Below, piece by piece: positions 1 through 46,501 of a stretch of 46,501 nucleotides of DNA. The DNA is from an uncultured Lachnospiraceae bacterium (GTDB lineage Bacteria > Bacillota > Clostridia > Lachnospirales > Lachnospiraceae). The stretch lies in contig CANPZZ010000004.1 in assembly GCA_947589125.1 (NCBI GenBank), positions 1-46,501 of the forward strand, read 5' to 3'. Position 1 is the stretch's first letter. The number at the start of each line of letters is the position of its first letter. The notes beneath the pieces are model-generated. The model was given only the letters and a program-made list of their open reading frames with translations, did no database searches and had not been told where the DNA came from. Position numbers and translations under genes: made by a program.

Positions 1-1469
1 TTGCGGATGAAGATCCCCTTCCCGGCCGTCTCCTCGCAGCCGGTCATCATGGCCGCCGTCCCCGGCTCCGGGTTCTCGGCAAACGCGATCTGCACATTCT
101 CCATGACTACCTGCTCGATCTTCGACTCCGGCAGCCCGTAGAAATAGATTCCCGCCACATGGCAGTCCTTACAGACCACATTGCGGATCTCCACATTGCC
201 CACGCGGGGCGTCCGGTCGTCGGCCGGCAGCGTCTCCTTCGTGGCCACATACTCCGACTTGCCGTCGGGCCCGCAGTAATAGAAGCTGTTGATCACGAAC
301 GCGGAATGCACGCCGTCCATTTTAATATGGTCGAAGACGATGCCGCGCAGATAGGAGTCCTTGCCGCGGCCCCGCCTGGTCTTCACGCGCAGGCCCCGGT
401 CCGTTTCCACGAAATGGCAGTGGCTGATATGGATCTGATCCACGCCGCCCGCGATCTCGCTGCCGATGGTGACGCCGCCGTGGCCCCGCTCCATCAGACA
501 GTGGTGGACCCGGATATCCCGGGAAGGTGTGCGGTATGTCCGCCCCATATAGTATTTGCCGGATTTGATCGCGATGCAGTCGTCGCCCACGGAGAAATGA
601 ATCCCCGCAATCTCCACGTCCGTACAGGACTCCGGATCGATGCCGTCCGTATTGTGGGAATTGGCCGGCGACTGGATATGCATATCGTAGAACCGCACAT
701 GCTCGGAAAAATACGGATGCATGTTCCAGGCCGGTGAATTCTTAACCGTAATCCCCATGACAGTCACATTCCTGCAGTGATTTAGGAACATGGCCCGCGG
801 TCTGGCCGGACCGCCGGCAATATACTTCTTGTTCCACCAGGTATCGAAATCCGCGCACCCGTCCAGCGTTCCCCGGCCGCAGATCGTCACATCCTCCACA
901 TACATTCCCGTGATCAGGCTGGCGTAGGCGTCAAGCGGATCCCCTTCCCAGGATGCCGGAAGGAACTCCGAAGTCTCGTCGTAACTTTCGATCCGCCCCG
1001 GCAGAACCGGCAGCTTATCCCGGTCCGGGATCGCCGAAAGCACCGCGCCTTCGCCCAGTTCCAGCGTCAGTCCGCTCTTTAAGAACAGATGGGTAAATTT
1101 ATACACGCCCTCCGGCACATAGACGCGGCTGTCCGCCGGGCATGTAAGAACCGCCGCCTGGAGCGCCGCCGTATCGTCGCTCTTACCATCTCCGCGGGCA
1201 CCGAAATCACGGACATTGAGCGTCACGAATTCACGGCGTGTTTTGACGCTTACCGTTCCGACAGATTCCCCGTCCCGGCGTATCTGAATCTCATAGGTAC
1301 TGTCCGGCGTCAGGTCATAAATAGTCTCCACCGTCCGGTTTGTACGCAGGTACAGCCCGCCATTTACCAGCAGCTCATATTCCTTCGTCCGGTAATCCGC
1401 GTCGTCGTCCATCACCTGGATCACGGCGCTTCTCATCGTAACCGCAAGTACACGGATCATGCCTTCCAT
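1..1469 (-). CDS. Glycoside hydrolase family 28 (polygalacturonase-like), partial
   Basis: This gene runs off the left edge, so its C-terminus is missing; about 489 residues are visible. The reverse-strand translation has a short N-terminal domain, then the linker region NVRDFGARGDGKSDDT that opens GH28 pectate-helix proteins. The catalytic signatures follow: NTDGID, GDDCIAIKSG, GHGGVTIGSE and RGLRVKT (the usual RIK position). These supply the Asp residues and the His used to hydrolyse galacturonan by inversion. No signal peptide is seen, so it probably acts on imported oligogalacturonides. The chosen ATG has a GGGAGG site 9-10 bases upstream and overlaps the end of the GH105 gene by 13 bases; an ATG three codons later would give an ATGA-type overlap. 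The overlap implies translational coupling in a pectin-use operon. The family is clear; the exact substrate (galacturonan, rhamnogalacturonan or xylogalacturonan) cannot be read from sequence. Confidence 0.92.
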   Translation of the reverse strand, partial: MEGMIRVLAVTMRSAVIQVMDDDADYRTKEYELLVNGGLYLRTNRTVETIYDLTPDSTYEIQIRRDGESVGTVSVKTRREFVTLNVRDFGARGDGKSDDTAALQAAVLTCPADSRVYVPEGVYKFTHLFLKSGLTLELGEGAVLSAIPDRDKLPVLPGRIESYDETSEFLPASWEGDPLDAYASLITGMYVEDVTICGRGTLDGCADFDTWWNKKYIAGGPARPRAMFLNHCRNVTVMGITVKNSPAWNMHPYFSEHVRFYDMHIQSPANSHNTDGIDPESCTDVEIAGIHFSVGDDCIAIKSGKYYMGRTYRTPSRDIRVHHCLMERGHGGVTIGSEIAGGVDQIHISHCHFVETDRGLRVKTRRGRGKDSYLRGIVFDHIKMDGVHSAFVINSFYYCGPDGKSEYVATKETLPADDRTPRVGNVEIRNVVCKDCHVAGIYFYGLPESKIEQVVMENVQIAFAENPEPGTAAMMTGCEETAGKGIFIR

Positions 1470-2593
1470 CTCTCCGACACCTCCCACTTCTTATACAGCA
1501 GATACTGGGCGTAGGCCATGCACAGAGCCGCCACGCCTTTGTTATCATCATCCACCACCGGTTCCGAGAAATAATACGCAAGGCTGCCGTCCCGCCGCCC
1601 CGGATCCGGCCCCAAGCCCGCCACGGCGCAGGTTCCGGTCATCACCAGCTTCCCGTCCTTCTCCACGATCCGGTCGCGTATCAGGCTGTCCAGGATCTTC
1701 TCTGCCGCCGGCAGGTATTTCTCACCCAGGATCAGGCGCAGACGGCTGGCCTTAAAGATCGTGGCCGCGACCATGGCCGAGCCGGAGGTCTCCAGATAAT
1801 TGCCCTCCGAGGCCAGATCCGCGCGGTCGATCACCTGCCAGAAAAGCCCGGTCTCGGGATCCTGGTATTTCAGAATACTCTGAAGCGCCTCCCGCAGCGT
1901 ATCCTGCAGCGGGCGCAGATAGTCGTAGACGTGCCGGTCCATCTCCTCCATCGTGTCGATCAGGCTGACCAGATACCAGCCCATGGCACGCAGCCAAAAA
2001 TTCTGCGAGCAGCCGCTTTCCGGATCCGCCCAGAAGATGCTCTTCGACTCGTCATAGCCGTGGAAATAAAGGCCGGTCTTCGGATCCCGCATGTTCTTCC
2101 GCACATTCTCAAACTGATTGCAGACGTCCAGGTACTGATCCTTTGAGCCGCGGCTTGCGTCCAGCGTCATCCTGAACGGCTGCGCCATGAACAGGCCGTC
2201 CAGCCACACCTGGTTCGGATAGATCTTCTTGTGCCAGTAATTGCCGGAAGCCGTCCGCGGCTGGCCAGCCAGCTGGGTCCCCAGGCTCTCGATCGCCTTG
2301 TGGTACCTCTCCTCGCCGGTCTGCTCCCACGCGAAGAACAGCGCCCGTCCGGGAAGAACGTCGTCCAGCTTGTAATCCTCCTGCCTGTAGGTGCGGATCG
2401 TGCCGTCCTCCAGAACATACCGGTCCGCGTAATTCAGCGCATAGTTCTTAAACTGTTCCTTCCCGGTCGCCCTGTAAAGCTGCAAAGCGGCCAGCGCCAG
2501 GCAGCCGTCGGCGTAGTTCCATTTGTTCCACTGCAGACGGCTGTCGTCGGCGTAGAACCCGTCGATGAAACGGTCAAGCTTTGCAAAATCCAT
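1457..2593 (-). CDS. GH105 unsaturated rhamnogalacturonyl/glucuronyl hydrolase
   Basis: This 378-residue protein has the usual length of cytoplasmic YteR/YesR enzymes, which remove the unsaturated uronic acid left by polysaccharide lyases from pectin oligosaccharides. Visible family motifs are WNYADGCL near residue 25, YKLDDVLPGR near 73 and NQVWLDGLFMAQPF near 126, whose Asp is the expected catalytic residue. HGYDESKSIFWADPESG and NFWLRAMGWY follow in the middle. The fold is an alpha/alpha barrel and there is no signal peptide. It lies directly upstream of the GH28 gene with overlapping ends, so the two enzymes probably work in series on imported pectin fragments. The ATG is preceded by a GGGGG tract about 9 bases away. 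Family assignment is firm; the split between rhamnogalacturonyl and glucuronyl specificity is not resolved. Confidence 0.93.
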   Translation of the reverse strand: MDFAKLDRFIDGFYADDSRLQWNKWNYADGCLALAALQLYRATGKEQFKNYALNYADRYVLEDGTIRTYRQEDYKLDDVLPGRALFFAWEQTGEERYHKAIESLGTQLAGQPRTASGNYWHKKIYPNQVWLDGLFMAQPFRMTLDASRGSKDQYLDVCNQFENVRKNMRDPKTGLYFHGYDESKSIFWADPESGCSQNFWLRAMGWYLVSLIDTMEEMDRHVYDYLRPLQDTLREALQSILKYQDPETGLFWQVIDRADLASEGNYLETSGSAMVAATIFKASRLRLILGEKYLPAAEKILDSLIRDRIVEKDGKLVMTGTCAVAGLGPDPGRRDGSLAYYFSEPVVDDDNKGVAALCMAYAQYLLYKKWEVSERWKA

Positions 2594-2674
2594 CTCCTGT
2601 TACCCCCTTATCCGTCAGAAAACTGACTGTTATTTTATCTCACCGTACCGTACGTTTCCGCCTTCCCGGCGCGC

Positions 2675-3382
2675 TCAGTCGGTACTGTAGTTGATAAACC
2701 GCACTATTTTCACATAGTTCTCGATGGAAAGGATCTCCACGATCTCATCCGGATTCTTGATCCGCGGCAGTCTCACGGAAATGATCGTGCTGCAGCCGCC
2801 GTCCGCGCCGTAGCCGATGATCTCCTTCTCCGTAATATAGCCGCCTTCCCCCTCGATGATGCGGTACGCGACGGGCAGGTACTCGGCGGCCTGGACTTCA
2901 ATAAAAAGGCCGAAGCAGTTGCATTCCCGCGAAAAATGATATGCCACCGGCTTCAGCCACGATACAGTCAGATATACGGCCAGAGTGCCCAGAAGTCCGC
3001 CGGAATAAAAACCCATGCCGATCGCCAGTCCGATGCAGGCCGCGACCCACAGTCCCGCCGCCGTCGTCAGTCCCCGGACCTCCAGTTTCCGTCCGGTCAT
3101 AATGCTGCCGGCGCCCAGAAAGCCGATACCGCTGATGACCTGCGCGCCAAGACGCCCCGGATCACCGGTCTGATAATACGCGAACATATACTGCCCGGTC
3201 AGCATGACGACAGCCGCGCCGATGCACACCAACATATAGGTGCGCATCCCCGCCGACTGGTTGCTCTTCGCCCGTTCGATTCCCAGAACGCAGCCGCAGC
3301 ACGCCGCCAGAAAAATACGGAATACGATCGATACCATATTCAGGTCGTGCAGAACGGCCGACCACTCTGCAAGCTTTTCCAA
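2675..3382 (-). CDS. MgtC/SapB-family membrane protein
   Basis: This is a 235-residue membrane protein. The N-terminal half carries the MgtC/SapB signature: GIERAKSNQSAGMRTYMLV, then GAAVVMLTGQY and GIGFLGAGSI. Four to five hydrophobic helices span residues 15-145. The C-terminal 80 residues form a soluble domain of the ACT-like type often found in Clostridia homologues. MgtC proteins are linked to growth at low magnesium and to control of ATP synthase or membrane potential, but the function of the Gram-positive versions is poorly known. The start is unusual: the frame opens at a TTG 7 bases after a GGGG tract, because an in-frame TGA lies two codons upstream. The alternative is the ATG at residue 16, which would give the typical short N-terminus. 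Regulation by magnesium is not visible in the short upstream region. Confidence 0.85.
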   Translation of the reverse strand: MEKLAEWSAVLHDLNMVSIVFRIFLAACCGCVLGIERAKSNQSAGMRTYMLVCIGAAVVMLTGQYMFAYYQTGDPGRLGAQVISGIGFLGAGSIMTGRKLEVRGLTTAAGLWVAACIGLAIGMGFYSGGLLGTLAVYLTVSWLKPVAYHFSRECNCFGLFIEVQAAEYLPVAYRIIEGEGGYITEKEIIGYGADGGCSTIISVRLPRIKNPDEIVEILSIENYVKIVRFINYSTD

Positions 3383-3502
3383 AACTCATCCCCGCCTTCT
3401 CTTTAACCCCGTTCAGACAGATTCAACCAAATAGTTTCAACTGCCTGTATCATACCATTTTTTCTCCCCGCGTGTCAATGAACAGCCGCCCGCCGTTCCC
3501 AC

Positions 3503-4624
3503 TTAGTGGTCGAACATTTTCGAGACCAGTTTCAGGTTCTCAATGACCGGCAGATGCTGCGGACACACGCCCTCACACTGGCCGCAGCCGACGCAGTCCC
3601 GCGCCCGGCCGAATTTCAGCGCCAGGACATCGTAGCTGGCGAAACTGGCCGTCCAGCCCTTCTCCTCCATATTCTCCCGCTTCACCGCGTTATACAGGGA
3701 GAAATACTGCGGGATCGCGATCTTCATCGGACACCCGGACGTACAGTAGGAACAGCCCGTGCACGGGATCGCGGTCTGGCCGTTGATGATCTCCGCGGCC
3801 TTATGGCAGATCTCCTTTTCTTCCTCAGTAAGCGGCTTGAAATCATTCATGGAACGGATATTGTCCTTCATCTGCTCCACATCCGACATACCGGAAAGCA
3901 CCACCATCACATGATCCAGCGACGCCGCGTAGCGGAGCGCCCAGCTTGGCACGGACTTGTCCGGATCGTGATCCTTGAAAAGTTTCTCCGCCTCCGCCGG
4001 CACATGGGCCAGGGTACCGCCCTTCACCGGCTCCATCACGATCACCGGCTTGCCGTGCTTCACAGCCGTCTCATAGCAGGCCCGCGACTGGATCCATTCG
4101 CTCTCCCAGTCCAGATAGTTGATCTGCAGCTGGACAAATTCCATCTCCGGATACTTCGTCAGAAGCTCGTCCAGAAGTTCCGCGGAATCATGGAAGGAAA
4201 ATCCGGCGTGCCGGACCAGCCCCTGAGCCTTCTTCTCCAGGAGCCAGTGAAAGCAGTCGTATTTCTCATACTTCGGCAGCATGGCGCCCTCGACCCCGTG
4301 AAGCAGATAATAGTCAAAATACCCGGCTCCGGTCTGCGCAAGCTGCTCGTTAAACACCCGGTCCCGATCCTCAAAAGAATCGAAAAATCCCGCGTGCAGC
4401 TTGGTCGCCAGCGTAAAGCTGTCCCTCGGATAGCGGTCCACCAGCGCCGCTTTCGCCACGCTCTGGCTGGCGAATCCATTGTACATAATCGCCGTGTCAA
4501 AATATGTAAATCCGTTCTCCATGAACAGATCCACCATCTGTTTAACCTGCTCGATATCCACGTCGGCCGCGTTGGCCTTATCGATGGTTGGCATGCGCAT
4601 TAAACCAAATCCGAGTTTTTTCAT
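3503..4624 (-). CDS. Aldo/keto reductase with C-terminal 4Fe-4S ferredoxin domain
   Basis: This is a 373-residue oxidoreductase in two parts. Residues 1-270 form the aldo/keto reductase barrel, starting MKKLGFGLMRMP. The catalytic tetrad positions are visible as Asp in FTYFDTA, Tyr in IMYNG, Lys in LATKLHAG and His in YYLLHGVEG. The last 90 residues hold two cysteine clusters, CTGCSYCTSGCP and CVGCGQCEGVCP, typical of two 4Fe-4S clusters. This domain combination is common in anaerobic Clostridia, where the enzyme is thought to pass electrons between a reduced carrier and a carbonyl substrate. The substrate is unknown. An AGGAGG site precedes the ATG. It follows a pseudogene fragment and does not seem to belong to the pectin genes. 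Confidence 0.93.
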   Translation of the reverse strand: MKKLGFGLMRMPTIDKANAADVDIEQVKQMVDLFMENGFTYFDTAIMYNGFASQSVAKAALVDRYPRDSFTLATKLHAGFFDSFEDRDRVFNEQLAQTGAGYFDYYLLHGVEGAMLPKYEKYDCFHWLLEKKAQGLVRHAGFSFHDSAELLDELLTKYPEMEFVQLQINYLDWESEWIQSRACYETAVKHGKPVIVMEPVKGGTLAHVPAEAEKLFKDHDPDKSVPSWALRYAASLDHVMVVLSGMSDVEQMKDNIRSMNDFKPLTEEEKEICHKAAEIINGQTAIPCTGCSYCTSGCPMKIAIPQYFSLYNAVKRENMEEKGWTASFASYDVLALKFGRARDCVGCGQCEGVCPQHLPVIENLKLVSKMFDH

Positions 4625-4637
4625 GTTGTTCCTCCTT

Positions 4638-4797
4638 TTATTTCAGCATCTCCTCCGCAAGCCTGGCAGCCTCCAGATACGCGTACTCAGCAGCCCTCCT
4701 GATATTGTCCGCATTAATGTAAAACCTGATGATCTTTGCCGCTTTTACGACCGTACTTTCACTGTTTCCGTTCGGGCCCGCAAAAGAACGATTTTTT
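4638..4797 (-). pseudogene. Decayed fragment of a zeta-toxin-like P-loop kinase
   Basis: A reading frame without a start codon runs from an in-frame TAA near 4799 to a TAA at 4638. Its translation begins FAGPNGNSEST and continues VVKAAKIIR then YINADNIRRA, ending LAEEMLK. It aligns over 48 residues with residues 9-56 of the intact kinase gene at 13427-13990, with 32 identities counted by eye. The Walker A lysine is replaced by glutamate (GNSEST in place of GSGKST), and everything after the first 56 residues is missing. It cannot encode an active enzyme. It lies immediately downstream of the defence-like operon and in the same orientation as the intact copy on the other side of that locus, so it may mark a duplication or recombination boundary. 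Confidence 0.8.
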
Positions 4798-4804
4798 TAT
4801 TGCG

Positions 4805-6592
4805 TCAGCATGTTGCTCCTACGCTGCTGTCTTTCCGTTTTTCTTCCTCGGTAAGCGCCTGGAATGGCACAAGATCGTGATGTACCTTCGCCAGGTCATT
4901 GCGGCTGGCCTTGTCGGTTGAACCGCTGTATACATAACCTTCCGAGCGCATATACGCGTTCCAGCGCCTGTGCTCCAGATCCTCCAGCAGGTCGCGCTCC
5001 TTTAGAGTAAGTTCCTCCGTATCCTTGCCCGCCCCCGGCATTTTGCAGGCAATCCTCGCCCTGCGGTGAATCGCCGAAGCGACCGACGAACGGTAATTGT
5101 ACTCATACCGCCAGAACTCAGCTTCCTCGCCCCATTTTAAGTGACCCTTCAGGGCTTCCGCCTCCAGTTCCGAACTGATAATGACCTTTTCAGACCAGAA
5201 GGATCTTTCATCACCGATAAATTCAAGTCGGTAGGGCTGGCCGCGGTAATTCCGGATGTCCTTAAGAGCCTCCTTCCGCTCCGAATGCCCGACCACCGCC
5301 ACGATCTGCGGATCGGAACCGTAACGGGCCGTCAGCATTCGCATCTCGGCCGCCATACGGATATTGGCCTCATCGGACCCCAGCGACACAAATACATAAG
5401 TAACGGCCGGAAGCTGCCTTATCATATCATTAAACTGCTTCGTCTGCACATCAATGCCGGGATGAATCCGTATCGTATACTCTGCCTCTCCCGGGATCTT
5501 CCTGCCGTTCAGCCGATCGGAGAGAAGCTCGGGACAGGCCGCTCCGAACCGTTCCTCCGACAGAGGATCGCTGTCAAACGCGTCGATCTCGACCCGGTAC
5601 CCGTCCATCTGGCAATACCACGACAGAGCCTTCACCATCTCTGTGCCGTAGCGGTCCATTCCCACGATAACGGCGGAAATGAGCTTTTCACCATCCGGCT
5701 GCAGCCGGACGTTTTCAAAAAGCCGGTGCCCTTCCTCATAAAGGGTATGGCTGATCAGGGAGCGCACGGGATTGATGCGCCTTACGCGCATCTGCTTCTG
5801 CGACGCTTCCATCAGGAGCAGCTCGCCTTCCGTCTCTGTGGAGACTACATACATTTCCGCATGTTCCCAGTCTCCGTACTGTCCGGCAAGCCCCAGGGCG
5901 CCGGTCAGATTCTTCTGCTCATCGTCGGAAATGAGGAAAAAGACCAGCTTCGCGTTCCGGTTTCTATAGCCGAAGCGCAGGCTCAGAATATCCTTCCGGA
6001 GACACACGGCGTCAATGGCGTGGGCGCCCGTGAGCAGTTCCTGGCTTACGCCGTCCCCGGCATCAGCAAAAGCAATGATATGTTTTTCTTTCGTCCGGGC
6101 AAGATCCTCCGCCAGCGCTAAAGAGCGTTCCTCCAGTCCCGAGAACACATACATCGTCTGCGAACGGAACAGCAGGCAGCGGAGATTGGCCGTAAAATCG
6201 TTGAAGAACGAGATCACGAACCCGAAGGTCAGGACCGGCGCTGTGATAAAGGCTACTGTCATATAGACGGAATAGGCGGAATAAATAACGCCCGCCCTGC
6301 TGCTGAGCGTATCCAGAATAAAGGTGCAGCTTACATTGATCGTAAACACCTGTATGGTATTGTGCACGGAATATACCAGCACCTTCAGCACGCGGCAGGA
6401 ACTGTCGCCCACGATTTCCGTATAGATCGGCAGGAAGCTGACCGCAACGGAAAGGAATATCCCCGCGAACAGAACCTGGATAGGCGGGAGCAGCCTTCCG
6501 TCCTTCCGGTTCGACACAGCGGACAGGACCGCGGCCAGAACCGTCACCGCCGCGATACCGACTGCCGCAAAGAAACAGACATACCAGATCAT
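4805..6592 (-). CDS. Membrane protein with Rossmann-like domains and C-terminal RyR domain
   Basis: This 595-residue protein begins with about four hydrophobic helices in residues 1-140. Two nucleotide-binding-like alpha/beta segments follow: one near 145-250 (TMYVFSGLEERSLALAEDLA) and one near 310-360 (AVIVGMDRYGTEMVKALSW), similar in layout to TrkA-N Rossmann domains. Residues 530-590 match the RyR repeat, with LEHRRWNAY, EGYVYSG and HHDLVPFQALTEEEK. RyR domains occur in ryanodine receptors and in some bacterial signalling proteins. It is the last gene of the patatin/TIR/STAND operon, 24 bases after the STAND gene, with AGGAGG 11 bases before the ATG. It shares its architecture with the divergent gene at 11153. 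A role as a membrane sensor or effector responding to a nucleotide ligand is inference; no enzymatic residues are recognisable. Confidence 0.8.
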   Translation of the reverse strand: MIWYVCFFAAVGIAAVTVLAAVLSAVSNRKDGRLLPPIQVLFAGIFLSVAVSFLPIYTEIVGDSSCRVLKVLVYSVHNTIQVFTINVSCTFILDTLSSRAGVIYSAYSVYMTVAFITAPVLTFGFVISFFNDFTANLRCLLFRSQTMYVFSGLEERSLALAEDLARTKEKHIIAFADAGDGVSQELLTGAHAIDAVCLRKDILSLRFGYRNRNAKLVFFLISDDEQKNLTGALGLAGQYGDWEHAEMYVVSTETEGELLLMEASQKQMRVRRINPVRSLISHTLYEEGHRLFENVRLQPDGEKLISAVIVGMDRYGTEMVKALSWYCQMDGYRVEIDAFDSDPLSEERFGAACPELLSDRLNGRKIPGEAEYTIRIHPGIDVQTKQFNDMIRQLPAVTYVFVSLGSDEANIRMAAEMRMLTARYGSDPQIVAVVGHSERKEALKDIRNYRGQPYRLEFIGDERSFWSEKVIISSELEAEALKGHLKWGEEAEFWRYEYNYRSSVASAIHRRARIACKMPGAGKDTEELTLKERDLLEDLEHRRWNAYMRSEGYVYSGSTDKASRNDLAKVHHDLVPFQALTEEEKRKDSSVGATC

Positions 6593-6616
6593 TGGGACAA
6601 TGTCCTCCTATTTACG

Positions 6617-8860
6617 TCATACTTTCTCACTGGAAGCATCGATCATGCGCGGGAAAAGGAATTCCTGCGTCAGGTGCACCGTGCAGGCGTAGGCGACCAG
6701 AAGCGAGAACATAACCGTCTCCACAAAGATCAGATAGGGAGCGAAGCTTCGGTTGGTCAGCCAGAAGAACACATGTCCGAAGGCGAATACGGATCCCATC
6801 ATCATCGACTTGATCCCGTAGGCGTGAAGCTCGGCCTGGCAGTTCTTCTGATAATGATTGTCCAGCAGCAGATAAATATCCGCCGCCGCTACCACCAGAT
6901 CAATGCTGTCCAGGAACAGGAAATGGGGATAGGCCACCACCGCCATCACAGCCATGATCATCTGCACTGCATAGCAGCATTTGCATTTCCACATCGCCCT
7001 TCCGCGGAAGAACTTTACGATACAGTCATACATCCGGCACAGGTAGATCACGCTGATCAGCGTGACGATCAGCGGGAAAAGCGGGAAGTAACTGCCGTAC
7101 GGATTGGCGGCCGTCCAGACTGTGGTCCACGGATTCCACACGAAGGCTTCCACGAAAAAGCCGATCAGCATCACCACGATGGCCGCGATCGTCGCGTTGC
7201 GGAAGAACTTGTCCTGAAGCTCGCGGCGGCAATGGTCGTGCTTCTCCTTCAGGGCATCCTTCAGTTCGGCGTTGCTGTACTCGGACAGGATCAGATCCAG
7301 CGAATTCTTTACGTTCCGGTTCATGCCGTGCTCGCAGTATTTGAGGAATTCCTGGGCAATGAAATCATGGGCGATCTCATACTCCTGCCTGCTGCCCTCG
7401 CTGCTGCGGCGGATCATCTGCATCGCCTCCAGCTGGTCCAGCGTCTCCATAAAGGACTTGTGGCCCTCCGGTCCGAACTGGTTCGGCAGCACGCCGCTCT
7501 CCACGTCTTCCGTTTTCAGGAAGATCTGCTCGGAACGGGCCTTGCTGTATATATACAGCAGCCGGGTCGCGAGGAAATGGTTCGTACACGTCGCCAGCTG
7601 AATATCGAAGTACTCGTCCAGCAGCTCGGAGCTGTTCTTCTGGATCATATCCTGCAGTTCCTCATCCGGCAGCGCGTGGACCTTCTGATTGAATTCCGCC
7701 ATATGGAAAACGATCTGCTTCTCGATCAGGGGTTCATGCTCATGCCGGGCAAAAAAGGCTTCTCCCGCTTTGCCGAAAAGCCGGCGGCATTTGTCCAGGA
7801 TCACCGAATAGCTGCCTTTGCTTCCGTCGATCTGGACCGAAACATTGCTTTCATTCTGGCAGTAAAACATCGTGATCCCCATCTGCTCCAGGGATACCTG
7901 TGCGATCTGGGAAAACGGGGAATTCAGATAGGTCTTGTTGTTGCTCTTGATGCTGCTTCCGGACCAGGACACCGTGCGCGCGGGCCGGATAATGCCGTTC
8001 TCCCTCTGATCGGCCGGGTTCCTCCAGATAATGCTCATAAGCTCACGGAAAATACCTTTAGACAGCGAATGCTCCTTCGCCGCCGGATCCGCCTTCAGAT
8101 CGTTCATATCAAACTGCTTCAGGAAATCGGCGAGATACTCCTCTCTCATGGAAAGGATCACCGCCGTGTTCCGGCAGCAAAGGGCGCGGATGACCCTGCG
8201 CACGCTCGACTGTTCCGCGGAATCAAGGAAGAAGAAACGTTCAAACTGATCGAGTATGATCACAACCTTTTGCCTGGCCGCCAGATTCGACAGCTTCACG
8301 TCGATATTGGTGCCGAACAGCTCTGTCATCCTCGATTCCAGTTCATGATAGTTACCCGAAAAATCATAGCAGAGATACTCGTCCCTGGTCGCCTCGCGGA
8401 AGAAATTCACGATCGTGGATTTGCCGCATCCGGAGGGTCCCACCAGACAAAGGGCCTGCTTGACGGCGCTCTGCGGGAAAATGATCTCCTCCAGCACCTT
8501 TATCATACAGGCGACCTCCTCGTCGCGCTGGATCACGTCCGCCGACGCGCCAAGCTCCTCGCCTTTCAGATCATGCAGTCCGAGGAACTGAAATCCCGGC
8601 TGCCGGGTGTAGGGCCGGATCCGGATCTCCCGCTTCCGTGAAAAAAGGAAAATGAACAGAAATCCCGGGATCCCGACCGCGGCATAGATCAGTACGCGGT
8701 ACAGAACCGGAAGACGGCTGGCCAGCACATCCGCCACGGAGACCAGCCACAGAGAGATCAGCACGCTGCTGATGATTCCGAATACGATCTGGGGAACACC
8801 GTATATATTATAGTTTTTCTTTTCCGCCTGTTTCACCTCACTGCGAAGCTTCGCATTCAT
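6617..8860 (-). CDS. Membrane-embedded STAND/AAA-type P-loop NTPase
   Basis: This is a 747-residue protein. Two transmembrane helices lie at about 23-45 and 53-75. The cytoplasmic NTPase follows, with Walker A GPSGCGKST at 141-149, Walker B VVIILDQFER at 199-208, and a sensor-like strand AVILSMREEYL near 233. A helical region extends to about 540, and four to six further hydrophobic helices fill 550-740. The DQFER Walker B and the following arginine-rich helical region resemble STAND NTPases that act as switches in cell-death and antiphage systems. It is 12 bases downstream of the TIR gene and has AGGAGG 8 bases before its ATG, so it is part of the same operon. The large C-terminal membrane region could be a pore-forming or membrane-sensing module; that is inference. 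No close named family is recognised. Confidence 0.78.
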   Translation of the reverse strand: MNAKLRSEVKQAEKKNYNIYGVPQIVFGIISSVLISLWLVSVADVLASRLPVLYRVLIYAAVGIPGFLFIFLFSRKREIRIRPYTRQPGFQFLGLHDLKGEELGASADVIQRDEEVACMIKVLEEIIFPQSAVKQALCLVGPSGCGKSTIVNFFREATRDEYLCYDFSGNYHELESRMTELFGTNIDVKLSNLAARQKVVIILDQFERFFFLDSAEQSSVRRVIRALCCRNTAVILSMREEYLADFLKQFDMNDLKADPAAKEHSLSKGIFRELMSIIWRNPADQRENGIIRPARTVSWSGSSIKSNNKTYLNSPFSQIAQVSLEQMGITMFYCQNESNVSVQIDGSKGSYSVILDKCRRLFGKAGEAFFARHEHEPLIEKQIVFHMAEFNQKVHALPDEELQDMIQKNSSELLDEYFDIQLATCTNHFLATRLLYIYSKARSEQIFLKTEDVESGVLPNQFGPEGHKSFMETLDQLEAMQMIRRSSEGSRQEYEIAHDFIAQEFLKYCEHGMNRNVKNSLDLILSEYSNAELKDALKEKHDHCRRELQDKFFRNATIAAIVVMLIGFFVEAFVWNPWTTVWTAANPYGSYFPLFPLIVTLISVIYLCRMYDCIVKFFRGRAMWKCKCCYAVQMIMAVMAVVAYPHFLFLDSIDLVVAAADIYLLLDNHYQKNCQAELHAYGIKSMMMGSVFAFGHVFFWLTNRSFAPYLIFVETVMFSLLVAYACTVHLTQEFLFPRMIDASSEKV

Positions 8861-8872
8861 ACCGTATTCCTC

Positions 8873-10084
8873 CTATCTCAGACTGTATTCCTGGCATTTC
8901 CGCAGCGCCGGTTCCGCTTCGGCAATGCCGTTGTCTCTGGCCATCCGGTAACAGTTCGCCGCCTGCACGTATTCGCCGCGGCCCTCATGCAGTTTCCCAA
9001 GACAGTACGACGCCTCCGGGATCGCGTTCTCGCCGAACGCGATCTTGCGGTATGTCTGGATCGCCTTCTCCGGGCTCGACTGCTCCAGCATACGCGCGTA
9101 ATTATACAGCGCCGGCGCGTAGCCGCTTTCCGACGCCTTGCTGAAATACCGCAGCGCCTCCGAGTCGTCCGTATCTACGGAAATCCCGTTCTTATAGTAA
9201 TATCCGATCGCGTTAAGCGCCGGCGGATACGGGTCCGCCTCACGGTAAAGCTCCATCGCTTTCTTGTAATCCCGCTTTTCCTCCGCGAGATTGCCCAGAC
9301 GGAACGCCGCGGGCTTGAAATTCAGGGCGCGCGCTTTCTCATACAGCTCCTGCGCTTTCTCATACAGAATCGCCTGCATCTCTTCTATCCCGCTTACATG
9401 CTCTTTGATCTCAATGCCATAATCCGCCATTCTCGTCACATCGGCGCCGCACCGCTCGTACACATCCGCCAGATTATAGAGCGCCGCCGGACTGCCTTTC
9501 TCCGCCGCGCGCCTGTACCACACAAACGCCTGCTGCTGGTGTACGCCCTCATCCGTACCAAGCTCATAACGGAGACCGAGGTCGTTCATCGCCTGCACAT
9601 TTCCTTCCTCGGCCGCCTTCCGGAGCTGTTCGTTCGTCAGATCTCCGTGGGACGGCGTGCTCTTCAGGAAGGAAACCAGCTTTTCGATCGTCTTATCAAA
9701 ATACTCATGATTCTCATGCACGCCGTTCAGCTTTGTGATCGGCGCGATATCCGCCGGAAGATTGCTCGGGAATTCAAAGTTCTTCATCATGAACGGAATC
9801 ACGTTCTTATGATACTCCAGCGAATGGGCAATCTCCCTCCGCACCCAGTCGTCCTCGGATACACAGCGGTCGAGCCCTCTCGGCGGCAAAACGACCACTA
9901 CGTCGACGCTCTGGTCTATGTAATCATACAGCGCCTCGTCAAACCGTCCCTCCTTCAAGGCTTCCACGTCCAGAAAAACCTTATAGCCGATCTTTTCAAG
10001 CCTTTCTTCGATCAGACGGGACAGATTCTCCCCTCCGTCCCTTCTGTAACTGATAAATACCTGATAAGGATCTGACGAAACCAT
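8873..10084 (-). CDS. TIR domain protein with Sel1-like repeats
   Basis: The protein has 403 residues from the chosen start. TIR features are VFISYRRDGGENL (10-22), YKVFLDVEAL (34-43), DVVVVLPP (61-68) and DDWVRREIAHSLEYHKNVIP (78-97). The glutamate in WVRREI (Glu84) aligns by eye with the catalytic glutamate of the NADase SARM1, whose motif reads DWVHKEI. Residues from about 150 to the end form Sel1/TPR-like helical repeats (AAEEGNVQAMNDLGLRYE, AAEKGSPAALYNLADVYE, ASESGYAPALYNYARMLE), a typical protein-binding or sensing array. The frame is open to 10159, but the ATG at 10084 is preferred because AGGTGAAGG precedes it at good distance. That puts the start 7 bases after the patatin stop. The expected chemistry is NAD cleavage giving ADP-ribose or a cyclic derivative; this is family inference. 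Confidence 0.88.
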   Translation of the reverse strand: MVSSDPYQVFISYRRDGGENLSRLIEERLEKIGYKVFLDVEALKEGRFDEALYDYIDQSVDVVVVLPPRGLDRCVSEDDWVRREIAHSLEYHKNVIPFMMKNFEFPSNLPADIAPITKLNGVHENHEYFDKTIEKLVSFLKSTPSHGDLTNEQLRKAAEEGNVQAMNDLGLRYELGTDEGVHQQQAFVWYRRAAEKGSPAALYNLADVYERCGADVTRMADYGIEIKEHVSGIEEMQAILYEKAQELYEKARALNFKPAAFRLGNLAEEKRDYKKAMELYREADPYPPALNAIGYYYKNGISVDTDDSEALRYFSKASESGYAPALYNYARMLEQSSPEKAIQTYRKIAFGENAIPEASYCLGKLHEGRGEYVQAANCYRMARDNGIAEAEPALRKCQEYSLR

Positions 10085-10091
10085 ATGCCCT

Positions 10092-10946
10092 TCACCTGCC
10101 TTCTTCTGTATTCTGAATAAATGCCGGGATCTGCTCCGCGGCTTTATAGGCATCCTCATAGAGCTTCTGAAGGATCGCCTTATCTTTCGTCAGCGTTTTC
10201 ATTCCATAGATCGACTCCGGCGCTATGATAAGCGCTTTCCCCTCTTTCACGTACTGCATAAGCTCCAGCAGCTGCCGCTGGTACAGCATCGCCTGTCTGC
10301 GCACGCCGTCCACCATCGCCGGAAATTCGCGCCGGATCAGATTGGAAACAAACTTCCTTGACTCTGTGCCTTCCTCCAGTACCGGCGGCTTGGTCAGAAT
10401 CACAACAACGCGGCTGCAGCCGTCCGCGAACGCTTTCTTAAAGGGAATCGGATCGCTGACGCCTCCGTCATAATACGGCTCCCCGCCGATAACGTAGGGC
10501 CGGTTTACGATCGGAATACTGCAGGACGCTTTCAGGATATCATAATGATCCTGGGAGAGATCGTCTTTTGTAAAATAGACCGGTTTGCATGTACTTGCGG
10601 ACGTCGCGACCACATAAAGGCGCATGTCCGACGCCGCAACAGCCGGATAATCAAGCGGCCGCTCCCCGTCCTTCCGATACAGCGTTCCGTAAATATAATC
10701 CATATCCAGATAGGAACGTTTTCGGAAAAAATTGCCAAAGCCCATGTATTCCTTACGGAAGGAATAATCAATAAAATAATCATAATTCCTTCCGCGCTGC
10801 CCGGCCGCATAAGAAACAATATTGGCGCTTCCCGCGGAAACGCCGATCCCGTACTCGAACCGGATCCCGTGATCCATGCAGTAATCCGTCACACCTGCCC
10901 CGAAAATACCTCTCAGGCCGCCGCCGACATCCACCAAACCAATCAT
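10092..10946 (-). CDS. Patatin-like phospholipase
   Basis: This 284-residue protein is a complete patatin-family lipase. The oxyanion loop is GGGLRG at 8-13, the nucleophile elbow is GVSAGS at 35-40 with Ser37, and the catalytic aspartate is in DGG at 160-162. These three elements make the Ser-Asp dyad of phospholipase A enzymes. The N-terminal fold (MIGLVDVGGG) and lack of a signal peptide match the cytoplasmic patatin family found in many Firmicutes. It is the first gene of the minus-strand operon that continues with TIR-Sel1, STAND and RyR genes. A similar lipase is the effector of some CBASS antiphage systems, where it degrades the host membrane once activated by a nucleotide. A role as an effector here is inference from the company it keeps. 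Confidence 0.92.
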   Translation of the reverse strand: MIGLVDVGGGLRGIFGAGVTDYCMDHGIRFEYGIGVSAGSANIVSYAAGQRGRNYDYFIDYSFRKEYMGFGNFFRKRSYLDMDYIYGTLYRKDGERPLDYPAVAASDMRLYVVATSASTCKPVYFTKDDLSQDHYDILKASCSIPIVNRPYVIGGEPYYDGGVSDPIPFKKAFADGCSRVVVILTKPPVLEEGTESRKFVSNLIRREFPAMVDGVRRQAMLYQRQLLELMQYVKEGKALIIAPESIYGMKTLTKDKAILQKLYEDAYKAAEQIPAFIQNTEEGR

Positions 10947-10975
10947 ACTTTTTTACCCATCCTTTCCTGCAGATA

Positions 10976-10981
10976 ATTATA
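10976..10981 (-). promoter_or_regulatory. Candidate -10 element of the patatin-TIR-STAND-RyR operon
   Basis: A TATAAT on the minus strand lies 30 bases before the patatin start codon. No good -35 hexamer is found 16-18 bases upstream, which suggests low basal activity or a need for an activator. An AGGAAAGG ribosome binding region lies between this element and the ATG. Confidence 0.5.
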
Positions 10982-11023
10982 CTACCTTCCATCAAAAATG
11001 TATAGTTTGATTTCGACATTTTC

Positions 11024-11052
11024 TTGAAATACGGTCATTTTTATAATATAAT
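11024..11052 (+). promoter_or_regulatory. Strong sigma-A type promoter of the divergent RyR gene
   Basis: TTGAAA at 11024-11029, a 17-base spacer, and TATAAT at 11047-11052 make a near-consensus promoter for the plus-strand gene that starts at 11153. It shares the divergent intergenic region with the operon promoter on the other strand. The -10 element is perfect, in contrast to the weak signal driving the effector operon. Confidence 0.75.
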
Positions 11053-11152
11053 CAGTAAGAAATAAAAGGCTCTGGTGTGCGGAAGCCGATGCTCTCCGCC
11101 TGTAACAGCTTCATCATATCCGGGCCAAATATATAAGATCGGAAGAGATGTC

Positions 11153-12535
11153 ATGAAAAAGAATGTTCTGAAGAAAACTGCCAAACTTATAAAAGAAATC
11201 TGGATGATACTGCCCTTCTTTCTGGCGTTATATTGTTATTACCCTGTATTCCTGACGCAGGCAAACCGCCGGTACCCGCTTTTGGACGCCATATACGAAG
11301 CGCTCAGGATCTATCGGGGATTCACCTCAAGCGGCGTGGAAGTCGGCGCACTGCTGGAGATCGCCAGGTATATGGCCCTGGCTGCCGTTGTACGCATTCT
11401 GATCGCGCTGTTCAGCAAGGCGGAGGATCTTATCAACTGGCTGAAGCTGCGTACCACACGATCCACTGTGGTATACGGAGATTCAGAATACGCGGGCTAC
11501 CTTTTCGAGAGCCTTCCTCCCTCGCAGCGGATCCGGGGCGGGAAACGGTTCATCGCGGGTGCGTCCCGTTACCTGCTGATGTTTTCAGAAGATGAGAAAA
11601 ACATCGCCTTTTTTCATGCGCATTACCGACAGATAAAGGATCAGAACGTGTATATCATGCTCAACGGTGTCTCCGGACAGAATATCGATAATCCCCGGAT
11701 TACGGCCTTCAGCATCGCGGAGAACTGCGCGCGCTGGTATTGGAGAACATATCCGGTACTCGCGAATGAGAAGATCGCGGTCATCGGATTCGGCGACATC
11801 GGCTCTAATCTGCTTCTCTACGGGCTCCAGGTCAATCTGATCGACCCTGCCCAGCATATGGAATACCATATTTTCGGGGACAGCGGCGAATTTCGGAAGG
11901 AGCATATCGAGCTCGACAAAATGGCGCCTGATGAGATCTTCTTTCATGAAAGCGGCGTCCCGGACTATGCGCACATGGCCGAATACGACAGGATCATCCT
12001 GTGCGGAGACGGCGACGCGAACCGGAATATACGTACGCTCAGCAAACTGCTCGCCGCGCTGCCGCAGACACAGCAGGTCTATGTCTATGCGCCGGACGGC
12101 GATATCATTTCCAGCCTGTTCGGGGCAGACCGGGTGACCTGCTTCGGATCTGCCTGCGAAATCGCGACCATCGACATGATCCTGAATCAGAAGTCCATGG
12201 AAGCGGCCCGCATGCAGCACGAATACTATACGGCCAGATACGGCGGCCTGCCGTGGGAGAAGCTTGACAGCTTCACCCGGTACTCCAACATCAGCTCGTC
12301 GGACTACATGTACGTGACGGACCGTTTGCTCGCGGAAGGCGTACCGGTAGAAACGCTGGCGGAATTAGAGCATATCCGGTGGTGCCGCTTCTACTATCTG
12401 CACAACTGGAAATATGCGCCGGAGACAGACGCGGCCAGGCGCCTGCATCGCTGCCTGGTTCCGTTCGCCGAGCTGAGCGAAGAGGATAAGAAAAAGGACA
12501 TCGAAGCCATCCAGTCCAAGAAACTCCAGAAATAA
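11153..12535 (+). CDS. Second membrane/Rossmann/RyR-domain protein
   Basis: This protein has 460 residues from the chosen ATG. Two membrane segments lie at about 15-37 and 63-85. A Rossmann-like part follows: STVVYGDSEYAGYLF near 105, then EKIAVIGFGDIGSNLL near 205, with a GxGxxG-like nucleotide-binding turn. Residues 402-450 form an RyR domain: LAELEHIRWCRFYYLHNW, HRCLVPFAELSEEDKKKD. Its C-terminus aligns well with that of the 595-residue operon protein (shared LEHxRW, LVPF and acidic-lysine motifs), while the N-terminal halves have diverged. The frame is open from 11075, but GGAAGAG seven bases before the ATG at 11153 supports this start. It is divergently transcribed from the patatin operon. 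A paired sensor or regulator role is inference. Confidence 0.8.
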   Translation: MKKNVLKKTAKLIKEIWMILPFFLALYCYYPVFLTQANRRYPLLDAIYEALRIYRGFTSSGVEVGALLEIARYMALAAVVRILIALFSKAEDLINWLKLRTTRSTVVYGDSEYAGYLFESLPPSQRIRGGKRFIAGASRYLLMFSEDEKNIAFFHAHYRQIKDQNVYIMLNGVSGQNIDNPRITAFSIAENCARWYWRTYPVLANEKIAVIGFGDIGSNLLLYGLQVNLIDPAQHMEYHIFGDSGEFRKEHIELDKMAPDEIFFHESGVPDYAHMAEYDRIILCGDGDANRNIRTLSKLLAALPQTQQVYVYAPDGDIISSLFGADRVTCFGSACEIATIDMILNQKSMEAARMQHEYYTARYGGLPWEKLDSFTRYSNISSSDYMYVTDRLLAEGVPVETLAELEHIRWCRFYYLHNWKYAPETDAARRLHRCLVPFAELSEEDKKKDIEAIQSKKLQK

Positions 12536-12649
12536 CCCGGAAACCCTTAATAACAAAGTCGGGGATGATTTTCCCGGGGCGACGGCCAGGCAGTGCTCAT
12601 CCGAAAACGCAAGGAATGGATACACTCTTGTGCCGAAAGGTGAAAAATC

Positions 12650-13369
12650 ATGGGAACGATCATTAACGTAGCCGCCGTGATCGCCGGCGGCATTTTAGGA
12701 AAATTTCTCAACGCAGGAGCGGTTAAAAAATACGAGGATTCTCTGATGCACGCCCTGGGGCTCTGCACGCTGTTTATCGGCATCGGCGGCGTACTCTCCC
12801 GGATGCTTACATACACCGACGGCGCCTTCGGGACCCGCGGAACGATGCTGATCATTTTCTCTATGGTGCTGGGGACGCTTGCGGGGGAACTGCTCCGCAT
12901 CGAAGATCATCTGGCAAGCCTTGGCGAGCGCATCAAGAAAGCGGTCGGCGCAGCCAGGGACACCCGGTTCGTAGACAGTTTTATGGCCAATACCCTGGTC
13001 ATCTGCATCGGCGCGATGGCGATCATCGGTTCGCTTGAGGACGGCCTGACCGGCGATTTCTCCATGCTGACGGCGAAAGCAGCCTTAGACTGCGTGATCA
13101 CGCTGATCTTCGTCTCCACCATGGGAATCGGCGCGGCCTTCGCCGCCATCCCGCTGGGGATCTATCAGGGAAGCATTACGCTGCTCGCCCATGTGATCTC
13201 GCCGTTTCTCACGGAAGCGCTGATCGGAGATCTCTCCCTGATCGGCTCCGTGCTGATCACCGGCGTAGGCATTAATCTGATCTTCCAGAAAGGAATCCGG
13301 CTGGCGAATATGCTGCCCGCCATTCTCGGCCCGGTGATCTACCATCTGATCATTCTGCCGTTATTGTGA
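12650..13369 (+). CDS. DUF554 family membrane protein
   Basis: This 239-residue integral membrane protein has about seven hydrophobic helices. It starts MGTIINVAAVIAGGILGKFL and carries GLCTLFIGIGGVL and MVLGTLAGELLRIEDHL, the hallmarks of the YdfK/DUF554 family. A second half with similar small-residue-rich helices (FVSTMGIGAAFAAIPLGIYQ) follows, consistent with an internal repeat. The molecular function is unknown; a transporter role is often supposed. It lies 114 bases after the RyR gene on the same strand and could be cotranscribed with it, but nothing else links them. AAAGGTG precedes the ATG by 8 bases. The gene converges with the zeta-like kinase on the other strand. Confidence 0.88.
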   Translation: MGTIINVAAVIAGGILGKFLNAGAVKKYEDSLMHALGLCTLFIGIGGVLSRMLTYTDGAFGTRGTMLIIFSMVLGTLAGELLRIEDHLASLGERIKKAVGAARDTRFVDSFMANTLVICIGAMAIIGSLEDGLTGDFSMLTAKAALDCVITLIFVSTMGIGAAFAAIPLGIYQGSITLLAHVISPFLTEALIGDLSLIGSVLITGVGINLIFQKGIRLANMLPAILGPVIYHLIILPLL

Positions 13370-13383
13370 TACGAACGGCCGCG

Positions 13384-13439
13384 CCGCGGCCCGGCCATTC
13401 GAGTTCATTTCTGTTCCGCGGCCCGGTCATTCAAGTCCG
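13384..13439. repeat. Imperfect 23-bp direct repeat at the end of the kinase gene
   Basis: CCGCGGCCCGG followed by CATTC and a purine-rich end occurs at 13384-13406 and again at 13417-13439, with three mismatches. The second copy covers the last codons and stop of the kinase gene, so the first copy looks like a duplicated gene end. The very GC-rich palindromic core might also act as a terminator between the convergent genes, although no T-run is present. Confidence 0.55.
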
Positions 13440-13990
13440 CGGCCGGTCAGCTTCGCGATATCCTCTTTGCTCCAGAATTCATTTTCCCAGTAAAAATATT
13501 CACTCTTTCTCTTCTTGAAGATCCGGAACGGAATGTCGGTATTATCGTAAATATGGCAGATATCGCATATCTCCAGGAGCTCCGGGATCAGGCCAAGCGC
13601 TCGGACATACCGTTCTTTGATCTTGTCCACGGGAACGCTGTGCCCGCCGGAGGCGAACCTGCGCATCACGCGATGAACGTTGATATTCACATCCGAAGTC
13701 AGCACATAGATACACCGGATAAAATATCCCTGCTCCCTCGCCCTGCGCAGAAGATTAATGTTGCGGTGCGTGGACATTACTGTCTCAAATGTAAAACTCT
13801 TATGAATATCCAGCGCGTATTCGCGCATATCCTCCGCAAGCTCGGCGGCCTCCAGATCTGTGCACGCCGTCGCCCGCTTGATGTCGTCCGCGTTGATGTA
13901 GGGCCTGATGATCTTCGCCGCCTTTGTGACCGTGCTTTTGCCGCTGCCGTTCGGCCCCGCAAAGACGATGATCTCAGGTTTCCTCTCCAT
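13427..13990 (-). CDS. Zeta-toxin-like P-loop kinase
   Basis: This 187-residue protein has VFAGPNGSGKST (Walker A) at residues 9-20 and the DDIKRA and FTFETVMST stretches typical of zeta-toxin/AAA_33 kinases. The conserved Glu and Thr after the P-loop are at FTFETVMS near 67. A lid arginine pair sits in HRVMRRFASGGHSVP. Zeta toxins phosphorylate UDP-N-acetylglucosamine and block cell wall synthesis; chromosomal relatives may have other small-molecule targets. The upstream gene overlaps it by 17 bases and may encode an antitoxin, giving an antitoxin-first order. GGAGG lies 7 bases before the ATG. A decayed relative occurs at 4638-4797. Kinase fold is firm, toxicity is inference. Confidence 0.82.
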   Translation of the reverse strand: MERKPEIIVFAGPNGSGKSTVTKAAKIIRPYINADDIKRATACTDLEAAELAEDMREYALDIHKSFTFETVMSTHRNINLLRRAREQGYFIRCIYVLTSDVNINVHRVMRRFASGGHSVPVDKIKERYVRALGLIPELLEICDICHIYDNTDIPFRIFKKRKSEYFYWENEFWSKEDIAKLTGRGLE

Positions 13991-14264
13991 ATACTCGCCT
14001 CCCGTCCGGATATTCTATATAGGACGCCTTTTTCTCATAGTCATAGCCTGTGACCGGCAGCCCCTGGCTCCGGTTCGTCTCGTTCTCCTGCCGGATCACC
14101 TCGCGGAAACGGCGGACGAACTCGTCGTCGGCGACGCCGCAGGTAGAATCCAGTTCATTGGGCGCGGGCAGATTATTCTCCTGCTCTCTCAGCGCCTCGT
14201 AAAAACCCTTAAGGATACTTTCCTTCGCTTCCTGGCCTTTATCCGGGTCGTTCTGATGATCCAT
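13974..14264 (-). CDS. Small acidic protein, possible antitoxin of the kinase
   Basis: The product has 96 residues and is hydrophilic and acidic, with repeated Glu/Asp/Asn. It starts MDHQNDPDKGQEAKESILKG and contains a predicted helix ILKGFYEALREQENN and a basic C-terminal end. I do not recognise a named family. Its stop lies 17 bases inside the downstream kinase gene, so the two are translationally coupled, as in toxin-antitoxin pairs. The frame is open to an ATG at 14306, but that codon overlaps a TATAAT at 14305-14310. The ATG at 14264 has AAGGGGA eight bases upstream, so it is chosen. No DNA-binding motif is obvious. Confidence 0.65.
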   Translation of the reverse strand: MDHQNDPDKGQEAKESILKGFYEALREQENNLPAPNELDSTCGVADDEFVRRFREVIRQENETNRSQGLPVTGYDYEKKASYIEYPDGRRVYGEET

Positions 14265-14304
14265 GTGCACATCCCCTTCCCATGAAAATACTTCCGTAAT
14301 TTTC

Positions 14305-14310
14305 ATTATA
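14305..14310 (-). promoter_or_regulatory. -10 element before the kinase operon
   Basis: A TATAAT on the minus strand lies 41 bases before the preferred ATG at 14264. The 17-base upstream hexamer is TTTCAT, a poor -35. Its overlap with the earlier ATG argues that the longer reading frame is not used. Confidence 0.5.
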
Positions 14311-14373
14311 TCTCTTTTTTCTTTCCAATGAAAGCATATTGTGTCTTTATTTTCGCTTACCGCCGTAATACAG

Positions 14374-14490
14374 ACAGGGTGTCACTGGCACTCTGTTCGC
14401 ACGGAAATACGTGCAGAGTGTCACCATTACTCTGTTCGCATAAGAATACGAGCAGTGCGTAGCAGGCACTCTGCTCGCATAGAAATAAAA
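14374..14490 (+). repeat. 39-bp hairpin repeat array A (three units)
   Basis: Three head-to-tail units of exactly 39 bases lie at 14374-14412, 14413-14451 and 14452-14490. Each has a stem-loop (in unit 2, GCAGAGTG with a weaker TACTCTGT arm) followed by a linker of the type TCGCATGGAAATACGA. Related units occur at five other places in the window. The array lies between the kinase operon and the hydratase terminator and carries no gene; a 62-residue reverse frame here is only the translation of the 13-codon repeats. Confidence 0.85.
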
Positions 14491-14522
14491 AGCAGGCCGG
14501 AAGTTGTATCATACTTCCGGCC
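14483..14522 (-). terminator. Intrinsic terminator overlapping the hydratase stop codon
   Basis: On the minus strand GGCCGGAAGT pairs with ACTTCCGGCC around a short loop, followed by TGCTTTTTATTT. The left arm contains the last codons of the hydratase gene and the loop contains part of its stop codon, so translation termination and transcription termination are physically superimposed. Confidence 0.85.
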
Positions 14523-16932
14523 CACGGTAATAATTGATCAGACATCCAGCCATCAGGATCTTCCGCTCCTCGCCGGTCAGATGGTCCAGTGTACAGGGAA
14601 TCGTGCGGACGCAGCTTCCGTCCCCATCAAGCACCTTCGCCATCACCTGTTCGCCGCCCTCTTCTAGCGTTCTGCGGATGTCCTTCAGGAACAGATATGT
14701 TCCCACAGGAAGCTCCAGTCTTTCTTCCGTCCGCAGCGGAAGGAGGCCCCAGTTGATCAGGTTGGAGCGGTAGCGCTTGGTGGCGTACTCATTCGCCAGA
14801 TTGGCGAAGCCGCCCAGCACCTTCTGGGAACTGGCCGCCTGTTCGCGGGACGAGCCGTCGCCGATCTGCTCGCTGACCATCAGACCGCCGAAGGTGATGC
14901 CGGCCGGGTCGCAGCGCTCAGACGCTGCCAGCCCAGCCAGAAGGGCATCCAGCGCGGCGTCGCCAGATGCGGCGACCGCATTCATCGGCCGGCCGCTTCT
15001 ATCGCCTCCCACCGGGTTCCCCGCTTCCGTCAGGCTCACCGCCCCGGTCGGATCTTCCGCCCAGCAAACCGCTTCTGCCGTATTTCCGCCCGTTCTCCGT
15101 CTCTCCAGTTCCCGCACCTCTTTCGCGCGGCTTACAAATTCCGCGTCCCGGCTCGCCATCATATATCCGGAGATCTTCTCCGGATTGGAGCGGAAGGAGG
15201 ACGCCTCCCCGGAAGGGATCAGTTCATCGGTCGTCACGGAACCATGGTAGGAGCCAGTCACACGGAGAAGCAGATGACCCTTAAGCGGCTGCATTTCCGG
15301 CCAGTCCGCGATGTTCGGTCCCATGACCAGTTTCTCGGACTCGTCGCCTTTTCCAAAATTATCAAACACCTGATTCTCATAAATCTTCCTGTTGAAATGA
15401 TGCTTAAGCCCCCGGTACTCCACATCCGCCAGTTCCGTAGCCGCCGTCAGCCGGCCGCCGTTTCGCACCGTGGCCGCGATGGAGCGGGCGTCCATCAGGC
15501 AAGCCGCCGCCATCTGCCCCTGGCCGGGCTTTGAGCCCTCTCGGTTGGGATAGTTGCGGGTCACATGGCGGATGCTGATCTGGTTGTTGGCCGGTACATC
15601 CGTGACGCCAAAGCACGGGCCGCAGATGGCCGGACGCAGGGTCACGCCGCAGACTGCCAGCTCCGCCGCCACCCCCTGGTTCATCAGATCCTCCATCACC
15701 GGAAGGCTGGCCGGATTGACTCCGAACGACAGGCCGCTGCCCGGAATCCCACAGCCTTTCAGAATATCCGCCGCCGCCACGATATTTTCAAAAAGCCCGC
15801 CGCTGCAGCCGCTGACCAGGGCCTGATCCACATAGAACTCCCCGTCCCTCATATGGGACATGATGGAAAATGGTTCTCCGTGACCGCCTTTGATCCGATT
15901 GCCCTCCGCTTCCACCTCCGCCAGGATCTCCGGCATCCTCTCCTTAAATTCCCGGATGGACATGGCGTTGCTGGGATGGAACGGCAGGGCAATCATGCAC
16001 TCCACGGAAGACAGATCGATCTCGATCATGGCGTCATAGTACGCCCCGGCGTCCGGACGCATTTCCACATAATCCGCTTCACGGCCGTGTTCCGCCAGAT
16101 ACTCCCGGGTCTTCTCATCCGTACACCAGATACTGGACAACGCCGCGCTCTCGGTAGTCATCACGTCGATGCCCATGCGGTACTCCATGGACAGGTTCGC
16201 GATGCCGTCGCCCACGAATTCCAGCACCTTATTCTTGTTGAAATTATTCTTAAATGTAGCCGCCGCCAGGGCCAGCGCCACGTCCTGTGGACCTACGCCG
16301 GGCCGAGGAGCGCCCGTCAGCTTCACCGCAACAACCGGCGGGGATTTCACATCGTAAGTGCGGCCAAGAAGCTGCTTCGCGATCTCTCCGCCGCCTTCTC
16401 CGATGCCCATGGTTCCCAGGGCGCCGTAGCGGCTGTGACTGTCGGAGCCGAGGATCATCTTCCCGCAGCCGGCCATCATTTCCCGCATATACTGGTGAAG
16501 GACAGCCCGGTACGGGGGCACGAAAATACCTCCGTATTTCTTCACATTTCCCAGCCCAAAGACATGGTCGTCCTCATTGATCGTGCCGCCCACGGCGCAG
16601 AGCGTATGGTGGCAGTTGGACAGCACATAGGGCACCGGGAATCTCCGGATCCCGCTGGCGCGGGCCGTCTGAAGGATGTTCACATAGTTATTGTCAGGGG
16701 AGACCAGCGCGTCGAATTTCAGCCGCAGATTCTCCATATCGCCGCCCTGGTTGTGTGCCTTCAGGATGCCGTAAGCCATGGTGCGGGTGCGGCCCTCCTC
16801 CGTATCCGGGCGGGCGCCGGCTGGTTCCGCGCCGGGCTGAGCGGCGGCAGACTCTGCGCCGGGCCGGGCGCCGCTTTCAATAACACTATATTTCTCATCC
16901 AAAAATACTCCGTGACCGGTTAATTTTACCAT
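14509..16932 (-). CDS. Aconitase-family hydratase (YbhJ-like)
   Basis: This is an 807-residue aconitase superfamily protein. Substrate and cluster regions are visible as CHHTLCAVGGT near 108, GSDSHSRYGALGTMGIGEGG near 162, and CGPCFGVTDVPANNQIS in the middle, which supplies cluster cysteines. The C-terminal swivel domain has YRSNLINWGLLPL. It resembles the hydratase that E. coli encodes next to a PrpF-like gene (ybhJ-ybhH), and a PrpF gene indeed lies 191 bases upstream on the same strand. The exact substrate is unknown; a methyl-branched or unsaturated tricarboxylic acid is likely. Two oddities: an Ala/Gly/Glu-rich insertion at about residues 20-50, and a long divergent stretch between the catalytic core and the swivel domain (about 600-660). 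It ends in a terminator that overlaps the stop codon. Confidence 0.87.
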   Translation of the reverse strand: MVKLTGHGVFLDEKYSVIESGARPGAESAAAQPGAEPAGARPDTEEGRTRTMAYGILKAHNQGGDMENLRLKFDALVSPDNNYVNILQTARASGIRRFPVPYVLSNCHHTLCAVGGTINEDDHVFGLGNVKKYGGIFVPPYRAVLHQYMREMMAGCGKMILGSDSHSRYGALGTMGIGEGGGEIAKQLLGRTYDVKSPPVVAVKLTGAPRPGVGPQDVALALAAATFKNNFNKNKVLEFVGDGIANLSMEYRMGIDVMTTESAALSSIWCTDEKTREYLAEHGREADYVEMRPDAGAYYDAMIEIDLSSVECMIALPFHPSNAMSIREFKERMPEILAEVEAEGNRIKGGHGEPFSIMSHMRDGEFYVDQALVSGCSGGLFENIVAAADILKGCGIPGSGLSFGVNPASLPVMEDLMNQGVAAELAVCGVTLRPAICGPCFGVTDVPANNQISIRHVTRNYPNREGSKPGQGQMAAACLMDARSIAATVRNGGRLTAATELADVEYRGLKHHFNRKIYENQVFDNFGKGDESEKLVMGPNIADWPEMQPLKGHLLLRVTGSYHGSVTTDELIPSGEASSFRSNPEKISGYMMASRDAEFVSRAKEVRELERRRTGGNTAEAVCWAEDPTGAVSLTEAGNPVGGDRSGRPMNAVAASGDAALDALLAGLAASERCDPAGITFGGLMVSEQIGDGSSREQAASSQKVLGGFANLANEYATKRYRSNLINWGLLPLRTEERLELPVGTYLFLKDIRRTLEEGGEQVMAKVLDGDGSCVRTIPCTLDHLTGEERKILMAGCLINYYRGPEV

Positions 16933-17073
16933 TTTCCTTCCTCCGATCTTCTGATTTCTATCTTCCGTTTCTACCTTCTGCTCCCGTTTTTCGCTTCTCT
17001 TATAACCTGTTTCGTATGTAACCTATTTATACTTAACCAGCTTATCGCATAGCCTATTTTACCGCATAATGCC

Positions 17074-17107
17074 GGCGGCCCGCATTTTATTTCAAACGCG
17101 GGCCGCC
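17074..17107. terminator. GC-rich hairpin between prpF-like and hydratase genes
   Basis: GGCGGCCCGC at 17074-17083 pairs with GCGGGCCGCC at 17098-17107 around a 14-base AT-rich loop, just after the PrpF stop. No U-run follows on the minus strand, so it may be a processing or partial termination signal between the two genes and not a full terminator. The rest of the 191-base gap is pyrimidine-rich and otherwise featureless. Confidence 0.5.
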
Positions 17108-17123
17108 CATGCTTCTATGTCCG

Positions 17124-18266
17124 TCAATTTCTGATATACAAAGTTCCCTCCATGATCCGTCTCGCTGTCCTCTGTACCGCCACGCTCGGCAGTTTGATCT
17201 CACCGCCGTCTTTCTCGATGTAAGGAACCATGGTCATGACACCGCTGGGATGACCGATGCGCACGGTCTTCTGCCCCGCCGCCGGAGCGCCCAGTGTCTG
17301 ATAAAGCAGCGATCCTTCCAGAAACGCAGCCACGGAGATGGAACTGGCCGACGTCAGTGGGCACGCCTTATGGCATTTGAACACGGAAATAACTCTGGCA
17401 CAGATATCCATATCCGCAGCTTCCACCGTCTGCCCCGCGATGTCCGTAAATGTCACCGACCTTGTGAAGAATCCCACCTTCGGCACCGCCGGAGAGTTGG
17501 CCGTCGCGTCCTCCAGGTCTTTCGCGAACCCCATCATGCAGGCCGCCGTTCCCCGGATCTTCTCCAGGATCTCACAGACTCTCGCGTTGCCGTTGATCTC
17601 TTCGGGAAGCTCGGTCCCCTTCATGCCGATATCCTCGGCACGCACCAGAACCATCGGATTGGACACGTCCACGATGGTCGCCTGGATCGTCCCGAAACTA
17701 GGAATCACCAGTTCATCGATCACATGGCCTGTCGGCAGCAGCTTCCCGGTCTTTGCCCCGGCCGGATTCAGAAAACTCACCTGCAGCTCCGCCGCCGTAC
17801 CGTCCACACCCGCGATGGCGCAGTCGCCGTCCTGGGCGAAGGTCTTTGTCTCCGGGTCAATGGGGACAGTTACATTGATGTATTTATCCGTGTTGCGGTT
17901 CAGCATACGGACCGTGGTGATGGGCTCCGTGATCTCCACCATGCCCTCTTCCACCGCGTAAGGGCCTACGGCCGCGGTCATATTGCCGCAGTTGGACTTG
18001 TAATCCACCTGGCTCTTGCCGACGATGACCTGTCCCACCAGATATTCCACATCCACATCCGGCTCCTCGCTCTTCCATACGACGACGATCTTATTGTTGG
18101 ACGAAACCGTGCCGCCCAGGCCGTCGATCTGCTTGGGATCCGGATCGCCCATGGCCTGCAGGAAGATGCTGTCCCACTCCGCGCGGTCTGCCGGAAGATC
18201 CTCCCGATGGAACATACAGCCTTTGCTGGTGCCGCCGCGCATGAATACCGTTCTGAATTTTCTCAT
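17124..18266 (-). CDS. PrpF-family isomerase (YbhH-like)
   Basis: This 380-residue protein begins MRKFRTVFMRGGTSKGCMF, the signature opening of PrpF proteins. DGLGGTVSSNNKIVVV, VDYKSNCGNMTAAVGPYAV and HKACPLTSASSISVAAFL follow. The family adopts the diaminopimelate epimerase fold and shifts the double bond in aconitate-like acids, for example trans-aconitate in the 2-methylcitrate cycle or 4-oxalomesaconate. Cysteines at SNCGNMT and HKACPLT occupy the two active-site positions. It precedes the aconitase-family hydratase on the same strand, and the two probably work on the same tricarboxylic acid. A promoter with a perfect -10 lies upstream at 18331-18360. Confidence 0.9.
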   Translation of the reverse strand: MRKFRTVFMRGGTSKGCMFHREDLPADRAEWDSIFLQAMGDPDPKQIDGLGGTVSSNNKIVVVWKSEEPDVDVEYLVGQVIVGKSQVDYKSNCGNMTAAVGPYAVEEGMVEITEPITTVRMLNRNTDKYINVTVPIDPETKTFAQDGDCAIAGVDGTAAELQVSFLNPAGAKTGKLLPTGHVIDELVIPSFGTIQATIVDVSNPMVLVRAEDIGMKGTELPEEINGNARVCEILEKIRGTAACMMGFAKDLEDATANSPAVPKVGFFTRSVTFTDIAGQTVEAADMDICARVISVFKCHKACPLTSASSISVAAFLEGSLLYQTLGAPAAGQKTVRIGHPSGVMTMVPYIEKDGGEIKLPSVAVQRTARRIMEGTLYIRN

Positions 18267-18330
18267 GGAAATGACCTCCTCTTCTACATTCTTGTCCTGC
18301 CCATTATCCGAAACCAGTTATTATGAATGT

Positions 18331-18360
18331 ATTATATTCCCGGAAGCTCTCCCCTGTCCA
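18331..18360 (-). promoter_or_regulatory. Promoter of the prpF-hydratase pair
   Basis: On the minus strand TGGACA (18355-18360), an 18-base spacer and TATAAT (18331-18336) precede the PrpF start by about 65 bases. The -10 is perfect and the -35 fair. No operator repeat was noticed. Confidence 0.55.
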
Positions 18361-18427
18361 ATATTTCCTTTCAATGCGGGTTATACGATATTTTTTATAG
18401 ATATGAGTTCAGATGATAGGTTTCTTC

Positions 18428-19072
18428 TTACTCTTCTTCTCCGAGAAGACCGATCTTTTTCGATGAAGACGCTGTCCCGGGATCATATTCCAGCAGGCGG
18501 AATTCCCCGTTCTCCAGCGCGATCCGCGCGACAGCGCAGTTTCCCATCGGTTTCTCCCAGAAGCGCTCGACCGGAACGTCTGCCAGGGGATTGAGGATGC
18601 TCCGGCCCGCCCCGCCGTGGGCAACGATCAGGACATGGCCGTATGCCGTCTCCAGAGGGCGCAGTTTCTCATTCATGAACTTCCAGGTCCGGCTGTAAAG
18701 ATTCTCAAAGGATTCCGCGGTTCGCGGCGCGGCATACCGTCCCGGCTGCACGAAGAGATCGTGCAGCGGATGATCCTCGTTCGCCCGTATCTCCTTCAGC
18801 ATATCTCCCTCCCACTGTCCGAAATTCATTTCTTTTAGCAGCGGCTCATCCCACGCCGGAATGTTCCGCTCCTCCAGTATAATCTGCCGCGTCTGCTTCG
18901 CCCGCGTGAGACTTGATGAGAACGCAGCATCCAGTTCGACTTCCGAAAGCTTTCCGCGCAGCATCGCCGCCTGTTCCCTGCCCTTTTCATTCAGTTCAAT
19001 ATCCGTCTGTCCCTGGAGCCGGCCCGCCCGGTTCCAGTCTGTTTCGCCATGCCTTACGAGATATATGATCAT
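18428..19072 (-). CDS. Histidine phosphatase family (phosphoglycerate mutase-like) protein
   Basis: This is a 214-residue protein. MIIYLVRHGETDWN carries the catalytic RHG motif at residues 7-9, and LIVAHGGAGRSIL supplies the second histidine. GRLQGQTDIELNEKGREQA and FSSSLTRAKQT are typical of cobalamin phosphatase/phosphoglycerate mutase-like enzymes, and the glutamate in EMNFGQWEGD is the proton donor position. The substrate could be a phosphosugar, a nucleotide or a phosphorylated cofactor. The frame is open to 19306, but the upstream part is not conserved and includes duplicated DNA. The ATG at 19072 has GGAG nine bases upstream and begins at the family's normal N-terminus. Confidence 0.88.
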   Translation of the reverse strand: MIIYLVRHGETDWNRAGRLQGQTDIELNEKGREQAAMLRGKLSEVELDAAFSSSLTRAKQTRQIILEERNIPAWDEPLLKEMNFGQWEGDMLKEIRANEDHPLHDLFVQPGRYAAPRTAESFENLYSRTWKFMNEKLRPLETAYGHVLIVAHGGAGRSILNPLADVPVERFWEKPMGNCAVARIALENGEFRLLEYDPGTASSSKKIGLLGEEE

Positions 19073-19235
19073 GTCTGTTTTCTCCAACTCATTTATTCGC
19101 AGCGATCCATTTCCAGCCGTTCCCGTTTGCTTTTCCCTCCGTCTGCCCGATCGTGTATTGTTCCAAAACCATACGGTCACGGATTGATCGCTCGTTATAT
19201 TATCCAACTTTTCAGAACGGATTTCAACACTTTTA

Positions 19236-19282
19236 TCGCATGGATGCCTCTCCGGATTTGTCGCATGGATGCCTCTCCGGAT
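19236..19282. repeat. Tandem direct repeat of 22 bp
   Basis: TCGCATGGATGCCTCTCCGG plus AT occurs at 19236-19257 and again at 19261-19282, separated by three bases. It lies upstream of the histidine phosphatase gene and shares the GCATGGA word with the 39-bp family, but is not a clear member. Confidence 0.7.
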
Positions 19283-19295
19283 ACCAACATAATAA

Positions 19296-19344
19296 ATGCG
19301 TTTCACACGCTCGGCCCGTCATAAGTCTCACGCATGAAACGCAT
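19296..19344 (-). terminator. Long-loop hairpin downstream of the truncated gene
   Basis: ATGCGTTTCA at 19296-19305 pairs with TGAAACGCAT at 19335-19344 around a 29-base loop. On the minus strand it follows the stop of the gene at 19396 and is trailed by TTATTATG. It may terminate that transcript. Confidence 0.5.
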
Positions 19345-19395
19345 TTCTTCACTTCCGCTTATAGAAACATATTACTTTCCATCTTCCGCCTGTGC

Positions 19396-19887
19396 TTAAG
19401 CCTTATAGATCGACTCGATCGAACGGAGTGCTTCGATGAAGCGAATGTCGTCCCGCAGAACGTCATAACACGGCCGCGAAATATAGTCCTCGACGGCGGT
19501 CTGCGCCAGCGGCCGCGTATCGGCGGTATCGCAGAGAGGCTCAAACCGGTCTCCCGCCACAAGCGGCGAGACGCAGACATACGGCTCCGTAAGTTCGCTG
19601 TCCAGCTGTAAATACTTCGCGGCGCGTTCGAATGTCTGAAGCGCTGCCTGCGTATCTCCCAGCTCCAGACACAGCGGGATTTTCATCTCAAGACAGATAC
19701 GGGCAAATTCACCGCACCAGATACGGAAATCCGTCTCGTCGCTGTAGATCATACGCACAATGTTCTCGCAAAGGTCAAGAAACCCAATCTTGTCCCCCGG
19801 CGCCAGCGCCGGATCCCCGCTCTGCACGTACCGCCAGATACACCTGATCAGCCGGCTGCAGAGTTCAGCGATCCTGCTGTCATGGTA
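19396..19887 (-). pseudogene. Truncated helical protein, possible regulator C-terminus
   Basis: An open frame runs from an in-frame TGA at 19888 to a stop at 19396, but the only start-like codon is a GTG in the middle (143 residues from there). The translation upstream of that GTG (AELCSRLIRCIWRYVQSGDP) reads like genuine protein, so the 5' part of the gene has probably been lost. The product is alpha-helical (KIGFLDLCENIVRMIY, ALQTFERAAKYLQL), TPR-like, and resembles the C-terminal part of helix-turn-helix regulators seen in Clostridia. I do not recognise it with certainty. The promoter of the glycosyltransferase gene now occupies the place where its N-terminus should be. Confidence 0.5.
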
Positions 19888-19931
19888 TCATACCTATGGC
19901 GGAGAAATCAAACAACCGTTTTCCGCGGGCA

Positions 19932-19960
19932 TTGTAAAACCAATCCTTTTATGATATTAT
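19932..19960 (+). promoter_or_regulatory. Promoter of the glycosyltransferase gene
   Basis: TTGTAA (19932-19937), a 17-base spacer and TATTAT (19955-19960) form a good sigma-A promoter. The transcript would start near 19967 and carry a 5' leader of about 73 bases. Confidence 0.6.
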
Positions 19961-19980
19961 AACTTTAAAGTCACAGAATC

Positions 19981-20011
19981 CGCGCCGCCGGACAGCTTCC
20001 GCCGCGGCGCG
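19981..20011 (+). promoter_or_regulatory. Stable GC hairpin in the leader of the glycosyltransferase gene
   Basis: CGCGCCGC and GCGGCGCG pair over eight bases, and an inner CGGA/TCCG extends the stem. It ends about 29 bases before the start codon and is not followed by a U-run, so it is not a terminator. It may stabilise the message or modulate initiation. Confidence 0.55.
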
Positions 20012-20039
20012 GAATGCCGAAGAAGGAGATTATGAAACA

Positions 20040-21341
20040 ATGCCGCTGGTAAGCATTATTGTCCCGGTTTATAACGCCGAGAAAACGATCGGCCGATGCG
20101 TAAACAGCATCCTGAACCAGGAATACAGGGATTTTGAACTGCTCTTATTGGACGACGGAAGCACAGATGCTTCGGGGGAACTGTGCGACGACTTTGCCAA
20201 AAAGGATCCGCGCGTCCGGGTGCTTCATAAAGCGAATTCGGGCGTTTCCGACACCCGCAACCGGGGGATCGCGCGGGCCAAGGGGAAATACCTGCAGTTC
20301 GCGGACAGCGACGACTGGCTTACGCCGGAAGCGACCAAATTTCTGGTACAGGCCATCACGGATCATAACTGCGATATGGTCATCGCCGACTTCTACCGGG
20401 TGATCGGGGAACGAGTCTCCCAGAAGGGAAGTATCGACGAGGAAGGCGTCATGGAGCGGGCGGATTTCGCCATCAAGATGATGCAGAAACCGGCGGATTT
20501 CTATTACGGGGTTCTGTGGAATAAACTGTACAAACGCTCCATCATAGAAAAGCACCATCTGCGGATGGACAGTTCCGTCAGCTGGTGCGAGGATTTTATG
20601 TTCAATCTGGAATACGTCCGGCACGCCAGGACCATTTATGCCCTGCGGGTCCCCGTATATTACTATGTGAAGACGAAGGGTTCGCTGGTCTCCCAGGGGA
20701 TCAGCGTGAAGAAGACGATCCAGATGAAACGCACCGTTTTCGCCTGCTACAACGATTTCTACAAGGACGTCTTCGACGATATGGATTATGAAAAGCGGAA
20801 AGGACAGGTGTACCGCTTCCTGTTCGACGCCGCCAGCGACGGCAGCGTATCTCCCTTAAATATCCCGGGAACCTACCGGCTGGGCAATGAGCGGACGCAG
20901 ATCGGCACCGGCGCGCTGGAAGGGGAAGGCGTTTTCTTCGACGCCTACCGGGAACAGAAGCTGCAGGAACGGCTGCTTGATATCGTGGCGCTGCGGAACG
21001 ACCTGGCCACTGTCGACGTGAAGCTGCTGTATTTCCTGGGCCAGTCCCATGAGAAATGCACCCTGAAGGAGACCGCGGACATTCTGCATATCACCAGGAG
21101 GGAGCTGTCCGCGTCGATCCAGAAGCTGCTCGGCAAGGAAATGATCGCTGTCGTGGAGAAGGACCGCACAAAGGAATACGCGCTGACGCAGGAAGCGGAA
21201 AATGTGATGTCCGAGCTCCTGTTCGTCCTGTGCGATCTGGAACAGGTCCAGTACGAAGGCTTCTCCCCGGAGGAACGAGCTGTCTACGAGAAACTGAATG
21301 AGCAAAGGAAACGCAATATTCAGGACGCGCTGCGGAGTTAA
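20040..21341 (+). CDS. Family 2 glycosyltransferase fused to a MarR-like winged helix
   Basis: This is a 433-residue two-part protein. Residues 1-230 are a GT-A family 2 glycosyltransferase: VSIIVPVYNAEKTIGRCVNS, DDGSTDASGE at 38-47, NSGVSDTRNRGIARAKG, and FADSDDWLTP with the DxD metal site at 89-92. No membrane helix follows. From about 308 to the end lies a winged-helix segment: TVDVKLLYFLGQSHEKCTL, KETADILHITRRELSASIQKL and a wing with KDRTKEYALTQEAENVM, as in MarR regulators. An enzyme joined to a DNA-binding-type domain is unusual. AAGGAG lies 11 bases before the ATG; an earlier ATG 3 bases after AAGGAG opens only a six-codon frame. The acceptor is unknown. The gene is 24 bases upstream of the phospholipase D-family gene. 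Confidence 0.85.
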   Translation: MPLVSIIVPVYNAEKTIGRCVNSILNQEYRDFELLLLDDGSTDASGELCDDFAKKDPRVRVLHKANSGVSDTRNRGIARAKGKYLQFADSDDWLTPEATKFLVQAITDHNCDMVIADFYRVIGERVSQKGSIDEEGVMERADFAIKMMQKPADFYYGVLWNKLYKRSIIEKHHLRMDSSVSWCEDFMFNLEYVRHARTIYALRVPVYYYVKTKGSLVSQGISVKKTIQMKRTVFACYNDFYKDVFDDMDYEKRKGQVYRFLFDAASDGSVSPLNIPGTYRLGNERTQIGTGALEGEGVFFDAYREQKLQERLLDIVALRNDLATVDVKLLYFLGQSHEKCTLKETADILHITRRELSASIQKLLGKEMIAVVEKDRTKEYALTQEAENVMSELLFVLCDLEQVQYEGFSPEERAVYEKLNEQRKRNIQDALRS

Positions 21342-21365
21342 AAGCCGTCCGATACGAGTGCCAAT

Positions 21366-22766
21366 ATGAAGAAAGCCGCAATTATTTTATTTTCCACAAT
21401 CCTGATCTGCATCCTGTACCTTTTATTCGGAATGATCCTCCCCTACCGGCCCCAGCCGGCCGTAAGCCGGGAGTATCAGGCCTCCTTCCGCGCCGAAGAC
21501 TGCTATTCAGACTCTGTCTCCTGCGAAAGGGCCTGCATCCTTGAGGACAATGAGGACGCGCTGCGGGAGCGGCTGCGGATGATCGAACAGGCCCAGGACC
21601 GGATCATTCTCTCCACCTTTGAAATCCGCGCGGATGAAAGCGGAAAAGACATGCTTGCCATGCTTCTCGCGGCCGCCGAACGGGGCGTCAGCGTTAAGAT
21701 CCTCTCCGACGGAATGGGCGCGCTCCTGCGAATGGACCGGAGCGAATATTTTCATGCCCTGGCCGCCAATGAAAATGTGGAGATCCGGATCTACAACCGG
21801 ATCAGCCTGCTCAGTCCCTGGAAGATCATGGGGCGGCTCCACGACAAATACGTGATCGTCGATAAGGATCTGTATCTGCTGGGCGGCAGAAATACATACG
21901 ATTATTTTCTGGGCGACAACGGCTACAAAAACTATGACCGGGACGTGCTGGTGTACACCGCCGATCCGGACAGCGCGGAAAGCTCCATCCATCAGCTGGA
22001 AGCGTATTTTGAATCTGTCTGGAACTTAAAGGCGTGTACGCCTTTCAAGGCATGGAGTGAAAAGAGGATCGCGGCAGCCCGGACCGAACTGGAAGAACGC
22101 TGCCGGACGATCCGGACGCAGGATCCGGCGCTTTCCGAAAAAGCGGATTACGAGGCGATGACCTTCGAAGTGAATAAGATCACGCTTCTGTCCAATCCGA
22201 CCCACGTCCGTTCGAAGGAACCGACGCTGTTCTATTCACTGGCGGAGCTTATGAAGCATTCCGAAGGCGAGATCTCGATCCACACGCCGTATATCATCTG
22301 CAATGACTGGATGTACGACGCGTTTCGGGAAATCTGCGAGACCCATCCTACCAGGCTTCTGACCAATTCCGCCGCGAATAACGGGAACCCGTTCGGCGCC
22401 TCGGACTACCTGCTCAACAAAGAAAAACTGATCGGCACCGGTTTTACGATCTACGAGTACGAAGGCGGCGTATCCTATCACGGAAAAAGCATCGCCATCG
22501 GAGACCGCATGTCTGTCATAGGCTCCTTCAATATGGATATGCGCAGCGTGTATCTGGATACGGAGCTGATGCTGGCGATCGACAGCGAGGGAGTGAACCG
22601 GCAGCTGCGGGAAAATATGCAGACCTACGAGGCGTTGTCCGTGAAGGTCCTGGATCCGGACCATTATGAGATTCCCGGCCATGTGACCCGCCAGACGCTG
22701 ACCGCCCAAAAGGCGCGGCGGATCCGCATACTCAAGCTTCTTAACTGGCTGCGCTTTCTGATGTGA
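21366..22766 (+). CDS. Phospholipase D-family protein (cardiolipin synthase-like)
   Basis: This 466-residue protein has one N-terminal membrane anchor (AIILFSTILICILYLLFGMI, residues 5-24). Two HKD-type sites follow: HDKYVIVD at 159-166 with GGRNTYD after it, and HGKSIAIGD at 372-380 followed by GSFNMDMRS. In the second site the aspartate is one residue later than the canonical HxKxxxxD spacing. Cardiolipin synthases and other PLD-fold enzymes transfer phosphatidyl groups at the inner membrane face. It is smaller in membrane content than typical cardiolipin synthases (one helix, not two), so a related phospholipid or glycolipid transferase is possible. It follows the glycosyltransferase fusion closely and may share its transcript. 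Confidence 0.85.
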   Translation: MKKAAIILFSTILICILYLLFGMILPYRPQPAVSREYQASFRAEDCYSDSVSCERACILEDNEDALRERLRMIEQAQDRIILSTFEIRADESGKDMLAMLLAAAERGVSVKILSDGMGALLRMDRSEYFHALAANENVEIRIYNRISLLSPWKIMGRLHDKYVIVDKDLYLLGGRNTYDYFLGDNGYKNYDRDVLVYTADPDSAESSIHQLEAYFESVWNLKACTPFKAWSEKRIAAARTELEERCRTIRTQDPALSEKADYEAMTFEVNKITLLSNPTHVRSKEPTLFYSLAELMKHSEGEISIHTPYIICNDWMYDAFREICETHPTRLLTNSAANNGNPFGASDYLLNKEKLIGTGFTIYEYEGGVSYHGKSIAIGDRMSVIGSFNMDMRSVYLDTELMLAIDSEGVNRQLRENMQTYEALSVKVLDPDHYEIPGHVTRQTLTAQKARRIRILKLLNWLRFLM

Positions 22767-22784
22767 GATCCGCAGGCGCGCCGG

Positions 22785-24176
22785 TCATTCCGCCATCGGC
22801 AGCGTGATCGCAAACGCAAATCCCCCGTAACGGCTGCGGCCGGCGGCGGCCGTGCCGTGGTGGGAATCCGCGATCTGCCTGACGATCAGAAGCCCCAGCC
22901 CGTGCCGCGGCTCTGCCGCGGCCTCATCGCAGACCATAGAATGCGGCGCGTTGTTAAGCTTTTCGATCTGTTCGTCCGACGCGCCGGTCCCGTCGTCTTC
23001 TATACGGATAACACAGTTCCCCTCATTCTTTTCCACAGATACATAGATCGTACAGCCGTCTTCATTGTGAACCGCGCTGTTCTGGAGCAGGTTGGCAACC
23101 GCTCTCTTTAACAGATCCCCATCGGCGTTTACCCGGCACACCGAAAGTCCTTCGCCGGTCTCCCACCGGACCGGATATTTCCCGTCCGGATCGGCGTTGG
23201 CGAAGTCCGCGGCGGCCTGCCGGACGAGCGCCACCGCGTTCTCCTCCCTGAGCCCGACCGGCTGCATGTTGTATTCCAGCCTGGAAGCCAGGTTCAGATC
23301 ACTGACAAGCTTCCCGATCCGTTCGCTCTGCTTCAGGATAATTCCCGCCTTATGCCGCTCCTCCTTCGTAAGCCCCGGAGCGGTCTGCAGCTGGTCGGCG
23401 TAGCCCATGACCATGGAGAGCGGCGTCCGGATATCGTGGGAAATCCCGGCAATCCAGCTGGCCCGGGCGGTCTCCCTCTTCTGCAGCTGCCGCTTCTGCG
23501 TCTGCAGAACCTCAGAAGTGGAATTGATATGGAACGCCACCTCGGACAAGAGCCCCGTCTCCCGGATATAGACCGGCTCGCCGGACGGCAGGGACCGGAT
23601 TCCGTTCGTGATCGGCTTGACAGAACGGAGCAGTTTCGTACTCGCAGACACATAGATCAGCAGGATCACGGCCACATTTACGATCACCACAACGAGAGCG
23701 ATCTGCGGCACATGGGCGATAAGCTGGTAGTCCCAGCTCGGCCACATATGCTTCCAGAAGCTGGTCTTCGGAAATCCCAGCACCACAAGGCCGGATCCTG
23801 TTCCGCTTGTGAAAGTGGGGTATCCGTCGATATAGCCGCGGGTCAGGCCCGCGATGTCCGACAGGGTGTAACCTGTGGGGACGGATTTGGGAAGGTTATC
23901 GCTGTGCCACACGACCGTCTTTGTATCGTTATCGATCAGGATCGCCCACGCGCCGGACAAACGCAGAATTTCCGCGCCTTCATCGGACAGACAGAAGCCT
24001 TTTTCCGTTTCCGTTAATGCCGCCGCAATCTCTTCCGCCTCCTTCCAGGGCCGGGCGTTCGCCATCTGCCGGGAATCAATCGCCGCGAAGATCAGAATAT
24101 TGACGAGGATCAGCAAAATAAAGCTAAGAAGCAGCAGCCCGACAAAGCGCCGGATCAGCTTGGGTACGCTTTTCAT
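22785..24176 (-). CDS. Sensor histidine kinase
   Basis: This is a 463-residue membrane kinase. TM1 lies near residues 10-33, an extracellular sensor domain of about 110 residues follows, and TM2 is near 150-175 (ALVVVIVNVAVILLIYVS). The phosphoacceptor H-box is SWIAGISHDIRTPLS, the N-box is LLQNSAVHNEDG, the G1 box IEDDGTGASDEQ and the G2 box RHGLGLLIVRQIADSHHG. It is 1 base downstream of the response regulator stop, with GGAGG inside the regulator's last codons, so the pair is translationally coupled. The ATG at 24176 is preferred to the upstream frame start. Because the pair faces an ABC transporter operon, the likely stimulus is a cell-envelope-active peptide; that is inference. Confidence 0.92.
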   Translation of the reverse strand: MKSVPKLIRRFVGLLLLSFILLILVNILIFAAIDSRQMANARPWKEAEEIAAALTETEKGFCLSDEGAEILRLSGAWAILIDNDTKTVVWHSDNLPKSVPTGYTLSDIAGLTRGYIDGYPTFTSGTGSGLVVLGFPKTSFWKHMWPSWDYQLIAHVPQIALVVVIVNVAVILLIYVSASTKLLRSVKPITNGIRSLPSGEPVYIRETGLLSEVAFHINSTSEVLQTQKRQLQKRETARASWIAGISHDIRTPLSMVMGYADQLQTAPGLTKEERHKAGIILKQSERIGKLVSDLNLASRLEYNMQPVGLREENAVALVRQAAADFANADPDGKYPVRWETGEGLSVCRVNADGDLLKRAVANLLQNSAVHNEDGCTIYVSVEKNEGNCVIRIEDDGTGASDEQIEKLNNAPHSMVCDEAAAEPRHGLGLLIVRQIADSHHGTAAAGRSRYGGFAFAITLPMAE

Positions 24177-24177
24177 T

Positions 24178-24882
24178 TCATTTGTCCTCCACAAGCAGTT
24201 TATAGCCGAGCCCCTTGACTGTGACAAGCGATACCGGGGACGAAGGATTCGCCTCGATCTTCTCGCGGATCCTGCAGATGTGCGCCATCAGCGAGTTTTC
24301 GTATCCGAACGGATTGTCGCCCCACGCCGCCTCGCACAGCGCGTCGATCGTGACGATCCGTCCGGCTCCCCGCCAGAGCGCGGAAAGCAGGGCATGCTCC
24401 TTGGCTGTAAGCGGGATATGCTCCCCGTCCCGGATCACCTCCGCGCGGGAGAAATCGATGACGCTGTTCTTCAGCGGAACCACCGTTTTCTCCTCTCTGT
24501 AGGTCCTGCGCAGGATTGCGGCGACCCGGTACAAAAGCTCCCTGGGAAGGAACGGCTTGACCACATAATCGTCCGCGCCGAGACCGAAGCCCCTGAACTT
24601 ATCCTCCTCCTCGCCGCGGGCGGTCAGAAACAGGACCGGATAATCGCCGTCCTTCCTTAACCGCTCCATCAGGCTGAAGCCGTTTCCGTCCGGCAGCATG
24701 ACGTCCAGGACCGCAAGCTCCGGCCGGAACTCCTTCGCCAGCCGGACCGCCTCGCCCACACTCTTCGCAGTCGCGATATTCTGATAACCGTCGTTTTGAA
24801 AAACGGATACGACCAGATCCAAAAGCGCCTGCTCATCGTCCACGATCAGTATCCTCCTGTTCTTTAAACCGGACATCTCCAT
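24178..24882 (-). CDS. OmpR-family response regulator
   Basis: This 234-residue regulator has a receiver domain with acidic pocket ILIVDDEQ, phosphorylation site LAVLDVMLPDG, switch threonine LFLTARG and lysine DYVVKPF. A winged-helix output domain follows (PLTAKEHALLSALWRGAG, RIVTIDALCEAAWG, RIREKIEANP, TVKGLGYKL). The frame opens at 24909, inside an AT-rich repeat, but AAGGAG sits nine bases before the ATG at 24882, which is chosen. It is encoded with the kinase and divergent from the ABC operon, where direct GTAAGG repeats are candidate binding sites. It resembles VanR/BceR-type regulators in length and layout. Confidence 0.92.
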   Translation of the reverse strand: MEMSGLKNRRILIVDDEQALLDLVVSVFQNDGYQNIATAKSVGEAVRLAKEFRPELAVLDVMLPDGNGFSLMERLRKDGDYPVLFLTARGEEEDKFRGFGLGADDYVVKPFLPRELLYRVAAILRRTYREEKTVVPLKNSVIDFSRAEVIRDGEHIPLTAKEHALLSALWRGAGRIVTIDALCEAAWGDNPFGYENSLMAHICRIREKIEANPSSPVSLVTVKGLGYKLLVEDK

Positions 24883-24920
24883 AGGGATAATCTCCTTTCC
24901 TGTTTCCATTTTCGCGTTTA

Positions 24921-25014
24921 ATTATACTTTCGCGCTCCATTATATTTTCACGCGCAAATATATTCTCACGCGCAATTATATTTTCACGCCATTATATTTT
25001 CATGTCCAATTATA
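24921..25014 (-). repeat. Six tandem 18-bp units each carrying a TATAAT element
   Basis: ATTATA (TATAAT on the minus strand) begins at 24921, 24939, 24975, 24991 and 25009, and a variant AATATA at 24957. The step is 18 bases except once 16. The unit consensus on the plus strand is TTTTCACGCGCAATTATA. The array lies directly upstream of the response regulator gene, so the minus-strand promoter sits within it. Which unit acts as -10 cannot be told from sequence. Confidence 0.8.
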
Positions 25015-25052
25015 ACACGTAACCGACGGCTTTTTCTATCGTTCGGTCAAAA

Positions 25053-25106
25053 GTAAGGGAAATGTAAGGCAGGGAGAATTCTGCCGTAAGACCGGTAAGA
25101 TACAAT
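25053..25106 (+). promoter_or_regulatory. Activated promoter of the ABC operon with direct repeats
   Basis: GTAAGG occurs at 25053-25058 and 25064-25069, eleven bases apart (one helical turn), and GTAAG again at 25086 and 25095. A TACAAT at 25101-25106 is the likely -10, and the -35 position holds a weak ATTCTG. This is the arrangement expected for activation by an OmpR-type regulator, here probably the neighbouring one. Confidence 0.55.
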
Positions 25107-25136
25107 AACGGCAGCAAACAAAAGGAGGCGTTCCCT

Positions 25137-25892
25137 ATGAACATCATTGAAACGCGGGACCTGACCAAATCCTACGGCGGCTTTACGGCCGTCTCCGGGA
25201 TCAATCTTCATATCCCGAAGGGCGCGGTGTACGGGTTTCTCGGTCCCAACGGCGCCGGTAAATCCACCACGATGAAAATGTTTCTCGGGCTGACAAAGCC
25301 CTCCGGCGGTTCCTTCGTTATCGACGGAATGCAGTTTCCGGGCAGCCGGGTCCAAATTCTGAAAGAGATCGGCTCGCTGATCGAAGCCCCCGGCTTTTAC
25401 GGCAATCTGACCGGCGAAGAGAATCTGGACATCATCCGCAGGATCCTGGGCCTGCCGCGGTCGTCCGTATCAGAAGCCCTTGAGACCGTCGGTCTGACTC
25501 CGTACAGAAAGCAGCTGGCGAAAAAGTATTCCCTCGGCATGAAACAGCGGCTGGGACTTGCCGGCGCGCTGATCGGCCAGCCGCCCATCCTGATCCTGGA
25601 CGAGCCGACCAACGGCCTCGACCCCGTCGGCATTCATGAAATCCGGACGCTGATCCGCTCTTTGCCGCAGCGGTTCGCTTGCACAGTGCTGGTGTCCTCG
25701 CACCTGCTTTCCGAGATCGAACTGATGGCGGATCACATCGGCATTCTCAATCATGGCCGGCTGCTCTTTGAGGGCACGCCCGATGCTTTGAAGCGCAGCG
25801 CCGCTTCCCAAGGATACCCGACCGACAATCTCGAGGATACCTTCCTCGCGCTGATCGACGCCGACAACCGGCAGAGAGGCGGCGTACGATGA
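25137..25892 (+). CDS. ABC transporter ATP-binding protein (LanF/BcrA-like)
   Basis: This 251-residue ATPase has Walker A GPNGAGKST at about 38-46, signature YSLGMKQRLGLAGAL near 132, Walker B ILILDEPTNGLDP near 150 and switch His in VLVSSHLLSE. The region between Walker A and signature (GSLIEAPGFYGNLTGEENL) is typical of bacitracin and lantibiotic immunity transporters. The two following genes encode the membrane partners; the first overlaps its stop by 4 bases (ATGA). AAGGAGG precedes the ATG. Control by the divergent two-component system is likely from the upstream repeats. The function is probably export or removal of a membrane-active peptide. Confidence 0.93.
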   Translation: MNIIETRDLTKSYGGFTAVSGINLHIPKGAVYGFLGPNGAGKSTTMKMFLGLTKPSGGSFVIDGMQFPGSRVQILKEIGSLIEAPGFYGNLTGEENLDIIRRILGLPRSSVSEALETVGLTPYRKQLAKKYSLGMKQRLGLAGALIGQPPILILDEPTNGLDPVGIHEIRTLIRSLPQRFACTVLVSSHLLSEIELMADHIGILNHGRLLFEGTPDALKRSAASQGYPTDNLEDTFLALIDADNRQRGGVR

Positions 25893-26614
25893 ATTTGATG
25901 AGACTGGAACTGGAAAAAATCAGAAGAACCGGGTTCCTGCCCGCCTTTCTGGGCGGCGGCATCCTGGCCGCGGCGGTTCCCATGGCGAACATGGCCTTTC
26001 GTCCGGAACTGTACACCGGCTTAAGCGACCCGCCGGTCAGCATTCTTCTCGGCGCCAACTGGCAGATGATGTCCATGCTGAATGTCCTGCTGATCGTCGC
26101 CGGGGCCTGCGTCCTGTATTACATCGAGTACGCGGATAACGCCATGCGGAAAATGGGGACGCTGCCGGTCCGGGAAGGCAGCCTGTTCTTCGGGAAGGCC
26201 GCCGTGCTGATCCTGGCCGGCACTCTTCTTCTGGCGATCGAGGCTGTCTCTGTCTGCGGCTGCTCCATTCACTGGTTCAGCCGGGCCGCGGCTCCGTCTG
26301 CGGGAATCCTCAAAAGCTTCGGGTTCTTTCTGCTGATGCTGACCCCGGCCGCTCTGCTGTCTCTTACAATCGCGTCGGCGTGCAGGAATCTGTGGACCTC
26401 GCTGGGGATCGGCGTTGTATGCGTATTCGCGGCCACCATGATCCCGGCGCAGGATTTTGCACTGACGCTGTTTCCGTTTGCGATGCCATTCCAGACGCTG
26501 GGAAATCATGCGGCTGACGTGATACGAAATTATGCGATTGCAGCTGCGGCTGAAACGGCCGTGATCGTGCTGTTAGAAGTTATAATTCTGAAAGTCAGGA
26601 GGGCATTTGCATGA
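25889..26614 (+). CDS. ABC transporter permease (LanE/LanG-like), first subunit
   Basis: This is a 241-residue membrane protein with about six hydrophobic helices. It starts MNLMRLELEKIRRTGFLPAFLGG, a conserved opening for lantibiotic immunity permeases of the MutE/EpiE group. The start codon overlaps the ATPase stop (ATGA). Its last codons, RRAFA then TGA, also formed an ATGA with the original start of the next permease before a 40-bp duplication intervened. It should form a heterodimeric channel with the following gene. Confidence 0.88.
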   Translation: MNLMRLELEKIRRTGFLPAFLGGGILAAAVPMANMAFRPELYTGLSDPPVSILLGANWQMMSMLNVLLIVAGACVLYYIEYADNAMRKMGTLPVREGSLFFGKAAVLILAGTLLLAIEAVSVCGCSIHWFSRAAAPSAGILKSFGFFLLMLTPAALLSLTIASACRNLWTSLGIGVVCVFAATMIPAQDFALTLFPFAMPFQTLGNHAADVIRNYAIAAAAETAVIVLLEVIILKVRRAFA

Positions 26615-26660
26615 GCTTTTATCATTTTCGTAAGTCAGGAGGGCATTTGCATGAGCTTTT
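26592..26660 (+). repeat. 40-bp-offset tandem duplication over the second permease start
   Basis: The same 29 bases, beginning AAGTCAGGAGGGCATTTGCA and ending ATGAGCTTTT, occur at 26592-26620 and 26632-26660. Both contain the GGAGG ribosome binding site and an ATG. The first ATG (26611) overlaps the stop of the upstream permease but opens only a 22-codon frame; the second (26651) starts the real gene. Confidence 0.9.
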
Positions 26661-27421
26661 TATCTCTTGTGAGAATTGAACATCAAAAAGTACGCCGGTC
26701 AAAAATTTTTCTGATCCTGGTCCTGGCCACAGTCATCCTCTGGATACCGTCCGTCCTGAACGCGGATCTCAATTTCGGCATGCAGGCAGTAGGCATATCT
26801 CCGGAAAACAGCTTCTTTATCCAGGGATTCATGGCGATGGCGTGGTTTTTGTTTCCGGCCGCTATGGTCGTAATAACCGTTTTGCAGAACCAGACTGAGA
26901 GAAACGATCACGGCATTCTCAAAATGCTTTCCCTTCCTGTCGGCACCGCGAAGCTCTGCATGGCGAAATTCGCCGTGCTGGTATCCTTCTCGGCCGTCCA
27001 GTTTCTGATGTCTGCCGGCATGTACTATATCAGCGCCGCGGCCGCTTCCCGTACGCAGGGTTACGCCTTCTGCCTGCCGCTGTTTTTTATCTTCAAAGAG
27101 ACCGGCATGATGTGGGCGTCCGCCATCCCGATGCTGGCGTTTTTCTGGCTGCTGGCCGTCTGTATCCGAACGCCGGTCTTCTCTATCGGAATTGGGCTTG
27201 CCTCGATCGTACCGTCCGTTCTGATGATAAATACAAAAATATGGTTCGCCTATCCGATGGCCTATCCGTTCTTCGTGATAACCTCGGAATACGGGAAACT
27301 GGCGGAAAATCTGAATACGGCGCCGGTCCGGCTGGTCCCGTGGCTCCCCGCCGCCGCGCTGATCACCGCCGTATGCCTGATCATTTCCTGCCTTTGCTTC
27401 GGGCGGGCTGAAAGGAGATAA
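26651..27421 (+). CDS. ABC transporter permease (LanE/LanG-like), second subunit
   Basis: This 256-residue membrane protein has six hydrophobic helices and the opening FLSLVRIEHQKVRRSKIFLIL, conserved in the MutG/EpiG permease family. NQTERNDHGILKMLSLPVG lies after the second helix, a region also typical of the group. It pairs with the upstream permease and the ATPase. Its start codon is the second of two identical copies created by a tandem duplication, each with GGAGG; the first copy cannot express it. The next small gene begins 3 bases after its stop. Confidence 0.88.
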   Translation: MSFLSLVRIEHQKVRRSKIFLILVLATVILWIPSVLNADLNFGMQAVGISPENSFFIQGFMAMAWFLFPAAMVVITVLQNQTERNDHGILKMLSLPVGTAKLCMAKFAVLVSFSAVQFLMSAGMYYISAAAASRTQGYAFCLPLFFIFKETGMMWASAIPMLAFFWLLAVCIRTPVFSIGIGLASIVPSVLMINTKIWFAYPMAYPFFVITSEYGKLAENLNTAPVRLVPWLPAAALITAVCLIISCLCFGRAERR

Positions 27422-27424
27422 ATT

Positions 27425-27766
27425 ATGAAGAGCAAAATTTTAACACATGCAGAGCGTCGCTGGCGCCTTGCTTGCATGGAAATACGAGTAGCTCGCATGG
27501 AAACCGCAATCAGCGCCGTTATAGCGCTGATCCCATGGACGATCCTGCCGCTGCGGATCCATACGCAGTGGGCTTTGGATTACGCGCATATCATGATCCC
27601 GTGCTACGCGGCGTTCATGATCCTCTCCGGCATCTGCACGCTCCTCTTCTACACGAAAGGGAAAGTGAAAAATACCGTCATGAAGGTCTGCCTTGTAATC
27701 AACGGCGCCTATGCGGTGTTCGGCGCCGCGGTCATCGCAATGATGATCGCGCAGAAATCTATTTAA
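27425..27766 (+). CDS. Small membrane protein with a 39-bp repeat unit in its N-terminus
   Basis: This 113-residue protein has three hydrophobic helices (AISAVIALIPWTILPL, IMIPCYAAFMILSGICTLLFY, VINGAYAVFGAAVIAMMIA). It closes the transporter operon, with AAGGAG seven bases before the ATG. Residues 9-27 (HAERRWRLACMEIRVARME) are encoded by one complete unit of the dispersed 39-bp hairpin repeat plus the tail of a second. Because 39 is a multiple of three, the frame stays open. I do not recognise the family; a helper or immunity protein is plausible from context. Confidence 0.65.
   Translation: MKSKILTHAERRWRLACMEIRVARMETAISAVIALIPWTILPLRIHTQWALDYAHIMIPCYAAFMILSGICTLLFYTKGKVKNTVMKVCLVINGAYAVFGAAVIAMMIAQKSI
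27449..27505 (+). repeat. 39-bp hairpin repeat F, inside a coding sequence
   Basis: A full unit occupies 27449-27487: GCAGAGCGTCGCTGG followed by CGCCTTGC and the linker TTGCATGGAAATACGA. A partial copy (GCTCGCATGGAAA) follows to about 27505. The stem is imperfect compared with intergenic copies, in keeping with drift under coding constraint. Confidence 0.8.
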
Positions 27767-27769
27767 CAG

Positions 27770-27813
27770 GATCCGGCCCTGCAGGGCATTTCTCTGTCCC
27801 GCAGGGCCGGATC
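27770..27813. terminator. Hairpin between the convergent transporter operon and flavin reductase gene
   Basis: GATCCGGCCCTGC at 27770-27782 pairs perfectly with GCAGGGCCGGATC at 27801-27813, a 13-base stem, with a further GGG/CCC in the loop. It separates two convergent transcription units and would serve both, although U-runs are short. Confidence 0.75.
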
Positions 27814-27825
27814 TGCTTTCCCGCA

Positions 27826-28398
27826 CTATTTCTTCATCAGTCCCGCACCGCTGTGCCATGCCTGGCCGATCTTCTCTCCCACAGCATAGTAACCGTTCTG
27901 CATCTGATCGAAAAGGAACGCGTTCAGCTTCCCGGCGTCGATCTTTCCCTTCTCGTCAAGCACCTTCTCATCTGCCAGGACATTCTCGATCCTGCCCAGC
28001 ACGCGCAGGCCGTAAGGCTCATCCTCCATCTTCACGACGGTACACTCCAGCGTGACCGGATATTCCTCAATGACCGGCGCGTCCACCCGGCTGCTTTTGA
28101 CTGCGTGGAGACCGGTGCGCTCGAACTTATCAGCCATCTTATTCGCCGTGGCAATACCAAAGAAATCCGACGCCTCCAGGGTGTCGGTCCCCGGAATCGC
28201 CAGCGTGAACGCTCCTCTCGCCCGGATATTCGCGACCGTCTTATGGGCGGCCTCCAGATTCAGCGCCACCATATCCTCGGCGCAGATACCGCCCCACGCC
28301 ATCATCATCTCATCCACAGTGCCGTCCTCATTGTACGTGCCGATCATATACGTCGGCATCGGGAACAGATACGGCTGCACTCCAAAATCCTTTTTCAT
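27826..28398 (-). CDS. Flavin reductase-like FMN-binding protein
   Basis: This 190-residue protein belongs to the flavoredoxin/flavin reductase-like family. It opens MKKDFGVQPYLFPMPTYMIG and carries NEDGTVDEMMMAWGGICAED and AHKTVANIRARGAFTLAIP, which form the FMN site in these proteins. DFFGIATANKMADKFERTG is the conserved segment after it. In anaerobes such proteins move electrons from NAD(P)H or ferredoxin to flavin partners. AAAGGAG precedes the ATG and a clear promoter lies upstream, partly inside the end of the GNAT gene. It is a single-gene unit. Confidence 0.9.
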   Translation of the reverse strand: MKKDFGVQPYLFPMPTYMIGTYNEDGTVDEMMMAWGGICAEDMVALNLEAAHKTVANIRARGAFTLAIPGTDTLEASDFFGIATANKMADKFERTGLHAVKSSRVDAPVIEEYPVTLECTVVKMEDEPYGLRVLGRIENVLADEKVLDEKGKIDAGKLNAFLFDQMQNGYYAVGEKIGQAWHSGAGLMKK

Positions 28399-28482
28399 AG
28401 TTTTCGCTCCTTTAAAATAGAATTGCCTGTTTCCCGGGCCCCGCCTTTACCTCTATTGACTTCCGGTCACCCGAACACTATA

Positions 28483-28511
28483 ATTATAGCCAGAACCGTC
28501 ATCAAAAACAA
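28483..28511 (-). promoter_or_regulatory. Promoter of the flavin reductase-like gene
   Basis: On the minus strand TTGTTT (28506-28511), a 17-base spacer and TATAAT (28483-28488). The -35 overlaps the last codons of the GNAT gene, whose stop is at 28502. The leader to the ATG at 28398 is about 80 bases and has a GGCCCGGG palindrome. Confidence 0.65.
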
Positions 28512-29347
28512 GTACATTCATTTAAGATATATACTATCCCGGAGGAAAGCATTGTGAATATTACAAACACGGCTCCATTGCCTTTTCCGCACAGCCGCGG
28601 AGCCATTGACCAGCCGACCCACAGATCATCGCCGTCCTTCTGACAAGCCACCTGACCAATGACCCGGTCGCCGTCTGCCAGACAAAACTGTTCTGTCCCC
28701 CATGTTGACCTATCCATAAGCCAGCTGTCTGCATCTCCCCTGAAGCTATAAGCGTCATACGGACTTTCATACCTCCAGCCGCCTATTTCTGCGGCAGTTT
28801 CTTCAGTAAGCGGCACGAGCTTTTCTCTCCCGCTTGAGTCGAACAACACAGACTTTTCGTATATTTCCATCTTATTCTCCGGCGACCGCTCACCTGTCGC
28901 TAAAAAGCCCATTGCTTCCCAAAATGGTCTTCCTGTAACCGGATCAGCCGTCAGATACATTTTATCCGCGCCGTCATTGGTAAACAGCCATTCCAGCCGC
29001 CGGTACATCGCCCGGCCATAACCTCTGCGGCGACACTCCGGTTTCACATAAAATTCCCTAATGCAGCCGTACCCCGGTTTAATGAAGCCTTTGTGATCCT
29101 CATGGTCGATTTTTCCGTAAAGAAAACCGATCAGTGTCTCGCCGTCATAGCAAAGCTCCAGATGGCGGTCAGACGGTCCCTGCATGGATAGGATACTCTT
29201 GATCCATTTTTGCAGGAACCCCTCCGGCATCGGGTCGTGTCCATGCTCGTCCAGTTCTTTGACATAAGCAGCCATCATTTTTTCAAAGACAGCGCATTTT
29301 TCCTTGTCGTCAGAAGACAACTGCACATACTTGATTTTGTTTTCCAT
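28502..29347 (-). CDS. GNAT acetyltransferase with a truncated second GNAT domain
   Basis: This is a 281-residue protein. Residues 1-165 form a complete GNAT domain, with IREFYVKPECRRRGYGRAMY supplying the acetyl-CoA binding R/Q-x-x-G-x-G/A motif, and FWEAMGFLATGE at its end. A second GNAT-like half begins near residue 175 (YDAYSFRGDADSW, EQFCLADGDRVIGQVACQ, WVGWSMAPRLCGKGNGAVFV). It stops in the middle of the acetyl-CoA motif with an unrelated hydrophobic tail, so the C-terminal domain looks cut short by a frameshift or rearrangement. GGAGG precedes the ATG. The substrate is unknown. The first domain should still be functional. Confidence 0.8.
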   Translation of the reverse strand: MENKIKYVQLSSDDKEKCAVFEKMMAAYVKELDEHGHDPMPEGFLQKWIKSILSMQGPSDRHLELCYDGETLIGFLYGKIDHEDHKGFIKPGYGCIREFYVKPECRRRGYGRAMYRRLEWLFTNDGADKMYLTADPVTGRPFWEAMGFLATGERSPENKMEIYEKSVLFDSSGREKLVPLTEETAAEIGGWRYESPYDAYSFRGDADSWLMDRSTWGTEQFCLADGDRVIGQVACQKDGDDLWVGWSMAPRLCGKGNGAVFVIFTMLSSGIVYILNECTCF

Positions 29348-29487
29348 TTCATTCCTCCAAAGTTATATTCGGAGGGTTAGAAAACGTGAACCCTCGTTAT
29401 TCTTTTTCCCATCTGCAACGGTAATGACAAACGAAACATTTTCTCGAATAAATCTATTCATAACTCAGTTCTCCATAGGCAAAACAA

Positions 29488-30456
29488 TCAGGATTCAACC
29501 ATTCCAAAATGCTCCAGCGCCAACCGAATCGTTTGGACAATAGACACACCGTCACAGCGTTTGCCGTCGATGTGGAGACGATGTTTGCAGGCATAATAGA
29601 AATAATCCCGGTACATATCCCGTTCCTCTTCATGGAGTTTCCCATCTGTCTTATACATGGCGCGGGGCGTTTCATCTTCCAGATCCTCTTCTTTCACAAG
29701 CCTCCTGCCACCAAACAGGAGGACATTAATGATATCGGCTAATGTAAAGCTTTACATTAGCCGACATTTCTATTACACTTTCTTTAAAGTCGTTGCGGAA
29801 GCAATCCAAAATTCCGCGAAAATCCGGATCCATCAGTCCATATCCGATGAAAATAACATTTCTGGTCAGAAGAAGCGTTTCCAGCGTCCTGTAGGCATGG
29901 TATCTTTTCCCGTTTTTATACATTTCCCTGCCCTGTAGTCAGCATTTGTCAGCACAATACTATCTACATTACCGATATCTCCATGGGCCTTAAAAATAAA
30001 TTTTCTGCTTTTGACAGAACAAATATTCGCACACTGCTGCGGTTCCGTATTTGTAATGACTTTATAGGTATGTCCTGTTTCTTCCGCTACGGCCTTTTCC
30101 AGAAGATGGTCATAATTCGTAGTAACGAAACAAGAAATCCCAAGCTTCAAGATAAGGCGATGGATCTCTGATGGAAACGCATCCTCAGTATGCATCTCTT
30201 TCTTCAGAAAACTACTATATTGCTCCTTCGTCAGCTGATCCTTCACGAGTCCTGCTGCTAACAATGGATCGCTTTTCGCGTATTTCTGAATTCCGCGGGT
30301 ATCTCCGCCACAACTCTCCACAAAATCTGACATATCCTGCAGAAGCCTGCTCCACCCCGGTATCCCCGACCATGCAGAAATACCGGCACCAACAAACATT
30401 ATCGTGCCGTCTTCCTGAATGGCCTGTTTTATTTTCCGATACACATAAGCATCCAT
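29488..30456 (-). pseudogene. SIR2-domain protein broken by frameshift and palindromic insertion
   Basis: The 5' frame (30456-29866) encodes a SIR2-like NAD-binding protein: FVGAGISAWSGIPGWSRLL, CFVTTNYDHLLEKA and FKAHGDIGNVDSIVLTNADY. Near 29931 the frame shifts by one base; the next frame continues with YKNGKRYHAYRTLETLLL and NVIFIGYGLMDPDFRGIL, the expected following strand. That frame ends at a 30-bp perfect palindrome (29735-29764). Beyond it a third frame, NVLLFGGRRLVKEEDLEDE, reaches the natural-looking end at 29488. Joined, the pieces give about 315 residues, normal for SIR2-like defence or NADase proteins. As it stands only a truncated N-terminal protein can be made. Confidence 0.82.
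29735..29764. repeat. Perfect 30-bp palindrome inside the SIR2 pseudogene
   Basis: TCGGCTAATGTAAAG is followed directly by its exact reverse complement. Removing the central 22 bases would restore a continuous frame reading MSADIINVLLFGG, so the palindrome looks inserted or made by a snap-back error and not part of the original gene. Confidence 0.8.
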
Positions 30457-30536
30457 TCTATGTCTGCACTTTCCTCTCTGATTTCAGAACTGTTCTCCGG
30501 TGTTACGACTCGCTTCTGCTGAATATAACGTTTTTT

Positions 30537-32912
30537 CTACAGGATCCCCCCGCACACAATCTTAAACGCCAGCGCGCAGCACCACGCCACCACGCACTGC
30601 CACACGACCACGCCGATGGCCCATTTGCCGCCCAGCTCCCGCTTGATGGACGCGACGGCGGCCACACAGGGTGTGTAGAGAAGGCTGAAGATCAGAAGCG
30701 CGCCGGCTTCCGCCGTTCCGAGAACAGCCGTGATGCCGCCCTGGGCGCCGAAGAGCACCTCCAGCACGGAGACCACGCTCTCCTTCGCCATGAAGCCGCT
30801 GATCAGCGACGTGCAGATCCGCCAGTCGCCCAGACCCAGCGGCTTAAAGAGCGGGGCCAGGACGCCGGCCAGCATCGCCATGATGCTGTCTGCCGAATCC
30901 TCCACCAGATTAAACCGCAGGTTAAAGCTCTGCAGGAACCATACGACCACCGTCGCCACCAGGATCACGGAAAACGCCTTCTCTAAGAAATCCTTCGCCT
31001 TCTCCCACATCAGCTGCATTGTGCTTCTGGCGCTGGGCAGGCGGTAGTTGGGCAGTTCCATCACGAAGGGGACCGCCTCGCCCTTAAAGAGTACCTTCTT
31101 ATAGAGGAACGCGTCCAGGATCCCCACAACGATCCCGAACAGATACAGACCGGTCATGATAAATCCGCCCTTTCCCGGGAAGAACGCGTTGACAAAGAAC
31201 GCATAGATCGGCAGTTTGGCGGTGCAGCTCATGAACGGCGTCAGCAGGATCGTCATGCGGCGGTCCCTCTCGCTGGGAAGCGTGCGGGTCGCCATGACCG
31301 CCGGCACCGTGCAGCCGAAGCCGATCAGCATCGGCACGATACTGCGGCCGGAAAGACCGATCTTGCGCAGCAGTTTATCCATAAAGAACGCGACTCTGGC
31401 AATGTATCCGCTGTCCTCCAGAAGCGACAGGAAGAAGAACATGGTGACCACGATCGGCAGGAAACTTAAGACGCTGCCGACGCCCTCGAAGATGCCGGAA
31501 AGCACCAGGTCCTGAAGCACCTCATTAACTCCGGCTGTCGCCATAGCCTTTGCCGTAATATCCGTAAGCGCGGCGATCGCAATCTCCAGAAGTCCCTGGA
31601 GCCATGCGCCGATCACATTAAACGTCAGATAAAAGACCGCGGCCATGATGCAGACAAATACGGGGATCGCCGTGTAACGTCCCGTCAGGATCCGGTCCAG
31701 GTTCTCGCTGCGCACATGTTCTTTGCTCTCGTGCGGTTTATTGACGCATTCCTCGCAGACCTTCTCGATGAAGCGGAAGCGCATGTCCGCGATGGCGGCG
31801 CTGCGGTCCAGGCCGCGCTCCGCCTCCATCTGGAGCGTGATATGCTCCAGAAGTTCTTTCTCATTCTGATCCAGCGCCAGCTGGTCGATGATCAGCTGAT
31901 CGCCTTCAATGGCCTTGCTGGCGGCAAACCGCACCGGGATCCCGGCGTTCTCCGCGTGATCCTCGATCAGATGGACCACCGCATGGAGACAGCGGTGAAC
32001 CGCTCCGCCGAAATCATCCTTGGAACAGAAATCATACCGCTGCGGTTTCTCCTGGTATTTGGCGATATGAAGGGCGTGGGTCACCAACTCCTCGATACCT
32101 TTATTCTTGGCCGCGGAGATCGGTACCACCGGGACGCCTAACTGGGCCTCCATGGCGTTGACGTCGATGGAGCCGCCGTTGCCGGTCAGCTCGTCCATCA
32201 TGTTCAGCGCTACCACCATGGGCCGGTTCATTTCCAGAAGCTGCATGGTCAGATACAGGTTCCGCTCGATGTTGGTGGCGTCCACAATATTAATGATCGC
32301 GTCCGGTTCATCCTTCAGAACGAAATTCCGGGATACCACCTCCTCGCTGGAGTACGGCGACATGGAATAGATGCCCGGCAGGTCGGTGATCGACGTCTTC
32401 GGATGGCCCAGAATCGCGCCGTCCTTCCGGTCCACCGTAACGCCCGGGAAATTGCCCACATGCTGATTGGCGCCGGTCAGCCGGTTGAAAAGCGTCGTCT
32501 TGCCGCAGTTCTGGTTGCCAACCAGCGCGAATGTCAGGATATGTCCGTCCGGCAGGGGATTTTCCGTCTGCTTCTCGTGATGGACGCCGGGCTCGCCGAA
32601 ATACGGATGGGCCACGGAACGTTTCTTCGTCTTCCGGCCCGCGTCCGTCGCTTTTCCGGCTTCGCCCGCCGCATCCTCCTTTGCTGCCCGGACGCCGCTT
32701 ACCGTGATCTGGGCCGCATCGTCCAGGCGCAGGGTCAGTTCATAACCGTGAATCCGCAGCTCCACCGGATCGCCCATCGGAGCGAACTTCACCACTGTCA
32801 CCTCAGCGCCGGGGATGACGCCCATATCCAGAAAATGCTGTCTGAGCGCGCCTTCGCCGCCTACCACGTCGATGACGGCGCTCTCCCCGATCTTCATTTC
32901 TTTGATCGTCAT
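30537..32912 (-). CDS. feoB: Ferrous iron transporter, FeoA-FeoB fusion
   Basis: This 791-residue protein starts with a FeoA SH3-like domain (residues 1-80: MTIKEMKIGESAVIDVVGG, HFLDMGVIPGAEVTV) joined by a charged linker to FeoB. The G domain has GNQNCGKTTLFNRL (G1), DLPGIYSMSPYS (G3), NMMDE (G4) and SAAK (G5). The membrane part has two Gate motifs, including GYIARVAFFMDKLLRKIGLS and GFGCTVPAVMATRTL. FeoB imports Fe(II), the main iron form in the anaerobic gut. The frame is open to 32939, but the ATG at 32912 gives a normal FeoA start with GAGG ten bases upstream. A perfect GC palindrome lies upstream at 32958. No iron-box was recognised. Confidence 0.95.
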   Translation of the reverse strand: MTIKEMKIGESAVIDVVGGEGALRQHFLDMGVIPGAEVTVVKFAPMGDPVELRIHGYELTLRLDDAAQITVSGVRAAKEDAAGEAGKATDAGRKTKKRSVAHPYFGEPGVHHEKQTENPLPDGHILTFALVGNQNCGKTTLFNRLTGANQHVGNFPGVTVDRKDGAILGHPKTSITDLPGIYSMSPYSSEEVVSRNFVLKDEPDAIINIVDATNIERNLYLTMQLLEMNRPMVVALNMMDELTGNGGSIDVNAMEAQLGVPVVPISAAKNKGIEELVTHALHIAKYQEKPQRYDFCSKDDFGGAVHRCLHAVVHLIEDHAENAGIPVRFAASKAIEGDQLIIDQLALDQNEKELLEHITLQMEAERGLDRSAAIADMRFRFIEKVCEECVNKPHESKEHVRSENLDRILTGRYTAIPVFVCIMAAVFYLTFNVIGAWLQGLLEIAIAALTDITAKAMATAGVNEVLQDLVLSGIFEGVGSVLSFLPIVVTMFFFLSLLEDSGYIARVAFFMDKLLRKIGLSGRSIVPMLIGFGCTVPAVMATRTLPSERDRRMTILLTPFMSCTAKLPIYAFFVNAFFPGKGGFIMTGLYLFGIVVGILDAFLYKKVLFKGEAVPFVMELPNYRLPSARSTMQLMWEKAKDFLEKAFSVILVATVVVWFLQSFNLRFNLVEDSADSIMAMLAGVLAPLFKPLGLGDWRICTSLISGFMAKESVVSVLEVLFGAQGGITAVLGTAEAGALLIFSLLYTPCVAAVASIKRELGGKWAIGVVVWQCVVAWCCALAFKIVCGGIL

Positions 32913-32957
32913 GAATATTCTGCCTCTTTTCTGATGCAAATGCTGTATTCCGTTTTT

Positions 32958-32976
32958 GCCGCGGTCTGACCGCGGC
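32958..32976. promoter_or_regulatory. GC-rich perfect inverted repeat upstream of feoB
   Basis: GCCGCGGTC and GACCGCGGC flank a single T, 46 bases before the feoB start. On the plus strand it is followed by TTTTCTT and would work as a terminator; on the feoB strand it is flanked by A-runs and could be an operator or leader hairpin. The remaining 200 bases up to the GH127 stop hold no recognisable gene. Confidence 0.5.
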
Positions 32977-33177
32977 TTTTCTTCTGTAAACCACCGCTAT
33001 TAATTTACTGAGATTCGCTGCAGTCCGGCAGGCGCCGGCATATCTCCGAGAGACCTCTGCTGCAGCTTCCCATTTTTTACAGCTATCTGACCACGGTTCT
33101 CCGCGGCAGATTGCTGTCATAACCTCCCGCTTTTGCCGCTGCCTGCAATTCACTTATCTCTAAATATCCGCAAGCCT

Positions 33178-35688
33178 CTACACCCGCAGCCACACGGTCA
33201 TCTCGCCCTCTCCGCGGTTCGCCCACGCATAGTAGGGAATCAGCGTAAGGACCTCATCTTCCTCGACAGGCGGCGCGTAATCGCGATAGAGGGAACCGCA
33301 TTCCGCCGGAACCAGCTTCTTCGCCGGAACCTTCAGGACAGCCATCGGATGTCCCAGCCGATCCGTCATCTCGACGCGGACGCCGCTGCCGGGCTTTGAA
33401 GCCACGCCGCTCCCGCTCTCATCGGACATATTTTTCCCCTCTTCGTCATAACCAATTCTCGCCGTATCCACCCGGTACAGATGCAGATCCTTCCCGTTAT
33501 CCGCTTCCTCAGCGCAATACGTGACCGGTCCGCGCACGAACGCCACGCGTCCCAGATCCTCGCGCACCCGCGGGTCGGCGGCCTTCATATGAACGTCCAT
33601 CGGGAATTCCAGGGAAATGGAATCGCCCGCCTGCCAGGAACCGGTTACATACAGATATCCGTCCTCGATCCGCGATATCTCCTGCTTCTTCCCGCCGCAG
33701 ACGACATCCGCGTGCCACTCCCCGCTCCAGCCGGGAATGCGCAGAGCCAGCGTACACGCGGCCGTTTTGCCCGGCACACCGCATGGATCCGCGCCGCCCG
33801 GCACTGTGCCGGATGCGGCTGCGCTGGAAGCGGCGGTTTCGATTCCCGCCTCACAGACCGTTATCTTCACATTTCCGTCCCACGGTATTCCGGTCTCCAC
33901 CTGAAGCGTGATCCGGGCCGTATGCGGCGCACCGTCCGCTGCTGCCGCACATGCAGCAGCATTTTCCGAACCGGCATGAAAAACTTCCTCCGATTCGCCG
34001 CCAGCTTTCGAACCCGGATTCTCTCCGACCCGAACCATCTTCGTCACCCGGCCGCCCATATACAAGTGGAACCACAGCGTATCCTCATTTTCCGTATAGG
34101 CGTAAGCGCCCACGGAACTGACGATCCGCGCCAGATTCGGCGGACAGCAGGCGCAGCCGAACCATTTCTGGCGCACCGGCTTCACATGATCCAGACGGCT
34201 GTCCTTGCGGCAGGCTTCCGGCTTCACCTCCAGCGGATTCACATAGAAGAAGCTCCTGCCGTCCAGCGCCATGCCCGCAAGCACCGTATTGTAAAGCGCC
34301 TGCTCCATCACATCCGCGTACCGGCTATCCGGCCGGATCTGCAGCATCCGCCGGGCGAAGAACGCCAGGGCGATGGCCGCGCAGGTCTCCGAGTAAGCCG
34401 CGTCATTGGGCAGATCGTAGGGGTAGGAAAATGCCTCCCCGTGGCTGGTGCCGCCCACGCCGCCGGTGATATACAGCTTTTCCTTCACAATGCTGTCCCA
34501 CAGGCGCTCGCAGGCCGCGAACATCGCTTCATCCTCCGCAAGCCTCGCCACGTCGGCCATGCCGGAATACAGATATCCGGCCCGCACCGCGTGGCCCACC
34601 GCCTCCGACTGATTGCGGACCGGCTGATGGGCCTGATAATAAGCGTAATTGGCGGAAGTCAGAGCGCGGATCCTGGCAGGGAATTCCCGTGTGGCTTTCC
34701 TGCCCGCCTTCTGTGCATTTTCCGCGCACTCTGCCTCCGCAGTGCTTTCGGAGGCTTCCATCTCCGCTGCATCGCAAGCGCTTTCCGCAGCTTTCTCATC
34801 AGACGTTTCCGAACCCGCCGGGCCGTCTCCTGACTTTATGTCGTCTTCTCCGCCTGCGCCGCTCTTCTCTCCCTGCTCATAGAGCCACCGCTCTTTCTCT
34901 TCCTCAATGAAATAATGCGGTTCCGTTCCTCTCTGATCCAGGAAAAATTCCGCCAGCCGCAGGTATTTCTCACAACCTGTAACCTCATATAACCTTACAA
35001 GTGCCATTTCTGCGATCTCATGGCCGGGATATCCTTTGCGTTTGCCCTCTTCCGGCCCGAAAACAGAAGCCGCATAATCGGCAAACCGGCAGGCCGCCTT
35101 CAGAAGCTTATCCTTCCCGGTAGCCTGATAGTAAGCCACGGCTCCCTCCGCCAGATGTCCCAGGCAATACAGCTCATGGTGATCCTTCAGATTCGTAAAG
35201 GACCGGTCCATACCGCTTAAAATATAGTAGGTGTCCAGATATCCGTTCTCCCACTGGGCCGCACAGACCACATCGATGGCTTCATCGGCGATCCGCTCCA
35301 GCTCCGGATCCGGATGCCAGGTCAGCGTATAAGCCACGGCTTCGATCCATTTGCTGAAATCCGTATCCTGAAAGACAAAGCCATAGAACTTGTCCGGATC
35401 CGGTTTCGCCGGATCTTCCGGCAGCACGTTGAAGCCCCGGTACGAATAGGCCGGCGCCGCGAAGGACGCGCCTGCTGTTTTCTTCTCGCGCATCAGCCGC
35501 CCCGCGGCCCGGAAATTATGCATGCAGTAGCTGGGAGCCGCTCCCTCTACCCGGTCATTCAACGCCTCCCACTGATAGGGGATCACCTCTGTGCGCACCA
35601 GTTCCTGCTCCCGCTGCCAGAACACGTCGGTGATCTGTATCTGCTTTAAATCCACCGGCCTGCTGAATCTCTTCTTATCCATATCCAT
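33178..35688 (-). CDS. GH127 beta-L-arabinofuranosidase-like glycosidase
   Basis: This 836-residue protein is a GH127 enzyme. It opens with a family-like segment ITDVFWQREQELVRTEVIPY and carries GGVGGTSHGEAFSYPYDLP, YSETCAAIA and KWFGCACCPPNLARIVSSVG. In the Bifidobacterium enzyme, as I recall, the Glu and Cys of ETC and the two Cys of CACC bind zinc and one Cys is the nucleophile; all are present. It should release L-arabinofuranose from plant glycans or hydroxyproline glycans. It is well longer than the usual 640-680 residues because of three low-complexity acidic/Ala/Gly insertions at about 275-345, 555-585 and 610-640. No signal peptide, so it acts on imported sugars. The start is the first ATG; the third residue is also Met. 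Confidence 0.9.
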   Translation of the reverse strand: MDMDKKRFSRPVDLKQIQITDVFWQREQELVRTEVIPYQWEALNDRVEGAAPSYCMHNFRAAGRLMREKKTAGASFAAPAYSYRGFNVLPEDPAKPDPDKFYGFVFQDTDFSKWIEAVAYTLTWHPDPELERIADEAIDVVCAAQWENGYLDTYYILSGMDRSFTNLKDHHELYCLGHLAEGAVAYYQATGKDKLLKAACRFADYAASVFGPEEGKRKGYPGHEIAEMALVRLYEVTGCEKYLRLAEFFLDQRGTEPHYFIEEEKERWLYEQGEKSGAGGEDDIKSGDGPAGSETSDEKAAESACDAAEMEASESTAEAECAENAQKAGRKATREFPARIRALTSANYAYYQAHQPVRNQSEAVGHAVRAGYLYSGMADVARLAEDEAMFAACERLWDSIVKEKLYITGGVGGTSHGEAFSYPYDLPNDAAYSETCAAIALAFFARRMLQIRPDSRYADVMEQALYNTVLAGMALDGRSFFYVNPLEVKPEACRKDSRLDHVKPVRQKWFGCACCPPNLARIVSSVGAYAYTENEDTLWFHLYMGGRVTKMVRVGENPGSKAGGESEEVFHAGSENAAACAAAADGAPHTARITLQVETGIPWDGNVKITVCEAGIETAASSAAASGTVPGGADPCGVPGKTAACTLALRIPGWSGEWHADVVCGGKKQEISRIEDGYLYVTGSWQAGDSISLEFPMDVHMKAADPRVREDLGRVAFVRGPVTYCAEEADNGKDLHLYRVDTARIGYDEEGKNMSDESGSGVASKPGSGVRVEMTDRLGHPMAVLKVPAKKLVPAECGSLYRDYAPPVEEDEVLTLIPYYAWANRGEGEMTVWLRV

Positions 35689-35789
35689 CCCTTCTCCGGC
35701 CGGAGCCGGTTTGCCCTTTCACCAACACCCGGCTCTCACCGGACGCAGATACAGTCCATGCGCCGGCGTCGCCGGGCGCCACAATTTCT

Positions 35790-37070
35790 TTAAGCTTCCA
35801 GCGCCTGTTCTATGTCGGCAATGATATCCTCCACGCCTTCGATCCCCACGCTCAGCCGGATCATCGCCGGATCCACGCCGGCTTCCACCAGTTGTTCGTC
35901 GCTTAACTGCCTGTGGGTATGACTGGCCGGATGCAGCACCGACGTCCTGGCATCCGCCACATGGGTCACGATCGCCGCCAGCTTCAGCTTGTCCATGAAC
36001 TCCGCCGCCGCGGCCCTTCCGCCCTTCAGTCCGAAGGAAATGACGCCGCAGGTGCCGTTCGGCATATATTTCTGCGCCAGATCATAGTATTTATCACCCT
36101 CAAGTCCCGGATAGTTCACCCAGGCCACGTCGCTGCGGCTCTTTAAGTACTGCGCCACCTTCAGGGCGTTCTCGCAGTGCCTTGGCATCCGCAGATGCAG
36201 TGTCTCCAGGCCTACGTTCAGCAGAAATGCGTTCTGGGGCGCCTGGATTGGTCCCATGTCCCGCATCAACTGGGCAGTAGCCTTGGTAATGTATCCGGCT
36301 TTGCCGAATTTCTTCGTGTAAACGACGCCATGGTACGATTCATCCGGCGTGGTCAGCCCCGGGAATTTGTCCGCGTGAGCGTCCCAGTCGAAATTGCCGC
36401 TGTCCACGATGCAGCCGCCCACAGTCATCGCGTGGCCGTCCATGTATTTGGTCGTGGAATGAGTCACGATGTCCGCGCCCCACTCAAAGGGCCGGCAGTT
36501 GATCGGGGTAGCGAAGGTATTGTCAACGATCAGCGGCACGCCGTGCTTGTGGGCCAGGCGGGCGAATTTCTCGATATCCAGCACCACCAGGGCCGGGTTG
36601 GCAATGGTCTCGCCGAAGACCGCCTTCGTGTTGGGCTGAAACGCTTTCTCCAGCTCCTCCTCCGGCGCATCCGGATCAACCAGCGTACACTCGATGCCGA
36701 AGCGCTTAAGCGTCACTGTCAGCAGGTTCGAAGTGCCGCCGTAGATCGTGGCGGCGCTGACCACATGGTCGCCCTTGGAACAAATATTGATGATCGCGAA
36801 CATATTGGCCGCCTGGCCGGAAGACGTAAGCATCGCGGCCACGCCGCCCTCCAGCCTGCAGATCTTGTCCGCTACGATGTCGTTGGTCGGATTGGCCAGT
36901 CTGGTATAGAAATAACCGTTCTCTTCCAGATCGAACAGACGGCCCATCTGCTCGCTGGTCTCGTATTTGAACGTTGTGCTCTGGTAGATCGGCAGCACTC
37001 TGGGCTCGCCGTTCTTCGGCTGCCAGCCGCCCTGAATACAGATCGTATCTAAGGATTGATTTTTACTCAT
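35790..37070 (-). CDS. metY: O-acetylhomoserine aminocarboxypropyltransferase (homocysteine synthase)
   Basis: This is a 426-residue PLP enzyme of the Cys/Met metabolism family. It starts MSKNQSLDTICIQGGWQPK and has YQSTTFKYETSEQMG, LEGGVAAMLTSSGQAAN, and the PLP lysine in THSTTKYMDGHAM. The C-terminus (SVGIEGVEDIIADIEQAL) is typical. It uses sulfide with O-acetylhomoserine to make homocysteine, or with O-acetylserine to make cysteine. The frame opens at 37115, but AGGAGGG lies upstream of the ATG at 37070 at suitable distance. It has its own promoter at 37106-37134. No SAM riboswitch or T-box was seen in the short leader. Confidence 0.93.
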   Translation of the reverse strand: MSKNQSLDTICIQGGWQPKNGEPRVLPIYQSTTFKYETSEQMGRLFDLEENGYFYTRLANPTNDIVADKICRLEGGVAAMLTSSGQAANMFAIINICSKGDHVVSAATIYGGTSNLLTVTLKRFGIECTLVDPDAPEEELEKAFQPNTKAVFGETIANPALVVLDIEKFARLAHKHGVPLIVDNTFATPINCRPFEWGADIVTHSTTKYMDGHAMTVGGCIVDSGNFDWDAHADKFPGLTTPDESYHGVVYTKKFGKAGYITKATAQLMRDMGPIQAPQNAFLLNVGLETLHLRMPRHCENALKVAQYLKSRSDVAWVNYPGLEGDKYYDLAQKYMPNGTCGVISFGLKGGRAAAAEFMDKLKLAAIVTHVADARTSVLHPASHTHRQLSDEQLVEAGVDPAMIRLSVGIEGVEDIIADIEQALEA

Positions 37071-37105
37071 ATGGAAATAACCCTCCTGTTTAATTTGCTT
37101 CTCAC

Positions 37106-37134
37106 AGTCTATCACAGGCGGATTGCAGAATCAA
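37106..37134 (-). promoter_or_regulatory. Promoter of metY
   Basis: On the minus strand TTGATT (37129-37134), a 17-base spacer and TAGACT (37106-37111), with a leader of about 30 bases that holds only the AGGAGGG site. The shortness rules out a large riboswitch. Confidence 0.55.
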
Positions 37135-37149
37135 TAAGTATGTGAAAAT

Positions 37150-37276
37150 TTCACATGACTGCGTCACCGACGCGTTTTGCATGCCGACGCAATGCAGACA
37201 GAATGCCACAGGCGCTTTGTCTGCCTGGAAATACGGGCAAAGTATCCCCAATGTTCCGCTCGTACAGAAACAGGAA
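37150..37276 (+). repeat. 39-bp hairpin repeat array C
   Basis: A well-formed unit has stem GCAGACA (37195 region) paired with TGTCTGC, then the linker CTGGAAATACGGG. Degenerate units flank it: one starting GCGTCACCGACGC with a GCATGCCGACGCA end, and one CAAAGTATCCCC with GCTCGTACAG. The different stem sequence with preserved pairing supports a structural role. The array fills the gap between the metY promoter and the hairpin at 37278. Confidence 0.7.
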
Positions 37277-37277
37277 A

Positions 37278-37303
37278 GAGACCTGCATCCGGGCAGGCCT
37301 CTC
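37278..37303 (-). terminator. Attenuator-like hairpin after the leader ORF
   Basis: CCTGC pairs with GCAGG and is extended by GAGA/TCTC across a small bulge. On the minus strand it is followed by TTTCCTGTTT. It begins 19 bases after the stop of the short Phe-rich ORF. Confidence 0.5.
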
Positions 37304-37321
37304 CCTATTGAAGAATATCAG

Positions 37322-37372
37322 TCAGTTATTCATGATGAAGAAGAAAAGCTGCATCGCATCACCTCTTTTCAT
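37322..37372 (-). CDS. Short Phe-rich ORF, candidate leader peptide
   Basis: The frame encodes MKRGDAMQLFFFIMNN. Initiation could occur at the internal ATG (37354), giving MQLFFFIMNN with AGAGGTG five bases upstream, or at the ATG at 37372 with GGAGG twelve bases upstream. Three consecutive phenylalanine codons are followed, 19 bases after the stop, by a terminator-like hairpin. This is the layout of a transcription attenuator or ribosome-stalling leader. The next gene in its direction is metY, which has its own promoter, and a repeat array lies between, so the controlled gene is uncertain. The rest of the gap up to 37571 is without recognisable genes. Confidence 0.45.
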   Translation of the reverse strand: MKRGDAMQLFFFIMNN

Positions 37373-37571
37373 ATGGTATGTGTTCCTCCGGAGAGCACTA
37401 TCTATAAAACGCAAAAAACGCCAAAATATAACATAAAAAAGCATGACCATATTCGGTCATTGTCCCGGACACGGCCGTCCATTCTTCTTCACCGGCATTT
37501 TCGGAAAGCCCCAAACGCTCTCTTCGCCCATGACCGCGCCATTCTCCGCCCCGCGCCCGCACCAAAGACGG

Positions 37572-37600
37572 TTGACATATCGGATCCGGCAAATTATAAT
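37572..37600 (+). promoter_or_regulatory. Full-consensus promoter of the DUF368 gene
   Basis: TTGACA (37572-37577), 17 bases, TATAAT (37595-37600): every base of both hexamers matches the sigma-A consensus. The leader to the ATG at 37731 is about 120 bases, without an obvious riboswitch. It suggests high constitutive expression. Confidence 0.85.
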
Positions 37601-37730
37601 CATCTGGAAAGCCGAATACCTCCGTTCCGGCCGGATAAGAAATGTTCCCAGGCATTCCGAAACGGTCTGCGGGCGGAAAAGACGCGCCAACGTATATCGA
37701 AGAAATGCAGAAAAGAAAGAGGATTCAAAA

Positions 37731-38627
37731 ATGACAGCAGTTTTGGACATCATAAAAGGTATCTTCATCGGTATCGCCAATATCATCCCCGGCGTCAGCG
37801 GCGGTACCATGGCCGTATCGCTGGGCATCTACGACAAGATCATCGCGGCAGTCTCCAATCTTTTGAAGGACTGGAAGGCAAGCGTAAAGACCCTGCTGCC
37901 CCTGCTCGCCGGCTGCGCTTTAGGCATCGTGGGCTTCACCTACGCCATTGAATTTCTTCTGAGCAGGCACACCTTTGTTACCTGTATGGCCTTCGTCGGA
38001 CTGATTCTGGGCGGACTGCCCACACTTTTCCTCTCCCTGAAAGGGGAAATGAAGCGCACCGCGTCATCCATCGGTATCGCCGGCGTTCTCGCCTTCGTGA
38101 TCCTGTTCTGTGTGGCGGTCTTCCTGCCCATGCTGAACGCGGACGACGAGGTCCTGCGGACCTTTACAGCGACCCCGGGAACGCTTATCGCCCTGTTCTT
38201 TGTCGGCGTCATCGCGTCTGCCACCATGGTGATCCCCGGCGTCAGCGGCTCCCTGGTCATGATGATCCTGGGCTACTATTACGGCATTATCAACACGATC
38301 AAAGCATTTCTGGAAGCGCTGCGCCATTTTGATATCGGCGGCATGTTCTCGGCCGGGATCCTGCTGCTGCCTTTCAGCATCGGCGTCCTGCTGGGAATCA
38401 TCCTGATCGCCAAACTGATCACCTTTCTGTTTGAGAAATACAGCGTCACCACCTACTGCGCGATCCTGGGTCTGATCATCGCGTCGCCGTTCGCCATTTT
38501 CTACAATACAGGGCTGTTCGGGCAGATAGGCAGCCTGACCGCGGGACAGATCATCCTGGGGCTTGTGCTTGCCGCGGGATGCGGCGTATTCACATATATT
38601 CTTGGGAAGGAAGATTCCGGGAAATGA
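37731..38627 (+). CDS. DUF368 family polytopic membrane protein (likely polyprenyl-phosphate transporter)
   Basis: This 298-residue protein has about eight hydrophobic helices. It opens with KGIFIGIANIIPGVSGGTMA, and a second copy of the IPGVSG motif appears at TMVIPGVSGSLVMMILGYYY, showing an inverted-repeat transporter fold. Recent work, as I recall it, identifies DUF368 proteins as recycling transporters for undecaprenyl phosphate, the lipid carrier for cell wall precursors. The frame is open from 37443, but the ATG at 37731 starts at the normal family N-terminus and has AAAGAGG upstream. A full-consensus promoter and a strong terminator bracket it as a single-gene unit. Confidence 0.9.
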   Translation: MTAVLDIIKGIFIGIANIIPGVSGGTMAVSLGIYDKIIAAVSNLLKDWKASVKTLLPLLAGCALGIVGFTYAIEFLLSRHTFVTCMAFVGLILGGLPTLFLSLKGEMKRTASSIGIAGVLAFVILFCVAVFLPMLNADDEVLRTFTATPGTLIALFFVGVIASATMVIPGVSGSLVMMILGYYYGIINTIKAFLEALRHFDIGGMFSAGILLLPFSIGVLLGIILIAKLITFLFEKYSVTTYCAILGLIIASPFAIFYNTGLFGQIGSLTAGQIILGLVLAAGCGVFTYILGKEDSGK

Positions 38628-38637
38628 ATCGCAGAAA

Positions 38638-38711
38638 GCATGTCTCATTCCTGCGCGGAAATACAAGCAGAGCGTCACTGGCGCTCTATGCGCATACGCA
38701 TACTGACGTAG
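38638..38711 (+). repeat. 39-bp hairpin repeat D
   Basis: A partial linker (CTGCGCGGAAATACAA) leads into GCAGAGCGTCACTGGCGCTC, the best conserved stem-loop of the family, then the variant end GCATACTGACGTAG. The same variant end closes the array at 45100-45228 and begins the region at 43672. Confidence 0.75.
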
Positions 38712-38790
38712 TCCGGCCGGGCCGGATCATGGAAATTCTGCCCCGGCCGTACAGACTCCTTTCGGACAATCTCATCTGAAATAACGGCGC

Positions 38791-38838
38791 AAAAGACCCT
38801 GACAGGCGTGATATTACGCTCGTCAGAGTCTTTTTTCT
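38791..38838 (+). terminator. Intrinsic terminator of the DUF368 gene
   Basis: AAAAGACCCTGACAGGCGT pairs with ACGCTCGTCAGAGTCTTTT with two small mismatches, followed by a U-run of six. The A-run on the left side makes it usable on the other strand too, for which the zinc-ribbon gene ends just beyond. Confidence 0.88.
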
Positions 38839-38884
38839 CTCGGTCTCTTATCTTTTTTACTGGTTCTCTATCCGGCAGTTTCCT

Positions 38885-39430
38885 TTATTCTCCGTAAACT
38901 TCGTTCTTCACTTCATCCGCGGCTTCTTCCGCCACTTCCGCGGCTTCCTCGACTGCCTCCTCTACCGCTTCCAGTTCATCCTCAACGATCTCAGTCTCAT
39001 CGCCGGTTTCTTCAGCAGCTTCTTCAGCCGCCTCTTCCACAGCTTCCTCAGCCGCTTCTTCCGCCGCAGGCTCCGGAGCCGCGGCGCCGCACTTGCCGCA
39101 GAAGGAGTTGCCCTTCTTGATCACCGCGCCGCAGGAGGGGCAGACCACGCTGCCGTCCAGCTTGCGGACCTTTTCCTGAAGTTCGGAAACCGTCGCCAGC
39201 GTCTTCGTAATCTCGTCCACAATAGACTGGTACTCGTCGTCCGCATCGTCCTTATGGTTCTTGTAATAAAGCTGGCCGATCGCCGTGTAAAGTGCTTTCA
39301 CTTTGTTCTTCTCGGATGTAGCCTGGGCCTTCAGCTGAACGATCTCCGCCACGTCCTTGGCCTTCTGGGCGGCTTCCTTGCCCTTGCCTGCCAGAGTCTT
39401 GCTGATATCGTCAAAGTCAATAAATGCCAT
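38885..39430 (-). CDS. Zinc-ribbon protein with acidic C-terminal tail
   Basis: This 181-residue cytoplasmic protein has a helical N-terminal part (residues 1-95, DDISKTLAGKGKEAAQKAKDVAE). A zinc ribbon follows, CPSCGAVIKKGNSFCGKCG at about 98-116, and then a 60-residue tail made almost only of Glu and Ala with some Asp, Thr and Val. Similar proteins with this N-terminal helix and ribbon are common in Lachnospiraceae but have no assigned role. The tail resembles the acidic/Ala-rich insertions found in other proteins here. AAGGGGG precedes the ATG. It is an isolated gene, oriented toward the bidirectional terminator. Confidence 0.8.
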   Translation of the reverse strand: MAFIDFDDISKTLAGKGKEAAQKAKDVAEIVQLKAQATSEKNKVKALYTAIGQLYYKNHKDDADDEYQSIVDEITKTLATVSELQEKVRKLDGSVVCPSCGAVIKKGNSFCGKCGAAAPEPAAEEAAEEAVEEAAEEAAEETGDETEIVEDELEAVEEAVEEAAEVAEEAADEVKNEVYGE

Positions 39431-39568
39431 GATGAATATACCCCCTTGTCTTTTTCTATATATTACCTTTTTTACGTGGAAATGTCAATGCAGAGCTCAA
39501 AAAAGCGGCCGTCCGGTCTGATTTATTTCCAGCCCGGACGGCTGCTTACAGATAATCGCGGGCCTGCC

Positions 39569-42106
39569 CTAGTTCCACAAACCGTACTTCTGTCTTGTCT
39601 CCTCCGACAGCTTCGTCAGATCGATCTCGCAGTCCAGCTCTTCCGTCCACTGGCCTTTGTACTCTCCGGCAGCCGATTTCCGTGTCCCATTCCGGCGGAG
39701 CCGCACGGTCACATTTACGCCATCAGCCAGATTGCCGCGGTCATAATGATCCGAATTCATCCAGACGTACTCCGAATAGACAAGCCCCGGCGCCAGCGCC
39801 CGGATATCCTCCGGATCCTCGTACTTGACCTCGCCGTCATAATCCAGAGAAGTCTCCTTGGCTGCCGGTACCTTCTGATCGGGCAGTGTTTCTGCAGCCT
39901 CCCCTTCTCCGGCGCCAGTGTCCTCAGCATCCGCCTCAGACTCTGCATCTGCTGCTTCCCCGTCCGCCGCGTCCGTAACCTCAGCCTTCACCGTATCCGC
40001 CGTGTCCGCAATCTCCGCATACGCTGCTTCCGTATACACCGGCTCCGCCATCTGACGGTATCTCTCCCCGTAATAATAGATATCGATACCAATAATATCC
40101 TCATCCGCCAGCGTCCGGATCTCCACCCCTGTTTCCTCAAGAAGCTTAAGAGTCCGCGCAAAGGACGGATACACCGGATAGACGTTTCTCCCGACCAGAC
40201 CGCCGATATCATAGCCGATATCAGGAGCCGCTTCCTGAAGCGCGTTATTGTACCGGACGGCTTCCTCATGATCCCGGGTCCGGAACTGGATCGTACCAAT
40301 CGGAAGTTCATGCTCCATGGCGTCGGTCGTCTGATCCAGCATATCCTGCTTAAACGCCGCAAGCAGCTCTTCCCGTCCCGCCGCGTCAAGCCTTACGGCA
40401 GTGCCGGAACCGGAATCATCCTGCGCGGAGCCGCCCGTCCCGTCAAATTCCCCGGCAGTTTCGGAGCCGGAATCGGAACCGTTCTGCATAAAGTAGACCG
40501 CCGCGGTCTCCTCCGCCGTCTGATTCATGATCGGATAGACCGCCTGCTTATACTCCTGGCTTTCCACGATGGAATTATACAGTTTCTCACTCTCGCCGGT
40601 ATTCTCTACACAATTATAATGGCGGTAGACCTGCCTGCCGTTTTTCAGCTTCACACGCAGATAGACCGACCGGTAACGCCGGTCATAACTTTGGTCAAAA
40701 CGCTTGAGCTTCTCCTGTTCCGCGGCGCGTCTTGCCAGTTCCGACACCGTATAGGCGTCCGTCAGTTTCATATGCGTCATCCGGTAATCATTGCTGCTGC
40801 CATAACTCCAGGCATAGTGCCCGTCATACTCCCTTCCGGTGTCCCGGATGGCCTCTTCCACATAGTCTGAATAGATTCCTGCTTTCTCAAATACCACGTT
40901 CCCGTAGGAGACCCAGTTCGCCGCGCTTGGATCATACACCGCCGCATCCACGATCTCATCCGCCTTCGGATACCAGCTGTCATAGCCGAACAGATCGTAG
41001 TATCCTCCTATATTGACCACGATCGCGATCACCGCGCAGAGCACTAGCTGATAGCGGTCGGCGAAAAGTTTCCGGAAATCGAAATGGTAAATGATCTCCA
41101 TCAGGCAATGGGTCAGCAGAACGCCGCAGACCGTACCGAACGCCAGCCAGCCAACGCCCTCGGCAAAGGATCCGAAAAACATTCCGCCGGCTATGCCAAC
41201 CGGAATCGCGATCAGAATCCGGATCACTGCCTTCGTCTTATCAAAGGCCATGGCCCGCCCGGCCGCCTCCGAGGCCCGCAGCCGGTACAAACCGTAGGCA
41301 ACCAGCGCAAGCGCCGCCGTCACCAGAGCCACCGGCAGGGCCCGCCACAGGCTCCATTCATTGTCCGCGAAATCATTCAGGGCCAGAATATAATTGCTAA
41401 ACGGCGACGTGTACCGCAAAAGCCGCATGAAAAGCCGGTCCGCTGTGTCCGTTATTCCCAGCCCGTAGATCCAGGTGCGAAAATTGGTCTCGCAGAACAC
41501 TTCTCCCAGGACAACTACAGCCGGTCCGTAGCCGAAGAACACGCCCGCTCCAAGAAGCGCCACCACCACATGGCCGGTCATCATCATGGCGATGATCACG
41601 GTGGTATAGATCAGGCAGTAGTAGACCGAATTGATCAGAAGGCTCTGCCACGGCAGGCTGCCGATCCGGTCAAATCCGATCCCCGCCGACAGAAGGAAGC
41701 CAATGGCCGCCGCCTGGGCCAGCCCGTAGCAGACAAGCGGCACCAGGATGCCGTTTAAGTACGCCGCCAGAAAAAGCTGGTGACGCTTCACCGGGATGCT
41801 GTGATAGAAATCCACTTTCTGCCGGTTATGCAGGTACTGATACCCGCTGACCGCCCAGAGAACTGCCGTAATCATCAGCACAACGATCACGGGAATATTG
41901 AACCACAGCGATTCCACAATACGCCGGATCTGCGTAAACTGCTGGGATATGGACATGTCCGCCTGCTTTCTCGTAAAATTGCTGCAGTTCACGGCTATAG
42001 GAACGATCAGCGAAAATACCATGCTGACGATGCTCCATGCAACCGTCCACAGCCTGCGCTTCAGATCTTCCCGCATCAGCTTAAAGCACAAGTTTCTTGA
42101 TGTCAT
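39569..42106 (-). CDS. Large ABC transporter permease of the GntR-ABC operon
   Basis: This is an 845-residue protein. About eight hydrophobic helices fill residues 1-375, and a large hydrophilic region of about 470 residues follows, probably outside the membrane. Its N-terminus reads LCFKLMREDLKRRLWTVAWS, as in permeases partnered with YtrB-like ATPases. The soluble part is rich in Asp, Glu, Tyr and contains an acidic Ala-rich stretch near 735-785. The gene overlaps the ATPase gene by 26 bases, and the ATG at 42106 has GGAGG nine bases upstream. Such operons respond to cell-wall antibiotics in Bacillus. The function of the long soluble domain is unknown. Confidence 0.8.
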   Translation of the reverse strand: MTSRNLCFKLMREDLKRRLWTVAWSIVSMVFSLIVPIAVNCSNFTRKQADMSISQQFTQIRRIVESLWFNIPVIVVLMITAVLWAVSGYQYLHNRQKVDFYHSIPVKRHQLFLAAYLNGILVPLVCYGLAQAAAIGFLLSAGIGFDRIGSLPWQSLLINSVYYCLIYTTVIIAMMMTGHVVVALLGAGVFFGYGPAVVVLGEVFCETNFRTWIYGLGITDTADRLFMRLLRYTSPFSNYILALNDFADNEWSLWRALPVALVTAALALVAYGLYRLRASEAAGRAMAFDKTKAVIRILIAIPVGIAGGMFFGSFAEGVGWLAFGTVCGVLLTHCLMEIIYHFDFRKLFADRYQLVLCAVIAIVVNIGGYYDLFGYDSWYPKADEIVDAAVYDPSAANWVSYGNVVFEKAGIYSDYVEEAIRDTGREYDGHYAWSYGSSNDYRMTHMKLTDAYTVSELARRAAEQEKLKRFDQSYDRRYRSVYLRVKLKNGRQVYRHYNCVENTGESEKLYNSIVESQEYKQAVYPIMNQTAEETAAVYFMQNGSDSGSETAGEFDGTGGSAQDDSGSGTAVRLDAAGREELLAAFKQDMLDQTTDAMEHELPIGTIQFRTRDHEEAVRYNNALQEAAPDIGYDIGGLVGRNVYPVYPSFARTLKLLEETGVEIRTLADEDIIGIDIYYYGERYRQMAEPVYTEAAYAEIADTADTVKAEVTDAADGEAADAESEADAEDTGAGEGEAAETLPDQKVPAAKETSLDYDGEVKYEDPEDIRALAPGLVYSEYVWMNSDHYDRGNLADGVNVTVRLRRNGTRKSAAGEYKGQWTEELDCEIDLTKLSEETRQKYGLWN

Positions 42107-42980
42107 ATCCGGCCACCTCCGTTTCACTGATAAATATCTCCTCCAGGGAGAGCGGTATGATCTCCGCGAAAATAGGCTCGCAGCTGTGCATGGCCGCCTC
42201 CACCTGATCCCGGCTTCCCCGTACGGTCAGCGTCAGAAGACTGCCCCGCTCCTCGGAATTAATGATCTCAAGCCCCTGGATATCCTCCGCCTTTCTTCCC
42301 GGCTGCAGCACGCACTGGATCTTGTGAAGATTCAGCTTCATATCATCCAGATCCTTCGAGAGCAATATGCCGCCCTTGTGAAGCAGACCCACATGGTCGC
42401 AGATATCCTCCAGCTCCCGCAGGTTATGGGACGCGATGATCGGCGTCATGTTCCGCTCCTGCATGTCCCCCATGAAAATGCTCTTCACGGTCTGGCGCAT
42501 CACCGGGTCCAGCCCGTCGAACGTCTCGTCGCAGAACAGATAGTCCGTTCCGGCGCAGACCCCGCAGATCACCGCCGCCTGCTTCTTCATTCCTTTGGAA
42601 AAAGTATTGATCTTCCGCCGCCTGTCCAGGCCGAAGCTCTCCATCAGATGGATGAACCTCTCCTTATTAAACTTCGGATACACGGCCCGGTAGAAGTTCA
42701 TCATCTCCTCCGGCGTCGAATTGCTGAAGAAATACTGGTCGTCGGAAATGTAGAAGAACCGGCTTTTAACCTGTATATCCTCGTAAACCTCTTTTCCATC
42801 TATGGTTACACTGCCCTCATCCGGCCGCAGCACCCCGCTCATCATGCGTAAGAATGTACTCTTACCCGCGCCGTTGGTGCCGATCAGGCCGAAGACGCTG
42901 CCGTCTTTGATCGTGGCGTTGATATGGTCCACGGCCACGATATCGCCGAACCGCTTCGTCAGGTTCCTGGCCTCTATCAT
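42081..42980 (-). CDS. ABC transporter ATP-binding protein (YtrB-like)
   Basis: This 299-residue ATPase has Walker A GTNGAGKST at 34-42, a non-standard signature FSKGMKKQAAV in place of LSGGQ, Walker B DYLFCDETFDGLDP and switch histidine IIASHNLRE. The C-terminal extension of about 70 residues is usual for this group. The start overlaps the regulator's stop (ATGA) and its end overlaps the permease gene, so the three genes are translationally coupled. Confidence 0.92.
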   Translation of the reverse strand: MIEARNLTKRFGDIVAVDHINATIKDGSVFGLIGTNGAGKSTFLRMMSGVLRPDEGSVTIDGKEVYEDIQVKSRFFYISDDQYFFSNSTPEEMMNFYRAVYPKFNKERFIHLMESFGLDRRRKINTFSKGMKKQAAVICGVCAGTDYLFCDETFDGLDPVMRQTVKSIFMGDMQERNMTPIIASHNLRELEDICDHVGLLHKGGILLSKDLDDMKLNLHKIQCVLQPGRKAEDIQGLEIINSEERGSLLTLTVRGSRDQVEAAMHSCEPIFAEIIPLSLEEIFISETEVAGYDIKKLVL

Positions 42981-43447
42981 GATGTCTCTCCCTCCTCTCG
43001 CAGTTCCTTGCCATAACCGGCTTCATCAGCTTTCGCCTGCCCCGGCTGCAGCTGCGTTCTGCCAATACCCGGCTGTTCCACTGCTGTCTTCTCATATACC
43101 TCGCTGATAACCGCAAGCAGCCGCTCCTTCTCTAACCCCAGGCTCCTGGCCTGCTCAGCCAGCGTCTTGAACTCCTTAAGCATCTCCTCGCCGCGCCGTT
43201 CCATGATATGCCGGTTCTCCGCGACAAAGCTGCCCTTGCCCTTGACCGAATAAATATATCCCTGCCGCTCCAGCTCCGCGTAGGCCCGCTGGATCGTATT
43301 CGGATTGATCGAAAGCTCCACGGCCATGGAGCGCACCGACGGCATCTGGCTGTCCTGGGGCATCACTCCCGTTACCATCAGCTCCACAAACCGCTCCACG
43401 ATCTGCTCATAGATCGGTCTCCGGTCCCGATAGTCCAGTAAGATCAT
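42977..43447 (-). CDS. GntR-family regulator, YtrA type
   Basis: This is a 156-residue regulator. The GntR winged helix is at residues 1-75: YEQIVERFVELMVTG, MPSVRSMAVELSINPNTIQ and AYAELERQGYIYSVKGKGSF. The short C-terminal helical part without a ligand domain is typical of the YtrA subfamily, which represses its own ABC operon. The frame opens at 43537, but that extra N-terminus is the translation of repeat array E. The ATG at 43447, with AGGAGG nine bases upstream, is the family start. An inverted repeat downstream of its promoter is a candidate operator. Confidence 0.92.
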   Translation of the reverse strand: MILLDYRDRRPIYEQIVERFVELMVTGVMPQDSQMPSVRSMAVELSINPNTIQRAYAELERQGYIYSVKGKGSFVAENRHIMERRGEEMLKEFKTLAEQARSLGLEKERLLAVISEVYEKTAVEQPGIGRTQLQPGQAKADEAGYGKELREEGETS

Positions 43448-43486
43448 ATCCTGCTCCCTCCTTTCCCCGCCCAGCAGCGGCGGTCT

Positions 43487-43564
43487 TCGTATTTTCATGC
43501 AGGCAGTGCGCCAGCGACGCCCCGCCTGTATTTCCATGCGGGCAGAACGTCAGTGACGTCCCGC
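43487..43564 (-). repeat. 39-bp hairpin repeat array E in the gntR leader
   Basis: Two exact 39-base units lie in opposite orientation to arrays A-D: 43526-43564 (GCGGGACGTCACTGACG, then CCCGC and linker ATGGAAATACAG) and 43487-43525. They lie between the promoter at 43597 and the gntR ribosome binding site, so both are transcribed in the operon leader. Confidence 0.82.
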
Positions 43565-43574
43565 TCATATTTAA

Positions 43575-43597
43575 CTGTACTAATACGATTAATACAC
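43575..43597 (-). promoter_or_regulatory. Candidate GntR/YtrA operator
   Basis: On the minus strand GTGTATTA and TAGTACAG, imperfect inverted arms separated by seven bases, begin immediately after the -10 element. The GTnnTA half-site is like those of YtrA regulators. Binding there would block transcription start of the operon. Confidence 0.5.
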
Positions 43598-43625
43598 TTA
43601 TACCACACTGCCTTCCGAAAATCAA
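43597..43625 (-). promoter_or_regulatory. Promoter of the gntR-ABC-permease operon
   Basis: On the minus strand TTGATT (43620-43625), a 17-base spacer and TATAAG (43597-43602). The start of transcription would fall inside the candidate operator. Upstream, 43626-43940 holds no gene; it contains a degenerate 18-20-base repeat with the core GCTGCCGCTTTTA between about 43690 and 43770. Confidence 0.65.
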
Positions 43626-43940
43626 TTACAGAATTCTTACGTATTTATGAAGTCACCCCGTGCGTCTGCTGCATACTGACATAGTACAAGCGCAGCACCG
43701 CTGTCGCTTCTATATACCGCTGCCGCTTTTCATACAGCCGTCGTCTTTACGCACTGCTGCCGCTTTTACGTACCAACATAGCACAAAAGAAGCATCACGG
43801 CTGTTTTACAGCATATTAACGCAAAGAAAAGACCCCGGCGCAGACATGATCGCCCGCTGCCGGGATCTCTCCCTCCCTCAGCACTCCTCAATCTATAGGC
43901 TGGCAGAACTTTCCGAGAGTCCTGCCTCTCTGTCGTCCAT

Positions 43941-44564
43941 TCAGAATTTCTTCCGGATCACCAGTTCTACCTTATCAGAACGGATCCCGACCTGCACATC
44001 GTCGGCCAGCTTCGCCACGATGGACTTCTCCAGCTCGTCCCATGCTTCCTCCGCCGCGGCGTCGTCAGAATGATGCGCCTCCACATCGTCGCGATAGCGG
44101 TCCAGAGACCAGCGGGAATTCGCCCAGTCCATACCGGCGCTCATCATGCCGTAATCATCAAAAGGCATCAGGCTCATGCCGCTGTCCGCCGCGTACTGAC
44201 TGATATCGTCATAATTCAGAAGGTAGTTCTCCATCATATCCCGGATGTGTCCCATCAGGCCCTTCGCAGCCATATTCTTCCCGGAACTGGACACAGCCAG
44301 AAGCTCCTCTTTCTTGTCAATATCCATTTCCACATAAGCGTCCAGATGCAGAGCCACGTTCTTCCTCTCGCCTTCGATCCAGAAATATGCGCCGTAATCT
44401 CCGACAATACCGCCCAGCATTCCCAGCATCTCCTCCGCCAGAAGCCGCAGCCGCAGCGTCTCCTTATGGTTCAGTTCCTGATAACTGGCAAATTTCTCCA
44501 GTTCATCGAACGCCTGCTTCCTGCCGATTCCATGATCGTTAACCGCAATCTTATTGGTCTCCAT
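43941..44564 (-). CDS. ATPase-like protein paired with a STAS protein
   Basis: This 207-residue protein follows the STAS gene by 34 bases. Its N-terminal segment (ELNHKETLRLRLLAEEMLGML) resembles the start of the HATPase domain of anti-sigma factor kinases such as RsbW/SpoIIAB. The N-box asparagine expected after the glutamates is not present, and no glycine-rich ATP lid is visible. The C-terminal half contains an acidic region and ends VQVGIRSDKVELVIRKKF. It may be a degenerate or divergent relative that binds a partner without kinase activity. AAGGGTG precedes the ATG. Identification of the family is tentative. Confidence 0.6.
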   Translation of the reverse strand: METNKIAVNDHGIGRKQAFDELEKFASYQELNHKETLRLRLLAEEMLGMLGGIVGDYGAYFWIEGERKNVALHLDAYVEMDIDKKEELLAVSSSGKNMAAKGLMGHIRDMMENYLLNYDDISQYAADSGMSLMPFDDYGMMSAGMDWANSRWSLDRYRDDVEAHHSDDAAAEEAWDELEKSIVAKLADDVQVGIRSDKVELVIRKKF

Positions 44565-44598
44565 ACGATTTCACACCCTTTCGCACGCTCACGCCGGT

Positions 44599-44895
44599 CT
44601 ACTCGATCGTGAGGATCTCAGTAAAGCCGGTGATATCAAACACTTCCATGATCATCTCATTCGCATGACAAATCTTCATCCCACCCTGACGGTTCATCAC
44701 CTTCTGAGCATAGAGAAGAACACGCAGCCCGGCTGAAGATACATACTCCAGCCGCTCCATGTCAAAGACCAGACTCTTTACATTCCCGAGACCGCTCTTC
44801 AATTCCATCTCCAGATCGGGAGCCGTATTCGTATCCAGGCGCCCGATCAGCGCTATTGTCAGTTCATCGCCGTTGCGCATCTTTTTGATCGTCAT
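44599..44895 (-). CDS. STAS domain protein (anti-sigma factor antagonist type)
   Basis: This 98-residue protein is a single STAS domain: LTIALIGRLDTNTAPDLEME, KSLVFDMERLEYVSSAGLRVLL and a C-terminal helix. The serine pair in YVSSAGLRVL is the phosphorylation site of SpoIIAA/RsbV-type regulators. It is coupled to the following ATPase-like gene. A clear promoter (TTGCAT, 17 bases, CATAAT) lies at 45053-45081. It could be part of a partner-switching pathway, although the kinase partner looks degenerate. Confidence 0.88.
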   Translation of the reverse strand: MTIKKMRNGDELTIALIGRLDTNTAPDLEMELKSGLGNVKSLVFDMERLEYVSSAGLRVLLYAQKVMNRQGGMKICHANEMIMEVFDITGFTEILTIE

Positions 44896-45052
44896 ATCTG
44901 CCTCCTGCTTATTCCTATTAGCGGGTTCCCGCGATTTCCTCTCCGCGGTTCCGCACTCTGATCCACCGCCGCCATCTCACCATAACCGATTCCCCGCGAA
45001 GCCTGTTCCATTGCTGATTTCCATCTGGCAGGCGGCATAAGAAACTAACTAA

Positions 45053-45081
45053 ATTATGTCATATTCTCTACAGAAATGCAA
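45053..45081 (-). promoter_or_regulatory. Promoter of the STAS-ATPase pair
   Basis: On the minus strand TTGCAT (45076-45081), 17 bases, CATAAT (45053-45058). The leader of about 150 bases to the ATG at 44895 contains no recognisable element. Confidence 0.65.
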
Positions 45082-45099
45082 TGCTTTTCTCATGAATAG

Positions 45100-45228
45100 T
45101 CCGCTGGCAGACATAATACGAGCAGGACGTCACTGGCACCCTGCTCGCATGGAAATACAGAAAGCGTGCCGCCATCGCCCTTTCTGCATGGAAATACAGC
45201 ATGGCATTCTGCCTGCATACTGACGCAC
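45100..45228 (+). repeat. 39-bp hairpin repeat array B
   Basis: Units at 45122-45160 and 45161-45199 are exactly 39 bases, preceded by a degenerate linker and followed by a partial unit ending GCATACTGACGCAC. In the first the stem is GAGCAGG with CCTGCTC; in the second it is AGAAAG with CTTTCT. Pairing is kept although both arms changed. Confidence 0.85.
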
Positions 45229-45230
45229 TT

Positions 45231-45259
45231 AAAAGGAGCGCCGGTTTCCCGACGCTCCC
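45231..45259 (-). terminator. Terminator of the pyruvate:ferredoxin oxidoreductase gene
   Basis: On the minus strand GGAGCGTCGG and CCGGCGCTCC pair around GAAA, followed by TTTT. It lies about 115 bases after the stop codon; the intervening bases hold no gene. Confidence 0.85.
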
Positions 45260-45373
45260 GCTGTATGATCGTCTGCACGATCACGATATACCGCGTATCT
45301 GGTGCCGCTTGGGCACCGCATACATCTGATGCTTCCCGCAACTGTACTTCTCTTCGGAACTCTCTTCTTCGGA

Positions 45374-46501
45374 TTATTCCGCTCCGTACAATCCGATCAG
45401 CTTCTTCAGGTAATCGTAACGCTCCTTGGCCTCTGCCTCGTTCTTGGCAAACAGCTTCGCAGCTCTCTCCGGATTCTTCATGGCCAGAGACGCGTAACGG
45501 ACCTCGCCCTTTAAGAAATCCTGATAGCCTTCCATCTTCGGCTCCTTGCTGTCCAGAGTGAACTTGTTCTCCGCAGCCGGATTGAAGCGGAAGTTGTTCC
45601 AGTAACCGGTCTCTACCGCCAGCTTCTCCTCGGTCTGAGCCTTGCTCATGCCCTTCTTGATGCCGTGGTTGATACACGGAGCGTATGCCAGGATCAGGGA
45701 CGGTCCCGGATAAGCCTCGGCCTCCGCGATCGCCTTGATGGTCTGAGCCATGTCGGCGCCCATGGAGATCTGAGCGACATACACATATCCGTAGCTCATG
45801 GCGATGGAAGCCATGTCTTTCTTCTTGGTCTCCTTGCCGCCTGCAGCGAACTGAGCCACAGCGCCGGTCTTGGTCGCCTTGGAGGACTGGCCGCCGGTAT
45901 TGGAGTAAACCTCGGTATCGAATACCATGACGTTGATGTCCTTGCCGGACGCCAGTACATGGTCTACGCCGCCGAAGCCGATATCATAGGCCCAGCCGTC
46001 GCCGCCGAATACCCACTGGGATTTCTTCGCCAGGAAGTCCGCGTTGGCGACCAGATACTTGGCCGTATCGCAGTCACAGGTCTTCAGAGCCTCTACCAGA
46101 GCGTCGGTAGCGGTTCCGTTCAGAGCGCCCACGCTGAAGGTATCCAGCCATTCCTTGCCGGCCGCCTTCACAGCCTCGGGAGCCTCGTCCTTCGCGATCA
46201 GAGTCTCAACCTTCTCCTTCAGCTCATCGCGGATCGCGTTCTGAGCCAGCAACATACCGAAGCCGTACTCCGCGTTGTCCTCGAACAGGGAGTTGCCCCA
46301 GGCCGGGCCCTGTCCCTTGGCGTTGGCCGTGTAAGGAGTGGACGGTGAAGAGTTGCCCCAAATGGAGGAGCATCCTGTCGCGTTGGCAATGTACATACGA
46401 TCGCCGAACAGCTGGGTGATCAGCTTCGCGTAAGGAGTCTCGCCGCAGCCTGCGCATGCGCCGGAGAACTCAAGTAAGGGCTGCTTGAACTGGCTGCCCT
46501 T
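45374..46501 (-). CDS. nifJ: Pyruvate:ferredoxin (flavodoxin) oxidoreductase, C-terminal part
   Basis: The gene enters from the right edge; the visible 375 residues are the C-terminal thiamine pyrophosphate domain of the single-chain enzyme. LEFSGACAGCGETPYAKL carries cysteines of the proximal 4Fe-4S cluster. ATGCSSIWGNSSPSTPYT, GGDGWAYDIGFGGVDHVLAS and VFDTEVYSNTGGQSSKAT form the TPP and magnesium site. The C-terminus (KNEAEAKERYDYLKKL) is the usual end. The enzyme oxidises pyruvate to acetyl-CoA and reduces ferredoxin, the central step in clostridial fermentation. The frame is continuous to the window edge, although an internal ATG occurs at 46396. Confidence 0.97.
   Translation of the reverse strand, partial: KGSQFKQPLLEFSGACAGCGETPYAKLITQLFGDRMYIANATGCSSIWGNSSPSTPYTANAKGQGPAWGNSLFEDNAEYGFGMLLAQNAIRDELKEKVETLIAKDEAPEAVKAAGKEWLDTFSVGALNGTATDALVEALKTCDCDTAKYLVANADFLAKKSQWVFGGDGWAYDIGFGGVDHVLASGKDINVMVFDTEVYSNTGGQSSKATKTGAVAQFAAGGKETKKKDMASIAMSYGYVYVAQISMGADMAQTIKAIAEAEAYPGPSLILAYAPCINHGIKKGMSKAQTEEKLAVETGYWNNFRFNPAAENKFTLDSKEPKMEGYQDFLKGEVRYASLAMKNPERAAKLFAKNEAEAKERYDYLKKLIGLYGAE

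Follow-up and report, generated by a model that had tools for sequence, protein, structure and literature searches.

Gene Content and Layout of the Locus

The window analyzed here is a stretch of 46,501 nucleotides from an uncultured Lachnospiraceae bacterium of gut type (contig CANPZZ010000004.1). It carries four close minus-strand genes, encoding a patatin, a TIR-Sel1 protein, a membrane STAND NTPase and a membrane Rossmann-RyR protein (RyRB). A second Rossmann-RyR gene, RyRA, is divergent and adjoins these four. The features are listed below.

4805..6592, minus strand: RyRB, 595 residues, with ligand residues H541, W544, H571 and D588
4823..4972, minus strand: RyR domain of RyRB, 17.3-20.6 bits, which alone does not reach the Pfam cut-off
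6617..8860, minus strand: membrane STAND NTPase (nSTAND1), 747 residues, with Walker A GPSGCGKST and Walker B VVIILDQFER
8873..10084, minus strand: TIR-Sel1 protein, 403 residues, with a SARM1-like TIR domain at about residues 9-117 and Sel1/TPR repeats behind it
10092..10946, minus strand: patatin-like phospholipase with DUF6363 (Ser37/Asp160; Pfam)
10976..11052, no strand: divergent promoter-like pair between the two transcription units (sequence scan)
11004-10976, minus strand: promoter-like TATACA-17-TATAAT (sequence scan)
11024-11052, plus strand: promoter-like TTGAAA-17-TATAAT (sequence scan)
11153..12535, plus strand: RyRA, 460 residues (Pfam RyR above cut-off, start choice, TM scan, alignment A4)
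12347..12514, plus strand: RyR domain of RyRA, with ligand residues H407, W410, H432 and D449

All five genes were found where the original prediction had placed them, and its gene spacings (7, 12 and 24 bases) hold for a TIR protein that starts at the ATG at 10084, the patatin gene ending at 10092. The divergent second RyR gene is present as described, but its listed start, a GTG at 11075, is replaced here by the ATG at 11153. The resulting 460-residue reading (11153-12535) is likelier because a promoter-like site ends at 11052 and a GGAAG precedes the ATG. Scanning 8.3 kb yielded seven promoter-like sites against 6.2 expected, so only position and strength favor the divergent pair.

RyRA has a hydrophobic N terminus (residues ∼16-91) followed by a Rossmann part with a GFGxxG motif and a C-terminal RyR domain. 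The same order is seen in RyRB, which begins with three hydrophobic segments. The STAND protein has hydrophobic segments at its N- and C-terminal ends, as judged by a TM scan.

Domain Assignments and Catalytic Residues

The patatin matched PF01734 with 71 bits and also matched DUF6363. Its Ser-Asp dyad, Ser37 (GVSAGS) and Asp160 (DGG), is intact, as had been claimed, and is invariant in all four locus-linked patatins. The TIR-Sel1 protein scored 42 bits with TIR_2 and 54 bits with Sel1. The NADase glutamate claimed for it is invariant in 8/8 aligned TIR-Sel1 proteins (alignment A6, which omits L018 and also L016, whose TIR reading frame is broken around residue 40) and occurs in each of the 19 TIR domains in a broader alignment. 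Among PDB chains the window TIR domain matched animal SARM1/TIR-1 best (E 9e-28 to 5e-26), the sole other match being the IL-1 receptor accessory protein (E 0.0038).

The STAND protein scored 31.3 bits with nSTAND1 against a cut-off of 27.1, and both Walker motifs are present in the alignment. RyRA reached ∼35.6 bits with RyR (PF02026; cut-off 27.4). In RyRB the matches to TrkA_N (15.8 bits) and RyR both lie below the Pfam cut-offs, but RyRB can be aligned to longer relatives, and its RyR ligand residues are retained.

A TIR-STAND Core with Exchangeable Partners

A TIR gene lies directly before the STAND gene in 10/10 loci, the window counted and L018-L020 being one lineage. An RyR protein is present in six of the eight TIR-STAND loci whose contig permits the check, including L018, where it is in two frames, and L017, where it lies five genes off. 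A patatin is present in four of the ten. L015 and L022 have no RyR gene within the contig stretch examined. Alignment A5 omits L018, a near copy of L019, and L021, which is cut by a contig end. From these frequencies, the conserved core is TIR(-Sel1) plus STAND, with RyR proteins and patatin as exchangeable partners. The gene types of the window are thus neighbors in other genomes too, and the recurrence of their order there places it beyond chance. On the locus comparison we reject the first proposal, the whole five-gene set as a unit, since RyR and patatin come and go. Within the scanned loci, patatin was seen only with the TIR-STAND core.

One interpretation of this core is that TIR and STAND act by themselves as an abortive system through NAD+ depletion, the patatin and RyR proteins being passengers or separate neighbors. 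L015, which has neither an RyR protein nor a patatin, conforms to it, as does the killing of cells by SARM1 through NAD+ loss described in PMC13142454. However, RyR and patatin lie inside the same close gene run in both the window and L016, and RyR-TIR proximity, described below, is far above chance and involves many TIR architectures. We regard a self-contained core as quite improbable.

A full-length STAND relative was found in 3/299 genomes of the family, including the window's own. With a TIR-Sel1 profile run against 398 genomes of the phylum, no full-length relative besides the window protein was among the matches listed, in which Sel1 repeats dominate. Profiles of RyRA and STAND detected no relative among viral sequences; tblastn searches of plasmids with STAND and RyRB and of phages with RyRA gave no match, nor did the locus itself when compared with plasmids by megablast. 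The absence of a match to a named system held up: none of the five proteins reached an NCBIfam cut-off, and in PADLOC the matches, to TIR, ATPase and phospholipase models, were all weak. As for a defense-island setting, the TIR-STAND loci appear, with neighbors judged by eye, to lie mostly among ordinary genes.

RyR Genes Recurrently Lie Near TIR Genes across RyR Lineages

A Pfam TIR_2 match was present within 5 kb of 16/45 RyR loci from genomes chosen for RyR, compared with 0.37 expected under a null that ignores contig ends and the general clustering of defense genes; the highest of 200,000 simulations gave 5. All 45 loci are outside G000, 5/47 genomes had no PF02026 match, and some sample members were found with the window RyRB as query (20 of 22 such genomes were taken, G000 and G163 being omitted). 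Twenty RyR neighborhoods came from the RyR search, mostly with long proteins. For RyR proteins of at least 440 residues a TIR gene was nearby in 11/34 cases (0.27 expected). In the phylum sample outside the class the figure was 4/5 loci, two of the five sharing a contig, against 0.034 expected. The other 29 of the 45 loci have no TIR match within 5 kb, some of their contigs being short. The TIR partners carry Sel1, TPR, LRR, MORN or WD40-like parts, and one has an AAA part; TIR_2 also finds the TIR-MORN protein of L140.

As a control, no patatin was found within 5 kb of any of the 45 RyR loci, a comparison of little power given 60 patatin matches versus 93 for TIR. Patatin as a general RyR partner was rejected on this low-power control. 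The earlier assignment of patatin as effector and RyR as sensor or gate is revised accordingly, RyR proteins being the recurrent TIR partner and having an ion channel-like design.

The RyR tree has 44 rows. It omits the short RyR proteins and those of L096-L102, the second one of L138, the split RyR of L018, the fragment L136, and L089 and L094 as near copies. Two of the L096-L102 group, L097 and L098, have a TIR neighbor, and none was found in the others. On this tree the TIR label requires 13 changes, nine of them forced by starred branches, and is clustered no more than in shuffles (108/500 equally low). RyRA-type proteins linked to TIR and STAND fall at four separate places, and partners have therefore been exchanged.

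In L143, and also on an Arcobacter plasmid, DUF4062 genes adjoin RyR genes; the plasmid pair lies close to an integrase and a type I restriction gene.

RyRA-like genes of one genus (L086, L089-L091) have apparently housekeeping surroundings, because of which some RyR proteins may belong to another pathway or act in trans. Their conserved setting, like the ordinary-looking surroundings (by eye) of most TIR-STAND loci, would suit, instead of an immune system, a physiological ion-signaling module (osmotic, envelope or stress) in which K+ channel-like proteins are gated by NAD+ state. Such a module is at odds with the patchy presence of the full-length STAND relative and the exchange of parts, and with the restriction gene and integrase beside the Arcobacter pair, and we judge it decidedly unlikely.

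Ligand Residues of the RyR Domains

In PMC13232231, residues His-75, Trp-78, His-100 and Asp-117 of the phage RyR protein RyDEP are reported to bind 2'/3'cADPR. This His-Trp-His-Asp set is kept in RyRA, with spacing 3/22/17 equal to that of RyDEP, and in RyRB, with spacing 3/27/17. The four residues are invariant in 11/11 proteins of alignment A4. A loose pattern found them in 35/46 RyR proteins, the matches of L103_2152, L126 and L128 being probably misplaced, and in 11 it did not show the full set.

RyRA and RyRB also retain the His and Asp of the RyDEP catalytic dyad, which makes an off-switch role for RyR conceivable. The RyR proteins would then be brakes that sequester or hydrolyze the TIR product and return ADPR, killing being due to TIR-catalyzed NAD+ loss or patatin lipid damage. 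PMC13232231 describes glycosidase or sponge action for phage RyR proteins, and stand-alone RyR proteins of ∼100 residues, which also adjoin TIR genes (e.g. in G567, G614 and G488), fit a brake well. Retention of residues does not equal hydrolysis, however, because in that paper 6/8 homologues tested are reported to have bound the signals, and none but RyDEP to have cleaved them. Furthermore, the membrane and Rossmann parts of RyRA and RyRB would be needless in a soluble brake, and a K+ channel pore is present in relatives (below). A braking role is unlikely in our view.

Relationship to K+ Channels

Six relatives have the same Rossmann-RyR part fused to a K+ channel pore. They are among seven Ion_trans_2 places picked by size, the seventh (L187) being a K+ channel without an RyR match. 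Ion_trans_2 is above cut-off in all six fusions and RyR in four, with 26.0-26.1 bits in two. Across the Rossmann and RyR parts the fusions are homologous to RyRA-type proteins (E 2e-49 to 2e-57 in a six-sequence search). In L190 the genes for a RyRB-like protein, a K+ channel-RyR fusion and a TIR protein lie in a row; this is the only one of the six fusions with an adjacent TIR gene, and in the L185 genome a TIR gene is ∼12 kb away.

The TVGYG-type selectivity filter of the fusions is absent from RyRA and RyRB. The membrane part of RyRA is weakly similar to the fusions (hhalign probability 36%) and shows no likeness to ordinary K+ channels (0.5%). RyRA did match one "K+ channel" profile strongly in hhalign, but this was traced to two K+ channel-RyR fusions among the profile's members rather than to ordinary channels. 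With the RyR domain removed, PDB searches ranked Rossmann parts of E1 enzymes first (6e-4) and returned no significant channel, the best channel row being YnaI (E 2.9).

Proposed Mechanism

We give an about even chance to a TIR-based signaling system in which RyR-domain, channel-like membrane proteins would receive cyclic ADP-ribose; at some loci patatin would be an additional effector. Sensing of a trigger would fall to the membrane STAND NTPase, to the Sel1 repeats behind the TIR domain, or to both. The SARM1-like TIR domain would then turn NAD+ into an ADP-ribose signal which, judging by its sequence, is most likely a cyclic ADPR isomer. RyRA and RyRB would bind this signal in their RyR pockets, as suggested by the conserved ligand residues and by the 2'/3'cADPR binding of phage RyR domains reported in PMC13232231. 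Binding would change the Rossmann gating part and so alter ion flow across the membrane, a step suggested by the fusion of the same cytoplasmic part to K+ channel pores in relatives. Where present, patatin would add membrane lipid damage, and the infected or stressed cell would halt growth. The original prediction of a TIR product as signal and RyR membrane proteins downstream agrees with the phage RyR work (PMC13232231) and with the TIR-RyR linkage.

Our computations establish the domain content, the TIR-STAND core, the recurrence of TIR near RyR in separate RyR lineages, the kept residues and the K+ channel fusions; defense is a putative role of the window system. More tentative than the signaling scheme is the proposal that RyR-domain channel proteins gated by cyclic ADPR act as bacterial TIR immune effectors, with a SARM1-like TIR enzyme as the messenger maker. 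The recurrence of the TIR-RyR pairing in other bacteria means that it may represent a new immune signaling route via ion channel-like proteins. If so, TIR enzymes, whose list of receivers is growing, would gain a new effector class, the channel-like protein with an RyR-domain receiver. This would also help to explain the presence in phages of RyR proteins that remove cADPR isomers, since a host receiver of the same fold is a ready source for the phage gene. Whether cADPR binds to RyR domains, at what site, and with what effect on ion gating has long been argued, and these points would become directly testable in small bacterial proteins. The pairing would be the bacterial counterpart of the link between cADPR and ryanodine receptors in animals, suggesting that the RyR R12 domain first sensed cADPR and was later built into a calcium channel.

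Comparison with Known Systems

Thoeris effectors include SIR2-SLOG, Macro-TM and caspase-like kinds. As in Thoeris, where receivers vary by type, the window TIR gene, with its NADase glutamate, adjoins a putative receiver of an ADPR-derived signal. Unlike Thoeris, the window has an extra STAND gene and its receiver candidate is an RyR-domain membrane protein; a scan of ten proteins around the locus detected no SIR2-SLOG, Macro or caspase-like effector. The window TIR protein is only weakly similar to ThsB (PADLOC, 24.9 bits; NCBIfam ThcB4, 37.3 bits against a cut-off of 220). Type VI Thoeris (2'cADPR) is named in PMC13232231. The RyDEP of that paper, which shares the four ligand residues, and with RyRA their spacing, is a phage anti-defense protein, whereas RyRA and RyRB are bacterial, have hydrophobic and Rossmann parts and lie beside a TIR gene.

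The patatin fold is shared with CBASS patatin effectors and the STAND NTPase with Avs-type systems. A CBASS or Avs reading was rejected, as no CD-NTase gene was found among the ten proteins scanned and Pfam found no nuclease domain in the window STAND protein.

Among PDB chains the window TIR domain is nearest to SARM1/TIR-1, and the window RyR domain resembles the R12 repeats of animal ryanodine receptors. In contrast to those proteins, the window has separate proteins in one locus, without a ryanodine receptor pore, and Pfam found no ARM or SAM domains in them. An N-terminal membrane part followed by a Rossmann part is also the design of RCK-gated K+ channels, and relatives of RyRA carry TVGYG-type pores; RyRA differs in having no filter and in its C-terminal ligand domain, which is RyR.

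Finally, Swarozyc is an NAD+-cutting TIR-like defense protein of the DUF4062 type (PMC13174449), and DUF4062 genes adjoin some RyR genes. The words RyR and ryanodine are absent from the main text of PMC13174449. The window enzyme differs from Swarozyc in being a TIR_2-type TIR, and the product of Swarozyc is reported to be ADP-ribose (PMC13174449).

Gene Organization of the Locus and Its Relatives

All five genes of the original prediction were found in the window by sequence check and Pfam, and the gaps of 7, 12, and 24 bases among the four minus-strand genes were borne out.

10092-10946, minus strand: patatin (Pfam)
8873-10084, minus strand: TIR-Sel1 (Pfam)
6617-8860, minus strand: membrane STAND protein of the nSTAND1 kind (Pfam)
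4805-6592, minus strand: RyRB, a Rossmann-RyR membrane protein; Pfam RyR domain below cut-off alone (17.3 bits), alignable with longer relatives
11153-12535 (most likely extent), plus strand: RyRA, the divergent Rossmann-RyR membrane protein; Pfam RyR domain above cut-off

A sequence scan detected promoter-like sites on each strand of the 206-base interval between the patatin and RyRA genes. The host shares its family with genomes G230 and G021. Beside the locus, a Zeta-toxin-like kinase gene (13427-13990, minus strand; PF06414, 40.8 bits) overlaps a small gene (13974-14306, minus strand) without a match in Pfam, and the two are possibly a toxin-antitoxin pair.

A STAND-profile scan of the genome collection retrieved 12 loci. 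Nine are relatives of the window locus; the remaining three (L023-L025) contain other STAND proteins and were rejected. A TIR gene alignable with that of the window immediately precedes the STAND gene in all 10 loci (window and 9 relatives), where L018, L019, and L020 share a common site and count as one lineage, and the TIR reading frame of L016 is broken near residue 40. Downstream gene content was checkable in eight loci (L014 and L021 were excluded). A RyRA-type protein is present in six of these (window, L016, L017, L018, L019, and L020), being divergent in the window, five genes on in L017, and in two frames in L018; L015 and L022 have none downstream. Patatin occurs in 4 of the 10 loci (window, L014, L016, and L022) at varying positions, and in L016 the TIR, STAND, patatin, and RyR genes all lie within one run. 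The core is therefore TIR plus STAND, with RyR and patatin as partners: the expectation that the four-gene set would be neighbors elsewhere held for TIR and STAND and only in part for RyR and patatin. L017 also encodes a second TIR protein (6684-7688, plus strand; TIR_2, 67.8 bits) two genes ahead of TIR-Sel1, and one of the five genes between its STAND and RyR genes encodes a conjugative coupling protein.

Likely Activities of the TIR and RyR Domains

In the PDB, the window TIR domain matched NADases, namely SARM1 and TIR-1 (E 9e-28 to 5e-26), and in addition one interleukin-1 receptor accessory protein (E 0.0038). A glutamate at the position of SARM1 E642 is kept in 19 of 19 aligned TIR domains. 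A 2026 preprint is reported to place the SARM1 TIR domain within a bacterial clade (PMC13142454).

The RyR domains matched the R12 repeats of ryanodine receptors and bacterial RyR structures. According to PMC13232231, the phage anti-defence protein RyDEP recognizes 3'cADPR via H75, W78, H100, and D117 and hydrolyzes 2'cADPR and 3'cADPR; six of eight homologues tested bind the signals, but those besides RyDEP itself left them uncleaved. RyRA has H407, W410, H432, and D449 at the same spacing as RyDEP, and the RyRB counterparts are H541, W544, H571, and D588.

Co-location of TIR and RyR Genes

A RyR match was the basis for selecting 47 genomes (26 via PF02026, 21 via similarity to RyRB). PF02026 identified 45 RyR loci among them and had no match in 5 of the genomes. 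Pfam TIR_2 lay within 5 kb of 16 of the 45 loci versus 0.37 expected from the per-genome number of TIR hits (maximum in 200,000 simulations, 5), under a null model that disregards contig ends and the general clustering of defence genes and in a sample partly retrieved with a TIR-linked query and containing kin (G415 and G482 are of one family, as are G552 and G618). For RyR proteins of at least 440 amino acids the count was 11 of 34 versus 0.27. As a control, patatin hits in the same genomes were compared with all 45 loci, and none lay within 5 kb. Beyond the class, a sample of the phylum had TIR near four of five RyR loci (0.034 expected); one contig carries two of these five. Contig C7 of G773, a genome of another class, carries three TIR and two RyR matches in 21 kb (121508-142339).

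These concerns of kinship, sampling, and null model are partly answered by how the TIR label is scattered when 44 membrane RyR proteins are arranged in a tree. No fewer than 13 changes are needed to explain its distribution, starred branches force 9 of these, and the label clusters no more than in shuffles. RyRA-type proteins linked to TIR plus STAND occupy four separate positions. The closest relatives of RyRA (58-59% identical), in L140 and L142, adjoin a TIR-MORN and another TIR protein, respectively, with no STAND relative in the stretches examined. TIR and RyR partners have thus been exchanged during evolution, which speaks for a common chemical signal and not for one fixed protein complex.

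Against a general link, no TIR was found within 5 kb of 29 of the 45 RyR loci. In one genus, RyRA-like genes lie amid what by eye appear to be housekeeping genes (L086 and L089-L091), in genomes with 1 to 4 TIR hits each; these proteins may act in trans with distant TIR genes or have another role. In L143, a RyRA-type gene adjoins one for a 1276-residue DUF4062 protein (3214-7044, minus strand), possibly a TIR-like NADase partner. Proteins of 1299-1449 residues recur upstream of RyRB-type genes (L126 864-5195, L128 2617-6516, L131 2937-7286, and L125 3817-7761); that of L126, the one tested, had no Pfam match.

Potassium Channel-RyR Fusions

An Ion_trans_2 search of 60 family genomes revealed six proteins, from five genomes, in which a K+ channel pore is followed by a RyRA-like Rossmann part and RyR domain. 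All six score above the Ion_trans_2 cut-off and have the filter motif TVGYG (TSVGYG in L188). L187, a seventh candidate picked by size, had no RyR match. Over their Rossmann and RyR parts the fusions matched RyRA-type proteins strongly (E 2e-49 to 2e-57, with six sequences searched), but the membrane part did so weakly (hhalign probability 36%, P 4e-4), and RyRA has no selectivity filter. TrkA_N is above cut-off in an Arcobacter relative (36.9 bits) but matches just 5 of 25 RyR proteins, and those weakly. RyRA is therefore channel-like in design, with putative ion conduction.

The most telling relative is L190, where three consecutive genes encode a RyRB-like protein, a K+ channel-RyR fusion, and a TIR protein; the stretches examined around the other five fusions contain no TIR gene. 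A RyRB-like gene also adjoins the K+ channel-RyR gene in L185. Because the window likewise pairs a RyRA-type with a RyRB-type protein, a receiver composed of two subunits is suggested. In L188, a Macro-domain protein (125-1198, plus strand; 155.7 bits) is encoded about 4 kb, or five reading frames, ahead of the fusion.

Proposed Function and Relation to Known Systems

On the account that fits best, a trigger may be sensed through STAND, the Sel1 repeats, or both, and would then activate TIR to give cyclic ADPR. Reception of this signal in the RyR pocket of RyRA and RyRB would alter ion flow across the membrane, with patatin as a putative extra membrane effector in some loci. A defence role is indicated indirectly by patchy presence, part exchange, the TIR and STAND domains, phage counter-signal genes, and a row of genes on a plasmid of Arcobacter sp. 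AZ-2023 (CP146529.1; L192 6925-10648), of a phylum other than that of the window. This row encodes TrkA_N, RyR, and DUF4062-TPR proteins, and a few genes separate it from a type I restriction R gene and an integrase. DUF4062 is described as a TIR-like defence NADase in PMC13174449. Most TIR-plus-STAND loci have apparently ordinary surroundings, judging from reading frames by eye and a few Pfam checks.

Among the literature matches listed, PMC13232231 alone dealt with RyR domains and TIR signals; it concerns phage proteins, and the parts consulted describe no bacterial TIR-RyR operon. The matches also included a further paper containing these terms (PMC13288928) and one that mentions PF02026 (PMC7789669), and term searches of other papers returned no passage on a bacterial RyR system. 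Yirmiya et al. (2025), who surveyed TIR systems, are cited as the source on type VI Thoeris, in which 2'cADPR is the signal. None of the five locus proteins reaches the cut-off of any NCBIfam model, and the PADLOC comparison envisaged in the original prediction gave just weak or partial matches for them, as it did when run on ten proteins from five related loci (one match being to a general TPR model, 5e-25). The survey of nucleotide-based conflict systems alluded to in that prediction is probably the one of 2015. Since it or the 2025 survey could contain part of this arrangement, we regard the locus as a candidate new variant of TIR signalling, its novelty unproven.

The main rival to signal reception is that RyR proteins remove the signal, a role that suits small stand-alone RyR proteins beside TIR genes and fits the membrane RyR proteins worse. 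Such proteins of about 100 residues adjoin TIR genes in G567 (contig C96), G614 (C14), G488 (C11), G154 (C16), L103 (4252-4563), and L104 (2134-2430) and are candidate host-encoded signal sponges or hydrolases. Two human-faeces phage records (MT836850.1, 1153-1431, and MT837259.1, 940-1209) encode a segment that shares about 50% identity with the small RyR protein from L103.
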